Shown one piece after another: positions 1 to 51,557 of a stretch of DNA of 51,557 nucleotides. Each line of letters begins with the position of its first letter. Within the stretch, counting starts at the first letter, position 1. Below the pieces are notes generated by a model. That model saw nothing but the letters and a program-made list of their open reading frames with translations. It searched no databases and was not told the origin of the DNA. Source of the stretch: Pirellulales bacterium (GTDB lineage: Bacteria; Planctomycetota; Planctomycetia; Pirellulales; Lacipirellulaceae). Made by a program: the position numbers and the translations under genes. Location: the NCBI GenBank assembly GCA_028279215.1, contig JANQOF010000010.1, forward strand, positions 1 to 51,557, given 5' to 3'.

Positions 1-203
1 ACTAAAGCCCTACCCTCGTTGGCCAACACATCCCACAAACACATGCGGTACCAGACAACCCGCCCACGCGGCCGCCACTCAACCAACCGACCGGTTTGCA
101 ACCAGTAACCTAGCAGATTGGGTGGCCTACTTTCTACAAAAATCGCTGCAGAATTTGGCCTATCTGCGATAGCGACGAATGGGCCGTAATCCACTAGATT
201 CAC

Positions 204-617
204 TCAGTTCACGCTGCTGTTGAGTGCCCGTTCGCGGGCTAGCGTGAGACTGGATGTGATGTCACGGCCGGCGAAGAAGTAAGGAATGACCCAGGCGTTG
301 TCGTCGAGCGGGATCGTGATGTCGACGGTGATATCGGCGGTGTCGGCGGTAATCACGGCTGGCGTTACCACAATCACCGGGTTCTGGGTGAACACCGAGT
401 CAAGCACCAACTGCGCTTCGGCACTTACATCCGCGGCGGTCGCCCCAGGCACGATACCTCGGCGACAGCCTTCGTATACCGCATTCTCGGCGCTCTGACG
501 GAGCGAGTTGACCCGTGAAAACTCAAGCGATGCGAACACGAATAGGAACAAAATAGGTGCGCACAGTGCGAATTCGACCGTCACCGCACCGAGCCGCGAG
601 CGTTGCTGTTTTCGCAT
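204..617 (-). CDS. TadE-like pseudopilin (second copy)
   Basis: This 137-residue protein has the TadE/TadG architecture. A short basic N-terminus is followed by GAVTVEFAL with the family glutamate at residue 15, then one hydrophobic helix to about residue 32, and then a small beta-rich domain expected outside the membrane. TadE proteins are minor pseudopilins of Tad/Flp-type pili. The ATG has a G-rich AAGGGG stretch upstream. It is the last gene of a three-gene minus-strand run, with a 22-bp gap after the vWA gene. No secretin, ATPase or prepilin peptidase is visible, so the rest of the machine must be encoded elsewhere. The family call is firm; the specific pilus role is inference. Confidence 0.85.
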   Translation of the reverse strand: MRKQQRSRLGAVTVEFALCAPILFLFVFASLEFSRVNSLRQSAENAVYEGCRRGIVPGATAADVSAEAQLVLDSVFTQNPVIVVTPAVITADTADITVDITIPLDDNAWVIPYFFAGRDITSSLTLARERALNSSVN

Positions 618-639
618 GCTGGGTGGTCCCCTTCGCTGT

Positions 640-1809
640 TCAGTCGGTGAACATTACCGGCAGAGTCAACGCAATTTCTTCGAACACGTCTTGCAGCGTT
701 TGCGCGTCGGGTGCATGGTAGAAGTTGCCACCCGTCGCTTCGGCTACCGCGCGCATTTCGTCTTGATCGGCGCCATCGCCAAACGTTACGGCGTGGATCA
801 CGATGTCGTGTGGCAGCGCGTCGGGAGCGACCGTACTTGGTGCGTCACCCTGTGTGTAGTGGCCGTCGGTCATCAGCACCATGGTTTTGGCGGCGAACGG
901 GCGCGCGGTGTCTGGATCGGTAAGCGATTCGATGCCCTTCCCGATACCCGCGGCGATGTTCGTCGCTCCGTTCCATTTGGTGCTCGAAAGCGACGCCATG
1001 GCCGCTTCGGCGTCGGTGTAGTCTTGACTCAAGTACTGATTGATGTCGGCCGTGTTGTTCGAGTAACTGCACCAGTTACCACTACTGGCGTACGAAGCGA
1101 GCGACAGGTGCTCCAATTGGGGTGTGGTGTGCAGTGCCGTAATGAAGCGATCGACCGCCAACGATAGAGCGCTCCACCGGCTCTGGCCCATGTCAGGTGG
1201 CCGGCAGAACCTTGGATCCGACATCGACATGGTGGGGGCAGTGTCGGTTAGATACAGCTTCATCGAACTCGATCGGTCGACCACGATACAGATGTCGCGA
1301 TCGAGCCGAACCACCGTAGCCGAGCTAAGTGGCTGGAAATCGAGCACGTTGAACACACGGCCGAAAAAGGTAGGCACACTGCCCGAGGGCGCGTCGCGGG
1401 TGCGGCGACCGAATACGCGCACCGCGTTGATTGGTTGTCCGCCGGCCGTGAAATTCCACGCGCCGTTTTGCTGCTGTGTGGAGTTGCCGAACAAAATGTC
1501 CGCGTTTGTGTCGAGCAGCAGCGGGGAGCCGGCGACCAGATTCCTCTGGGCAATGTCGACCGCCGCTTGGCGTGATGCATCGAGATCTTGTTCTCTCGAC
1601 AAGGCCTCTCCTGCGGCCCTGGCCGACGCGTCGGTAGCTGCACGAAGCCGCGCGCGGCAAAGCTGCATGTATGCCACGTCGACCGAGAAGATTACGCACG
1701 CCAATAGCGCGATCGTCAGGAAGCACACGAACACCACCACAACGCCCCGCCTATCTTCCCGACGTTCGGCGCTCGGCTTGGGATCCATGAGTTGATTGTG
1801 TGTGGACAT
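640..1809 (-). CDS. TadG-like protein with von Willebrand factor A domain
   Basis: This 389-residue protein has two parts. Residues about 20-75 form the Tad N-terminal module: a basic stretch, a transmembrane helix, then an Ala/Arg-rich amphipathic segment (RLRAATDASARAAGEAL). From about residue 170 to the end there is a vWA fold with an apparently intact metal site: DRSSS (D-x-S-x-S, Asp near 178), the GATN threonine near 280 and LMTDGHY near 310. Such proteins are thought to sit at the surface with Tad pili and bind ligands through the metal site. A GGAGG ribosome site lies 7 bases before the ATG. It is the middle gene of the TadE-TadG-TadE run. Confidence 0.88.
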   Translation of the reverse strand: MSTHNQLMDPKPSAERREDRRGVVVVFVCFLTIALLACVIFSVDVAYMQLCRARLRAATDASARAAGEALSREQDLDASRQAAVDIAQRNLVAGSPLLLDTNADILFGNSTQQQNGAWNFTAGGQPINAVRVFGRRTRDAPSGSVPTFFGRVFNVLDFQPLSSATVVRLDRDICIVVDRSSSMKLYLTDTAPTMSMSDPRFCRPPDMGQSRWSALSLAVDRFITALHTTPQLEHLSLASYASSGNWCSYSNNTADINQYLSQDYTDAEAAMASLSSTKWNGATNIAAGIGKGIESLTDPDTARPFAAKTMVLMTDGHYTQGDAPSTVAPDALPHDIVIHAVTFGDGADQDEMRAVAEATGGNFYHAPDAQTLQDVFEEIALTLPVMFTD

Positions 1810-1851
1810 GGCGGTACCTCCGAAGGGACATCGTCGCGGGTGGGGAGTTGG

Positions 1852-2265
1852 CTATTCCTTAACCATTGTGGTGCTTGCCGAAAGCGTCTTGCCGCCGAAA
1901 AACCACGGGGGGACAAGCGCGTTTGAGTTGCATGGGGCAGTGACCGTGATAGTGATCGGTGTGCCGCGTGCCACTGCGGCAACATCGCTGGGCGACAACT
2001 GGGTTTGACTGCCGACCACATTGCGTGCCGTGACCATCTGATTGACCTTGTTGGTGACATCCGAGTTGGTCGAATCGTAGTTGATCGCCGCGCGAACCCC
2101 TTCGTAGCTGGCGATTGCAAGGCTGTGGTTCAGATAAACCATGCCGCACGCTTCGATCGAAGCGAGTATCAGCATCGCGACCAACGGTAGGCAAATGGCC
2201 AGTTCGGTCGCTGCAACGCCTGTATGCGCACGGGGCATCCTGCCGCATCGCTTCGCGGACCACAT
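1852..2265 (-). CDS. TadE-like pseudopilin (first copy)
   Basis: This TadE-family protein is about 137 residues long. A basic N-terminal segment is followed by GVAATELAICLPL, with the conserved glutamate, and a single hydrophobic helix; the remainder is a small exported domain ending in FFGGKTL-type sequence that resembles the other TadE copy (FFAGRDI). I chose the ATG at 2265 because GAGAGG sits 6 bases upstream; a TTG at 2283 in the same frame lacks a ribosome site. It is the first gene of the operon, 42 bp before the vWA gene. The two TadE proteins share architecture but not close sequence, which suggests distinct minor subunits rather than a recent duplication. Confidence 0.83.
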   Translation of the reverse strand: MWSAKRCGRMPRAHTGVAATELAICLPLVAMLILASIEACGMVYLNHSLAIASYEGVRAAINYDSTNSDVTNKVNQMVTARNVVGSQTQLSPSDVAAVARGTPITITVTAPCNSNALVPPWFFGGKTLSASTTMVKE

Positions 2266-2364
2266 GCGGAGCCTCTCGGCCAAGGGAACTCAGGAGGTTG
2301 TTATCAACCTGACCCGAAAGACAAGGGAAACAGTTGGCAGGATAAGTGGATGGGCAGAAAATGC

Positions 2365-3228
2365 CTATCTACTCAACCGTAGCACACGATTCCTACGCAT
2401 GCGTGAGGAATTCCATGCGCGATCGAAACTATTGGAAGAGGCTATGCGAATATCGCAGCCGGCCCCGGAAGAACCGACTTTCGCAAAAGCCGCGAAGTAC
2501 TGGCGTTTACCAATAACCAGGTAGGTTTGCTCGGTCTCGACTTGCTCGTCGCGACAAGTACAGTTCCACGACACGTGCAGACAGCCATGTAGCTCCGCGA
2601 GTCGACAAGGTGTGGGTGCCGCGAAGTCGTTTGGGTCGTAGACGACGATGTCGTCGTCGATGTAGGCCAGCAAGAAAGCGTGATGAGTCTCATGCCGCGT
2701 TCCGTCAGGAAATGTTCGGGTACCTTGGCCGCAGAAGACCTCGACGCCGTCGGCATCGGCTCTCAGCACCGCTGTCAGGGCTTCCCGCGTGGCGATTGGG
2801 TGGGCCATGGTCGTCGTCAAAGTTTGGCATGCTTGCGGGTCGGCGATCATGCGAAAGTAGTCGCGACGATACTGACAGAAAACATGATGCGTCAATCGGT
2901 CCAGCGATTCGGTGGACACCGTCGATACCGGCCTTCCGTTGACAAGCGTGGCGACCGGGTAATCGATTGGTTGGTCGGTATGGGCCGTGCTGTAGATTCG
3001 ACTTGCCAGGGTGTCCGCAGCCTCGGGCGGTCGCCCCAGTTTCCGCGTGCCCTCGAATAGTGCCTCGGCCACCAATGAGATACCCACGCAGCGACGATCC
3101 GCGTTGACGGGCATATTGGCCAGCACGTCCGCCCAAAGGTCTCGGTCGGCAACCCTGTATTTGTCTGCGAAAACCGATGCTGCAACCATCGCCAGAGAAA
3201 GCGCGCGGCAGAGAATACGCACATTCAT
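2365..3228 (-). CDS. Exported papain-like cysteine peptidase candidate
   Basis: I do not recognise a named family. The protein is about 287 residues. An N-terminal hydrophobic segment (MNVRILCRALSLAMVAASVFA) looks like a signal peptide. The mature part has the order expected of a papain-like fold: RRCVGIS (possible nucleophile Cys) near residue 50, HHAFLL (His) near 190 and VVYDPND (Asp/Asn) about ten residues later. Several extra cysteines (CTC near the end) could form disulfides. I placed the start at 3228, where GGAG lies 8 bases upstream and the signal peptide begins; an in-frame start at 3285 is less likely. It precedes the Tad operon by 100 bp on the same strand. Peptidase activity is inference from motif order only. 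Confidence 0.6.
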   Translation of the reverse strand: MNVRILCRALSLAMVAASVFADKYRVADRDLWADVLANMPVNADRRCVGISLVAEALFEGTRKLGRPPEAADTLASRIYSTAHTDQPIDYPVATLVNGRPVSTVSTESLDRLTHHVFCQYRRDYFRMIADPQACQTLTTTMAHPIATREALTAVLRADADGVEVFCGQGTRTFPDGTRHETHHAFLLAYIDDDIVVYDPNDFAAPTPCRLAELHGCLHVSWNCTCRDEQVETEQTYLVIGKRQYFAAFAKVGSSGAGCDIRIASSNSFDRAWNSSRMRRNRVLRLSR

Positions 3229-3342
3229 GGCTCGCTCCGTGTGGATCGTTGGGCCGGTGCTAAACGGCGTAGGTGCCACGTCCAATTACCTAAGCGGTAT
3301 CGCACTGCCGGCTGGGCAACCTCATACGACCCGCCCGATTGG

Positions 3343-4089
3343 CTAGCTCGTCGCCGCGAAGGTGAATACACGGATGCTCTGAAACGGTGCCGCGCTGGCA
3401 ACCGCTTCCGCGACATCCGACGACCAACAACTCGCAACCCAACATCGCGAGATTTCGCTGTTCCAGCCAACGGGTATGGCGACCTCAACGGATCGCGGCA
3501 CGCCAACCCCAACGTGCAGGTCGACGTTGGGATGTCGGAACCCCACACCTAGACACTTCAGCACCGCCTCCTTACGAGACCAGACTTCAAAGAACCGCCG
3601 ACCTAGTTCAAGCGAACTTGGAGCATCGAGCGACGCCATCTCGGCGGGCGAAAAGTGCTTTGTCGCAAGGGAGCGCAAGTTGTTGACCGCGCGCTGTTGT
3701 TCGATGTCGATCCCAACCGGCGAGACGCCCACAATTGCCGCCACGCAATCGGCGGTATGGGATAGGTTAAACTGCAGTTCGCCGTGGCGAAGCAACGGCT
3801 TACCAGTTGACGATCCCCGATACTCCACGTCGACCGGTTTGCAACCCAGGTAGCCCGCCAGTAGTCGGCGGAGCCCAGCATGTGCCGAGGCGTACCGTTG
3901 CTTCAGGTTGGGTGTCACCAAACGCGCGTGCCGCTCGCGCTCGACAGCGTCTAGCCGACCGAGCGCTGTTGGTTCGACGGAAGTGGCATCGACAATCCAC
4001 TTCCACACGTGGATTTCCCCTTCGCCTGGATACCGCGGCGGAGCTTGCCAGTCGACGTAGGTCGGATTGTCGAGCGCGATTTGACTCAC
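3343..4089 (-). CDS. 4'-phosphopantetheinyl transferase, Sfp type
   Basis: This enzyme should transfer the phosphopantetheine arm of CoA to a carrier-protein serine. The 248-residue length fits Sfp-type enzymes. Hallmarks are FNLSHT near residue 105, VGIDIE near 123 (metal-binding acidic residues) and WSRKEAVLKCLG near 170. The frame is open upstream, but I start it at the GTG at 4089, whose GTGA overlaps the thioesterase stop by 4 bp, a usual sign of translational coupling. Its pairing with a type II thioesterase, and the ACP-bearing acyl-AMP ligase encoded divergently, suggest that the ACP domain of that ligase is a substrate. A wider role in activating other carrier proteins is equally possible. 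Confidence 0.9.
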   Translation of the reverse strand: MSQIALDNPTYVDWQAPPRYPGEGEIHVWKWIVDATSVEPTALGRLDAVERERHARLVTPNLKQRYASAHAGLRRLLAGYLGCKPVDVEYRGSSTGKPLLRHGELQFNLSHTADCVAAIVGVSPVGIDIEQQRAVNNLRSLATKHFSPAEMASLDAPSSLELGRRFFEVWSRKEAVLKCLGVGFRHPNVDLHVGVGVPRSVEVAIPVGWNSEISRCWVASCWSSDVAEAVASAAPFQSIRVFTFAATS

Positions 4090-4937
4090 GGGCTGATACC
4101 GTCGTTGGGCGGGAGCGAGTTCAGCACCAGAGCGAGTGGTGCGGGCATTGATCGGCTGTCCGAGGCCATGTCGCGGCGCGCGGGAGGATGCAGGAAGAAG
4201 TGGCCGCCCGGAAATAGGCGCATGGTGAAGTTCCCCGTTGTAAGAGCGCGCCACTCGTTGAGCCGCGACGGCGCAACCCCGGGGTCGTCTGTACCGCCCA
4301 ACGCCAGCAGGTCGCATGGCACCGGAGCGTTGGACGGGTTGTCGTACGACTCGACCATCTGGAGGTCCGCCCGAAGCGCGGGAACCACCATGGCAAGCAG
4401 TTCGGCGTTCGCCAGCACGGCTTCGGGGATGCCATCGTACCGCCGCGCAACTTCGTCGACGAACTGCTTGTCGGGCAACTGTCCGATGGGGTGCTGAGCC
4501 TTGCCAGGGCGGGGCGCACCACACGCGGCAACGATGAGGGCCGCGGGTGGCGGATACCCGGATAGAACCAGCCGCCTTACGACCTCCAGCGCGACGTATC
4601 CACCAAAGCTGTGGCCAACCAGTACATAGGGCTTTGGACGCAACGACCGAATCGCGTTGGCTGCATCATCGGCCAGATGCAACAAATCGGAATAGGGCGC
4701 CTCTCGAAGGCGATCGTCGCGTCCGGGCAACCGTAGCGGTCCAAGTGCCACATCGTCGGGCAGATACCGATCCCAGCGATAGAACACGGCGGTGCCACCA
4801 CCGGCATGCGGAAAGCAAAATATCCGTCGCGCCGCATCCTCGCGAAACCTTGCGGGAAGTAACAGTTGCAGATTCACGACTTGGTGGGGTCTCGCTGGGT
4901 CGAATACTGGGCAGCCGACTCGGTAACGGTTCGCCAC
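4086..4937 (-). CDS. Type II thioesterase (alpha/beta hydrolase, GrsT-like)
   Basis: This 283-residue protein belongs to the external thioesterases that clear stalled or mis-primed acyl groups from carrier proteins of polyketide and peptide synthetases. It opens with FCFPHAGGG, the oxyanion-region motif of the family, followed by LRLPGRDDR, then the nucleophile elbow GHSFGG (Ser near residue 110), an Asp in GGTDDPGV and the catalytic His in FPGGHFFL. It is the first gene of a two-gene minus-strand unit with the phosphopantetheinyl transferase. About 500 bp separate it from the divergent acyl-AMP ligase. A stand-alone editing enzyme without a synthetase in view implies partner enzymes elsewhere in the genome. 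Confidence 0.9.
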   Translation of the reverse strand: MANRYRVGCPVFDPARPHQVVNLQLLLPARFREDAARRIFCFPHAGGGTAVFYRWDRYLPDDVALGPLRLPGRDDRLREAPYSDLLHLADDAANAIRSLRPKPYVLVGHSFGGYVALEVVRRLVLSGYPPPAALIVAACGAPRPGKAQHPIGQLPDKQFVDEVARRYDGIPEAVLANAELLAMVVPALRADLQMVESYDNPSNAPVPCDLLALGGTDDPGVAPSRLNEWRALTTGNFTMRLFPGGHFFLHPPARRDMASDSRSMPAPLALVLNSLPPNDGISP

Positions 4938-5438
4938 GGAGTTCGTAATAGGATTGTAGCGGCTTCGGACCGCGGAACACCGCCGTACACGAACTGCCAG
5001 ACAGCCTGTTGCAGGTGGCGGTAACTAACTGCGCCGTAGGTGGTTACGGTGGATCGTAGTCGACCCTTGGGCTAGACAGTACTCGAAGTAGCGAAGTGAT
5101 TTTGCTGGCTATGCGCTTTTTGCTAGGGCCTTACAACACTGCTTTGCCCCACCTAAAATGGGCAACTTGCCAAAAGGCGGCATTTCTCCCTTTAGAGTAC
5201 GAGAATTTCGGGCACGAAACACTTGGGGGAGGGTCGGATCGGACCGGTGATGCGCTTCGGGAGTGGACGCATCGCTTGCAACGGCGCTGCCACCGAACGT
5301 GGTACGCCGATAGTCGTCCAACCGATACGCAACGATGAGCCGCGGTGTTGGCTTGATTGAACATCGAGTTCCTCCCACCCGATTGCAACCTCCCACTACG
5401 TTTCGCCGCCTGCGGCTCCCACCCTTTCGCGAGCATCT
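4938..5438. other. 501-bp divergent intergenic region
   Basis: This gap lies between the thioesterase (leftward) and the acyl-AMP ligase (rightward) and must hold the promoters of both. I see no convincing ORF, tRNA or strong hairpin. A stretch around 5095-5170 is richer in A/T (ttttgctgg, ctttttgctaggg), which could suit a promoter, but I cannot assign -35/-10 boxes with confidence. Confidence 0.4.
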
Positions 5439-7652
5439 ATGGCCTCCGTGTTTCTGCAACGTGCCGACGTGCTGGATACCATGGTCGACTTGCTGCGCCA
5501 ACAGGCGGCACGCTTTGGTGATCGCACGGCGTTCGTCTACCTCGACGACTTGGCCGGCGAGCAGAGCATCAGCTTCCGCCAACTCGACCTCGAGGCAAAA
5601 GCGATTGCCGTTCACCTCCGCGCACGGGTTCAGCCAGGCGACTGCGCACTGCTGGTGTACCCGGCAGGGCTAGAGTTCATCTCCGCGTTCTTTGGTTGTT
5701 TGTACGCGGGTGTCGTAGCGGTGCCGGCCACGTACCCCAAGCCGCGCCGCCCGTTGCCGCGCATGGCGAGCATCGCTCGAGACAGCAGATCGACTGTCGC
5801 GCTCACGACGCGGCAAACGCTCGACACGATGGATATGTCGCAGCAGGACGACGTGGTTGCCGCCATGCAGTGGCTGGCAACCGACGAGGTTGTGGTTGAG
5901 GGCGCCCGGGATTGGTCGCCGCCGGTCGTCGAACAGGATACGCTTGCCTTCTTGCAGTACACTTCCGGGTCGACCAGCGATCCCAAAGGGGTGATGGTTT
6001 CGCACGGGAATTTGCTCGCAAACCTCGAAGCGATTCGCAAGAGTTTTGGAATCGAAGTCGATCACACCGGGCGGGAGCAGATCGCCACCGGCGTGTTTTG
6101 GCTGCCGGCCTATCACGACATGGGCCTGATTGGCGGCATCCTCACTCCGCTGTACGTCGGCGGGCGCAGCGTACTAATGGCGCCAGCCGCGTTTCTGCAA
6201 AAACCGCTACGTTGGCTCGAGGCGATCGACCAGTTTCAAGCGACTATCAGCGGCGCTCCGAATTTCGCCTATGAATACTGCGTGAAGCGAACGACACCCG
6301 AAGAGCGGGCGGGCCTCGACTTCTCCAGTTGGCAGCTCGCGTTTTGCGGGGCCGAACCGATCCGCGCCGAGACGGTACGGCACTTCACCCAAGCATTTGC
6401 CGTAAGTAATTTTCGGCCCGACGCTTTTTATCCGTGCTACGGCCTCGCCGAAAACACGCTGCTAGCCGCCGGCAGCGAGCATCGCCGAGAGCCAACCATT
6501 CTACGAGTCGACCGAGCCTCGCTCGCAGCGGGCGAAGTGAAGGTGGCGTTGAACGGCAGCGTCGACAGCGTTCAAGAACTTGTGGGCTGCGGCACCGCCG
6601 CAGCCGAGCACCGCGTCGAAATCACCCACCCCCTTACTGGAGAAATGTGCCCCGAGGACGTGGTTGGCGAAATCGTCTTGCAAGGGCCCAGCGTGGCGAA
6701 AGGCTACTTCGGCCGCGCCGAAGAGATCAACCGCAACTTTCGTGCTCGCGTTCATGGCATCGAAGGTACCTTCCTCAGCACCGGCGACCTGGGCTTCTTC
6801 CACGACGGCGAGTTGTTCGTAACTGGGCGGCTCAAAGACGTGATCATCATCCGCGGCCGCAACCACTACCCGCAAGATATCGAATCGACCGCCGAGAGTG
6901 CCCATGAGTCGCTGATGCCCGGCGCGGCATTCTGCGTCCACGTCGGCGAGGAGGAAACACTTGTGGTCGTCAACCAGGTCGATCGGCAGTTAGACAAGTC
7001 AGAGTACCCCAACGTAGTAGCGGCCATACGGAGAGCCATTGCCGACGTCCATGAACTCGAGGCGCAGACCGTTGTGTTGATTCGACAATCGTCGTTGCCA
7101 ATTACCTCCAGCGGCAAGGTGCAGCGCTCGCTCACCCGCGACCAGCATATCGAAGGCAGCTTGCGAGTTGTTCACGAATGGACGGCGCCCGCGCGTCCGA
7201 AAGCCGCTGGGCCAGCCAATCGGTCACAACAAAACGGCTCGGCCGGTCGCAACCTGCAAATCACGGGAGATGTCTTTGGTGTCGAGCAAACGGCCGAGCG
7301 GATCGAGGCCTGGCTCGAAGAATGGCTAGTCGACAGAGTGGGGCTCGATCCTGCCGAAATCCTCCGCGACAAACCCTTCGCCGAGTTCGGCGTCGACTCG
7401 CTAACCGCGGTAGAACTGAGCCACGAGTTGGAACAAGAGTTCGGCGTACCGCTGCCGCCTATCGTGGCTTGGAACTATCCCACACCCGCGGCCCTTTCGA
7501 GATACCTTGCCGAGCAATCGATCGCGGCTGACGAGGAGCCCGCTTCCCAGTCGGATGAACCCAGCGCGTCCGACGAAGACTTCGAAGCGATGCTGTCCGA
7601 GATCGAAGGTATGAGCGACGAAGAGGCCCAGCGGCTGTTGGACAGCGAATAA
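5439..7652 (+). CDS. Fatty-acyl-AMP ligase fused to acyl carrier protein
   Basis: This 737-residue protein should activate a fatty acid as acyl-AMP and load it on its own carrier domain. The adenylation part spans about residues 10-580: YTSGSTSDPKG near 173, the PAYHDMGLIGG segment near 223 that is typical of FAAL enzymes, YGLAENTL near 333 and TGDLGFF...GRLKDVIIIRGRNHYP near 445-470. The carrier domain is at about 615-695, with GVDSLTAVE providing the phosphopantetheine serine near 651. The last 40 residues are acidic and end in SDEEAQRLLDSE, a tail like those at the C-termini of megasynthase subunits that may dock to a partner. No synthase follows. A weak ribosome site precedes the ATG. Confidence 0.92.
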   Translation: MASVFLQRADVLDTMVDLLRQQAARFGDRTAFVYLDDLAGEQSISFRQLDLEAKAIAVHLRARVQPGDCALLVYPAGLEFISAFFGCLYAGVVAVPATYPKPRRPLPRMASIARDSRSTVALTTRQTLDTMDMSQQDDVVAAMQWLATDEVVVEGARDWSPPVVEQDTLAFLQYTSGSTSDPKGVMVSHGNLLANLEAIRKSFGIEVDHTGREQIATGVFWLPAYHDMGLIGGILTPLYVGGRSVLMAPAAFLQKPLRWLEAIDQFQATISGAPNFAYEYCVKRTTPEERAGLDFSSWQLAFCGAEPIRAETVRHFTQAFAVSNFRPDAFYPCYGLAENTLLAAGSEHRREPTILRVDRASLAAGEVKVALNGSVDSVQELVGCGTAAAEHRVEITHPLTGEMCPEDVVGEIVLQGPSVAKGYFGRAEEINRNFRARVHGIEGTFLSTGDLGFFHDGELFVTGRLKDVIIIRGRNHYPQDIESTAESAHESLMPGAAFCVHVGEEETLVVVNQVDRQLDKSEYPNVVAAIRRAIADVHELEAQTVVLIRQSSLPITSSGKVQRSLTRDQHIEGSLRVVHEWTAPARPKAAGPANRSQQNGSAGRNLQITGDVFGVEQTAERIEAWLEEWLVDRVGLDPAEILRDKPFAEFGVDSLTAVELSHELEQEFGVPLPPIVAWNYPTPAALSRYLAEQSIAADEEPASQSDEPSASDEDFEAMLSEIEGMSDEEAQRLLDSE

Positions 7653-8176
7653 GACGGAGTGGGCCCTGTTGCTATTGGGCGATCGTCTGGCTGACCTCGA
7701 TTCGCAATTCGCAATTCGCAAATCGCGTTGGAGTGAACCCGCCGTAATTCGTCGAAGGCGCCGCGCGGTGCCACGCCGGTAAGCGTTTCCTCATGCCGCA
7801 CGCCGTTCACCGTGTAGGAGTGGTGCCCCGACAGCACGTAGTCGCCGTTGGGTTGCACCTCGACGATGGTTGCATTGATTGCAGGGAACATTGTCGGTGC
7901 TTGGGGAATTGGATTCCGCGAATCGTCGCCGCCCCCTTTTTCTATTTCCCTTGGAATCAAGACGATGACGATATCGTCAAGTTTTAGGTCTCCATCGACG
8001 TTACCGTCCAGTTGCGATTCTAGCGTCGATATGCGGTCGACGAGCAGAGCGGCGATCGTCTTTAGCTCTGCTATTTCCTTTCGGAGAGTCGCGCGATCAA
8101 CCTCTTCGGCAGCACGGCTAACGCCGCAGCACACTAGCGAAAACAAGATGAGTCCTGTAATGCGCGAGCGGGCCAT
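7475..8176 (-). CDS. FlgH-like exported protein, 3' end frame-shifted by a repeat
   Basis: A signal peptide (MARSRITGLILFSLVCCGVSRA) is followed by a short heptad-like helix and a domain resembling the core of the flagellar L-ring protein FlgH: LDDIVIVLI, then IVEVQPNGDYVLSGHHS and a VNG...TLTGVA segment. A GGAGG site supports the ATG at 8176. After HSNAICELRI the frame runs on as 60-odd residues of low plausibility, antisense to the carrier domain of the acyl-AMP ligase, to a stop at 7475. Removing one unit of the (TTCGCAA)x3 repeat at 7701-7721 restores RIEVSQTIAQ and a stop at 7672, which clears the neighbour by 20 bp. I think 7672-8176 is the ancestral gene of about 165 residues. No other flagellar gene is nearby. 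Confidence 0.6.
   Translation of the reverse strand: MARSRITGLILFSLVCCGVSRAAEEVDRATLRKEIAELKTIAALLVDRISTLESQLDGNVDGDLKLDDIVIVLIPREIEKGGGDDSRNPIPQAPTMFPAINATIVEVQPNGDYVLSGHHSYTVNGVRHEETLTGVAPRGAFDELRRVHSNAICELRIANRGQPDDRPIATGPTPSYSLSNSRWASSSLIPSISDSIASKSSSDALGSSDWEAGSSSAAIDCSARYLERAAGVG
7701..7721. repeat. Heptanucleotide tandem repeat (TTCGCAA)x3
   Basis: These are three exact head-to-tail copies of TTCGCAA, 21 bp, near the 3' end of the FlgH-like gene. Seven is not a multiple of three, so each gain or loss of a unit shifts the frame. With two units the gene would end cleanly before the convergent acyl-AMP ligase stop. Confidence 0.95.
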
Positions 8177-8451
8177 TGGTCGGTCCCTCCAGGTTATGGG
8201 AATGCAAAGTTGGAGACGGGCGGATAGTAGTCCAAGTTCCGCACGCAAACAATGCCATCTGCCGTCTCGGGACGCGACCGAAGTGTGAAACCGCGGCCCA
8301 GCGATGCGGGCTGCAATCGGGCACGCTGGCATGCTCCCCCGGCTATCAAGTAGCCTCAATTCCTGGCAAAATACGGTGCTCGGGACGCTCGGGTGGGTCC
8401 CAACGGTAGCTGCGCTCGATCAGCTGGGCCTTCCTTCTATGGCTACGCAAC

Positions 8452-9402
8452 ATGCAAGACATCAAACTCTCCAGCGGCACTGCCAATCCAAGACTCAGCG
8501 CACAGATCGCTGATTATCTTGGCGTACCGCTTGGCAAGGTCTCGCTGGGACGGTTCCCTGACGGCGAAATCTCCTGCAAGATCGACGAGGATATTCGGGG
8601 GCGGGACGTATTTCTTATCCAGCCAACCTGCCCGCCGGTGAACGAACACCTCATCGAACTGTTGATCATGATCGACAGTTGCCTGCGGGCGAGTGCCGAG
8701 CGGATCACTGCGGTGATCCCGTACTACGGCTACGCTCGGCAGGACCGCAAGGACGAGGGGCGCGTGCCGATCACCGCCAAGCTGGTCGCCAATCTCATTA
8801 CACGCGCCGGGGCCGACCGCGTGCTGACCATGGATTTGCACGCAGCCCAGATTCAGGGCTTCTTCGACGTGCCCGTCGACCACTTGTACGCGGCACCGGT
8901 GCTCAATCATCATTTTCAGACTTCAGGCATCGATCTCGACGAGGTGGTGATCGTTAGCCCCGACGAAGGAAGCATCAAGAGGGCGCTTGGCCACGCAAAG
9001 CGCCTGGGTGGCGAGGTGGCCATCATCGACAAGCGTCGCACGAACGCCGAGACCACCGTCCAGGCGAATCTACTCGGCGGCAGTGTCGACGGCAAAGTCG
9101 CGCTGTTGTTCGACGACATGGTTTCAACCGCCGGTTCGATCACGGGCGCCGCCAAAGTGGTTCACGACTTTGGTGCCCGCGAAATCCACGTAGGCATTAC
9201 CCACGCGGTGTTCTGCGGCCCAGCGCTCGATCGATTGGAAGCGGCCGGCCTCACCAGCTTGGTGTGCACCAACTCCATCCCACTGCCCGAAGAGGTCCAG
9301 CAACGCCTCCCGCAACTGGTGACCCTCTCGGTCGACCAACTAGTCGGCGACGCCATCAAGGCGATTCACCGTAATGAGTCGGTGAGTAAGCTGTTTCGGT
9401 GA
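8452..9402 (+). CDS. prs: Ribose-phosphate pyrophosphokinase
   Basis: This enzyme makes phosphoribosyl pyrophosphate from ribose 5-phosphate and ATP, feeding purine, pyrimidine, histidine and tryptophan synthesis. The 316-residue length and sequence match class I enzymes throughout: the early FPDGE segment, RQDRK near residue 98, the DLHAAQIQGFF signature near 128 and the PRPP-binding loop FDDMVSTAGS near 220. The ATG at 8452 gives the usual N-terminus (IKLSSGTANPRLSAQIA); no clear ribosome site precedes it. In many bacteria prs is followed directly by rplY and pth. Here rplY-pth starts 8.9 kb downstream. Confidence 0.97.
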   Translation: MQDIKLSSGTANPRLSAQIADYLGVPLGKVSLGRFPDGEISCKIDEDIRGRDVFLIQPTCPPVNEHLIELLIMIDSCLRASAERITAVIPYYGYARQDRKDEGRVPITAKLVANLITRAGADRVLTMDLHAAQIQGFFDVPVDHLYAAPVLNHHFQTSGIDLDEVVIVSPDEGSIKRALGHAKRLGGEVAIIDKRRTNAETTVQANLLGGSVDGKVALLFDDMVSTAGSITGAAKVVHDFGAREIHVGITHAVFCGPALDRLEAAGLTSLVCTNSIPLPEEVQQRLPQLVTLSVDQLVGDAIKAIHRNESVSKLFR

Positions 9403-9450
9403 AGCCCGTCCACAAACACCAACAATTGCGGGTGGCCGTGAGCAGTGCAA

Positions 9451-9468
9451 CCGGAGTAGAATCTCCGG
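9451..9468. terminator. Small hairpin after prs
   Basis: CCGGAG and CTCCGG form a 6-bp stem around a 6-base loop, 49 bp after the prs stop in the gap between convergent genes. There is no T-run, so terminator function is only a guess. Confidence 0.3.
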
Positions 9469-9502
9469 CGCCAGTTCGTAAAAGTCGCAACGCACCAACA
9501 AC

Positions 9503-10837
9503 TTAGGCCCTTGTTGGCTGACATTCCTTTCGGAGCATCTGTGCAATAAAGCACCCTAACGCGCAAGTGGCCAAGATGCCGGCCGAAGGCTCGGGCACGA
9601 CATTAACGTCAACCCACACCAAGCGGTGATCAGAGCCCGGGAATGGGAAATTGCCGGTCAGTGCCGACAGTGGATCCGACTGCTCTGGCCAGAAGACCCC
9701 AGAACCTAGAATGTCCATGTTTTCCGATGGCAACACATAATCGACCCGTAGATTTCCGGGATTAGCGGGATTGAAATCAGCGGTGTCGAACGCTGGGTCT
9801 CCAGTGTGCAGACCGTTTGCGAGCCCTTCGTTGGCTGCATCTTCTGGCCCTCCGAGACTCGAAGGAGTAGAGCTCGTATTCACAAGCGGGTTCGACAACA
9901 GTTGATCAATCGACCCCGCAACACTGCTGCCGTCAAAGGGATCGGAGTTCAGATCGCCCATCACCACGAACTTACTTCCAGCCAAAAGTCCGCCCGATGG
10001 ATTAGCAGAGGTTTCATTGTCGTGGTAAATATAGGAACTAGTGGCACCAGGGGTGACATAGTCGCTCCAAAATCGGATCTCATCGTTGTTTCGTAATCCG
10101 TTTCGGTCCTCAGCTCCATCGAATACCGGTGGAGTGGGATGCGAGGCAAGTACGTGAACTTTTTGACCATTCACCATGACAGGCACGTCCCAATGGCTCT
10201 TTGAAGAAAGAGGCAAAACGTCCAACTCAGCCGCACTATACCAGTCAGGGTTGTCAGGGCTCACATTGTTTGGATCGCCGGGAAGCATGGCGTTTGGCAT
10301 GTCTTTCCAGAGAAAATTTTGGAAGGTTCGAATCCCCGATGTGACGATGGGATACTTCGAATAAATAACCATCCCAAACTGGCCGGGGAAATTACCAAAG
10401 CCCAGAGCATCGTTTCCACCACCAATCGACCCATTGTTGTCTAGGTCAAATCCAGATGGCACACCCGTGTTCGATGGTGCTGTGTAGATGTACGAATAGC
10501 TGGCGGCGGGTGCGCCGTTCTGACTAACGGCCAGGTAGTTATCCCTAAAACCGGTCGCCGCCACGCCACCAGCATCATAGTCAAACTCGTTGACTAGCAA
10601 GACGTCTGGTTCCGTCCGCTGAATGATCTCAGCGATCACAGAAGGCTGGGTACTACCGGGAGTTGCAAGTTCCGCGGCAAGTGACCCTGCCGAGCCGCGA
10701 TTCATCGAAGCATTGAAAGTGGCAAAACGAACGGACTCAGCGAGCGCTGAAGAGCTAGCTATCGACGTGACTAGAAACAGAAAAGCAAGAGTGGCTGTAC
10801 CGCCGTGGGAAATTAGACGCTGAGTTGTAAATGGCAT
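9503..10837 (-). CDS. Exported endonuclease/exonuclease/phosphatase-fold protein with PEP-CTERM anchor
   Basis: This protein of about 444 residues has a signal peptide, then the EEP fold: VRFATFNAS at the start of the mature protein, DVLLVNEFDYD (metal-binding Glu), VMGDLNSDPFDGSS (Asp/Asn pair) and the terminal GSDHRLVWVDV (catalytic His). It ends in a PEP-CTERM sorting signal: VVPEPSAG, a hydrophobic helix and an Arg-rich tail. Exosortases cut such tails and attach the protein to the envelope. The fold covers nucleases, phosphodiesterases and phosphatases, so the substrate is unknown; scavenging of extracellular DNA or organic phosphate is plausible. I use the ATG at 10837; a TTG at 10858 would add seven residues. 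It lies 100 bp after the DUF1559 gene on the same strand. Confidence 0.82.
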   Translation of the reverse strand: MPFTTQRLISHGGTATLAFLFLVTSIASSSALAESVRFATFNASMNRGSAGSLAAELATPGSTQPSVIAEIIQRTEPDVLLVNEFDYDAGGVAATGFRDNYLAVSQNGAPAASYSYIYTAPSNTGVPSGFDLDNNGSIGGGNDALGFGNFPGQFGMVIYSKYPIVTSGIRTFQNFLWKDMPNAMLPGDPNNVSPDNPDWYSAAELDVLPLSSKSHWDVPVMVNGQKVHVLASHPTPPVFDGAEDRNGLRNNDEIRFWSDYVTPGATSSYIYHDNETSANPSGGLLAGSKFVVMGDLNSDPFDGSSVAGSIDQLLSNPLVNTSSTPSSLGGPEDAANEGLANGLHTGDPAFDTADFNPANPGNLRVDYVLPSENMDILGSGVFWPEQSDPLSALTGNFPFPGSDHRLVWVDVNVVPEPSAGILATCALGCFIAQMLRKECQPTRA

Positions 10838-10938
10838 TAGCTTGTCTCTAAGTGTCAATCGAAGAATTGCAAGTTATCGAAACAAACGCAAAGTCTCTCA
10901 ATTCAATCAGTGTTCAACTAAATCCATGATAGTTAGAC

Positions 10939-12084
10939 TCAAAAGTCGCCAATGATATCGCCAGCGTCACGTGATCCCATGGCCCGCCATGTTAGCAAGT
11001 CGATGTCGTCTGCAATCACTTTCGTATGACCATCGCAAAAAGCCACAACAACGACTCCGGGATGATCACTTCGTGCCGATACAATGGCGTGTTCGCCTGG
11101 CGTGTCGGGAACGCCGCTGACAGTGCCACAATCGAAGCCCTCCCAATTCGGAGGAGCGACATGGTTGTACTGCGTCGAATCGTAACCGGCAAAAGGCCAA
11201 CCATTCGACCAATCATCCCCGGGCAGCCATCGCCCGGCTCCGAAGAAGTTGTGCTCGCTTGCTTGGGGGATATGCGAAGCGCAGTCGTTAAATACTAAGT
11301 CAATTGCCACGGGTCCCGACTGGCGGCTGCTGTAACTAACGATGTCGGCATTCGTTGGCAGTGCCGAGGTCGAACCTAGTGAGCTACCGTCTCCTCCGCT
11401 CCCTTTCACACGCTCGGCGAACATGGCTGTTTGAGACAGTCCATCAGTGATGCGTCTAGCGTTTAGTCCTTTGTCGCCTATCGTGAAGGCCCCGTTTCCG
11501 CCAACCGGCCACGGATCACTTTGTCTCGATTTGAAGGCGTTTTGTTTTTTGTCCGACCGTGCACCGCCAGCAATCGTGCTTCCCCCAAAATTTGCTCGAT
11601 AGTTGTTTTCTGAAATGGTTCGTTCGGTGTTGCCATCGCTCGGGCAAATGAAGAGATCGTGAGCGGTTGAATACGCCGCGAAGTGCGGATTCGTTGGGTT
11701 TAGCAGTCTCTTCACTTGAGCTATATCGAAGTCAATCAAATCGTAGACATTGCCCGCTTCCATATATGGTAGAATCCAGATATGCACCGAATAGAAACCA
11801 GTCTTATCGGCCGCCGAGACTTCCCGATAATTGGTATAGTCTAGAACGGCAGTCGATTCTCCGCTCTTGATCCAGTCGGGTCTTAGTCTACCCGGCGGAA
11901 GAACTCCATTTCCGCTTTCGTAGTTGATCGCGGCGAGTGCCATTTGCTTGACGTTGTTAATGCACTGTGTGCGACGAGCCGCCTCGCGGGCTGACTGCAC
12001 CGCGGGCAACAGCAAGGCAACCAGGATGCCAATAATGGCGATGACCACCAAGAGTTCGACCAAGGTAAACCCAACTCTCTTCAT
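10939..12084 (-). CDS. DUF1559 (SBP_bac_10-like) pseudopilin-type protein
   Basis: This 381-residue member of the large planctomycete DUF1559 family starts with a type IV prepilin leader, [16 protein letters not shown], with cleavage expected after the Gly and the conserved Glu at position 5 of the mature helix. It is followed by [20 protein letters not shown], and ends with the H-x9-DG motif (H, nine residues ending FC, then DG). Family members are usually present in tens of copies per genome, exported, and of unknown job. AGGGA lies upstream of the ATG at 12084, better than the start 30 bases earlier. It runs divergently from the LamG-like gene. Confidence 0.93.
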
Positions 12085-12587
12085 GACTATTTCCCTAAAA
12101 CCCCCAGATACCAAATGCTCTCAAAGGGACCTAAGATACCCATTGCTGGTCCTAACGGTCATCTAATGCCTACCTAGCGATCAGGTTATTTTTACGTTAG
12201 CGACGGAGTTTTGCCAACTATCTAAATGGACCGTCTTGAACAGGTTTCTCGACCGTTCAATCGCCCATGTGGTGTGCCACGAACACAGCCATACGATCAG
12301 TGTCCTGAAGAATTGATTCCCAAGCTCTAACTTGGTCATGGTGCCACGTTGTCAATCTCCTGACGCCGAACTGGCTTCCCTGCAGAAAAGCGCAGGCGTT
12401 TGTTAACGTCATGTTAAGCTTCCGTTAATTAGCTGGACGGACACTTTTGCGTTTTACGTTGTGCATCTACATTGTCCCACGGTGTCTGGAGACGGGCACC
12501 AAGAACGTCATCAGTGCCCCGGTTGTTTGACTGTACGGTACAGCATGTGGCGGTACCGGTAGCATGTAATTTTGAGGAGTGAGACTA
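12085..12587. other. 503-bp divergent intergenic region with a short palindrome
   Basis: This gap separates the DUF1559 gene (leftward) from the LamG-like gene (rightward) and should hold both promoters. The left half is A/T-rich. CTGTAC-G-GTACAG, a 6-bp inverted repeat, lies at 12531-12543, about 45 bp before the rightward start, and is a possible operator. A GAGGAG ribosome site at 12574-12579 belongs to the rightward gene. No other gene is evident. Confidence 0.4.
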
Positions 12588-13424
12588 ATGAAGAGACTGC
12601 AATTGTTGTTGGCTTGTGTTTGTGCTCTTGCTGTATCCCAGCAGAGCGGTGCCGTCCTGTTTTTTCAAGACCAGTTCAACTACGCCGACGGTGATTTGAC
12701 CGACTATGAGCAGACCCAAGGCGGGTCCAGCTTTGGTGACAATGTATCTGGCGGACTGTGGAACGATCACGGTGGCGGCGGCTTCCTTCCTCGGATCGAT
12801 GTTCAAGGCGGCGCTGCAGTGGTAAAGACCTCCGGTAGCGAAGATGCCAACCGCTCAGCTGGAGTGGTGCAGCCGCTCGACTCGACTTGGTACTACGCTG
12901 CCAAGGTGACGGTGAACGACCTGCGATCCGACACGAACGACGCCTTGAACAACGACTACTTCATGCACTTTTACGAAGACAACTTTCAGTATCGGACTCG
13001 TGCCTACGTTGCGGACCCGAACGCAAACGACCCAACAAAGTTCACGTTTGGTCTCTCTGCAACTTCCGGTGGCCAAGTATCTCAATTTGGCACCGACTTC
13101 GACTTCGGCACCCAGTACCTGATCGTTGGTTCCTACGACAACGCCACTGGCACGTCGAATCTGTGGGTCAACCCGGTGGATGAGTCGAGCCCCAGCATCA
13201 CCGACACCGATATCGGCGCTGCCTTTGTGCAGACGCAAGGGTTGGCTCTCCGTCAGGACTTCTTCAGCAACGTGGATAGTTATGAAGTCCTGGTCGATGC
13301 GGTAGCCCTTGGCGACACCTTTCACGACGTTGTTGCAGGAGCCTGTATTCCTGAGCCCTCGACAATCCTGCTGTCGGTACTGGGGGGCGTAGGCCTCCTG
13401 GTGGCACGTCGAAAGATGGCCTAA
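12588..13424 (+). CDS. Exported LamG-like protein with PEP-CTERM signal
   Basis: This protein of about 278 residues has a signal peptide (KRLQLLLACVCALAVSQQSGA) and then FFQDQFNYADGDLTDY, a start often seen in planctomycete jelly-roll (concanavalin A/LamG-like) exported proteins. The body is rich in Asn, Asp, Gly and aromatic residues. It ends with the exosortase signal IPEPSTI, a hydrophobic helix and RRKMA. A strong GAGGAG site 8 bases before the ATG at 12588 decides the start. A clear terminator follows, so it is probably transcribed alone. The ligand is unknown; carbohydrate binding is a family-level guess. Confidence 0.8.
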   Translation: MKRLQLLLACVCALAVSQQSGAVLFFQDQFNYADGDLTDYEQTQGGSSFGDNVSGGLWNDHGGGGFLPRIDVQGGAAVVKTSGSEDANRSAGVVQPLDSTWYYAAKVTVNDLRSDTNDALNNDYFMHFYEDNFQYRTRAYVADPNANDPTKFTFGLSATSGGQVSQFGTDFDFGTQYLIVGSYDNATGTSNLWVNPVDESSPSITDTDIGAAFVQTQGLALRQDFFSNVDSYEVLVDAVALGDTFHDVVAGACIPEPSTILLSVLGGVGLLVARRKMA

Positions 13425-13455
13425 GGACTTTTCTTAGGTTTGCGCAAGATTTCAA

Positions 13456-13492
13456 GGCCGCCGTCGACTCGCAACCGACGGCGGCTTTCTTG
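13456..13492 (+). terminator. Rho-independent terminator after LamG-like gene
   Basis: A perfect 10-bp stem, GCCGCCGTCG with CGACGGCGGC (13457-13466 and 13476-13485), is followed by TTTCTTGT, 32 bp after the stop codon. Confidence 0.85.
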
Positions 13493-13669
13493 TGTAAGGG
13501 AGATTAAGATTGCTTGGCTCTTTTTGAGCAGATCGTTAGAGTCGTTACTTACGATAGAGAGATTTGGAGACGGTACTTGAGCGTGTTGGGGGCATTACGA
13601 ACAGAGTTCGCCTGCACTAGGTGGACGGTACGCACAGCCCTTGCTTTGTAGACTGGAGAATCTGAAAGA

Positions 13670-15952
13670 ATGAACAGTGAAATGTCTTTGATGCCGGCTC
13701 GGCTGATCCATCGATTCAACTTCTGCTTGGCGGCAATTGTCTGCTTCATCATGGGCTTTAACCGGCTTGAGGCCCAACCTTTGAAGGTGATGGCCATGAT
13801 GAATACTCAGCCCAGTAACCTCGGCGAAGTCCCCAACAACCCTTCGGATAGCATCCAGTTCTATGATGTCACGGACATCGAGGCCGGCGGTGCCGTAGAC
13901 GTATTCAACAATCAACCTCTGTTCTCGGTATGGATGGGGTACGACCGCTTTCTGGGAGAACAAAACGATCTGCCTGAAGGTATCGCGGTGGGAAATCGAG
14001 AGGAGGCCTCTGCATTGGCGGTAAATCCCGTTAATGGGACGATTTACGCCGCATCGTTCGATAGTGGCATCGCGCCGTTTGTCAATCCGAGTACGAATCA
14101 AGTGCAGTTTGTTCCTGATGAAACTGGCGATGGGCAAGGCGATTTCGATTTGTATCGAATCGACTACCAAACGATTCTCAAAGATTTCGTGGACAACAGT
14201 CGCCCTATGGGGACCATCTACGGTCGGGACCAGATGCCGATCGTGATTTCGGACGAGGATTTTCTTTCGGACATGGACGGTCTTGGGGCCAGTCCACTGT
14301 ATGACGGAGTAATCGACGGCGTCGCCAACAACGTCCCTCACCCATCGGGTGCCAATACGGTGCATGTCCCTGGGACCATCAGCAAAGTTGGCGAAGTTGG
14401 CCGTGTCCAGAGCGCTGAAGATTTCTTTGACGTGCGACTCGATTTCGTCGACCCATCCACACTCGTATTCTTCGATTCCAACCACAAAGTTATCGACCGC
14501 AGCGAAGTCGAAGCCAATCCAGCCGCCGACGACAATACTGACTTTGGCGATTTTCAAGTGCGTGTTTGGGAGCGAGTCAGTCGTTCACCGGGGCAAGCCA
14601 CTGCTTCACCGAAAGGTCCGGACAACGCGGCATCCACGATTAACGGTGCCGGTCAGCAACCTGAGGACTTCGACAACCACCAAGGTGGCTACAACGGCCA
14701 ACCGTTGGTTGGTGGCCAACCTTCGCAAGCTTGGGCCGAGTCGTGGGAGTCGACCACGTTGGGCCCGTTGGAGTTGGACTCCAACAGTGACAGCAGCGTC
14801 TCCGAACCTTCTGGCTGGGCTTTTGTAAAGAGGGATGGAGTGATGGGGGTATGGGTTGCTGACGGTGACCAGGGAGAAACCGATGGGGCCGATGGCGACG
14901 ATATTGCCTTCTACCAGATCGATCTCAGTGGACCGACTCCGACCCTGACCAAGAAACCCCTTGCTGGCACCGCACTGGGCAACGTGTTGCAAATCGACGA
15001 TGATCCCTCGGTCAGTACCGCAACCAACGATGGAAATGTTGACGCCTTGCGGGTCGACGCAAATGGCAATCTGGTCATCATTGAAGCGGATCCCTACTTT
15101 GGCGGTGACTTCAACGGTGACAATCAAGTGAACCTTGCCGACTACACGTTGTGGCGTGATAACCTGGGCAACCCGTCAGACGAAGTGATTGGCAACCAAG
15201 GCGATGAAGTCGATGGTGTCACCGTCGCGGATTACGAAGTGTGGAAGGCCAATTTCGATCGAGACAATGGTAAGGTAATAACCGTTGCCATCGATAGTTA
15301 TGACACGAATGGTGAAGTAGTCCCCGTGGGGGGAAGCTTCGACGATGCTGCCGCTTATACCGTGTCCGACCCCCTGCCTGTTTCTGGCTTCTTTGGAAAC
15401 GACAACGACCCGAATCCGGTAGACAATTCTCGAATTGTCTACGATCCAGGGACGGGCTTAATCTATTTCATCGACCGTGATTTTGTCGACCTCGACGGTG
15501 ATGATTCTGCAGATGAGTTCCCGGAGGACATTTATGTCTTCGACCCCGCCACGGGGCAGATTGTCTACAGCGAACTGACGACCCAATTCGCGACAGAAGA
15601 GGAACCACTGATTGGACCATTCAATCCTGGAATCATTAATGCCGGGACACAACTCTTAATTTTGCGTGGCGATGTCAATGAAGACGGTGTCGTCGACGCT
15701 GACGACGTGACCGCCTTGAATGCGGCTATTGCGGATCCCACTATCGGTGGCCTGTACGCTTCGGATGTTGGTGCCGAATATTATGACCTTACTGGGGATC
15801 TCATGCTGGACAATAACGACTTGCTAGAGCTGCAGTCGATCTTGGCCAGCAGCGCCATCGCTGGCATCTCGAACCTTGCAGTGCCCGAGCCTGGTAGTTG
15901 GCTCCTCATGGGTAGTTTGACATTGTTGACTGTAGCGGCTCGCCGCAAATAG
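13670..15952 (+). CDS. Large exported dockerin-like protein with PEP-CTERM signal
   Basis: This 760-residue protein has no recognised catalytic domain. A signal peptide is followed by about 440 residues that recall beta-propeller or metallophore-type exported proteins (repeated [15 protein letters not shown]-like strands). Two dockerin-like calcium-loop regions follow: one near residues 480-540 ([17 protein letters not shown], then a second loop VTVADYEVW) and one near 663-725 ([18 protein letters not shown], then [13 protein letters not shown]). The C-terminus has VPEPGSW, a hydrophobic helix and ARRK, an exosortase signal. I start at 13670; an ATG at 13682 is also possible, and the ribosome site is poor. 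Very acidic and Asn-rich, as expected for a secreted calcium-binding protein. Confidence 0.75.
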
Positions 15953-15982
15953 AGCGGTCTACGGTCATCAACAAAAGATTCG

Positions 15983-16024
15983 AGCCGTGCGGCGTGGACA
16001 GCATCGCGTCGCACGGCTGATCAT
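15983..16024 (+). terminator. Hairpin after the dockerin protein gene
   Basis: AGCCGTGCG (15983-15991) pairs with CGCACGGCT (16010-16018), a 9-bp stem with an 18-base loop, followed by a weak T-rich stretch (gatcattt). It lies between two same-strand genes and may terminate the upstream one. Confidence 0.55.
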
Positions 16025-16074
16025 TTCACTCATTCCTTGCTTCTATTACTCCGTCGTCTTTCAGAGCAACACCG

Positions 16075-18153
16075 ATGATCCATCGCTTCTTTGGCAATTC
16101 TTGCCAGCGGGGTAGCAGCCCTATCGATTCGTGCTTCTTTCTCCTGAAGATCACGACAATGCTACTGCTATTTGTTTTGACATCGTCTGACTCGCGTGCA
16201 CAGCTTCGAGTTGTGACCTACAACACGCTCACGGGTCAGGCAACGGGCCAGCAAACAGCACGTGCTGAGTCAGAAGTCGTGTTGGAGGCAATCGGCGAGG
16301 AAGTTGTTAACGGCATCGCCAAGCCGATCGACGTGTTGCTGCTGCAGGAACAATACTCCATGCAAGTATCGGCTCAGTCGTTTGTCGACCTACTGAACGA
16401 CATCTACGGTCCCGGCACCTATGCACGCTCGTCACTTAACTCGGCGACTACCGCCTTCAATGGCGAGGGTGGTGGTCCTGGGCTCGTGTACAACACCACG
16501 ACTGTTGAGTTTTTGGGCGAACAAAGATTCGGCAATGTCAACAGCAGTGCGCAACCGAGATCGAGTTTTCGCTACCACTTGCGGCCGGTAGGCTATGACT
16601 CGTCAGCTGACTTCTACGCCTACAACAATCACTACAAGGCCAGTACCGGTTCGACGAACGAACAAAGGCGACTCAAAGAAGCCGAAGGTGTTCGGAACAA
16701 CTCCGATGCATTGGGTGAAGGTGTTCACGCCATTTACGCTGGTGACTACAATGTCCAGACTCCAAATGAGGACGGTATTCAAGAGTTGTTGTCCGCCGGT
16801 CCGGGCCAGGCCGTCGATCCTATCAATTTGATGGGGGTCGCGATCTGGACCAACAACCCTGGAATCGCTGAGTTTCACAGCCAAAGTACTTGTCAGTTTG
16901 GCTGTGGAAGTTTCTCAAGCGGAGGTGTCGATGATCGGTTCGACATGCAATTGGTGACCAGCGAATTCATGGACGATGAGGGCCTCAGCTTTGTATCCGG
17001 TAGTTACCGCACCTTCGGCAACAATGGATCAACACTCAATCAGGCAATCGATGGTCCAAGTAACGACATTGTTTTCAACTTTGGTGCGACTCCGACCTAT
17101 ACAGGAGCGGAAGTGCTTGAGGCACTGAGAGGAAACTCAGACCACCTTCCGGTGGTGGTCGACTACCAGATACCGGCCCGAATGTCGGTCGCGGTACAAG
17201 AAGCGCCGCGAGTTCTGCGCGGCGCCAGCGTGCCCCTTAGCGCAACGATAAGCAACTCAGCTCCTGTAGTTGCTTCAGTTGGCGCCGACGAGTTGGACTA
17301 TAGCCTCAGCACCAGTGGGGATATCACCGGAAACGCCTCAGGCAGCATCCTTGCTCTCGCCGCTGGCGACACCATTGACCTGGGACTGGACACTTCGGTG
17401 GCGGGCAGTTTCTCTGGGGAGGTTAACGTAAGCACATCGAGTCAGGGTGCTGCCAACAGTTCGTTCAACCAATTGCTCGATGTAGACGTGCTGGATCACG
17501 CTGTTGCCTCATTCGATGAGCAAAGTCTTGTAACAGAATTGACGCTAGACTTCGGGACCCTCGCTGTCGGGGCTTCACCCCTTCAGCTTCCGTTTGAGAT
17601 TGTCAATCAAGAGCAGACGCTTGGTTTTACATCGGCTTTGGACTTAGATCTTATCGAGATCGCCGGCGATGTACCCTCGCTAGAGACCGATCTTTCCGTT
17701 TTTTTCAACTTGGCCGCCGGCACTTCAACCGGTGAGTTGCTGGCGACCTTCACTCCAAACTCGGTCGGCCAAGTCTCCGAGTCGTACACACTCACCTTTA
17801 GCGACGAGGACCTTCCTGGTAGCAGCATCCAGACACTTACACTGCAACTGGTCGGCGAAGCCATCGACGGTCCATTGCGGGGCGACTTCAACGGAGACAG
17901 TCGAGTCGACTTGGCCGACTACACAGTCTGGAGGGATAACCTGGGGGCCGCCGACGAGTCGCTCATCAACAATGCCGGGATGGACAACGGAGCCATTGAT
18001 GTTGGCGACTATGAAGAGTGGAAGATCAACTTTGGTGACTCGCTAGGTGCAGGATTGACTAGCGGTCCAGTTGGCATCCCTGAGCCAGGCTCGCTAGGCT
18101 TGTTTGCCTTGATTGGCATTGTATGCGCTGGGTACAAGCGCTTCGCGGCGTGA
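16075..18153 (+). CDS. Exported endonuclease/exonuclease/phosphatase-fold protein with dockerin and PEP-CTERM
   Basis: This 692-residue protein has an N-terminal hydrophobic export signal ending near residue 42 (SRAQ). The EEP domain follows to about residue 365: LRVVTYNTLTGQ, VLLLQEQ (metal-binding Glu), YAGDYNVQ (Asp/Asn pair) and GNSDHLPVVVDY (catalytic His). A beta-sandwich region of about 230 residues comes next, then a two-loop dockerin-like region near 600-655 (RGDFNGDSRVDLADYTVW and IDVGDYEEW). The end is IPEPGSLG, a hydrophobic helix and YKRFAA, an exosortase signal. It is a second EEP protein in the same island as the one at 9503-10837, but bigger and only distantly similar. The substrate is unknown. 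Confidence 0.8.
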   Translation: MIHRFFGNSCQRGSSPIDSCFFLLKITTMLLLFVLTSSDSRAQLRVVTYNTLTGQATGQQTARAESEVVLEAIGEEVVNGIAKPIDVLLLQEQYSMQVSAQSFVDLLNDIYGPGTYARSSLNSATTAFNGEGGGPGLVYNTTTVEFLGEQRFGNVNSSAQPRSSFRYHLRPVGYDSSADFYAYNNHYKASTGSTNEQRRLKEAEGVRNNSDALGEGVHAIYAGDYNVQTPNEDGIQELLSAGPGQAVDPINLMGVAIWTNNPGIAEFHSQSTCQFGCGSFSSGGVDDRFDMQLVTSEFMDDEGLSFVSGSYRTFGNNGSTLNQAIDGPSNDIVFNFGATPTYTGAEVLEALRGNSDHLPVVVDYQIPARMSVAVQEAPRVLRGASVPLSATISNSAPVVASVGADELDYSLSTSGDITGNASGSILALAAGDTIDLGLDTSVAGSFSGEVNVSTSSQGAANSSFNQLLDVDVLDHAVASFDEQSLVTELTLDFGTLAVGASPLQLPFEIVNQEQTLGFTSALDLDLIEIAGDVPSLETDLSVFFNLAAGTSTGELLATFTPNSVGQVSESYTLTFSDEDLPGSSIQTLTLQLVGEAIDGPLRGDFNGDSRVDLADYTVWRDNLGAADESLINNAGMDNGAIDVGDYEEWKINFGDSLGAGLTSGPVGIPEPGSLGLFALIGIVCAGYKRFAA

Positions 18154-18282
18154 TTCCCACCCCGCCCTCTTGATCTCGCGGCCCAAAACCGGATACTAAG
18201 GGATTCGCCAATTCATCCCGGGGCAACCTAGTACCCGCTCGATGGGGCTCGGTCTGGGTGCTCCGATTGCGAGATCCCTACG

Positions 18283-18924
18283 ATGTCTGAGACACTCAAC
18301 GTTAAGAAAAGAAAGAGCACCGGCACGCGGGCGAGCAATCGCCTGCGTAGCGAGGGGCGTTGTCCAGCGGTGTTGTATGGGCATAACGAAGCTTCAGTGA
18401 GCCTGTCGTTGGCCTACGATGAATTGTCGGCAACCTTGCGTCATGGCGCGAAGGTCGTGGAACTGGCGGGCGACGAGAAAGGTCAGGCCCTCGTGCAGGA
18501 CCTTCAGTGGGATACCTTCGGCCGTTATGTACTGCACGCCGACTTGCTGCGGATTGCGGCCGACGAACGGGTGCACGTCGAAATTGCTGTGGAAGCCAAG
18601 GGCGAAGCACCAGGCGAAAAAGAGGGCGGCGTGCTGACCTGGGTGAATCACTCGGTCGAGATTGAAGTCACGCCAGCGGCGATTCCAGAGAAACTGCACA
18701 TCGATCTGGCAGAGGTCAACCTTGGCGATACGGTGACCGCCGACGCGGTGATCGATTTGCCCAGCGGCGCCAAGCTGCTCACACCGCCGGAACGAGTGTT
18801 GCTGAATTGCGTCACTCCAAAGGTCGACGAAGAGCCAGAGGGAGCCGAGGCGGTTGCCGGCAGCGCCGAACCCGAGTTGGTTGGCAAGAAAACAGAAGAC
18901 GACGGGTCGGGTGGCGACGAGTAA
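18283..18924 (+). CDS. rplY: 50S ribosomal protein L25 (CTC/TL5 type)
   Basis: This protein binds 5S rRNA in the large ribosomal subunit. The 213-residue form has the N-terminal L25 domain (residues 1-95, TGTRASNRLRSEGRCPAVLYG) and the C-terminal TL5/CTC beta domain (about 96-185; AEVNLGDTVTADAVIDLPSG), plus an acidic low-complexity tail. The ATG start is the first good one and gives the expected SETLNVKKR N-terminus. It leads the run rplY-pth-rpsF-ssb-rplI-dnaB. Its usual partner prs is 8.9 kb upstream on the same strand, beyond the exported-protein island. Confidence 0.96.
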   Translation: MSETLNVKKRKSTGTRASNRLRSEGRCPAVLYGHNEASVSLSLAYDELSATLRHGAKVVELAGDEKGQALVQDLQWDTFGRYVLHADLLRIAADERVHVEIAVEAKGEAPGEKEGGVLTWVNHSVEIEVTPAAIPEKLHIDLAEVNLGDTVTADAVIDLPSGAKLLTPPERVLLNCVTPKVDEEPEGAEAVAGSAEPELVGKKTEDDGSGGDE

Positions 18925-18969
18925 CGATGCAGTTGTTCGCCGACTGGCAAGCGAGGATGCCCCGCACCG

Positions 18970-19527
18970 ATGAAGATGATCGTAGGGCTCGGCAATCCTG
19001 GTAACAAGTACGAAGATACGAGACACAACATAGGATTTGAGGTGCTTGGCGAACTGTCGCGGCGTTGGCAGGCCGATAGTCCGCGTGATAAACACCAAGC
19101 ACTCGTCTCCTCGGCGAGCTATCAGCAAGAGAAGGTGTTGCTAGTGGCTCCGCAAACCTACATGAATCTGTCCGGTGTGTCGGTTCGCTTGGCGACTGAT
19201 TTTTTCAAGCTGCAAACCTCCGACCTGCTGGTAACATGCGACGACTTCAACCTGCCGCTGGGCATGCTTCGTACGCGGGCGCAGGGCTCGGCGGGTGGAC
19301 AAAACGGCCTGGACAACATCATTCAGCAATTGGGCACCCAAGAGTTTGCCCGGCTGCGGATTGGGATTGGCCCAGTGCCCGAGCATTACAATGCGGCCGA
19401 CTTCGTGTTGAGCAAGTTTGCTAAGAGCGAACGGGACGATGTCGACCAAACGGTGCGGCGAGCCGCCGATGCGGTAGAATGCTGGATCGCGAAAGGGACG
19501 ACTGAAACGATGAATCAATTCAATTAG
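18970..19527 (+). CDS. pth: Peptidyl-tRNA hydrolase
   Basis: This enzyme releases tRNA from peptidyl-tRNAs that fall off the ribosome. The 185-residue protein has the whole family pattern: MIVGLGNPGNKYEDTRHNIGFE at the start, with the catalytic His in RHNIG, PQTYMNLSG, VTCDDFNLPLG (catalytic Asp) and GSAGGQNGL. Two in-frame ATGs (18970 and 18976) are possible; I keep the first. It follows rplY by 45 bp. Its final codons run into a 7-bp-periodic repeat region that fills the gap to rpsF. Confidence 0.97.
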   Translation: MKMIVGLGNPGNKYEDTRHNIGFEVLGELSRRWQADSPRDKHQALVSSASYQQEKVLLVAPQTYMNLSGVSVRLATDFFKLQTSDLLVTCDDFNLPLGMLRTRAQGSAGGQNGLDNIIQQLGTQEFARLRIGIGPVPEHYNAADFVLSKFAKSERDDVDQTVRRAADAVECWIAKGTTETMNQFN

Positions 19528-19587
19528 TGGCTAATAGGCAGTGGCGAGTGCATGCATTCGAGTTTTCCACTAGCTACCAGCCACAGA
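19525..19587. repeat. Two heptad-periodic blocks between pth and rpsF
   Basis: 19525-19552 reads as four imperfect 7-mers, TAGTGGC TAATAGG | CAGTGGC GAGTGCA. 19567-19587 reads as three, CCACTAG CTACCAG CCACAGA. The second block is partly the reverse complement of the first (GTGG against CCAC), so the transcript could form an imperfect stem. The stop codon of pth sits inside the first block. Confidence 0.6.
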
Positions 19588-19606
19588 TTAACTCGGAGAC
19601 GCGAAA

Positions 19607-20005
19607 TTGCAGACGCAAGTTTATGAAGGCCTGTTCATCTTCGATTCGAACAAGTACGCGCGCGACCAAGCGACGTTGCCGGGAGAGGTCGAGGCAATGA
19701 TCACCAGCGGTGGCGGCGAGGTCGTCGTCAGCCGTCTGTGGGAAGAGCGGCGGTTGGCCTACCCCATTCGAGGTCAGCGCAAAGGTACTTATTGGCTGAT
19801 TTACTTCCGATCGCCGACGGGTGAAATTACCACGCTCAACCGGAAGTGCGAATTGCACGAGAGCGTACTGCGTCACTTGGTGCTGAAGATTCATCCGAGC
19901 CTAGTCGAGGCGATCCTCGAGCACGCCGCCAATCCGGCTGGAGCGTCGGAAGACGAAGCTGCTGAAGAGCCAGCCGGCGAACCGGTTGCCGCCGGAGCCG
20001 AATAG
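19607..20005 (+). CDS. rpsF: 30S ribosomal protein S6
   Basis: S6 sits on the platform of the small subunit next to S18. The protein has the expected start (QVYEGLFIFDS), the central EERRLAYPIRGQRKGTYWLIYF segment and a ferredoxin-like fold to about residue 100. An Ala/Glu-rich acidic tail of about 30 residues follows. The start is a TTG at 19607 with GGAG 9 bases upstream; no ATG is available nearby. Total length is 132 residues, longer than the E. coli mature core only by tail sequence. It begins the rpsF-ssb-rplI series. Confidence 0.95.
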   Translation: MQTQVYEGLFIFDSNKYARDQATLPGEVEAMITSGGGEVVVSRLWEERRLAYPIRGQRKGTYWLIYFRSPTGEITTLNRKCELHESVLRHLVLKIHPSLVEAILEHAANPAGASEDEAAEEPAGEPVAAGAE

Positions 20006-20140
20006 CACAGGGACCGGTCGTTGGGCAACGAGCCCATGGAGTTTTGTTTGCCACGTGGACTGCGATCGGGTAGACTCCTGGCGTTGGGTACAAATGTACA
20101 CAAGTCTACGCGATACGCCCTAGTAATGTGAGGCCCCGCC

Positions 20141-20581
20141 ATGGCAAGTTTCAACCGAGTGATCCTGGTCGGCAACGTCACACGCGACCCCGAGCTTCGT
20201 TACATTTCTAGCGGCACGGCAGTTACCGACATTGGACTGGCGGTTAACGAGCGGGTGAAACGGAACGAACAATGGGTCGAGGAGGCTAACTTCTTCGACG
20301 TCACGTTGTGGGGACGGACGGCCGAGGTGGCCAACGAGTACCTTAGCAAGGGGGCGCCGGTACTGATTGAAGGTCGCCTTAAGTACGATACTTGGGAGAA
20401 GGACGGCCAGAAGCGGTCGAAGGTGAAGATCATCGGCGAGAAGATGCAGATGCTTGGAGGCGGTGGTGGTGGTGGTGGTGGTCGCGGAGGAGGCACCCAA
20501 AGGCAAAGTTCCGACCACGACGAATACTCTTCATCGGCAGCCGCTCCCAGCATGCCGCCGGACGATGAGATCCCGTTCTAA
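20141..20581 (+). CDS. ssb: Single-stranded DNA-binding protein
   Basis: This protein coats single-stranded DNA during replication and repair. The OB fold covers residues 1-108 ([19 protein letters not shown] at the start; [15 protein letters not shown]). A glycine-rich linker encoded by a GGT-type triplet repeat follows, then the acidic tip MPPDDEIPF that recruits partner proteins. The length of 146 residues is normal. The gene lies between rpsF and rplI, the common bacterial position, though rpsR is missing after it. The 135-bp leader before the ATG is the longest gap within this gene cluster. Confidence 0.97.
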
Positions 20582-20651
20582 ACATGTGTTCGTAAAGCTC
20601 TAGGCGACCCAAGGCCATTCGAACTCCATTCCAATCACTCACCAACCAGCC

Positions 20652-21176
20652 ATGCAGACGAAATCCAAGCGAAAGAACAAAGGGTTCAAACGATTGCCAA
20701 AGGGCGAACACGGTGGTGTGCAACTGTTGCTCATCCACACCGTTCCCGACTTGGGAAAGCAAGGTGAAGTAGTCGAAGTGAAGCGGGGCTATGCGCTCAA
20801 CTATTTGCTACCCCAGGGCTTGGCTACCATCGCTACCGATCACCATCAACGCATGGTGGAGAAGCACAAGGCCAAGCTGCAGCAAATCGAACTTGCCCGT
20901 CAGGCCGAGTTGCGGAGCTACGCGGCCGAAATTGGCAAGCAGAGCATCACCATCGAGGCCAACGCTACCGAGGATGGGCACCTTTACGGAAGTGTCGGCG
21001 CGACGGAGATCGTCGCTGCGTTGAAGAAAAACGACATCCATCTCAACAGCGACCAGATCCGGCTCGACGGCGTGCTGAAGGAATTGGGCCTGTATACCGT
21101 CAAGATTCGCTTGTCGGCCGAGGTCGACGGCGAGATCAAGGTATGGGTGGTGCCCAGCGTCGCTGCCGACGAGTAG
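20652..21176 (+). CDS. rplI: 50S ribosomal protein L9
   Basis: L9 has two lobes joined by a long helix, and helps keep frame on crowded mRNAs. The N-lobe binds 23S rRNA: VQLLLIHTVPDLGKQGEVVEVKRGYALNYLLPQGLA, starting near residue 26. The C-lobe follows (GSVGATEIVAALKK). The protein is 174 residues, with an N-terminal basic extension of about 25 residues (QTKSKRKNKGFKRLPKGEHG) that is longer than usual and may add rRNA contacts. The start is the ATG at 20652. It follows ssb by 70 bp, exactly where rpsR is often found. Confidence 0.95.
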   Translation: MQTKSKRKNKGFKRLPKGEHGGVQLLLIHTVPDLGKQGEVVEVKRGYALNYLLPQGLATIATDHHQRMVEKHKAKLQQIELARQAELRSYAAEIGKQSITIEANATEDGHLYGSVGATEIVAALKKNDIHLNSDQIRLDGVLKELGLYTVKIRLSAEVDGEIKVWVVPSVAADE

Positions 21177-21248
21177 GGTTGCGTTGGCGTCGACGCCCCA
21201 GCGCCCAATAGAGTGTTACCTCGTCCATACGCGAAGGGAGTGTGCGCC

Positions 21249-22694
21249 GTGGCCGATCCATCTCGCTATTCGCCCAACCGTGGACGCGAATCTTCGCCTC
21301 GTGAATCGGTCGATGGGCTTCTCGAACGACAATTGCCCCAGGCGGTTGAAGCGGAACGCGGCGTGCTGGGCAGCTTGTTGCTTCTGCCCGAAAAGTTCGA
21401 CGAAGTAGCGCTGATTCTCCGCGCCAACGACTTCTACGACGATGCCAACGCCCGCATCTACCAGCATCTGGTCGAGATGCACGACACGGGCAAGCAAATC
21501 GATCCCATGTTGCTGGTGCAACATCTGCGCGATGCGGGCGACTACGACATGGTGGGCGGCGCCGCGTACATCGCGGAGCTCGGCGAAGCGGTGCCAACGG
21601 CCGCTCATGCCGAGCACTATGCCAGGATCGTGCACGACAAGGCGACGCTTCGCTCACTAATCCACGCTAGCACCGACATCATTCGCGATTCCTACGATCC
21701 GACGATCGCATCGCGCGAAATGCTCAGCCGCGCGGAAGAACGGGTGTTCTCTGTGTTAGAAGAGAAGGGTAACACGCAGGTATCCTCCATCCGCGAAGTG
21801 CTGCACGAAGCGCTGGCTCGTATCGACGCCCGCATGAAGAACGAACACGCGTTTGGCGGGTTGGAGACCGGCTTTGAGGACTTCGACGAGCTTACCGGCG
21901 GACTGCATGCCAACGAACTGCTGATCCTCGCGGCGCGACCAAGTATGGGAAAGACCGCCTTGGCGCTGAACATGGTGGAGCACGTCGCCGTGAACTGCCA
22001 ACACCCAACGTTGTTTGTCAGCCTTGAAATGTCGCAACTCGAGTTGGGCGATCGTTTGCTTTGTTCGCGGGCGAAAGTCAACGGACACCGGCTGCGGAAC
22101 GGGCACATTAGCAAGGAAGAAAGCCAACTACTGATTCGCACCGCCAACGAGGTGAGTTCGGCGCCTTTGTACATCGACGACACACCGAGCCGCACCATGA
22201 CCGAAATCGCCGCCGCCGCCAGAAGGCTCAAACGTCGGCATGGACTTTCGCTGATTGTGATCGATTACCTGCAACTCATCGAGCCCGATAACTCGAGCGA
22301 TCCACGGCAAGAACAGGTTTCGAAGATCGCACGCCGACTCAAAGGTCTGGCCCGCGAAATCGCCGTGCCGGTGCTCTGTTTGGCCCAGCTCAACCGCCAA
22401 GTGGAGGCCACCCGCGACAACAAGCCGGCGCTAAGCCACCTGCGCGAGTCGGGTGCTATTGAACAGGACGCGGACGTAGTGATGTTTGTGCATCGCGAAG
22501 AGTACTACCAGACCACCGACGAAGACCGCGAACGCTGCCGAGGCGAAGCAGACCTATTGATCCGCAAGCAGCGGAACGGTCCCACCGGCGACGTGAAGCT
22601 CACCTGGTTACATGATTTCACTCGCTTCGCCAACGCGGCGCCCGAGCCGCACGAAGAGTTCGCCAGCTACGGCATCGCCGACAGCGAGTATTGA
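21249..22694 (+). CDS. dnaB: Replicative DNA helicase DnaB
   Basis: DnaB is the ring helicase that unwinds the fork 5' to 3' and contacts primase. The N-terminal domain starts with LPQAVEAERGVLGSLLL. The RecA-like domain has Walker A in ARPSMGKTALALN near residue 230, FVSLEMS, Walker B in LIVIDYLQLI near 335 and the arginine-finger region with LSHLRESGAIEQDADVV. No intein interrupts these motifs. I chose the GTG at 21249, with GGGAG 8 bases upstream; the frame is open 36 bases further back to a TTG. The resulting length of about 481 residues is typical. It follows rplI, as in many bacteria. Confidence 0.95.
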   Translation: MADPSRYSPNRGRESSPRESVDGLLERQLPQAVEAERGVLGSLLLLPEKFDEVALILRANDFYDDANARIYQHLVEMHDTGKQIDPMLLVQHLRDAGDYDMVGGAAYIAELGEAVPTAAHAEHYARIVHDKATLRSLIHASTDIIRDSYDPTIASREMLSRAEERVFSVLEEKGNTQVSSIREVLHEALARIDARMKNEHAFGGLETGFEDFDELTGGLHANELLILAARPSMGKTALALNMVEHVAVNCQHPTLFVSLEMSQLELGDRLLCSRAKVNGHRLRNGHISKEESQLLIRTANEVSSAPLYIDDTPSRTMTEIAAAARRLKRRHGLSLIVIDYLQLIEPDNSSDPRQEQVSKIARRLKGLAREIAVPVLCLAQLNRQVEATRDNKPALSHLRESGAIEQDADVVMFVHREEYYQTTDEDRERCRGEADLLIRKQRNGPTGDVKLTWLHDFTRFANAAPEPHEEFASYGIADSEY

Positions 22695-22896
22695 ACTTGC
22701 CCGCGTACGGATGGCGGTGCCAAGAGGGCCTCCTCCTCGCGCTTATTGGGTATCGCTGCTACCCCGCCGAATTACCCTTCTAATCGCTACATCTCGTCGC
22801 GGTAGCGCGACCGTGCGGCCACCTCACTGCCGGCGTCGATAGGTGATGGTGCGGTGGAATGAATACGGACATTCAAACTCTTGCACGGACCAGGCG

Positions 22897-24303
22897 ATGA
22901 GATCCCCTCGATTTGGCGCAAACCGTCGTGTTGCGTGGCTAATTTCCGCGGCCGGTTTCATGGCCGCGACAGGAATGTCTGTCGCCAACGAGTGGGGCGA
23001 CGAAGTTCAACTCGCCTCGTGTTACAGCGATGGTTGCGGGGCGTACTCAGATGTCGACGCGTGCTGCTCCGACATCTGTGGTTGCTCCGACGTCTGTTCG
23101 GCGTGCGGAAGTGGTTACTGCTTCAACGTTCCGATGTGTGACGAACTCATGTGTCGCCTTGCACCGTGCATGGAGAAGATGGCGGCCAGCGGCATCCTCT
23201 ACAATCCGGTCGCCACGCAGTTCTATCAAGGCGTCGCGAGCGGAGGCGCCGAGCAAGAATTCGCCTACGGAGGGAAGATCGACCAGTTCCTGATCCTCGA
23301 CGCCGGCAAGTTGGGTCTGTGGCAAGGACTGACCGTGGCATTGCACGCCGAAACACGATTCGGTGACGACATCAACCAGCAAGCGGTTCCCTTTGCACCC
23401 GCCAACGTGGCCATGCTGTATCCGAAGGCAGGCGAACACGACACGGCGATCACGGGCCTGGGGTTCATCCAAGCGCTGACCCCCGAAGTACAATTGATGT
23501 TTGGCAAGTTCAATTCGGTTGACCTGTTCAACGATCTCTACCCGCAGACGGGGCGCGGCATCAACGGCTTCATGAACGCCTCGATGGTCGTCCCACTCGC
23601 CGCGGCGCGAGTGGCTCCGTTGTCGTTCATGGGCGCCGGCGTGAGAAAGATGCGAGGGAAGCAAATTCAAGGCGCGCTGCTGGTCTATGACACGCAAAAT
23701 GTGGCGACCACTAGCGGGTTCGACAACATGTTCGACAACGGGGTGAACATACTCGCGTTTTGGCGGTTTTTCACGAACGTCTACGGCTTGCCTGGTTCCC
23801 ACGGTTTCGCGGGCTTTTGGTCGACAGGTGAGTTTGTGGCGTTCGATCCCACCGGCTTCGTGATTGTGCCCGACGAAGGGATTGTCGCTGTGCCTCAAGA
23901 CGGGGCCTACACGCTTCTCTACTTCTACGAGCAGACGTTGTGGCAGCATCGTTGCCGGCCCCAACGCAAGGTCTCGTTTCTCAGCGAGTGGGGAATCGCC
24001 GACGACTTGACCAGCCCTGTCGGCTGGTCGGCGAACCTTGGCTTTCAGGCAACTGGTCTTAGCTCTACCCGGCCCAATGATGCATTCGGAATCGGCTACT
24101 TTCACACGGGCATCAGCGACGATCTGACGAATCTGTTTAGTCCCGTGTTGACCTTACAGAATGTCGATGGCGTGGAAATGTACTACAGCGCCGCGGTCGC
24201 CAAGGGTCTGCAACTAACCGCCAACCTGCAAATCATCGAACCCGCCAACGTGCAAAACGATACGGCCGTAGTGTTCGGACTGCGACTCAAGGCTGGCCTG
24301 TGA
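22897..24303 (+). CDS. Porin-like outer-membrane protein with cysteine-rich head (OprB-like)
   Basis: This protein of about 468 residues begins with a signal peptide (RRVAWLISAAGFMAATGMSVA) and then a cysteine-rich stretch of about 55 residues with at least 13 Cys (CCSDICGCSDVCSACGSGYC and following). The remainder looks like a beta-barrel of the carbohydrate-porin (OprB) type: alternating strands, a long run of Gly/aromatic residues, and the barrel end YYSAAVAKGLQLTANLQIIE...FGLRLKAGL. The start is uncertain: ATG 22897 leads straight into the signal peptide, while the frame opens at 22843. Cys-rich heads suggest disulfide links to other envelope proteins, an inference in line with planctomycete protein-rich walls. 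Confidence 0.72.
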   Translation: MRSPRFGANRRVAWLISAAGFMAATGMSVANEWGDEVQLASCYSDGCGAYSDVDACCSDICGCSDVCSACGSGYCFNVPMCDELMCRLAPCMEKMAASGILYNPVATQFYQGVASGGAEQEFAYGGKIDQFLILDAGKLGLWQGLTVALHAETRFGDDINQQAVPFAPANVAMLYPKAGEHDTAITGLGFIQALTPEVQLMFGKFNSVDLFNDLYPQTGRGINGFMNASMVVPLAAARVAPLSFMGAGVRKMRGKQIQGALLVYDTQNVATTSGFDNMFDNGVNILAFWRFFTNVYGLPGSHGFAGFWSTGEFVAFDPTGFVIVPDEGIVAVPQDGAYTLLYFYEQTLWQHRCRPQRKVSFLSEWGIADDLTSPVGWSANLGFQATGLSSTRPNDAFGIGYFHTGISDDLTNLFSPVLTLQNVDGVEMYYSAAVAKGLQLTANLQIIEPANVQNDTAVVFGLRLKAGL

Positions 24304-24354
24304 ACGCTGCGATTGGGTTTGCGGGAAGGGCGTTTTCTTTCACGGATTCTGAGT

Positions 24355-24391
24355 TGGAGTATCGCGCGTCCTTGGCGGCTCCATTTTTTTG
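24355..24391 (+). terminator. Possible terminator after the porin gene
   Basis: TGGAG (24355-24359) pairs with CTCCA (24379-24383), directly followed by seven Ts. The stem is short and the loop long, but the position, 52 bp after the stop, is right. Confidence 0.45.
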
Positions 24392-24545
24392 TAGAAAGTG
24401 AGCCACGGGTTTGATCCAATGGAGGGTTGGCCCATGTGCCGAAGTGTTGTTTGACAATCCAGCGTGATTCGCGTGGCATTGGTTGGCCTCCTCCTGCGCC
24501 TCCCAGATAGGTTCCGCCAACCGAAGCCACCCGTAGAAATGCCCC

Positions 24546-24687
24546 AATTGACCCAGCCTTGGGTCGATTGAAAATGACTTAGGTCGACTGGCCGGCGCGT
24601 ATCAGCTTGGCTGGAAAGCGTTTGTGGAGAGCTTTTGTGACGTAAGAATTGACCCAACGGATCGTTACTTGGGGTGTTGGGTCAATT
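24546..24687. repeat. Pair of GACCCA inverted repeats between convergent genes
   Basis: Two related hairpins occupy the gap between the porin gene and ppc. The first, AATTGACCCA with TGGGTCGATT (24546-24569), has a 4-base loop and one mismatch. The second, AATTGACCCAAC with GTTGGGTCAATT (24647-24658 and 24676-24687), is a perfect 12-bp stem with a 17-base loop. The shared core suggests copies of one small palindromic element, which could also act as a two-way terminator. Otherwise the 402-bp gap shows no gene. Confidence 0.6.
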
Positions 24688-24705
24688 GCCACCAAGGACG
24701 AGAGG

Positions 24706-27468
24706 TCAGCCAGTCGTCCGCATGCCAGCCGACACGCCGTTGATATTCAGATTCATTAGGTGCTCAAGATCGTCGGGCGCCGTGGATTGATAGGCATCTT
24801 GGTCTTGGGCAAGTCGCTGCATGAGCACTACCTGCACCACATTGAGCGGATCGACGTAGCCGTTGCGAACGAGAATCGACCGTTGAAGCCAGGCAATGTC
24901 GTCCAGCAGTTGATCGCTTTGGGTGATCGCGCAAACGGCTTTGGCCGAGCGATGATACTCGTCGACGATGGCCTGCGTCAGTTCCGTGCCGCCGTCGATC
25001 GCATCGCCCAGCTTGCCATACAGTTCGAAGACGGGCATGTTGGCCTTAGCCAGCGCAAGTTCGGCGTTGCTGATGGTGGCCTCGAAGAACGACCAGTTGC
25101 TGTACATTTCGTGCAGCCGATCGATAGCACCCTGATCGCCTAGCAAAGGCTCGACTGCCGAACCAATACCGAACCAAGCCGGTAAGATCGCCCTACATTG
25201 CGTCCAACTAAACACCCACGGAATGGCTCGAAGATCCTCGATTCGATTTCCTCCCTTGCGTTTGGAGGGGCGTGAGCCGATTGGCAGTCGCGCGATTTCG
25301 TCGATGGGTGTGACTTCACGATAGAAGTCGGCGAAGTTGGGTGCGTCGACTAAGCGGCGGTAGGCCGCCAGCGACTCGGCGGAGAGCCGATCCATCAGGT
25401 CGGTCCACTCCGCCGGCGGGCTGTCGGGCGAACGTGCCGCGGCTCGGAGCGACGACCAGCATACCTGCTCCAGATGACGGTAGGCAATTTCGGGCGTGCC
25501 ATACCGCTCGGCAATCACCTCACCTTGCTCGGTGAGTCGGAGCGAACCATTGAAAGCGTCACGAGGCAGCGACAGGATGCTGCGAGCGGCGGGACCACCG
25601 CCGCGCCCCAGCGATCCACCCCGCCCATGGAAAAACGTAAGCTCAATTCCAAATTCCGTCGCCACTCGCTGCATTGCCGATTGCGATTGCTGCAACGCCC
25701 ATTGAGCGGTCAGGTATCCGCCATCCTTGGTGCTATCAGAATATCCAACCATCACCAACTGATCGTCGGCTTGCTCGGCAACGTATTGACGGTAGATATC
25801 GACGGAGAATATCTGCTTGAGCGTCTCGGGAGCGCGCTGAAGATCGTCAATCGTTTCAAACAGCGGAGCAACCGGCAAGTGCAGCTCGGCATCACGATCG
25901 TGACCACCGTCGACGCACTCACTCCATCGCCACAGCCACAGCATGCCAAGAACGTCGCTGGCACTCTTGGTCATGCTAAGTATGTGCGCTCCAAACGGTC
26001 CCATTCCCCGCAGTCGGGCCGTACGCCGAACCAAAGCGAACAAGTCGAGTGTTTCTTGAGTCGATTCAGAGAATTCAGCATCCAAGCCCGGCATCTCCCT
26101 AGACGCAATTGTATCGATGAGTAGCTGCAGGCGGGCCGGTTCGTCGAGACTCGATGCGTCGTCGCACAAACCTGCTAGCTGCCACACTTCGTCGATCGCC
26201 GAACGATACACGCCTGAATGTTGACGGAGGTCAAGCCGTGCAGTGTGCAGGCCGAATACGTTGATTTGTTTTAACCAAGGCTCGACTTCATTTTCCACGA
26301 TCACTTCGTCGCCCGCATCGGTCAGGCATTCCGCAACAAGGGCGACATCGTCCGCCAAGTCGCTTCGCGAGAAGTACCCGCCGCTACTGGGATCGGCGAG
26401 TTGATCGATGGGCGTCTCGAGCGACTGACTAAGCCGCCAGCGAATCGCATACATCCACTTACGGTAGGTTTCGTATTCCGGCATAGCGTCGAGTCGCTTG
26501 CGAAGCAACGGCCAGCGATCACCGGCAGCCGTAATGGCTGCTTCGAGTTTGGCCGGGCGCGGAACCAAGCGATCGGACATGCTCAGCGAGCGACCGATCC
26601 GGCGCGCAGCCGCACGGTGCTCGGTGACTGCGTGTTGACGGAGCAGAGTGAGCGTTTCGGCGGTCACGTCCGGCGTAACGAACGGATTGCCGTCGCGATC
26701 GCCGCCAATCCAAGAACCGAAGCTCACCAGTGGCAACTCGGGCTGCCGCACTTTGGGGTAGTAGCGATGGAGCGATCGACTCATATCGGCCAGCAGTTCA
26801 GCCGCCTCGGTCCACAGGCCGGGCATGATGGCCAAACCACGTTCCACCTCCTGCCGCACGGTGGGGCGCCACGGTCGCACGAAGTCGGTTTGCCACAGCT
26901 TTTGCAACTCGCCTCGAATGAGGGCTGTGTTGTGTTCTTGCTCGCGAGGCAGGATGTGGCCCACGTCGGTTTGATTCAGCAGACGCCGAATGCGAATCAA
27001 GATACGGCGGACACTACGTCGCTTGGCCTCCGTGGGATGTGCGGTAAACACCAACTCGATTCGAACTCGGTCGACGAGTTGCTGCACATCGGCAGTGGCT
27101 ATTCCATCGTTGTGCAACTCGGCAAAGGCTGCGCCGATCGATTCGCGCCCGGGATTGGGATACGCCTGTTGCTCGCGAGCTCGGATAGTGCGAATTCGCT
27201 GGCGGTCTTCCGCCAGGTTCGCCAATTCGAGAAAGATCGTGAAGCTGCGAATCACAATGCTAAGCTCGCGCTCCGAGAGGTCTGCGATTCTATTGCGAAG
27301 ACCGTCGGCGGCCTCGGCCTGGCCTTCGCCCAATTTGCGGGCAAGGGCGCGGATCTCTTCGACCAGTTCAAAGCCCTCCTGCCCGGCGTGATGCTTGATC
27401 ACTTCCCCAAACAGGCGGCCGAGGTGATCGACTTCGCGGCGCAGTTCGGCTTGGACTTCTTGACTCAT
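24706..27468 (-). CDS. ppc: Phosphoenolpyruvate carboxylase
   Basis: This enzyme adds bicarbonate to phosphoenolpyruvate to make oxaloacetate and refill the TCA cycle. The 920-residue protein has the catalytic His signature VFTAHPTEAKRRS near residue 142, SWIGGDRDGNPFVT, GYSDSTKDGGY, the Gly-rich loop FHGRGGSLGRGGGP near 613 and the conserved end NINGVSAGMRTTG, where allosteric Asp usually binds nearby. The frame opens upstream at 27507; I start at ATG 27468 (SQEVQAELRREVDHLG), though neither has a good ribosome site. It is a single gene, convergent with the porin gene. It opposes a long open frame on the other strand that is a shadow. Confidence 0.96.
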   Translation of the reverse strand: MSQEVQAELRREVDHLGRLFGEVIKHHAGQEGFELVEEIRALARKLGEGQAEAADGLRNRIADLSERELSIVIRSFTIFLELANLAEDRQRIRTIRAREQQAYPNPGRESIGAAFAELHNDGIATADVQQLVDRVRIELVFTAHPTEAKRRSVRRILIRIRRLLNQTDVGHILPREQEHNTALIRGELQKLWQTDFVRPWRPTVRQEVERGLAIMPGLWTEAAELLADMSRSLHRYYPKVRQPELPLVSFGSWIGGDRDGNPFVTPDVTAETLTLLRQHAVTEHRAAARRIGRSLSMSDRLVPRPAKLEAAITAAGDRWPLLRKRLDAMPEYETYRKWMYAIRWRLSQSLETPIDQLADPSSGGYFSRSDLADDVALVAECLTDAGDEVIVENEVEPWLKQINVFGLHTARLDLRQHSGVYRSAIDEVWQLAGLCDDASSLDEPARLQLLIDTIASREMPGLDAEFSESTQETLDLFALVRRTARLRGMGPFGAHILSMTKSASDVLGMLWLWRWSECVDGGHDRDAELHLPVAPLFETIDDLQRAPETLKQIFSVDIYRQYVAEQADDQLVMVGYSDSTKDGGYLTAQWALQQSQSAMQRVATEFGIELTFFHGRGGSLGRGGGPAARSILSLPRDAFNGSLRLTEQGEVIAERYGTPEIAYRHLEQVCWSSLRAAARSPDSPPAEWTDLMDRLSAESLAAYRRLVDAPNFADFYREVTPIDEIARLPIGSRPSKRKGGNRIEDLRAIPWVFSWTQCRAILPAWFGIGSAVEPLLGDQGAIDRLHEMYSNWSFFEATISNAELALAKANMPVFELYGKLGDAIDGGTELTQAIVDEYHRSAKAVCAITQSDQLLDDIAWLQRSILVRNGYVDPLNVVQVVLMQRLAQDQDAYQSTAPDDLEHLMNLNINGVSAGMRTTG

Positions 27469-28340
27469 GGGATACAGGCACCGACGGAAATGGTGGGGGA
27501 GGCGCAAAGTGATAGCAGCGCGCCTGTTCGCTCAGTCTGCTCTCACGATCTGAATATGGCGGATTGCGTGCGTTGCGCCGACCCCCGTGCTGACGAGTGG
27601 CGCGATGCACGTTGTTCGCTAGCAATCGGGCGGAGTTTGGCGGGTGAGACGGCCCTCGGCAAAGCTTCTCTGGTTGGCAATGTCGACCCAGGCCAGTCAA
27701 TCATCGCGCCAATTCCGATCGTCTTAGGTGGTTCTTGTGGTGCGACTTGCGAATCTTCCTCAAGTAGCACCGGCAGATTTAACGAAGTAATACTCCGGAT
27801 GGTTTGTTCTGGTGGGCTGATCGCCGCCACGCCGCGTGGCGAAGCCGGTCACCACCAAACGCCAGCAGGGGGGGCCCTGCCCGACGATTGGCGTCCGCCG
27901 ATCAATTGGCTCAAGGTGCGCCGCGCACCGCCTACCGAGCCACGCGAGCAATGCCCTAGCCGCCTGCGGACCGTTCGTAGCGATGCGTTGATGCGTTGCA
28001 TCGATGATTGGACGAGTGCGGGTGGATTGGTTTGTAGCAAATATGCCGACCTATTTTTGGGGGTCAGGTATTATGCAAGCAGATTGACCAATCTCCCCGC
28101 ATCCGCCGGACCGATGCGAACATTACGCAGGAGCGGATCAGAAGGACCTGACCCAACCCAAGTGCATTATTCCCCAAGCGCAAAGGCACCGACCTAGAGG
28201 CGGTAACTCGACCCAGCACACCGGCATCAGGGATCACATGTCGGAGTGGGAGTTGTCGCCAGGCGCCAATGCCGCTCGAAGCAGGTGGACGACCTGCGGA
28301 GAGCTTCGCAGTAAACAGCATGTTGAAATTGGAGAGCCCG
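27469..28340. other. 872-bp divergent intergenic region
   Basis: This gap lies between ppc (leftward) and the HTH-receiver gene (rightward). Open frames exist on both strands but read as low-complexity or Arg/Ser/Pro-rich noise with no start signals or motifs, so I call no gene. It contains an inverted GGGTCAGGT / ACCTGACCC pair (28061-28154) and a G-run at about 27865. A decayed gene or mobile fragment is possible. Confidence 0.4.
28061..28154. repeat. Inverted 9-mers bounding an 85-bp interval
   Basis: GGGTCAGGT at 28061-28069 and ACCTGACCC at 28146-28154 are perfect inverted copies. The left one is preceded by a G-run and the right one is followed by AACCC. GGGTCAGGT-type ends are known to me from short palindromic (REP-like) elements in planctomycetes, but this is memory, not a search. 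No transposase ORF lies between. Confidence 0.35.
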
Positions 28341-28913
28341 ATGAAGGTCTTTACTACTGGTCAGGTCGCAAAGATCTGTAAAGTGGCCCCGCGAACGGTC
28401 AGCAAGTGGTTCGACTCGGGACGTCTCAAGGGATACCGTATCCCCGGTTCCCAGGATCGTCGGATCCCGCGCGAGTATTTGATCAAGTTCCTCAAGGAAC
28501 ACGGCATGCCTTTGGGCGACCTGGAAGACGAGGCGATGGCCAAAGTGCTGATCGTTGCTCAAGACCAGGTGCTGATCGAAAACCTCAAGCGTGAGCTTCC
28601 CCCCGAGAAGTCGTTCAAGACATCGACCGCCGCTAGCGGCTTTGAAGCTGGAATTCAGTCGGAGAGCTTCCACCCCGACTGCATCATTGTCGATTTCTCG
28701 ATTGGCCAGGTCGAAGCGCTACAGATTTGCCAGAATCTGCGTCGGAATCCCGACTTCGCCGAGACCATCTTGATTGCATTGCTTCCGGACGACGGCTCGA
28801 GCACGAGCTTCGATCGTTCGAGCATCAACGAGACGTTCAAGAAGCCGTTCGATGCCGCCCTGCTGGCCGAACGCCTGCGAACGCTCATCGGCAGCAAGAA
28901 GGAACTGGTCTAA
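28341..28913 (+). CDS. Helix-turn-helix protein with degenerate receiver domain
   Basis: This 190-residue protein has a MerR/BldC-like winged helix at residues 1-55 (FTTGQVAKICKVAPRTVSKWFDSGRLKGYRIPGSQDRRIP), as in excisionase-type DNA-binding modules. A receiver-like domain follows at about 70-185. In that domain VLIVAQDQ replaces the usual paired acidic residues, IIVDFSIG keeps an Asp at the phosphorylation position, IALLPDD lacks the usual Ser/Thr, and FKKPFD keeps the Lys-Pro. The receiver is therefore probably phosphorylation-independent or atypical. GGAG sits 6 bases before the ATG at 28341; the frame opens further upstream. A strong terminator follows. The target genes are unknown. Confidence 0.85.
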   Translation: MKVFTTGQVAKICKVAPRTVSKWFDSGRLKGYRIPGSQDRRIPREYLIKFLKEHGMPLGDLEDEAMAKVLIVAQDQVLIENLKRELPPEKSFKTSTAASGFEAGIQSESFHPDCIIVDFSIGQVEALQICQNLRRNPDFAETILIALLPDDGSSTSFDRSSINETFKKPFDAALLAERLRTLIGSKKELV

Positions 28914-29308
28914 GGTCGCCAGTCGAGATACCAAGCGTTCAATCCACCCGCGCTGTTGGACCAAAGGGTGGTTCCACATAAAGGGCACACGGCCGAACGA
29001 ATCGGCTACATGGCACACCGGCAAGATCTCCCGTTCTCGCCGGCAGTTGGCCGCCTACACGAAAGGCCTTGCTACCTTCGAGTAGCAAGGCCTTTTCGCT
29101 TTGGCGTGGCCAAGAATTGTTGTAGAAACTCGCCCGCAGCTTGCTACATTGAAGGTCGTAGCCAAGCCACTAAACAGTCGAGGGCGAATTGCGAGCGGCG
29201 GTCACTCCGTGAACTCGAATCCGAGTTCGTGAGCAAGGTGCCGATCGATCCCTTTAAGGGCGGACCGGACGTAGAGTTTCGGCTTCTCACGCGCTGAGCC
29301 AGGCACCC
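28914..29308. other. 395-bp intergenic region with terminator and possible gene remnant
   Basis: This gap holds the terminator at 29061-29098. The plus frame ending at 29297 reads LESEFVSKVPIDPFKGGPDVEFRLLTR; VPIDPF is a phrase I associate with C-termini of planctomycete proteins (VPxDPFxGxP). No start or upstream domain supports a gene, so I treat it as a possible remnant only. Confidence 0.35.
29061..29098 (+). terminator. Strong rho-independent terminator after HTH-receiver gene
   Basis: GAAAGGCCTTGCTAC (29061-29075) pairs with GTAGCAAGGCCTTTTC (29082-29097): a nearly perfect 15-bp stem with a 6-base loop (CTTCGA) ending in TTTTC. The A-run on the left arm means it could work on both strands. 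Confidence 0.88.
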
Positions 29309-29854
29309 ATGATTTACACCACCCCACCCACACCCGACGACGATCGCTGGGCTGCGGCATTGGAGCAGCCTGTGCGGCGGACCGCGCGACGCTGGCTGCC
29401 CCGGCTTCAGGCAAGATCTTCGGAGAAGACGCTGTACTCTGTTCCTCGGCGCTTCGACATCGCCACGCTACTTGTGGTATCGCTCGCCTACTCACTTCTG
29501 TTTTCGTTCTTCAAAGTGCTTGGCGCGCCGTGGCCGGTGTTTTTGTTCTTTGGGATGCTCACGGTCGTGATCGGAGTAGCCCAGGCGCTGTTTCCCTACG
29601 GCAACGAACCACGCTGGGCATCGATGATCGCAGGATTCGTCTACCTGGAAGTGTGGAGCATTGCCACGGCAATTGTGCTACAAGATTGGACAGGCGGACT
29701 GTGTGGGATGGTTGGGGCGTTCGTATTTGGGCCACCAATCGGCTACATAACAGGAGCCGTTGAAGCCGGCGTGTTTCTGCTTGCCGATAAGGTCCGCAAC
29801 CGGTGGTTCCCCGATACAGACAACAGCGACGCGATCGCGAACAATCCGTTCTAG
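29309..29854 (+). CDS. Small integral membrane protein of unknown function
   Basis: I do not recognise a named family. The 181-residue protein has a polar N-terminus of about 50 residues (rich in Pro, Asp and Arg) and then four hydrophobic helices at roughly 50-70, 74-95, 105-125 and 128-152. A short charged tail ends in NNPF. Arg/Lys placement suggests both ends face the cytoplasm. It starts with an ATG and stands 110 bp before moaC on the same strand, but I see no functional link. Similar small multi-pass proteins are common near housekeeping genes in Pirellulales. Confidence 0.75.
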   Translation: MIYTTPPTPDDDRWAAALEQPVRRTARRWLPRLQARSSEKTLYSVPRRFDIATLLVVSLAYSLLFSFFKVLGAPWPVFLFFGMLTVVIGVAQALFPYGNEPRWASMIAGFVYLEVWSIATAIVLQDWTGGLCGMVGAFVFGPPIGYITGAVEAGVFLLADKVRNRWFPDTDNSDAIANNPF

Positions 29855-29964
29855 CCTCGCGTGGGTATCCGCCGCGACAAATTGACGCGGCTACTACGGT
29901 TTGCACCACCGCTTCGCTACAATTCTGAAGGGCTTTGGCAGGGTAACGTCACGGCGAGAACGAA

Positions 29965-30441
29965 GTGAACGACCTCACTCATTTCGACGAACTGGGCGCC
30001 AGTCGCATGGTGGATGTTGGCGACAAAGCGGTCACTCGACGTCGGGCGGTCGCGTCGGCGCACGTTGTGATGCAGCCGTCGACGCTCGAGCGAATTGCGT
30101 CTGGCGGGCATGCGAAAGGAAACGTCCTAGAGGTGGCACGCTTGGCAGGAATCATGGCCGCCAAGCGCACGGGCGACTTGATTCCCCTTTGTCATCCGCT
30201 ACCGATCGACGGAGTCGTGGTGGACTTCGAAGTACAACAGCCCGCGACGCTGCGGATCGACGCCACCGTGACTACAACAAGTAAGACGGGGGTTGAAATG
30301 GAGGCTCTCATTGCCGCAGCCACGGCTGCCCTAACGGTGTACGACATGGTAAAATCGGCGGACCGCGGTGTGGTGATCGAGCACGTGCAACTGGAGCACA
30401 AGTCGGGCGGCAAAAGTGGTGAATGGAACCGGGCGGAGTAA
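29965..30441 (+). CDS. moaC: Cyclic pyranopterin monophosphate synthase
   Basis: MoaC acts after the radical-SAM enzyme MoaA to form cyclic pyranopterin monophosphate, the first stable intermediate of molybdenum cofactor. The 158-residue protein has the full signature: LTHFDELGASRMVDVGDKA, KGNVLEVARLAGIMAAKRT, the active-site IPLCHPLPI, TSKTGVEMEAL and TVYDMVKSADRGV. The start is a GTG at 29965, which gives the standard N-terminus (NDLTHFDE). The next gene begins 60 bp after its stop. No other moa gene is in view. Confidence 0.97.
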   Translation: MNDLTHFDELGASRMVDVGDKAVTRRRAVASAHVVMQPSTLERIASGGHAKGNVLEVARLAGIMAAKRTGDLIPLCHPLPIDGVVVDFEVQQPATLRIDATVTTTSKTGVEMEALIAAATAALTVYDMVKSADRGVVIEHVQLEHKSGGKSGEWNRAE

Positions 30442-30500
30442 TCCGCGGGTGTCTGGCGACCAAGCAGCTTCGGCACAATCGACAGGGCGAAGGAACAAGC

Positions 30501-31499
30501 ATGACGCAAGTCGGAACCAGCAATGAGAGGAGTCGCCCGAGTGCCGGCGATCTGTTCCTCGAAGTGCGCGACGAACTCCAGCAGGTCGAAATCCGCTTGC
30601 AGGCTGAGTTGCGGAGCCGACACGAGCAAGTCGATCGAGTCGTTCGGCACGGGTATCGCTTGGGGGGAAAACGGCTGCGCCCTGCATTACTACTACTAGC
30701 GAGCCGGGCCTGTGGCGAATTAACAGATGCTCATCGGACGCTGGCCGTAGTCGTGGAGATGATTCACACCGCCACGTTGGTTCACGACGACGTGTTGGAT
30801 GAAGCTGATTTGCGTCGACATGTCGATACGGTGAACGCCAGATGGGGCAACGAGACGAGCGTGCTGCTGGGCGACTTCTTGTTCTCACATGCGTTCTATC
30901 TCGCCAGCACCATTGGCACCGCGGATGCCTGCATGTTGATTGGCAAGAGCACCAACCGTGTGTGCGAAGGCGAAATGCGCCAGACATTGGCCGAGGGCGA
31001 TCTTTCGCTTGGCGAGGACGACTACTTCGCGATCATCGATGCCAAAACCGCAGAGCTATGCGCATGCTGCTCCGAGCTTGGAGCCATGTTCGCCGGTGCC
31101 GACGACGAGTGCACTTCGGCACTGGCTTCCTACGGTCGCAATCTAGGCATGGCCTTTCAGATTGCCGACGACCTACTAGACCTCGCTGGCTGCGAAGAAG
31201 CGACCGGGAAGTCGCTCGGCCGCGATTTGGCGAAGCAAAAGTTAACGTTGCCGCTAATCCACGCCCGCGACACGCTGGTGGATGGCCCGCGCAATCAACT
31301 GCTTGAGCTTATCAAAGAGGGCCGCGACCACGATGCACTGCTAGCGCAACTTAGCGAACTAGGTTCGCTCGAATACGCTCGCCAAGTCGCCAACGAGTAC
31401 GCCACGAAGGCGATTCGCAATCTAAATGTGGTTCGCGACTCGCCAACGAAAGCGACGCTCCAAAAGTTGGCGAAATTTGTGGTGAGCCGGAGCAATTGA
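30501..31499 (+). CDS. Trans-polyprenyl diphosphate synthase (long chain)
   Basis: This enzyme extends allylic diphosphates with isopentenyl diphosphate, probably to the C35-C45 side chain of menaquinone or ubiquinone. The 332-residue protein has GGKRLRP, the first Asp-rich motif DDVLDEADLRR near residue 96 and the second, DDLLDLAG, near 222. Small residues before the first motif (TATLVHDDV) fit long-chain synthases (IspB/HepT type); the exact length cannot be read from sequence alone. AAGGA precedes the ATG at 30501; the open frame begins earlier. It follows moaC on the same strand. Confidence 0.92.
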   Translation: MTQVGTSNERSRPSAGDLFLEVRDELQQVEIRLQAELRSRHEQVDRVVRHGYRLGGKRLRPALLLLASRACGELTDAHRTLAVVVEMIHTATLVHDDVLDEADLRRHVDTVNARWGNETSVLLGDFLFSHAFYLASTIGTADACMLIGKSTNRVCEGEMRQTLAEGDLSLGEDDYFAIIDAKTAELCACCSELGAMFAGADDECTSALASYGRNLGMAFQIADDLLDLAGCEEATGKSLGRDLAKQKLTLPLIHARDTLVDGPRNQLLELIKEGRDHDALLAQLSELGSLEYARQVANEYATKAIRNLNVVRDSPTKATLQKLAKFVVSRSN

Positions 31500-31630
31500 G
31501 CGCAATTCCCTTGCACATTGGAGGCAATGGGGTATTCGCTGTATCACGGTTGTCATTGATCCGAGATGGATTCAAAATACGGCTGAGATTGTGCGAGCGG
31601 CTTGGCCACCTCAACAAATGGCGAGATACA

Positions 31631-32218
31631 GTGGATTCGCATAGTTCAGAGAACCCGTTTGCTTCCCCACTTGCCGACCCTACAACGCAGAGTCTGGTCG
31701 GCCCCGACGTTGAGAAGATTCGAAGGGAGTACTTGTCGCATGAAGCATCGATCCAATCTGTCGGATTTCTTTACCTTCTGGGTGGCGGCCTGTCGGCCGT
31801 CTACTGCATCGTTGGTGGCGTAGCCCTCCTTGGTGTACTAGCCAACGGCAAAATTGGATCTGGCGAAGTAGGGTTCGTTTCCTTTGTCGCCCTGTTGTTC
31901 GTGGCAATCGCTTGGTTTCAATTATGGGTCGGAATCGGTCTTCGACGACTGAAGCCGGAAGTGAAGACACCTGCGACGGTGCTCGCAGCCATTGGACTTA
32001 TCGGGATTCCTATTGGCACACTAATCAGCGCATACATCTTATGGCTGATTCACTCTGCCAAAGGCAAGGTCGTGTTATCATACGAGTACCAGGAGATCAT
32101 CCGACAGACTCCACACATAAAGTACAAGACGTCTATAATAGTTTGGATACTCCTTGGTCTTCTGTTATTGGTGCTTGGACTTGCTGTCCTGGCCGTAATC
32201 GTTGGGTCGCTTGGATAG
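31631..32218 (+). CDS. Four-helix membrane protein, ENPFASP type
   Basis: This protein of about 195 residues begins with SSENPFASPLADP, the opening found on many short planctomycete membrane proteins, then a cytosolic stretch and four hydrophobic helices (about 45-70, 80-105, 120-145 and 170-195). Between helices 3 and 4 is the loop SAKGKVVLSYEYQEIIRQTPHIKYK, whose KGKVV..YQ..I..TPHIKYK pattern I recognise as recurring in this phylum. Function is unknown. The start is a GTG at 31631; the frame opens earlier (TTG 31496) but that part reads poorly. It is convergent with miaA, 9 bp away. Confidence 0.72.
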   Translation: MDSHSSENPFASPLADPTTQSLVGPDVEKIRREYLSHEASIQSVGFLYLLGGGLSAVYCIVGGVALLGVLANGKIGSGEVGFVSFVALLFVAIAWFQLWVGIGLRRLKPEVKTPATVLAAIGLIGIPIGTLISAYILWLIHSAKGKVVLSYEYQEIIRQTPHIKYKTSIIVWILLGLLLLVLGLAVLAVIVGSLG

Positions 32219-32227
32219 TATGTCTGG

Positions 32228-33184
32228 TCAACCGCCCATGTCGTAGATTTGACCCACAATGCTCTCGGTCGCGTCGCCATCCGCCACCTCCACCCACCGA
32301 CACTCGCTCAAACTTCGAAACCAAGTTCCCTGTCGCTTTGCGAATCGTCGCGTCCGGGCTTTGATCTTCTCAATCATTGTCGCCTCGTCGACGTCCCCGG
32401 CGAGGTACTCGAGTACCTCCTGATAACCGACCGCTTGGCTCGCCGTGCGGCCGAGTTGCTTCCCACCGGATGTAAGCCCGCGGACTTCGTCGACTAAGCC
32501 GTCGGCGAGCATTCTGTCGACTCGCGCTTCAATCCTGCGGTGTTGTTCATCCCGAGGGCGGTGCAATACAAACACTCGACATTCGTCGGCTCGGCGGGCA
32601 TCTTCAAACTCCAGTTGCTGGTGACTAATCGGCTCACCAGTCGAGCGAAACACCTCTAGGGCACGAATTAGTCGGCGGGTATCGTTGGGATGAATTTGGT
32701 TGGCGGCAAGCGGATCGACTTGCTCGAGACGACGATGCAATTCACCGGGTGGGAGTTGGGCGGCTTCCTGTTCGATTTCCTGACGCAGTTCCCAGTTGGC
32801 CGGCGGTCCCTCGAACAAACCACGCAGCAGGCACTTAAGCCACATGGGCGTGCCACCGACGAACAGCACTTCGCGCCCTCGGCCGCGGATGTCGCGAACC
32901 ACCTGCTCGGCGTCGTCGAGGTATTGGGCAACGCTATACTCCTCGTCCGGTTCGCGAAGGTCAATCAAATGATGTGGTACGGAGGCACGCTCTTCGGCGC
33001 CTGGCTTGGCCGTTCCAATGTCCATGCCGCGATAGATGGCCATCGAGTCAAGCGAGACAATTTCGGCCCCCAACTGCTCAGCAAGCGCAAGGCCAATCTG
33101 CGACTTGCCAACCGCGGTGGCGCCGGTCAGAAACCAACATTGCTTTACAAACAGTTCGCTGGTCACGGGTGAACGCCGGTTCAT
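32228..33184 (-). CDS. miaA: tRNA dimethylallyltransferase
   Basis: MiaA adds a dimethylallyl group to adenosine 37 of tRNAs that read UNN codons. The 318-residue protein has the P-loop GATAVGKS near residue 20, VSLDSMAIYRGMDIGTAKP, PHHLIDL, VGGTPMWLKCLLRGLF, ANQIHPNDTRRLIRALE, and the late ARTRRFAKRQGTWFR segment of the family. The ATG at 33184 is kept, although several residues precede the P-loop region. It is convergent with the upstream membrane protein and divergent from hisE. Confidence 0.97.
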   Translation of the reverse strand: MNRRSPVTSELFVKQCWFLTGATAVGKSQIGLALAEQLGAEIVSLDSMAIYRGMDIGTAKPGAEERASVPHHLIDLREPDEEYSVAQYLDDAEQVVRDIRGRGREVLFVGGTPMWLKCLLRGLFEGPPANWELRQEIEQEAAQLPPGELHRRLEQVDPLAANQIHPNDTRRLIRALEVFRSTGEPISHQQLEFEDARRADECRVFVLHRPRDEQHRRIEARVDRMLADGLVDEVRGLTSGGKQLGRTASQAVGYQEVLEYLAGDVDEATMIEKIKARTRRFAKRQGTWFRSLSECRWVEVADGDATESIVGQIYDMGG

Positions 33185-33275
33185 TGCCAGTGGAGGTTTG
33201 GCTGGTTAAACTGATCGATTACGCTTGTCGGACATTATTGTTGAATGCGTCTCGGAGTTGAATCCCGCACTGATC

Positions 33276-33605
33276 ATGCCTCGCCCCATCGATCAACTCG
33301 AAGCCACAATTGCCGAACGCAAGGCGGGCGGCGATGAAACATCGTCGTATACAGCCAAGTTGCTGGCGGGCGGCGTGGCCAAGATTGGCGAGAAGGTCAT
33401 CGAAGAGGCGGCCGAGGTGGTGGAGGCAGCCGGCGAGCCTGGCGAGGCGGGACGCCAGCACACCATCGCCGAGGCGGGGGACGTCGTCTACCACCTGATG
33501 GTTCTGCTCTCGGCACGCGATATTGCTCTAACGGACGTCGAGGCCGAACTCGCCCGCAGGTTTGGAATGTCTGGTTTGGAAGAAAGAGCTTCGCGTAGCA
33601 CCTAA
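33276..33605 (+). CDS. hisE: Phosphoribosyl-ATP diphosphatase
   Basis: HisE hydrolyses phosphoribosyl-ATP to phosphoribosyl-AMP, step two of histidine synthesis. The MazG-like fold is seen in YTAKLLAGGVAKIGEKVIEEAAEVVEA (metal-binding Glu residues in EKVIEEAAEV) and EAGDVVYHLMVLL. I use ATG 33276 (PRPIDQLEATIAER), giving 109 residues, the usual size; the frame opens 51 bases earlier at a TTG. It is a free-standing hisE, not fused to hisI, and lies 28 bp before hisG, so the two form an unusual short his operon in reverse biochemical order. Confidence 0.93.
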   Translation: MPRPIDQLEATIAERKAGGDETSSYTAKLLAGGVAKIGEKVIEEAAEVVEAAGEPGEAGRQHTIAEAGDVVYHLMVLLSARDIALTDVEAELARRFGMSGLEERASRST

Positions 33606-33633
33606 CCCTTCTGCGAGCGGCCCCTACAAACCT

Positions 33634-34482
33634 ATGTCGAACTTACGAATCGGAATTCCGAGCAAAGGCCGTTTGGCCGAAGCGTCAGCCGAACTCTTGA
33701 AGGAAGCGGGGCTGAGTTTTCGCCGCCAGGATCGCAGTTTGTTCGCCAAAGTGAAGGATATGCCGATTGACATTTGCTTCCTGCGAACAGACGACATTCC
33801 TGTTCTCTGCGCCGAAGGGGCGATTGGGCTGGGCATCACCGGTGGCGATTTGATCGAGGAAGCGGGCGTCGACGTCAATCGGCGGTTGGCCCTGGGGCTT
33901 GGCGGATGCCGATTGGCCGTTTGTGTGCCGGAAGACTCAGCTTACAAGTCGCCCGGCGATTTGAACGGAGCGCGGATCGCCACCAGTTTTCCGCATGTCA
34001 CCCAGAATTACCTCGCCTCGCATGGCGCCAAGTGCCACACCGTGGAACTCACTGGCTCGGTCGAGGTGATGATCGCCTTGGGCGTTGCCGACGGAATTGT
34101 CGATCTAGTCGAGACCGGGAGCACGCTCGCGGCAAATAGGCTTAGGGTGCTCGATACCATCGGTCGATACGAAACAGAGCTCATCCAAGGTTCGGTAGTC
34201 GACCCGGAGTTGGCTGACCGCGTTGTTCGCCGACTCGAGGGCGTCGTGATTGCACGAAGCTACTCGCTACTGGAGTACAATGTGCCAGCCGATAAGCTGT
34301 CGGCGGCCGAAAAGATCACGCCAGGTTACAGTTCGCCAACAGTCAACAAGCTCGAACAGGAAGGCTGGTATGCGGTACGGGCCATGGTACCGCGAAAAGA
34401 CGTCATCGGTATTATGGAAGAGCTAGACGCCGTGGGCGCCGAAGCCATTCTGGAAACCGCCATTCAAAACTGCCGCTTGTGA
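33634..34482 (+). CDS. hisG: ATP phosphoribosyltransferase, long form
   Basis: HisG joins ATP and PRPP, the first and feedback-controlled step of histidine synthesis. The 282-residue protein starts LRIGIPSKGRLAEAS and has GLGITGGDLIEEAGVDV, IATSFPHVTQNYL and the PRPP-binding region DGIVDLVETGSTLAAN. The C-terminal part (TPGYSSPTVNKLEQEGWYAVRAMVPRKDV) is the histidine-binding regulatory domain that marks the long HisG form, which works without HisZ. The ATG at 33634 gives the right N-terminus; upstream in-frame codons overlap hisE. It is convergent with aspS, 16 bp apart. Confidence 0.96.
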   Translation: MSNLRIGIPSKGRLAEASAELLKEAGLSFRRQDRSLFAKVKDMPIDICFLRTDDIPVLCAEGAIGLGITGGDLIEEAGVDVNRRLALGLGGCRLAVCVPEDSAYKSPGDLNGARIATSFPHVTQNYLASHGAKCHTVELTGSVEVMIALGVADGIVDLVETGSTLAANRLRVLDTIGRYETELIQGSVVDPELADRVVRRLEGVVIARSYSLLEYNVPADKLSAAEKITPGYSSPTVNKLEQEGWYAVRAMVPRKDVIGIMEELDAVGAEAILETAIQNCRL

Positions 34483-34498
34483 TCTGCTCATTGCATCC

Positions 34499-36271
34499 CT
34501 ACAAATCCAGCTTCACCCCCAACTCCCGCAACTGCTTGTTGTCGACGGAACCCGGCGCTTCGGTCATCAAGTCGGTCGCCTTTTGAGTTTTGGGGAAGGC
34601 AATCACGTCACGGATGTTGTCGAGGCCAGCGAACAACATCACTACGCGGTCGAGGCCGAGGGCCAAGCCGCCGTGGGGCGGAGCGCCGTAGGCCAACGCG
34701 TCGAGTAAGAACCCAAAGCGGTCTTTGGCCGTTTCGTCGTCGATTCCCAATAGGCCGAACACTTTGCTCTGTGTTTCCGAATCATGAATACGAATCGTGC
34801 CGCCACCCGCTTCGTGTCCGTTGATCACTAGGTCGTAAGCCTTAGCGCGGCATTTGTGCGGATCGCTCTCGAGCAGCGCGAGATCCTCGTCCTTCGGTGC
34901 AGTGAATGGATGGTGCGTGGCGAACCAACGCTTCTCGTCGTCGTCGTATTCGAACATCGGAAAGTCGACGACCCACGAAAAGTGCATGTCGCTAGGATCG
35001 TACAGCTTCATTTCCGCGCCAATCTTCGTCCTTAGCGCGTGGAGCACGCCGCAGGTGGCTTGCCACTTGTCGGCCGAGAACAGGATCAAGTCGCCCTCTT
35101 CGGATCCCAGCCGATCGCCCATTTCGGCGAGCAGCTCATCGGAGAAGAACTTCGCGATGTTCGAGTTGAGCTTGCCGCCCTCCTCGGCTCGAAACCACGC
35201 CAGCCCCTTAGCGCCATGTCCTTTGACGAACTCGGTGAGCGCGTCGATGCCACGACGGCTGTAGAACTCGGCGCCACCTTTAGCGCAAAGCGCCCGAACG
35301 TGCCCGCCCGACTCAACTACGCTCTTGAACACGCCAAAGTCGCTCTTTGGAGCCAAGTCGGTCAGGTCGACTATCTCCAAGCCAAATCGCAGGTCGGGCG
35401 CGTCGTGGCCAAACCGTCGCATGGCTTCCTCGTAGGTCAGGTGAGGAAGCGGTAACTGAAGATCCAGGTCGAGAATCTCTTTGGCCAACTTCGCCATACA
35501 ACCGTCGATCATCCCCATCACGTCGTCGGCATCGACGAAGCTCATCTCGAGGTCGACCTGGGTAAATTCCGGCTGCCGGTCGGCACGCAGGTCTTCGTCG
35601 CGAAAGCAGCGTGCGATTTGAATGTAACGGTCGTAGCCCGCGATCATTAAGATCTGTTTGTAGAGCTGCGGCGACTGCGGCAACGCATAAAAACTGCCGT
35701 TGTGCACCCGGCTTGGCACCAGGTAATCGCGGGCGCCCTCGGGCGTGCTGCGGCCAAGGATGGGTGTTTCGACGTCCACAAAGCTATGCTCTTCGAAGTA
35801 GTCGCGCATCCGCTTGGTGATATGGTCGCGGAGCAGCATGGTCTTCTGCATTGCCGGCCGACGTAGATCTAGATAGCGATGCTTGAGTCGGAGTTCTTCG
35901 CCCGGAAGTTCAGTGACTTTTTCACTCGGCGAAACATCGGGCGTTTTCGATTTGTTCAGCAGCTTCAGCTCGGTAGCGCTGATCTCTATCTCGCCGGTGG
36001 CGAGCTTTGGATTCTCCTGCCCTTCGGGTCGCACCGTCACCGTACCGGTCGCCTGGATCACGTACTCCGCACGTAGGTGCTTGCTCTGTTCGATCACCGC
36101 ATCGGGCGTGCCGGGCGGACCAAACGATACTTGGGTAATGCCGTAGCGGTCGCGGAGATCGACGAACAGCCCGCCGCCGTGGTCGCGGTAGCTGTCGACC
36201 CAGCCACACAGCGTGACCTCCTGGCCAGCGTTGGAAGAGGAGAGTTCGCCACAAGTATGGGTGCGGAGCAT
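34499..36271 (-). CDS. aspS: Aspartyl-tRNA synthetase (bacterial type)
   Basis: This enzyme charges tRNA(Asp). The 590-residue protein is of the bacterial class IIb form: an N-terminal OB-fold anticodon-binding domain ([10 protein letters not shown]...[14 protein letters not shown]), then the catalytic core with [24 protein letters not shown] (motif 2 region, [20 protein letters not shown]) and, at the end, [17 protein letters not shown] (motif 3). The inserted GAD domain of bacterial AspRS is present in the middle. Whether it is discriminating or also charges tRNA(Asn) depends on the presence of gatCAB and asnS, which are not in the window. Confidence 0.97.
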
Positions 36272-36381
36272 TGAAGTGTGGAGGTTGGAATACAGAGTAA
36301 ATGTGCACTAGGGCCTGCGTAACTTAGCCGCAGCGAACCCGCGATTGTAGTTCGACTGGCGTTGTCGGGCTAGGCGACCGG

Positions 36382-37422
36382 CTACTCCGCATTCCGCACG
36401 CCGCACGCCGCACTCGCCCGAATCCACTCGCCCAGCCGCTCCATGCCCTCCTGCTTCGAAACACGCGGCTGGTAGCCAAGGTCTCGCTTGGCAGCGGAAA
36501 CATCGAACCAGTGGTCGGTGGCCAACTGCTGGGCGACAAATCGCATCATGCGCGGCTCGGCGTCCCATCGGCGGGCGGCCCAGTACGATGCCTCGAGCCC
36601 AGCTCCAATCCAATAGGCGGCCGAGCGGGAGATCGACCTGTCGACCGGCGGCAGATCGGCTAGCGCCAGGATTTCGTCGATCCACTGCCAGCAGTTCACG
36701 GGCTCGCCCTGGCTCAAAAAGTACGCCTGGCCGGCTACCGGCGAGTCGGGCACTGCCAGCGCGTCCGCCGCCAACAAATGGGCCTCGGCCGCATTCTCGA
36801 CATAAACCATGTCGACAAGGTTTGTCCCGTCGCCAACGCGGCGGAGTTTGCCCCTCTTGGCACGCTCGATGAGCCGGGCAGTCAAATGATGGTCGCGCGG
36901 CCCCCACACCAGGTGCGGGCGCAATGCACAGGTGCGAAGCTTCGCCCCCCCGGCTACTGGCTCTCCGTTGGCCGTCAGAACCATTTGCTCGGCAATCGCC
37001 TTGGAGTGCGGATAGTGCGACAGCCAATGATCGGGATAAGGCGCCGACTCGTCGACGCCCTTTTGGTCGCGCCCAGCAAACGTCACGCTCGGGCTGCTAG
37101 TAAACACCAACCGCTCGACGCCGTGCTGCTTGCAGGCGGAGAGGACGTTCATGGTGCCATGAATGTTCGCCCGGAAGTACTGAAACCACTTCCCCCACAC
37201 GCCCACCTTTCCACCGACGTGCATCACACAGTCGACCCCATCGCACGCGACCGAAACCTCGTCCAAATGCCCCAAGTCGCCACGCACCATCTCGACGCCC
37301 ATCGCTGCCAGCTCCGGGTAGTCACCGCGCGCAAACCCCCGCACCGTATCGCCCCGAGCGAGGAGTTGTTCGACAATGTACCGGCCCAGAAAACCGCCAG
37401 GGCCGGTGACGAGGACGCGCAT
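36382..37422 (-). CDS. oleD: 2-alkyl-3-oxoalkanoate reductase, OleD type
   Basis: OleD reduces the 2-alkyl-3-ketoacid made by OleA, and OleC then forms the beta-lactone that OleB turns into a long olefin. The 346-residue short-chain dehydrogenase has VLVTGPGGFLGRYIVEQL (NAD(P) loop), FARGDYPELAAMGVEMVRGD, TSSPSVTFAGRDQKGVDES and the YPHSK catalytic Tyr/Lys; these closely match OleD as I know it. It lies 88 bp after oleC. The last ten residues (SAACGVRNAE) are encoded by a heptanucleotide repeat at 36387-36414 and look like added tail rather than enzyme. Confidence 0.87.
   Translation of the reverse strand: MRVLVTGPGGFLGRYIVEQLLARGDTVRGFARGDYPELAAMGVEMVRGDLGHLDEVSVACDGVDCVMHVGGKVGVWGKWFQYFRANIHGTMNVLSACKQHGVERLVFTSSPSVTFAGRDQKGVDESAPYPDHWLSHYPHSKAIAEQMVLTANGEPVAGGAKLRTCALRPHLVWGPRDHHLTARLIERAKRGKLRRVGDGTNLVDMVYVENAAEAHLLAADALAVPDSPVAGQAYFLSQGEPVNCWQWIDEILALADLPPVDRSISRSAAYWIGAGLEASYWAARRWDAEPRMMRFVAQQLATDHWFDVSAAKRDLGYQPRVSKQEGMERLGEWIRASAACGVRNAE
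36387..36414. repeat. Heptanucleotide tandem repeat at the oleD 3' end
   Basis: Four consecutive 7-mers, CCGCATT, CCGCACG, CCGCACG, CCGCACT, cover the last codons of oleD just before its stop. The period is the same as at 7701-7721 but the unit differs. Confidence 0.85.
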
Positions 37423-37510
37423 TGGTGATTTATAAGTGATGATTGGTGTTTGTTGGGAACGCCAATTTACGCCAACGGGTGCTGATGTGATAAGTGGCGA
37501 TTAGCGGCGA

Positions 37511-39187
37511 TCAGTGTTCTTTCTTCAACTGCTTGGCCGCCCACTTGGCAAGTTTCTCGCGGTTGATCTTGGCGTTGTGGCGGATGTCGGTGGGAAAATC
37601 CTCGCGGTAGTGGAGCACTGCACCAACGTCTTGGAGGCAGCAACGCAAATCTTCAAGCACACCTTCGGGTGAGATCGTAGAGTCGTGGAAGGCAACAACC
37701 AATGCAGCGTTTCCATCGACTGCCACCAATGCACTCCGCTCGACCATCGGATGGCTGTTGAAGAAATTCTCCACGCACTCCGTATACAACGTCCCCTCAC
37801 TCGTTACCGCGCGTTGGCTCTTTCTCCCGCAGTACCAGAATCGGCCCTCGTCGTCGAGGTAACCGACGTCGCCTACTCGATGCCAGATGGTGTCGTTGTC
37901 GGTGATTTTGGCGGCGGCGTTGTGGCCCCTTCCTGACGGGCGCGGCTCTGAATCGAGATACTGCTTGGAGACTTGCGGGCCACGAACAATTAGCTCACCG
38001 ATTTCACCGGTTGGTAGTTCCTCGGTCTCTTCGACTGAGCCAATTGGTTCATCGGTGATTTTGATCACCCGCCATTCGATGCTGTCGACCTTGCGGCCGA
38101 CGCAAACGCCTGCGCCTTGCTCGGTCTTGGATTGGGTTTCGCTCAGGATTTCTTGGGCTTCGATCGTGGAGACCGGCAAGCTTTCGGTGGCGCCGTAAGG
38201 AGTATGTAACTCGGCGCCGGGACATATGTGCTCAAGTGTTCGCAAGATGACGTCCGCACCAACCGGCGCGCCGCAGCTGAAGACCTTTTTCAGTGAGGGA
38301 ATCTTCTCGCCCGTTTGCTCGCAGTGGCGACTCAGCTTGTCCCACACCGCCGGTGAGGCAAACGACTGCGTAACCTTGAAGTCGTTTGCCGCCGCCAGCA
38401 GCTTCGCTGGGTCGGCCTGAGCTGGCCGGCTGAAGTCCATTTCAGGAAGCACGGTGGTAATCCCCATCGCCACGTTGAAGAGCCCGAAGAGCGGAAAGCA
38501 GGCCAGATCGACCCCGCTGGGCTCGAGATCGTACATCCGTCGGATTTCGGTGAGCTGCGTGGTGAACGTCTCATGCCGGTACACGACGCCCTTTGGTGGC
38601 CCGGTACTACCGCTGGTAAACACGATAGCTGCCGGGTCATCGGCTGTGGTGTGAGGAAGTTCGGTCGATGAGCTTTCGTCAAGCGCCCGCAACTTGGCCA
38701 GAGGCTTGCCCAGTGGAATCCAAGCGGGTCCGACGTTGACATTCAGCCTCGCTTTGGGAAACTCCCGCCGTTTGGCTATGCGCAATGCATGGCCGAGTGG
38801 AATCGAAACAAATCCCTCAGGCTCCGCGGACGCCAAGCACCGCACGATGTTCCTGCGACCTAGGCCCGAGTCGACCAGCACCATGGTTGCCCCGCTGCGC
38901 AACAGAGCGAACACCAACGTGACAAACTCGATGCTTGGCTTGACGAGTAGCGCGATGCGAGTGCCAGGTTTGACGCCAAGTGCAACGAGTCCTCGGGCAT
39001 AAGTATCAGCTTCACGGTGCAACTGAGTGTAGCTAATAGCCTCGCACGCCTGGTCACCAGAGCGCACGATCATTTCGTAGGGACCAGGCCTGCGGCGTCG
39101 ACCCGTATTTATCAGTGCCCAAGTGTCGGGGCGGAGCCCGGCTTGTTCGGCCAGACTGTCGGCGACGTTCACACGCGGAGTTTCCAT
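37511..39187 (-). CDS. oleC: Beta-lactone synthetase, OleC type
   Basis: OleC uses ATP to close a 2-alkyl-3-hydroxy acid into a beta-lactone, the step before the long-chain olefin. The protein of about 558 residues is an ANL-superfamily adenylating enzyme: FTSGSTGPPKGVVYRHE, YGATESLPV, WHRVGDVGYLDDEGRFWYCGRKSQ, and the end DIRHNAKINREKLAKWA, typical of OleC. I start at ATG 39187 (ETPRVNVADSLAEQAG); the frame opens 60 bases earlier, through a hairpin. A stretch SEPRPSGRG near residue 415 looks like an insertion. It precedes oleD; no oleA or oleB is present in the window. Confidence 0.87.
   Translation of the reverse strand: METPRVNVADSLAEQAGLRPDTWALINTGRRRRPGPYEMIVRSGDQACEAISYTQLHREADTYARGLVALGVKPGTRIALLVKPSIEFVTLVFALLRSGATMVLVDSGLGRRNIVRCLASAEPEGFVSIPLGHALRIAKRREFPKARLNVNVGPAWIPLGKPLAKLRALDESSSTELPHTTADDPAAIVFTSGSTGPPKGVVYRHETFTTQLTEIRRMYDLEPSGVDLACFPLFGLFNVAMGITTVLPEMDFSRPAQADPAKLLAAANDFKVTQSFASPAVWDKLSRHCEQTGEKIPSLKKVFSCGAPVGADVILRTLEHICPGAELHTPYGATESLPVSTIEAQEILSETQSKTEQGAGVCVGRKVDSIEWRVIKITDEPIGSVEETEELPTGEIGELIVRGPQVSKQYLDSEPRPSGRGHNAAAKITDNDTIWHRVGDVGYLDDEGRFWYCGRKSQRAVTSEGTLYTECVENFFNSHPMVERSALVAVDGNAALVVAFHDSTISPEGVLEDLRCCLQDVGAVLHYREDFPTDIRHNAKINREKLAKWAAKQLKKEH
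37922..37951. repeat. Short repeat-like insert inside oleC
   Basis: This 30-bp stretch encodes DSEPRPSGRG in a loop between LIVRGPQVSKQYL and the WHRVGDVGY motif, where OleC and related enzymes have fewer residues. The DNA (ccttcctgacgggcgcggct) resembles a short dispersed repeat common in planctomycete genomes, as far as I remember; this is not verified. Confidence 0.4.
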
Positions 39188-39232
39188 CGAGCCATTGTGG
39201 TTCGTGGCGGCACTCGAGGGTAGGGCGCGCGA

Positions 39233-39264
39233 AGAAGCCCCGACCACCTTTGGCCGGGGCTTCT
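39233..39264 (-). terminator. Hairpin between flotillin and oleC genes
   Basis: AGAAGCCCCG (39233-39242) pairs with CGGGGCTTCT (39255-39264), a 10-bp stem with a 12-base loop. It lies downstream of the flotillin stop and upstream of the chosen oleC start on the minus strand, so it probably ends the flotillin transcript. The trailing T-run is short (TTCTTC). Confidence 0.65.
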
Positions 39265-39290
39265 AGTGGAATCACGTTTGTCCGATTTGG

Positions 39291-41027
39291 CTAACGGGGC
39301 CTGGGTCCGTCGGGATCCGCTCCCGCCATGTCGACTGCTGAAACTGCCCCGTTGTCAGGGGCCACGGTGACTTGAGCCTCGCGATCGGCGCTACCTTCGC
39401 CGGCCAGCTTGGCCAGAGCGTCGGGAATCTCCACGCCGCCGATGTCCTTCATTACCTGCAGCATCGGTGGCAGTGTACCGGCCATGCCGTGCAGGAAGTC
39501 GGCGGTGCTGCTGCGGCCGTTCTTGCCGCCGTTCTCCCACACGACCACCTTGTCGAACTTGATGTTCGAGATCGCCTTGGCACTAGCCTCGGCCAGGTTG
39601 TCGAGGTGTTCGAGCATCATCAGTTGGAACGCTTCCTTGGCACCGCCGCAGGCACCGACGATTTGTTTCAAACCTTCGCCCTTCTTGGCCAGGATTTCGT
39701 ACTGTCCGCGGGCCTCGGCTTCGAGCTTGGCGTAGATGGCCGCCGCTTCACCTTGGGCTTCCAACCGTCGTTTGTCGGCTTCGGCTTCCGCCTCAACCAC
39801 CACCCGAGCCTTCTCGGCCTTGGCGGGAGCTTCCAACTCGGCACGTTTCTCAGCTTCCACGCGTTCGGCATCCGCCAAAGCGGCTTTAGCCATTGCGCGG
39901 TTTTGGACCTCGATCACCGCAGCCTCGGCTTCACGCTTGCGCGACTCACCTTTTTCGTAGGCGTCGGCCTTTTCGACCAACAGCGTCGCCTGCGACTGAG
40001 CGATCTTCGCCTCGGCGATGTTTTCGCCGTCGACCGCTGCGGCGTTGGCATCGGCCACCTTGATACGCTTGTCCTGGTCGGCTTGCTTGACCTGCACTTC
40101 GCGCTGGAACTCAGCCGTCCGTTCGCCAACCGTTTGCTCCTTGAGCATCTCGGCAACTTGCACCGCCCGATCACGCTCGGCGGCCTTCTCACCAATGGTT
40201 TGTTCTTTCTCGAGTTCGGCCACTCGCACCGCTTGCTCCTTGAAGGCATCGCGGGTGCCAATCTCACGCAGCTTCTGAGCGTTGGCAACCTCGACGTCCT
40301 TTTCGCGCTCGGCGTTGGCAACGCGGATCTCACCCTTCTTCTGTTCGTCGGCCACGTCGCCACGAGCTTGTTGAATCGCCTCGCTGGCCGCCTTCTGGCC
40401 AATCGCGTCGATGTAGCCCGACTCATCGGTGATGTCGGTGATGTTCACGTTGATCAGCACCAAGCCAATCTTCTTCAGCTCCGGCTCGACCGACTGCTGA
40501 ATGTGCGTAAGGAATGCGTCGCGATCGCGGTTGATGTCCTCGATCGGCATCGAAGCAACCACCTGCCGCAATTGGCCAAAGATGATCTCCTCAGCTTGCT
40601 GACGGATTTCTTGGGTGGATAAGTCGAGCAATCGAATCGCAGCGTTATTCATCACGGCGGGCTCCGTGCCGATTGCCACCGTGAACACGCTCGGAACGTT
40701 GACGCGAATGTTCTCGATGGAGAGAGCACCGCGCAACGGGATTTCGATCTGAATTGGCTCAAGGCTCAGGTAACGATAGTCCTGAAACACCGGGATCACG
40801 AGCGACCCGCCACCATGTATCGTCTTAGCCGTCGTACCACTCTTGCCTGTTCCAGCACCGTAGACGACCAAGACCTGGTTGCTACCGCAACGGCGATATA
40901 GCCTAGTCGCCATCCATACGAGCCAGATGGTGAAGAAAAAAAGGAACACCGACAGTATTACTAGACCCCATTCACCGAGTATGTCGGCGACACTAGCTAC
41001 TGGGAGTATGTGCATGCTTTTGGTCAT
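39291..41027 (-). CDS. Flotillin-family (SPFH/band 7) membrane protein
   Basis: This 578-residue protein belongs to the flotillins that gather in ordered membrane patches and scaffold other membrane proteins. One N-terminal membrane helix (about residues 17-40) is followed by an SPFH domain to about 220 (VPSVFTVAIGTEPAVMNNAAIRLL, EEIIFGQLRQVVASM, IGLVLINVNITDI). A long coiled coil rich in Ala, Glu and Lys extends to about 470, with repeated EKEQTIGEKAAERDRAVQ-like units. The C-terminal part (LPPMLQVMKDIGGVEIPDAL) resembles the flotillin C-terminus, then a short disordered tail. Its upstream neighbour is NfeD-like, the usual partner. Confidence 0.92.
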   Translation of the reverse strand: MTKSMHILPVASVADILGEWGLVILSVFLFFFTIWLVWMATRLYRRCGSNQVLVVYGAGTGKSGTTAKTIHGGGSLVIPVFQDYRYLSLEPIQIEIPLRGALSIENIRVNVPSVFTVAIGTEPAVMNNAAIRLLDLSTQEIRQQAEEIIFGQLRQVVASMPIEDINRDRDAFLTHIQQSVEPELKKIGLVLINVNITDITDESGYIDAIGQKAASEAIQQARGDVADEQKKGEIRVANAEREKDVEVANAQKLREIGTRDAFKEQAVRVAELEKEQTIGEKAAERDRAVQVAEMLKEQTVGERTAEFQREVQVKQADQDKRIKVADANAAAVDGENIAEAKIAQSQATLLVEKADAYEKGESRKREAEAAVIEVQNRAMAKAALADAERVEAEKRAELEAPAKAEKARVVVEAEAEADKRRLEAQGEAAAIYAKLEAEARGQYEILAKKGEGLKQIVGACGGAKEAFQLMMLEHLDNLAEASAKAISNIKFDKVVVWENGGKNGRSSTADFLHGMAGTLPPMLQVMKDIGGVEIPDALAKLAGEGSADREAQVTVAPDNGAVSAVDMAGADPDGPRPR

Positions 41028-41078
41028 TGATTATTCCACCCTTCTTTGTCAGATTTGGTAGCGAGTTGGTCGAGTCTC

Positions 41079-41666
41079 CTAGGCCTCGACCGATTCACGC
41101 TCGACTCTTAATGTATCGCCATTCACGATCTCGGTGACCAATACCCGGCTACCCGTTGCAAGTGCTTCGAGATCATTGGTCAAAGCTGCGTATTCCACCG
41201 TCCTGCCCTGTAGCTCTATGTGTACCTTACCGATGCCAGTACCGTTTGGCGGTACCCTGAGGTACACCTCGCCGGGTAGCCCCACTGCTTTGCGAATGTC
41301 CTGGGCGCCCGTCGATTCGAGGCGGTACAACTGCTTGAACGCCCAATACACCAAGTACATCGCGCCGAACCCTGCTAATCCTGCAAGCAAGAACGCAACC
41401 GAGGGCGCTACGCCGTACGATTGGGCCGTCATGCCAGTGAGTCCGAAGAACGTTGCTGCGGCAGCAAGTGTTCGCAAGGAGATGACTTCGAATAGCCACG
41501 CTCCTGTTGATTGGCCAGCATCTTCGACATCGCCCATCTCAAAATCGCCGTCTATGCCGCCATCACCAATGTCTCCGTCGTCTCCACCGAGGAACGTCAT
41601 AAGCATTTGCACGGCGAGTATCGCCCCGCCAATGGCAAATGTATAAAAGAACGTGGTTTCAAGCAT
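41079..41666 (-). CDS. NfeD-like membrane protein, flotillin partner
   Basis: This 195-residue protein has an N-terminal helix (FFYTFAIGGAILAVQMLM), a Gly/Asp-rich acidic loop (GGDDGDIGDGGIDGD), two more helices at about 62-83 and 88-112, and a C-terminal OB-like domain (GLPGEVYLRVPPNGTGIGKVHIELQGRTVEYAAL to the end). The order matches NfeD/YuaF-type proteins, which are often paired with flotillins and help stabilise or assemble them. It is 51 bp upstream of the flotillin gene on the same strand, surely one transcription unit. The acidic loop may bind cations or simply be a linker. Confidence 0.82.
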   Translation of the reverse strand: MLETTFFYTFAIGGAILAVQMLMTFLGGDDGDIGDGGIDGDFEMGDVEDAGQSTGAWLFEVISLRTLAAAATFFGLTGMTAQSYGVAPSVAFLLAGLAGFGAMYLVYWAFKQLYRLESTGAQDIRKAVGLPGEVYLRVPPNGTGIGKVHIELQGRTVEYAALTNDLEALATGSRVLVTEIVNGDTLRVERESVEA

Positions 41667-41837
41667 CGCCCGAGCCCTCGCGTGAATAACGGATATCGAA
41701 TTGTGGGTTGCGTTGAGAGGAGTTCGCCGGGTTTCCGCGAATCTTGGCGAAAATCGCTGCCGACGATTGTGCCGCTAGTGCTGATTCTACCGCAATTTGC
41801 GGGTTGTCCAGCAGTACTGCGACGAAACGGCTGGTAC

Positions 41838-42749
41838 TCAGCCCGCCTGCGCACGCAACCAATCGAGCACAATCGCCGATACATCTACCCGACAAGCGCG
41901 CGATAACGCGCGCCAGCCCGGCACGGCGTTGACCTCGATAGCGTACTGTCGTCCGTCGCGCGCAGGCAGCAGGTCGACACCGGCCAGCGGGGCGCCAACA
42001 GCCTTTGCGGCGCGGCGCGCCATGTCGACTTCGGTCGTCGACGCTTCATGCGGCTCGGTTTTCGCACCGCGGCTGACGTTCGTCCGCCAATCGAGTCGGT
42101 TACGGCGCCGCATGGCAAGCACGCGCTCGCCGATCAGCAGCACTCGGATGTCGTATCCTTCGTGCTCGATGAATTCTTGCAGGTAGATCACGCCGCCAAG
42201 CTGCTCGATCAGCTTGAATGCCCGCAGCGCCAAGGCTTCGTCGGCTAAGCGAGTGATACCGCGGCCCTCACCACCAAAGATGGGCTTGAGTACTACGTCG
42301 CCGCCCAAGCTGGTGAAGGCATGCATCGCAGCGTCGGCCGCCTGACAGGTGAAGGTCCTCGGAACCAACAGCCCAGCACGCGCGAGCCGACTGGTAGTCA
42401 GGTACTTGTCGACCGCTGCCTCGATTGCTTTCGGCGGATTGACGACCAACGTGCCGGCCGCTTCAAGACTCGCCAGCGCATCCATGCGAAATACGACTTG
42501 CTCGAGTGATCCGGGCGGCATCGTGCGGACGAGCACGCAGTGGGCGGTGGACAGTGGGCGGTGGGCCGTTGCAGGCGGAGTGGAGCGCCCTCCACGCGAG
42601 ATGGCGCTATCGACCAAGACGTGATCACCGTTGATCGACGACTCAATCGTACTGAACGGAGCCGGTGTGATGACAACGCGGTCGCCCCCTGCGCGACGCA
42701 AGTCGCCGAGGTACCAGCTTTCGGCAGATCCAAAAAATGTGATATTCAA
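41838..42749 (-). CDS. RimK-like ATP-grasp ligase near H4MPT genes
   Basis: This 303-residue ATP-grasp protein resembles RimK and the glutamate ligases of tetrahydromethanopterin-type cofactors. It has VVLKPIFGGEGRGITRL (ATP-binding loop), YLQEFIEHEGYDIRVLLIG and VDLLPARDGRQYAIEVNAVPGWRAL (metal-binding Glu/Asn). It lies 34 bp after mch on the same strand, a pairing I know from C1 gene clusters, so it may add the glutamyl side chain of dephospho-H4MPT. Residues about 52-69 (GRSTPPATAHRPLSTAHC) are encoded partly by a heptanucleotide repeat and look like inserted sequence before the conserved VLVRTMPPGSLEQV. Confidence 0.82.
   Translation of the reverse strand: MNITFFGSAESWYLGDLRRAGGDRVVITPAPFSTIESSINGDHVLVDSAISRGGRSTPPATAHRPLSTAHCVLVRTMPPGSLEQVVFRMDALASLEAAGTLVVNPPKAIEAAVDKYLTTSRLARAGLLVPRTFTCQAADAAMHAFTSLGGDVVLKPIFGGEGRGITRLADEALALRAFKLIEQLGGVIYLQEFIEHEGYDIRVLLIGERVLAMRRRNRLDWRTNVSRGAKTEPHEASTTEVDMARRAAKAVGAPLAGVDLLPARDGRQYAIEVNAVPGWRALSRACRVDVSAIVLDWLRAQAG
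42538..42565. repeat. Heptad-periodic repeat inside the ATP-grasp gene
   Basis: Four 7-mers follow each other: CAGTGGG, CGGTGGA, CAGTGGG, CGGTGGG, so a 14-mer is present twice with one base change. They encode part of the odd stretch near residue 65 of the ATP-grasp protein. Confidence 0.85.
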
Positions 42750-42783
42750 CGGGCAAGCATCGAGAGTAGAGTACCCATCTGAC

Positions 42784-43740
42784 CTATGATCCGTGCGATT
42801 GCTCTAGTACATCGGGGGCGAACTCACCGAATCGCCGGACGACGCCCGTATCGAGATTCACGAGTTCGACAATCGCGGGGCTGAATAGATGCTTGTCGAT
42901 CCTGTAGAAGTCGCACTCGTACGATTTGAATATCTCGGCGAACGGGCGCCCGTGGTCATCGGAACTGTTCGATGGAACTTGCGGAGCAACCTCATCGATG
43001 CTCGTTTGCTCACCTCGCACCCACAACACGACGTGTCCGCCGTACAAAATTGCGTCGTTGGTACGCCCAATGCCGCCTAGCGCGTCGCCGGCCACCGGCG
43101 GCAGCGGCGCTACGCCCCAGCCACTTTCGATACGATGCAAATCGAAGCCCAACTCGTGCAACTTGTGCAGCGCCGTCTCCACGCTCCGCGCAACGACCTG
43201 CACATTGCCCGCCTGGCTGTCCGTGGGGGCGACAAGCAACGTCACATTGTGTGGTGAGACATTGCAGTTCATGGCGATCTCGTTGCAAACCTGCTCAGTC
43301 GGCATCTCACCTGTTTCCAGCAAACCGACGACGACTTCCGACTCTTCGCGGGAGCCGATGTCGTCGAACAGTTCTTCGCGTCCGTAGGCCGCTCGCATCG
43401 GGCCAGACCCCATCGCAAAGAACTGTCCGTACGCAACTTCCCAGCCAGCATACTGCGACGCCATGCACGCACGCACCGGAGCGTCGGTGCGGACCGTGAT
43501 TGCCGGTCGCCCAGTAATGGCGTGTACGTCGAACGTTACGTCGGCAAGACCCGACAACGCGATTTCAGCCATCCTCCGGCCCGCCTCCAAGCCACCGGCG
43601 GCGGTGATGCCAAAGTCGATCACGCGGGTCGATCCAACCCTTGAGACTTCCACGCGCAGATCGCTTGCGGCGTCAACCAACGCCTCACACAGAGCAAATG
43701 CGCGGCGATTCAGGCCATAGGTGCTAGGCAGGTTGTCCAT
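42784..43740 (-). CDS. mch: Methenyltetrahydromethanopterin cyclohydrolase
   Basis: Mch interconverts 5,10-methenyl-H4MPT and 5-formyl-H4MPT in the one-carbon pathway known from methanogens, methylotrophs and planctomycetes. The 318-residue protein has the family pattern: GLEAGRRMAEIALSGLADV, the ASQYAGWEV and FAMGSGPMRA motifs, DAILYGGHVVLWV and late DFYRIDKHLFSPAIV. It is followed by the ATP-grasp ligase, 34 bp apart. No other H4MPT gene (mtd, ftr, fhc, fae) is in the window, so the pathway is scattered. The route probably serves formaldehyde oxidation or detoxification. Confidence 0.95.
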   Translation of the reverse strand: MDNLPSTYGLNRRAFALCEALVDAASDLRVEVSRVGSTRVIDFGITAAGGLEAGRRMAEIALSGLADVTFDVHAITGRPAITVRTDAPVRACMASQYAGWEVAYGQFFAMGSGPMRAAYGREELFDDIGSREESEVVVGLLETGEMPTEQVCNEIAMNCNVSPHNVTLLVAPTDSQAGNVQVVARSVETALHKLHELGFDLHRIESGWGVAPLPPVAGDALGGIGRTNDAILYGGHVVLWVRGEQTSIDEVAPQVPSNSSDDHGRPFAEIFKSYECDFYRIDKHLFSPAIVELVNLDTGVVRRFGEFAPDVLEQSHGS

Positions 43741-43797
43741 CTGCGTAGTATGGCGGACAAACGTTTCGCCTTGCTAGAGTGGGAATACGCGGCGCAG

Positions 43798-45546
43798 CTA
43801 CTTGAAGAGTTGCCCGAACGGTGATTGACCAATCTCGGTATCGCTTCCTCTAGGGAGCAGCCCAGTGAGGATGTCGCCAGGCGCCTTTAGCTCTGCGTTG
43901 AGTTTTTGCTCGAACACGGCAAACTCTTGGTTGAGTTTGGCAACTTGGGCATCCACCTGTTGCTGACTCTCGGCTAGTAGCCGCTTCCGTTCAGCCAAGA
44001 TCAAATCGGTCGCCGCGCCATTGACTGCCGTGGCGATGGCCGTTCCCAACGTCGAATCTATGCCGAAGTCGGGCCGGTTGAGCGTGCCGCTGACCACCAC
44101 GGTGGTCTTCGCCTGATCGATGTTGGCGAAGCTCGCGGCGAGTGCTTGCTGCAATCTTCGTCCAAGCGAACCTCCTGCAACCGTGGGAGTCAGCACGATA
44201 CCCCGCTGGGCAATTTCGACTGAGCCAGTAATTTGGTCTTCGACGATCTTCAGATCGAGCGTGACGTCGGCGCGGCTGGGAGCAAGAGCCATTTGCAGCT
44301 TGCCTTGCTTTCCAAGCGATAGCTCAGGCACGAGCAGATCGCCAGTGCTGCAAGACACTGCGTCGCGTGGTGTGTTGGTCGTGCGATCGAACGTGGCCAA
44401 CAGTTGGAGAGGCAATCCCCCCTTAGTGGTCAACTCCAGCGTCGTAGGCTTAATGTGAAGCTCGGGTTGGTTAGTCCAATCGCGAACGACTCCCACCAGA
44501 TCGACTGCCTGTCCGCCAATCCGAGCCGTGCCGTCCAGCCGTACCCCTTTGACCAGTAAGCTCGGGTGTTGCTCGCAGTTGGCGAATACGATGTCTTCGC
44601 CACGGGCTGGCGGATCGGTGGCTACCTTACCGCGCGATGGGACGAACTTTCGAGCCCACCGGACCCAGCCCACTGCATCGCGGACCGGCTCGGTGATGTG
44701 CTCACCTAGTAGATAAGCCGAAAGCGCCTTGGCGTCGATACTGCCTAGCTCGAGATGCTCTCGAAAAATCTCTTCATCGTGCTTGCGGGCCGCGTCAATG
44801 GCCGCTCGATCGGCTGCCAGTTGATCAGGCAGTTGCACTAGTTCGCTTTGCAGATCCTCAACCTGCTTACGTAGTGCGGCAACTCGCTGCGGCACTTGAG
44901 TGAGAAACTCTGTATGCCGTAATGGATTCCGTTTGGCGGTCTGCACCTCTTGCTCAAGCGACTTGGCAGCGGATTGAATGTAGCGGGCCTGCTCCTCAAG
45001 CTGGCGATACTTCCGCGGCCAGCGCTGTCCAAGCTCCACAGCAAGACGCACTGATTGAAACTGCTGGTGGAGGTCGTCGGTGAGCCGCGATTCTAATCCA
45101 CTAAGCCATGCATCGGCGTACTGGTTCGCCACCGGCGCAACCCAAAGCGGTGCTGAAGCGTCGTCTCCGGTATGCGTCCTTGCCGGAAGGGCACCCGAGG
45201 TATCTCGCTCGGTACCGAATTGCAGCCCACTGACGACTCCATACTCGGCAACCAGCTTTTTGCGCAACAGTGCTGCGCTGTTGAGATCGACTTCGAAACG
45301 ATCGGCCTCGAACAAGTTTCGCATCGGGTCGTGTGGATTCGCCACGGCGATGTCCCGCACCAGCATTCGCGATTCGAGCAACGACGACTGCACGCGGCCG
45401 ATGTCCACCCTCGCCCCGACGGCCGCTTCACCACCCGCAACAAGGCCCCACTGCAGCAGATGGCCGCTGCCGACCTCGGTAGCCAGAAATACCACCACGA
45501 AGAGTAGAAGACGGGGCACGATGTAGCTGAAACGCAAGAATCGCAT
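43798..45546 (-). CDS. TIGR03545-type AsmA-like envelope protein
   Basis: This 582-residue protein has one N-terminal membrane helix (PRLLLFVVVFLATEV), then a stretch like the AsmA-family N-terminus: VGARVDIGRVQSSLLESRMLVRDIAVANPHDPMRNLFEADR. A coiled-coil middle (about 180-300, LEEQARYIQSAAKSLEQEVQ) is followed by beta-rich repeats to the end and a second coiled coil (KRLLAESQQQVDAQVAKLNQ). I recognise the architecture as TIGR03545, usually paired with TIGR03546. AsmA-type proteins may carry lipids between membranes. AAGGA supports ATG 45546; the open frame extends upstream over the partner gene and is not coding there. Confidence 0.85.
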   Translation of the reverse strand: MRFLRFSYIVPRLLLFVVVFLATEVGSGHLLQWGLVAGGEAAVGARVDIGRVQSSLLESRMLVRDIAVANPHDPMRNLFEADRFEVDLNSAALLRKKLVAEYGVVSGLQFGTERDTSGALPARTHTGDDASAPLWVAPVANQYADAWLSGLESRLTDDLHQQFQSVRLAVELGQRWPRKYRQLEEQARYIQSAAKSLEQEVQTAKRNPLRHTEFLTQVPQRVAALRKQVEDLQSELVQLPDQLAADRAAIDAARKHDEEIFREHLELGSIDAKALSAYLLGEHITEPVRDAVGWVRWARKFVPSRGKVATDPPARGEDIVFANCEQHPSLLVKGVRLDGTARIGGQAVDLVGVVRDWTNQPELHIKPTTLELTTKGGLPLQLLATFDRTTNTPRDAVSCSTGDLLVPELSLGKQGKLQMALAPSRADVTLDLKIVEDQITGSVEIAQRGIVLTPTVAGGSLGRRLQQALAASFANIDQAKTTVVVSGTLNRPDFGIDSTLGTAIATAVNGAATDLILAERKRLLAESQQQVDAQVAKLNQEFAVFEQKLNAELKAPGDILTGLLPRGSDTEIGQSPFGQLFK

Positions 45547-45566
45547 AGAATGAGGTTCCTTTTCCC

Positions 45567-46076
45567 CTAGCTGCCGAAGCGCGCAGCGATTTGAGCGCCG
45601 GCAACCGCCCGGCCGAGCCGGTAGCGGGTAATCCACCGCGCCAGCGGCGGACCGATGAACTCGAACGCCTGCCGACTTCCGTAGTAGCATGGGTAGGTGA
45701 TGTACAGGGCAAGCAGAAGCGACCCGATGGTCACCGTGTTGTGGAAACCAATGAACGGACCAAGCGGCAAGTCGTACAGCCACACGAAGAAGCTCTGCAG
45801 TGCCGGTTGGTGAAGCAGCTTGTCGCCGATCTTGTGAGTTAGCCCATCGCACCAAGGCGAAATGGTCGAGAAAATCGCCACTGCAAGCAAACCCGCCGAT
45901 CTATTCACCCGTACCGCGCATAACAGCACTGCCAGCGAGAATGCGATCAGGTTGCCCTTGGGCACCATTCCCAGCACCATGCCGATGGTGAATCCCCAAG
46001 CTACCTGTTGGGGTGAATCATTCGACACCAACGCATTGATGAGTTGACGCACTGGGTGGAGCAACAGCGAGAGCAT
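45567..46076 (-). CDS. TIGR03546/DUF2062-type membrane protein
   Basis: This 169-residue membrane protein has SPQQVAWGFTIGMVLGMVPKGNLIA, the DUF2062-like opening with a Gly/Pro-kinked helix, then three or four more hydrophobic helices (SLAVLLCAVRV, LLAVAIFSTISP, FIGFHNTVTIGSLLLALY). This is the pattern of TIGR03546, which accompanies TIGR03545. Its stop lies 20 bp before the start of the AsmA-like gene, so the two are one operon. Function is unknown; a joint role in moving lipids or envelope components is inference from the AsmA-like partner. Confidence 0.85.
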   Translation of the reverse strand: MLSLLLHPVRQLINALVSNDSPQQVAWGFTIGMVLGMVPKGNLIAFSLAVLLCAVRVNRSAGLLAVAIFSTISPWCDGLTHKIGDKLLHQPALQSFFVWLYDLPLGPFIGFHNTVTIGSLLLALYITYPCYYGSRQAFEFIGPPLARWITRYRLGRAVAGAQIAARFGS

Positions 46077-46231
46077 GACTGGGATCGCCTGCTAGCAGAA
46101 TCGACGGGTACGACAAGGCCAGCCGTACACAAAGACTGGTCCTCCTCCAACTTTGTCGGCGGACCGGTTGCACCAGCTTTAGCGATTGTGATGCTTGCCA
46201 TCCTGGGGCCATGAGAATGTCGACGGCACTT

Positions 46232-48499
46232 TCACTCGCCCGCTTTGGCCCCATCCCGCTCCTGCCGCAACTGCATCAGGTCGCGGAGGATGTTCTCAGC
46301 GTGAGGGCTGTTGGGATTCACCTCGTGCATCCGCTTCAGTGTCTCGACAGCACGGTCAAAGGCCTTCTCGTCCCCATTCTTGAACCGTTCCTGCTGTACC
46401 CGCGCTAACGTAATCGCCATGTGAATATCGCGCGGGGCCAGCTTGTGCGCCTCGGCCAGGATCGCCTCGGAATTCGCCAAGTCACCGACCAAGATATACA
46501 TCCTGCCTAAGTGGTAACGAGCCTCTGCACTATCAGGGACCAGTCCAATATCTCGTTTCAGCAGTTCAATCTCCTCGCGACGCAGCTTTTCGACTTCCTC
46601 ACCAACCTCCGCTGGTACGGCGCTAGCCTCAATTAGCAACTGCGCAAGCTCCGATCGTGGGCCGCTCAGGTACGGTTCCAGTCGCATGGCGGTACGCCAC
46701 TCGTCGGCCGATTTTGGCAGATTACCGGCACGGCGGGCCAACAGCGCCAATTGGATGTGAGCGTCCGCTCGGTCGTCGGCCAGATGAAGCTGGGTCTTGA
46801 ATTCATCGATTGCCGCCTCCAGCTTAAGTTTCGCTTCGCCTTCGAACGTACTGGGCGGTAGGTTAAGCAGCCGAACAGCTGCGGCGATGCGGACCGTTCG
46901 TATTGGGTCGGACAAGACCGGCACGGCGACTCCGAGCAATTTTTGCAGCGATTCGACCTGCACATTCGAGATCGCCGCGCGGCGAATCATTGCATCACTC
47001 GACGTCAGCGCGCTTTCGAGCGCCGTACGTGCTTCCGGAGAGCGGTACCGTGAAAGCAATTCACAGAGCGTCGCTTTGACTATGCCCGGAGTATTAGGGC
47101 GATTCAACGAGTCGATAATTTCAGTAAGTGCAGCAGGGTCGGCTTCGCGCCCGCCGGCAATCGCTTTGGCCCAATTCGGATCGTCTGGACGCTTCTCGCC
47201 GTACCATTCGACGATTTTGTCGGCCGCCCACTGGGCCGATTCATACGGCATGGTGTGACAGTTGTTGCATGCGTTGGGTGTGCCGATTGCTACGGACAGA
47301 TCAGGACGCGGCACGCGAATGCTATGATCGCGGCGCGGGTCTACCACCATATACGTGGTTTCTGGCATGTGGCACTCGACGCACGACGCCCCTAGCGTGC
47401 CTGGCTTGTGATGATGATGGGCTGGCGTGTCGTACTTCGCGGGCACATGGCATTGCGCGCATAAGGCGTTGCCTTCAAACTTGAGTTTCAACGAGTGCGG
47501 ATTGTGACAATCCGTGCATCGCACGCCTTCGCGATGCATGCGACTCTGCAAGAACGACCCATAGACGTACACTTCGTCGAGAATCTGCCCGTCCGCGTGG
47601 TACAAGCCGGGACTCAGTAGCGATACGTCATAATAGTTGGACAGCGGACGGCCCGGGCGAAAGTTGGGGTGTACTTCGGTGCGCCGCGAATGACACGGGG
47701 CGCAGCTTTCGAGTTGAGCGGTGGGGTCGAGCGACTTTAGCTTGGCCAAGCCGTTCCCATGCCGGCGATCCCAAAAAGGCGAATGGGCTTTGGCCAACTT
47801 CACGTGCAAACTACCAGGCCCGTGGCACGCTTCGCAACTGACGTCGATTTCCGAAAACGTCGTTTGGTAAGTGTTGGTATCGAGGTCGTAGTTCTTCTGC
47901 AGATTCGTGGAGTGGCATGAGGCGCACGTCGAGTTCCAGTTCTGTGCGATTCCGGTCCAGTGCGTGGGGTCGTCGGGCGCGAGCCGTACGTCGGTAGCGT
48001 CGGGCGGCGGCACGTAGAACCACTGTTTCTTGAGCGTGTCCCAGCTCACACGTAGCACTTGCACGCGCCCGTCTGGGAATTCCACCATGTACTGCTGCAG
48101 CGGATCGACGCCAAAGGTATACTTGATTTGATAATCGTGGTACGCGCCGTCTGGGCCTTCGGTATTCACCCAATACTCATCGCCACGCCGAAAAAACCGC
48201 GTTACTACACCTAGTCGCTCAAACTCGACGTCGTCGAAGTTGCCAAGCACAGCTTGTTCGGTGGCGAGCTCCATTGCCCGGTCGTGGTGCGACCCCTCGA
48301 ATTCACTGTGCTCGGCTTGGTGGCAATCGATGCATGCCGCTCTGCCAACATAGGTAGCATCGGCTAATGCGCTGGGCGACTCGGCCACAATCCAATCGAC
48401 CGACAGATACGCAACCGTGGCAGTCACCAAGAGCACAGCAGGGAGCCACCGCCAAAGGGCGCCTTGGCGCGAGAACCTTTGTTTGACATGCCACTTCAT
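46232..48499 (-). CDS. Eight-heme cytochrome c with HEAT and TPR repeats
   Basis: This 755-residue exported protein has an N-terminal membrane anchor or signal (WLPAVLLVTATVAYL) and eight CxxCH heme-binding motifs: CIDCH at 56-60, CASCH near 191, CEACH near 223, CAPCH near 266, CTDCH near 331, CAQCH near 350, CVECH near 376 and CNNCH near 414. The spacing resembles the doubled-CxxCH cytochrome c554/NrfA-like group. From about residue 480 there are HEAT-like repeats (ARTALESALTSSDAMIRRAAISNV), then TPRs (DADAHIQLALLARRAGN, PDSAEARYHLGRMY). The redox partner is unknown. It is 17 bp upstream of nothing else; the LamG-like gene precedes it closely, 17 bp away. Confidence 0.9.
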   Translation of the reverse strand: MKWHVKQRFSRQGALWRWLPAVLLVTATVAYLSVDWIVAESPSALADATYVGRAACIDCHQAEHSEFEGSHHDRAMELATEQAVLGNFDDVEFERLGVVTRFFRRGDEYWVNTEGPDGAYHDYQIKYTFGVDPLQQYMVEFPDGRVQVLRVSWDTLKKQWFYVPPPDATDVRLAPDDPTHWTGIAQNWNSTCASCHSTNLQKNYDLDTNTYQTTFSEIDVSCEACHGPGSLHVKLAKAHSPFWDRRHGNGLAKLKSLDPTAQLESCAPCHSRRTEVHPNFRPGRPLSNYYDVSLLSPGLYHADGQILDEVYVYGSFLQSRMHREGVRCTDCHNPHSLKLKFEGNALCAQCHVPAKYDTPAHHHHKPGTLGASCVECHMPETTYMVVDPRRDHSIRVPRPDLSVAIGTPNACNNCHTMPYESAQWAADKIVEWYGEKRPDDPNWAKAIAGGREADPAALTEIIDSLNRPNTPGIVKATLCELLSRYRSPEARTALESALTSSDAMIRRAAISNVQVESLQKLLGVAVPVLSDPIRTVRIAAAVRLLNLPPSTFEGEAKLKLEAAIDEFKTQLHLADDRADAHIQLALLARRAGNLPKSADEWRTAMRLEPYLSGPRSELAQLLIEASAVPAEVGEEVEKLRREEIELLKRDIGLVPDSAEARYHLGRMYILVGDLANSEAILAEAHKLAPRDIHMAITLARVQQERFKNGDEKAFDRAVETLKRMHEVNPNSPHAENILRDLMQLRQERDGAKAGE

Positions 48500-48516
48500 G
48501 AACAGGCCAGACTTCG

Positions 48517-49230
48517 CTACTCGGCAGGTGATGGAGAATCGTCCGACTTGGCCGCCACCGCCCGCAACTCGAAGTCGTCCCAGTCGGCAGTGTCGTCGAA
48601 CGAACCAACCCCCACTCGACCTACCGGAAACGTCTTGTCCTCGGCGGTGATACTTGGCTTGTCGAAGTCGTCAAAGAACACCTCGATGCTACCAGATTCG
48701 ACATTTCTGGCGAGTTTCACGCGGTGCCACTCATCGGTCCACGGCGTGCCCTCGGTGGTCGACGTCGAAATGGACTTGCGATCGGCACCGTTGACAACAA
48801 ACACTTGGTTGCTGTTGGCGTCTGTCTTCTTGCCAAGGTGTACGTAGTAGAAGTGCGCTGGGTCAACAAATCCGAAAAACAAACAGACATCCCGGTGGCC
48901 GTAGTCCTTCACTGTGCTTCGTACCGACACCGTTAACTCAAAGTCAGACACTTCCGGCTCTTTGACCAGTGCCACATGGTGCGGACTTCTATGCGGAGGG
49001 TCGTACGACGGTTTGCGAACCGATTGGCTCATCACCCGCCGATCGTCAACCACCGCGTACTGCCACGAATTCGGGTCCAACCACTCCCAGAAGTCGCGAT
49101 TCTCTTCAAAATCATCCATGATCGTGACCGAGAACTCATTGGGTTCGGCTTCCTGTGCGAACACCAAAGGTGTCGCGAAAGTCGAAGCGATTCCAGCGGA
49201 AACTGCCACAACCAGCGAGTTGCGTTTCAT
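48517..49230 (-). CDS. Exported LamG/concanavalin-like protein upstream of the cytochrome gene
   Basis: This 237-residue protein has a signal peptide (NSLVVAVSAGIASTFATPLVFA) and a single jelly-roll domain: FELTVSVRSTVKDYGHRDVCLFFGFVDPAHFYYVHLGKK, then HRVKLARNVESGSIEVFFDD and VGVGSFDDTADWDDFELRAV, the typical closing strands of planctomycete sugar-binding-like domains (DUF1080-like). It ends without a sorting signal. I use ATG 49230; the frame opens at 49362 without support. Only 17 bp separates it from the cytochrome gene, so the two are probably co-transcribed, which would place a carbohydrate-type domain next to a respiratory-type protein. Confidence 0.77.
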   Translation of the reverse strand: MKRNSLVVAVSAGIASTFATPLVFAQEAEPNEFSVTIMDDFEENRDFWEWLDPNSWQYAVVDDRRVMSQSVRKPSYDPPHRSPHHVALVKEPEVSDFELTVSVRSTVKDYGHRDVCLFFGFVDPAHFYYVHLGKKTDANSNQVFVVNGADRKSISTSTTEGTPWTDEWHRVKLARNVESGSIEVFFDDFDKPSITAEDKTFPVGRVGVGSFDDTADWDDFELRAVAAKSDDSPSPAE

Positions 49231-49389
49231 GGAGGTAACCTTTTCTGCATCCTTGTCGATAAAGATCTGAATACGAGTAGTATGTGCCCAGTCTACACGC
49301 AACGCTCCAACAAGGCGAACGTTTGCCGCCCCAAGTTCACCAGTTTCCAATGGTCCGACCAAAATGTGCTATCTATGATAGAGGCAACC

Positions 49390-50451
49390 ATGCAAACATT
49401 CCTGATTACTGGCGGGGCTGGATTCATCGGCAGTTGCCTGGTTCGGCAATTGGTCGCCCGCCGTGACGTCCAAGTCGTCAATCTTGATCTGCTGACCTAT
49501 GCTGGAAGCCGAGCTTCGCTTGAGGAGGTCCAAGACTGCCGATCCCACACGTTCGTCCAGGGCGACATCGCTGACGCACAGTGTGTTGCAAAACTGCTCG
49601 CCAAACACCAGCCAACCATCGTCGTTCACTTGGCCGCCGAATCGCACGTCGACCGTTCGATCGACTCGCCGCGCAGATTTGTCGAGACTAACATCGCCGG
49701 CACTTTTGCCCTACTGGAAGAAACCCACAACTACTGGCGGCGTTTGCCAGGCGACCGCCGCGACACGTTTCGATTCGTGCATGTCTCGACGGATGAAGTA
49801 TTCGGATCGCTGGGCGAAGAAGGCTTGTTTCACGAGCACTCGCCGTACACGCCCAATTCGCCATACGCCGCGTCGAAGGCCTCGTCCGACCATTTGGTGC
49901 GCGCGTACCATCGAACTTATGGCCTTCCAACCATCATCGCCAACAGTTCCAACAACTACGGCCCATACCAATTCCCAGAAAAACTGGTTCCGCTGATGAC
50001 GCTGGCCGCCCTGGACCGAAAGCCACTGCCGATCTACGGCAACGGCAGTCAGGTTCGCGACTGGCTGCACGTCGACGACCACGCTAAGGCGCTGCACCTC
50101 ATAGCTACCAAGGGTCGACCAGGCGAGGCGTACTGCGTCGGTGGTGACCGCCAGCAGACAAATCTCGAAGTGGTGTACGCGATATGCGACGCCGTCGATA
50201 AGCTGCACGGCAACGACGTGCATACGTGTCGAAAGCTGATCGACTTCGTTGCCGATCGCCCTGGTCACGACCAACGTTACGCCGTCGACTCATCCAAGAT
50301 TCACGAACAACTTGGTTGGCGACCAGCAGTTGAGTTTGCCATAGGTCTCGAAGAAACCGTCGGCTGGTACGCAGCCAACCGCAGTTGGGCCAGCGAAGTT
50401 ACGCAAGGCGTGTACTCCGGCGAACGACTTGGGCTGAGAGAATCTTTGTGA
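49390..50451 (+). CDS. rfbB: dTDP-glucose 4,6-dehydratase
   Basis: RfbB dehydrates dTDP-glucose to the 4-keto-6-deoxy sugar, the branch point for rhamnose and many other deoxysugars of surface polysaccharides. The 353-residue protein has the NAD loop ITGGAGFIGS, HLAAESHVDRSI, VSTDEVFGSLG (Thr-Asp-Glu catalytic triad region near 133), YAASKASSDHLVRAY (Tyr/Lys near 158) and NNYGPYQFPEKLVP. GAGG lies 5 bases before the ATG at 49390; the longer frame upstream runs into the divergent LamG-like gene and is noncoding. No rfbA, C or D gene follows in the window. Confidence 0.94.
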   Translation: MQTFLITGGAGFIGSCLVRQLVARRDVQVVNLDLLTYAGSRASLEEVQDCRSHTFVQGDIADAQCVAKLLAKHQPTIVVHLAAESHVDRSIDSPRRFVETNIAGTFALLEETHNYWRRLPGDRRDTFRFVHVSTDEVFGSLGEEGLFHEHSPYTPNSPYAASKASSDHLVRAYHRTYGLPTIIANSSNNYGPYQFPEKLVPLMTLAALDRKPLPIYGNGSQVRDWLHVDDHAKALHLIATKGRPGEAYCVGGDRQQTNLEVVYAICDAVDKLHGNDVHTCRKLIDFVADRPGHDQRYAVDSSKIHEQLGWRPAVEFAIGLEETVGWYAANRSWASEVTQGVYSGERLGLRESL

Positions 50452-50976
50452 TTCGTCTGCCCTTGGCCCAGGCGTTTGGCTGGGTTCTTAGGGAAGCGCT
50501 CACACCCCCGCGCCCGCACTCCGCCCGCAACCGGCACCACCGGAACTCGAAGGCGCCAATTCTCTGGCTACATAACGATTTTGTCCGAATTTGCTTTGCA
50601 GATGCTCCCAGCGATTTGGTAAACCGCTTCTTGTGGTGACTGCAATCACTCACTTCAACGTTGCGACGCGTCTTTGGTTCGGTCCTCGTAAATTAAGGAG
50701 AACGTATTTCCAACCGTGTCCATTCTAGTCTTTAGGATCTTGTTACTTCTCGTGAGGTGCGTTCGGAGTTGACCGTCCGGTCCCCGGCGGATTGCCGATC
50801 CCAATTACATGGCGACACTCGCAGCTTGGCGAGGTCGCGACGCCCACCGGGGCACAGGGATTTGCGGCAGTGGTTGAGGTCCGTGGAAGTCCATCGTCGA
50901 AGCGCACGGGACATGTACGACTAACCCCTAACCTACGAAAGGCAATTCCAATAATCGAAACTGAAACCCAAAATTG

Positions 50977-51022
50977 AAGCCCGCTTCGCGCCGGTGTTCT
51001 TGCGAAGCGGGCTTGTTTCGTT
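50977..51022 (+). terminator. Strong hairpin terminator in the gap after rfbB
   Basis: AAGCCCGCTTCGC (50977-50989) pairs with GCGAAGCGGGCTT (51002-51014), a 13-bp stem with a 12-base loop, followed by GTTTCGTTCTT. It is more than 500 bp after rfbB, so either the transcript is long or an unrecognised small RNA or gene lies before it. Confidence 0.7.
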
Positions 51023-51144
51023 CTTAGTCGTAACGTTGGCGATTGTGGATTTGCGGGCTCCATTCGCGCAGGGTAGATCGCCACGTCGATGCTCTTCTTG
51101 AGTTCTCCCCAAGAATCACTTGGCTAGACTTATCATTGAACCAA

Positions 51145-51180
51145 CAAAAAGCGGCCCGAACCAAGTGGGTCAGGGCCGCT
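51145..51180 (-). terminator. Rho-independent terminator for the Cys-rich gene
   Basis: On the minus strand AGCGGCCC and GGGCCGCT (51173-51180 and 51150-51157) form an 8-bp stem with a 15-base loop, followed by TTTTTG. It lies 67 bp after the stop of the cysteine-rich gene. Confidence 0.8.
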
Positions 51181-51246
51181 GTCGTTCATCTTTTGACCAA
51201 CCCCTCTTCCCTACAACAGAAGCGAGGCGTTTGCTAACACTCGGGT

Positions 51247-51557
51247 TCAACTACCGCAGTCGCAGCCTGCGGAAGTTCCGCAGTCGTCGCACCCAGGTTC
51301 GCAGCGTTTCACCTCTACAGGTACTTGCTGGCAAACCGTTCGAGGTACGCACCGCTTGACGGTGTACGGCACCTTGCGGCACACGGTCTTGTAGCAGGTG
51401 ACGGTCTTCTGGCAGCACTGCGGAACGCAGACGTTGTAGCAAACGGTCTTCGTGCGGCACTCGGGAACCATCTTGCAAACCTTGTAAGTGCAGGTCTTGC
51501 ACTCAGGAACCATCTTGCAGACCTTGTAGCAAACGGTCTTCGTGCGGCACTCAGGAA
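51247..51557 (-). CDS. Cysteine-rich repetitive YTV-type envelope protein, 5' end cut off
   Basis: The visible part is about 102 residues, running to the window edge with no start codon required before it. The repeat is built from motifs of the form VPECRTKTVCYKVCK and KVPYTVKRCVPRTVCQQVPVEVKRC, with a Cys every 4-8 residues (about 21 in view) and the YTV signature known from Rhodopirellula cell-wall proteins. The tail is GCDDCGTSAGCDCGS. A 90-bp direct repeat (positions 51434 and 51524 start matching blocks) shows internal duplication. The full protein is probably much longer and disulfide-rich, contributing to the protein-based wall or outer surface. A terminator follows. Confidence 0.8.
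   Translation of the reverse strand, partial: PECRTKTVCYKVCKMVPECKTCTYKVCKMVPECRTKTVCYNVCVPQCCQKTVTCYKTVCRKVPYTVKRCVPRTVCQQVPVEVKRCEPGCDDCGTSAGCDCGS

Follow-up and report, generated by a model that had tools for sequence, protein, structure and literature searches.

Origin of a heptad array within an ATP-grasp gene

How did four tandem heptads come to lie, in frame, inside the gene for an ATP-grasp enzyme, and do they belong to a wider class of heptad repeats? The question arises from a 51,557-nucleotide stretch of Pirellulales DNA (the window), which is contig C59 of genome G000, a 4.56-Mb assembly of 83 contigs that is 95% complete. The initial annotation had placed a four-heptad array inside this gene at 42538-42565, and both the sequence and TRF confirm it. 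The 28 nt at this position read CAGTGGG, CGGTGGA, CAGTGGG, and CGGTGGG on the plus strand, that is, four CRGTGGR units which together make up two 14-bp repeats and which are C-rich on the minus strand, the strand of the gene. TRF describes 42538-42564 as a 14-bp unit repeated 1.9 times with 100% matches, and 42540-42566 as a 7-bp unit repeated 3.9 times with 80% matches, so the array consists of four imperfect units rather than a long pure tract. Through its 14-bp period it is longer than chance allows for tandem units: the window contains one lag-14 run with at least 13 matches, compared with a mean of 0.0 in 40 dinucleotide shuffles. GG or GGG recurs throughout the plus strand of the array, which has three GGG tracts. 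In the ORF translation the array supplies codons 62-71 (AHRPLSTAHC), in frame and directly ahead of VLVRTMPPGSLEQV; it is thus coding, unlike the mainly intergenic heptads of Xanthomonas and Nostoc, and as it lies 184-211 nt inside the gene, the strand rule for gene ends described below does not apply to it.

The host gene (41838-42749, minus strand) is intact and encodes 303 aa from a TTG start that is backed by orthologue alignment. The product matches Pfam RimK with an E value of 9.5e-25, and scores 176.4 bits against the NCBIfam RimK family TIGR00768, above the cut-off of 143.4; the best raw match is MptN (NF040720), where 205.9 bits fall below the cut-off of 350 and are too few to identify the protein as MptN. 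The next gene upstream is mch, encoding methenyltetrahydromethanopterin cyclohydrolase (42784-43740, minus strand). At an E value of 1e-15 the ATP-grasp protein has matches in 37 of the 43 family genomes, the weaker of which cover the ATP-grasp domain only.

Alignments and a structural model place the array in a length-variable linker at about residues 44-70 (42540-42620, minus strand). The most length-variable stretch of the protein lies just ahead of a conserved (V/I)R(T/S)MPPGSLEQ segment (alignments of the window and 29 loci; 20 rows); measured from the SWY motif, linker length ranges from 48 to 87 residues with a mode of 51, and is 64 in the window (69 rows from 80 loci, lengths being taken by regex, with at least 11 of the 80 loci giving no row and repeats shown for the 14 longest only). 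An AlphaFold2 model built from the window protein and 19 relatives has a mean pLDDT of 89.2, with means of 53 over residues 51-60 and 84 over array residues 61-70; it predicts a short strand at residues 62-65, within the array residues, and a core strand from residue 71.

Absence from congeners and recurrence in the same linker

Alignment by eye finds no heptads at the array position in three congeners (G003, G004, and G005), two of which are represented by records L145 and L146 and were also covered by the linker scan of 72 orthologues described below. G005 and G003 match the window protein over its residues 1-300 and 2-301, respectively, with 293 codons each, so that the window gene exceeds them by 7 aa (21 bp). 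In G004, the third congener, 302 residues are matched by 305 codons, 3 more than in the window; since this linker is slightly longer and has no heptads, heptads are not needed for a change in length. On the gene strand, CTGTCCACCGCCCACTGC aligns with CTGTCCGCTGCCGATTGC of G005 at 14 of 18 positions by eye, which indicates that the last units of the array derive from native sequence. The expectation that such arrays would not be conserved between close relatives is borne out by the window array as judged by eye, and by the other arrays as judged by exact scan.

Heptad arrays do occur in the same linker of two further planctomycetes: L158 (a Planctomycetia MAG) has CCTCCAG repeated 4.4 times, encoding SSSLQPSASSLSS, and L216 (a Planctomycetaceae MAG) has AATCCAA repeated 4.7 times, encoding QPIQNPKSKIQNPVS. 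Both are unrelated in sequence to the window array, and neither holds GGG or CCC. They are the only two of 72 orthologues with a usable linker to reach a lag-7 score of at least 10; at the same threshold, i) none of the 72 linkers qualifies at periods 4-6 or 8-13; ii) two qualify at period 14, presumably L158 and L216 again; and iii) none of 72 control pieces of equal length qualifies at any period from 4 to 14, these controls being conserved sequence just past the linker, in which insertions would in any case be lost. For the window array the score is 8 at lag 7 but 13 at lag 14, so that it passes the threshold through its 14-bp period only. With unrelated arrays in one linker of two more planctomycetes, the earlier proposal that heptad arrays alter proteins in this phylum holds.

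Heptad arrays in the window and in genome samples

Further arrays had been listed at 7701, 19525, and 36387, of which the first and last are clear by TRF. ATTCGCA, repeated 3.9 times at 7700-7726, lies 48 bp past a gene that best matches acyl-AMP ligases, and three exact units of this array occur in 1 of the 43 family genomes, the window's own. The array at 36386-36413 has about four units (TRF: 36394-36413, 2.9 copies) and encodes the C-terminal end of an oxidoreductase/epimerase-like protein (gene 36382-37422, minus strand; best raw matches below cut-off); an exact scan of this protein end finds heptads in the window copy only. By eye, degenerate heptads can be seen at the corresponding protein end in G005 (L267), and C-rich heptads precede the gene next to the orthologue in both G003 and G005 (L266, L267). 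The sequence at 19525-19549, located at a called stop codon, is doubtful: it was found neither by TRF (score 30) nor by exact scan, and is by eye at most a strongly degenerate run. The window thus holds three clear heptad loci and one doubtful one. No inverted partner above the control maximum was found for the arrays at 7700 and 36386 (the array at 42538 was not among the rows of this comparison). Mean lag-7 identity over the window is flat (0.2528, compared with 0.2518 at lag 5 and 0.2534 at lag 8), and a global lag-7 autocorrelation was accordingly rejected; the signal resides in a few discrete arrays. The window also contains, at 51457-51540, a 42-bp direct repeat in two copies with 83% matches.

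Genome samples were scanned with TRF at a score of at least 40, taking the best period and three shuffles per sample; these comprised 681 kb of G000, 400 kb each of G001, G003, G008, and G034, and 490 kb from 80 orthologue loci, with the window not included. Period-7 arrays numbered 7, 0, 4, 8, 6, and 8 in that order, compared with 0, 0, 0, 0, 0.7, and 0 in the shuffles, for a total of 33 versus about 0.7. The excess of 7-bp arrays anticipated by the initial annotation is therefore seen in samples of the window's own genome and of its relatives, the G001 sample having 0. Period 7 shows the largest ratio among periods that are not multiples of three, but it is not alone: over the same six samples, period 8 gave 19 arrays versus about 1 in shuffles, period 14 gave 43 versus about 15.7, and period 16 gave 20 versus about 7.7, while periods 10 (6 versus 5.4) and 13 (16 versus 14.7) stayed near their shuffles. 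Multiples of three lie far above shuffles, as expected in coding DNA (period 12, for example, with 90 versus about 12).

The heptad units in these samples vary from one array to another. Four consensus patterns were drawn up from 17 units and then tried on 54 others, the units not being independent: RRYTGNN fits 13 of these 54 units from other samples, compared with 4.4 expected after letter shuffling (0 of 2000 shuffles as high), and the other three patterns give P values of 0.01 to 0.03; given this dependence between units, we treat a common consensus as an aside. A pure CAGTGGG array of about 15 units is present at G001:C1:5881837-5881940, in a genome matching Adhaeretor mobilis.

Position, polarity, and pairing

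In six sets (the window, G000, G001, G003, G008, and G034), 25 of 47 heptad arrays are intergenic in DNA of which 81-84% is called coding, so the class is enriched between genes without being confined there. When the threshold was relaxed and the 80 loci were included, 83 arrays were obtained, of which 53 are located close to a gene end; 2 of these have no G/C skew. Ahead of starts, the G-rich strand is the antisense strand in 22 cases and the sense strand in 3; past stops, it is the sense strand in 20 cases and the antisense strand in 6 (Fisher P 3.5e-6), the genes having been called by a simple dicodon caller with approximate starts, and the start of the window ATP-grasp gene having been set by hand for these counts. 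Near gene ends, in other words, the G-rich strand points out of the gene. Taking one array per neighborhood leaves 20:3 at starts and 14:6 at stops (P 1.8e-4). Arrays without GGG or CCC keep the rule (9:2 at starts and 11:4 at stops, P 0.015); the corresponding counts for arrays with GGG or CCC tracts are 11:1 and 3:2 (P 0.053). Arrays with a period that is a multiple of three lean the same way, not significantly (25:17 and 24:16, P 0.12), and no strand rule was found in other arrays or in random 30-mers (P 0.47 and 0.20, respectively).

Some heptads are also found as inverted pairs. GGCAGTNGGCAGT is followed by its inverse within 15-45 bases at nine distinct places in 4 of the 43 family genomes; GGCAGT inverted pairs across the phylum are found in 2 of 392 genomes, at one place each, which makes the GGCAGT unit largely a feature of the window's family. 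The opposite order of the GGCAGT arms occurs in none of the 43 family genomes and in none of the 392 phylum genomes. Among intergenic regions of 60-260 bp, those containing a heptad array have a median folding z of -2.89 (n=27), compared with -0.44 for 150 random controls, and z falls below -4 in 11 of the 27 versus 14 of the 150 (P 1.4e-4); in another 10 of the 27, z is about -1 or higher, so that pairing is not universal. Long, nearly continuous stems are present in the chosen examples L078, L227, and L263. An inverted partner scoring at least 10 was found for 4 of 18 arrays (L044, L078, L086, and L091), a weak test in which the maximum for random flanks was equal for three of them, these flanks probably sometimes having included the true partner. 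Among 64 sampled hairpins outside the window, the arms have a 7-bp period in 4 and a 9-bp period in 3.

Explanations for the array

We think that the window array is probably a duplication by replication slippage that has been tolerated in a variable linker; we infer both the slippage and its neutrality in the protein, and prefer this reading as the most parsimonious one. The linker would already have carried, in its native sequence, an imperfect pair of heptads; replication slippage would have duplicated that 14-bp stretch; and the duplication may have been kept because linkers of many different lengths are tolerated here, and because the 21 bp of three heptads insert seven residues with no change of frame. 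By its period the window array belongs to a wider class of heptad arrays, of which it would be a coding and unpaired form; intergenic members of this class often fold into a hairpin, with inverted arms beside stop and start codons in the best cases. Counting against our reading are the small number of imperfect units, the lag-7 score under the threshold, the longer heptad-free linker of G004, the siting of the control pieces in conserved sequence, the excess at period 8, and the fair model confidence over the array residues with their short strand.

With a unit length that three does not divide, and with a coding array placed in the first quarter of the gene, gain or loss of a single 7-bp unit could shift the frame and switch the ATP-grasp enzyme off and on, as at a contingency locus; yet the array has only four imperfect units with 80% matches at period 7, it is absent from the three congeners, and the neighboring mch does not suggest a surface function, all of which makes a phase switch of this kind highly unlikely. 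That a dispersed CAGTGGG-type repeat entered the gene by transfer or gene conversion, instead of arising by local duplication, strikes us as unlikely: CAGTGGGCAGTGGGCAGTGG does occur in 10 of the 43 family genomes, and its backward control has 0 matches, but the window's own genome has no CAGTGGGCAGTGGGCAGTGG-type array, and CAGTGGRCRGTGGRC matches at the window locus alone, as two overlapping matches in the 95%-complete assembly. An origin from a dispersed copy was rejected on the absence of a second copy from that assembly.

The GG or GGG tracts that run all along the plus strand of the array, and the frequent folding of intergenic heptad regions (11 of 27 with z below -4, versus 14 of 150 controls), would also fit a nucleic-acid element within the gene, either a G-quadruplex or an RNA hairpin, comparable to the G-rich heptads of Xanthomonas and Nostoc (PMC4692102). 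We regard such an element as decidedly unlikely. A canonical three-tier quadruplex requires four G-tracts of at least three, and with three such tracts present the G-quadruplex reading of the window array was rejected, although a two-tier structure may remain; the linker arrays of L158 and L216 have no GGG or CCC at all; no unusual fold was found for the window array in two runs (z +0.64 and +1.0), nor z below -4 for any of 18 coding arrays. A hairpin reading of the window arrays was likewise rejected, the three regions having z values of +0.64, +0.82, and +1.09. Slippage in a tolerant linker thus remains our preferred account of the window array.

For heptad arrays in general, we offer a more tentative and frankly doubtful reading: that they may constitute a cross-phylum class of DNA with fixed polarity, in which the G-rich strand points out of the gene at either intergenic edge, inverted pairs begin with the G-rich arm (as at all 11 of the GGCAGT-type sites), and the best stems extend from stop codon to start codon; and that a hairpin-forming or hairpin-templated process might be the common cause, also creating peptide repeats of seven residues where the linkers of conserved enzymes tolerate them. 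Since the strand rule holds in arrays without G-tracts, quadruplex formation would not be the common cause under this tentative reading; the polarity at gene ends weakens quadruplex formation as a general explanation, and can be checked in any genome collection. Heptad repeats have so far been described mainly from intergenic DNA, and their recurrence in one linker of three planctomycetes suggests that new in-frame protein sequence can come from the same process; the linker offers a natural setting in which to test the mode and rate at which heptad repeats arise.

Relation to known heptad repeats

The STRR repeats of cyanobacteria are heptameric tandem repeats, and to this extent the planctomycete arrays resemble them.

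According to the summary of Mrazek (2007) given in PMC4679880, heptamers are the most abundant class of 5-11 nt repeats in most genomes examined, and long simple sequence repeats are likeliest to be coding when the unit length is a multiple of three (3n). The heptanucleotide repeats of that summary share with ours the 7-bp unit, the excess over expectation, the phylogenetic scatter, and the proposal of slippage; unlike them, the window array is in a conserved coding region. The TAACTGA repeats of Beggiatoaceae (PMC4679880) are again direct heptad repeats, many of them near start codons, but have one fixed unit where the planctomycetes have many. The Xanthomonas and Nostoc heptads GGGNATC and GGGGAYT are described in PMC4692102 as forming inverted pairs and following a strand rule at gene ends, with four units as the preferred number. 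The window array has four units as well, and our family samples exhibit the same gene-end rule together with inverted pairs; unlike the heptads of that account, the planctomycete units are diverse, and they obey the strand rule even without GGG or CCC.

The initial annotation had considered a protein-altering counterpart in planctomycetes to be undescribed. We found no account of planctomycete heptads in the open-access literature, where Rhodopirellula baltica is tabulated with 29 satellites (PMC6749651), and where a wider search on heptameric repeats of intergenic DNA gave no paper with planctomycetes in its title; the kind of repeat is already described in PMC4679880 and PMC4692102. We wish to stress that the unusual part is the recurrence of heptads of unrelated sequence in one coding linker of three planctomycetes, and not the heptad phenomenon as such.

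According to PMC4476775, the P6b stem of the Nostoc trnL intron is built of heptads TDNGATT or NNTGAGT and has 14-nt insertions. The window's own genome has similar hairpins, made with TATGATT/GATGATT heptads (L078 and L091), the likeness being one of the heptad-built stem. Arms of this kind are located at L078 690-790, L091 14545-14612, and L117 15960-16042. The intergenic region at L244 1805-2005, which separates a called stop from a called start, combines a heptad stem with a long, perfect inverted repeat and has an RNA folding energy of -147.3 kcal/mol (z -14.8). The 400-kb sample of G003 contains six copies of an element that measures about 97-101 bp and whose arms, TGGGAATCTATTTT and its inverse, are separated by 69 bases (L123 10633-10729, L126 13689-13789, L127 10046-10144, L130 15974-16072, L132 2071-2169, and L134 2317-2413); beside five of the copies, at a distance of up to about 35 bp, there is a heptad array. 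A comparable repeat, its TGGGGCAAAACT sites lying in either orientation, is present in the window's own genome (L038 12973-13103, L043 15802-15906, L053 12346-12477, and L086 13990-14015), and degenerate heptads can be seen by eye beside some of these.
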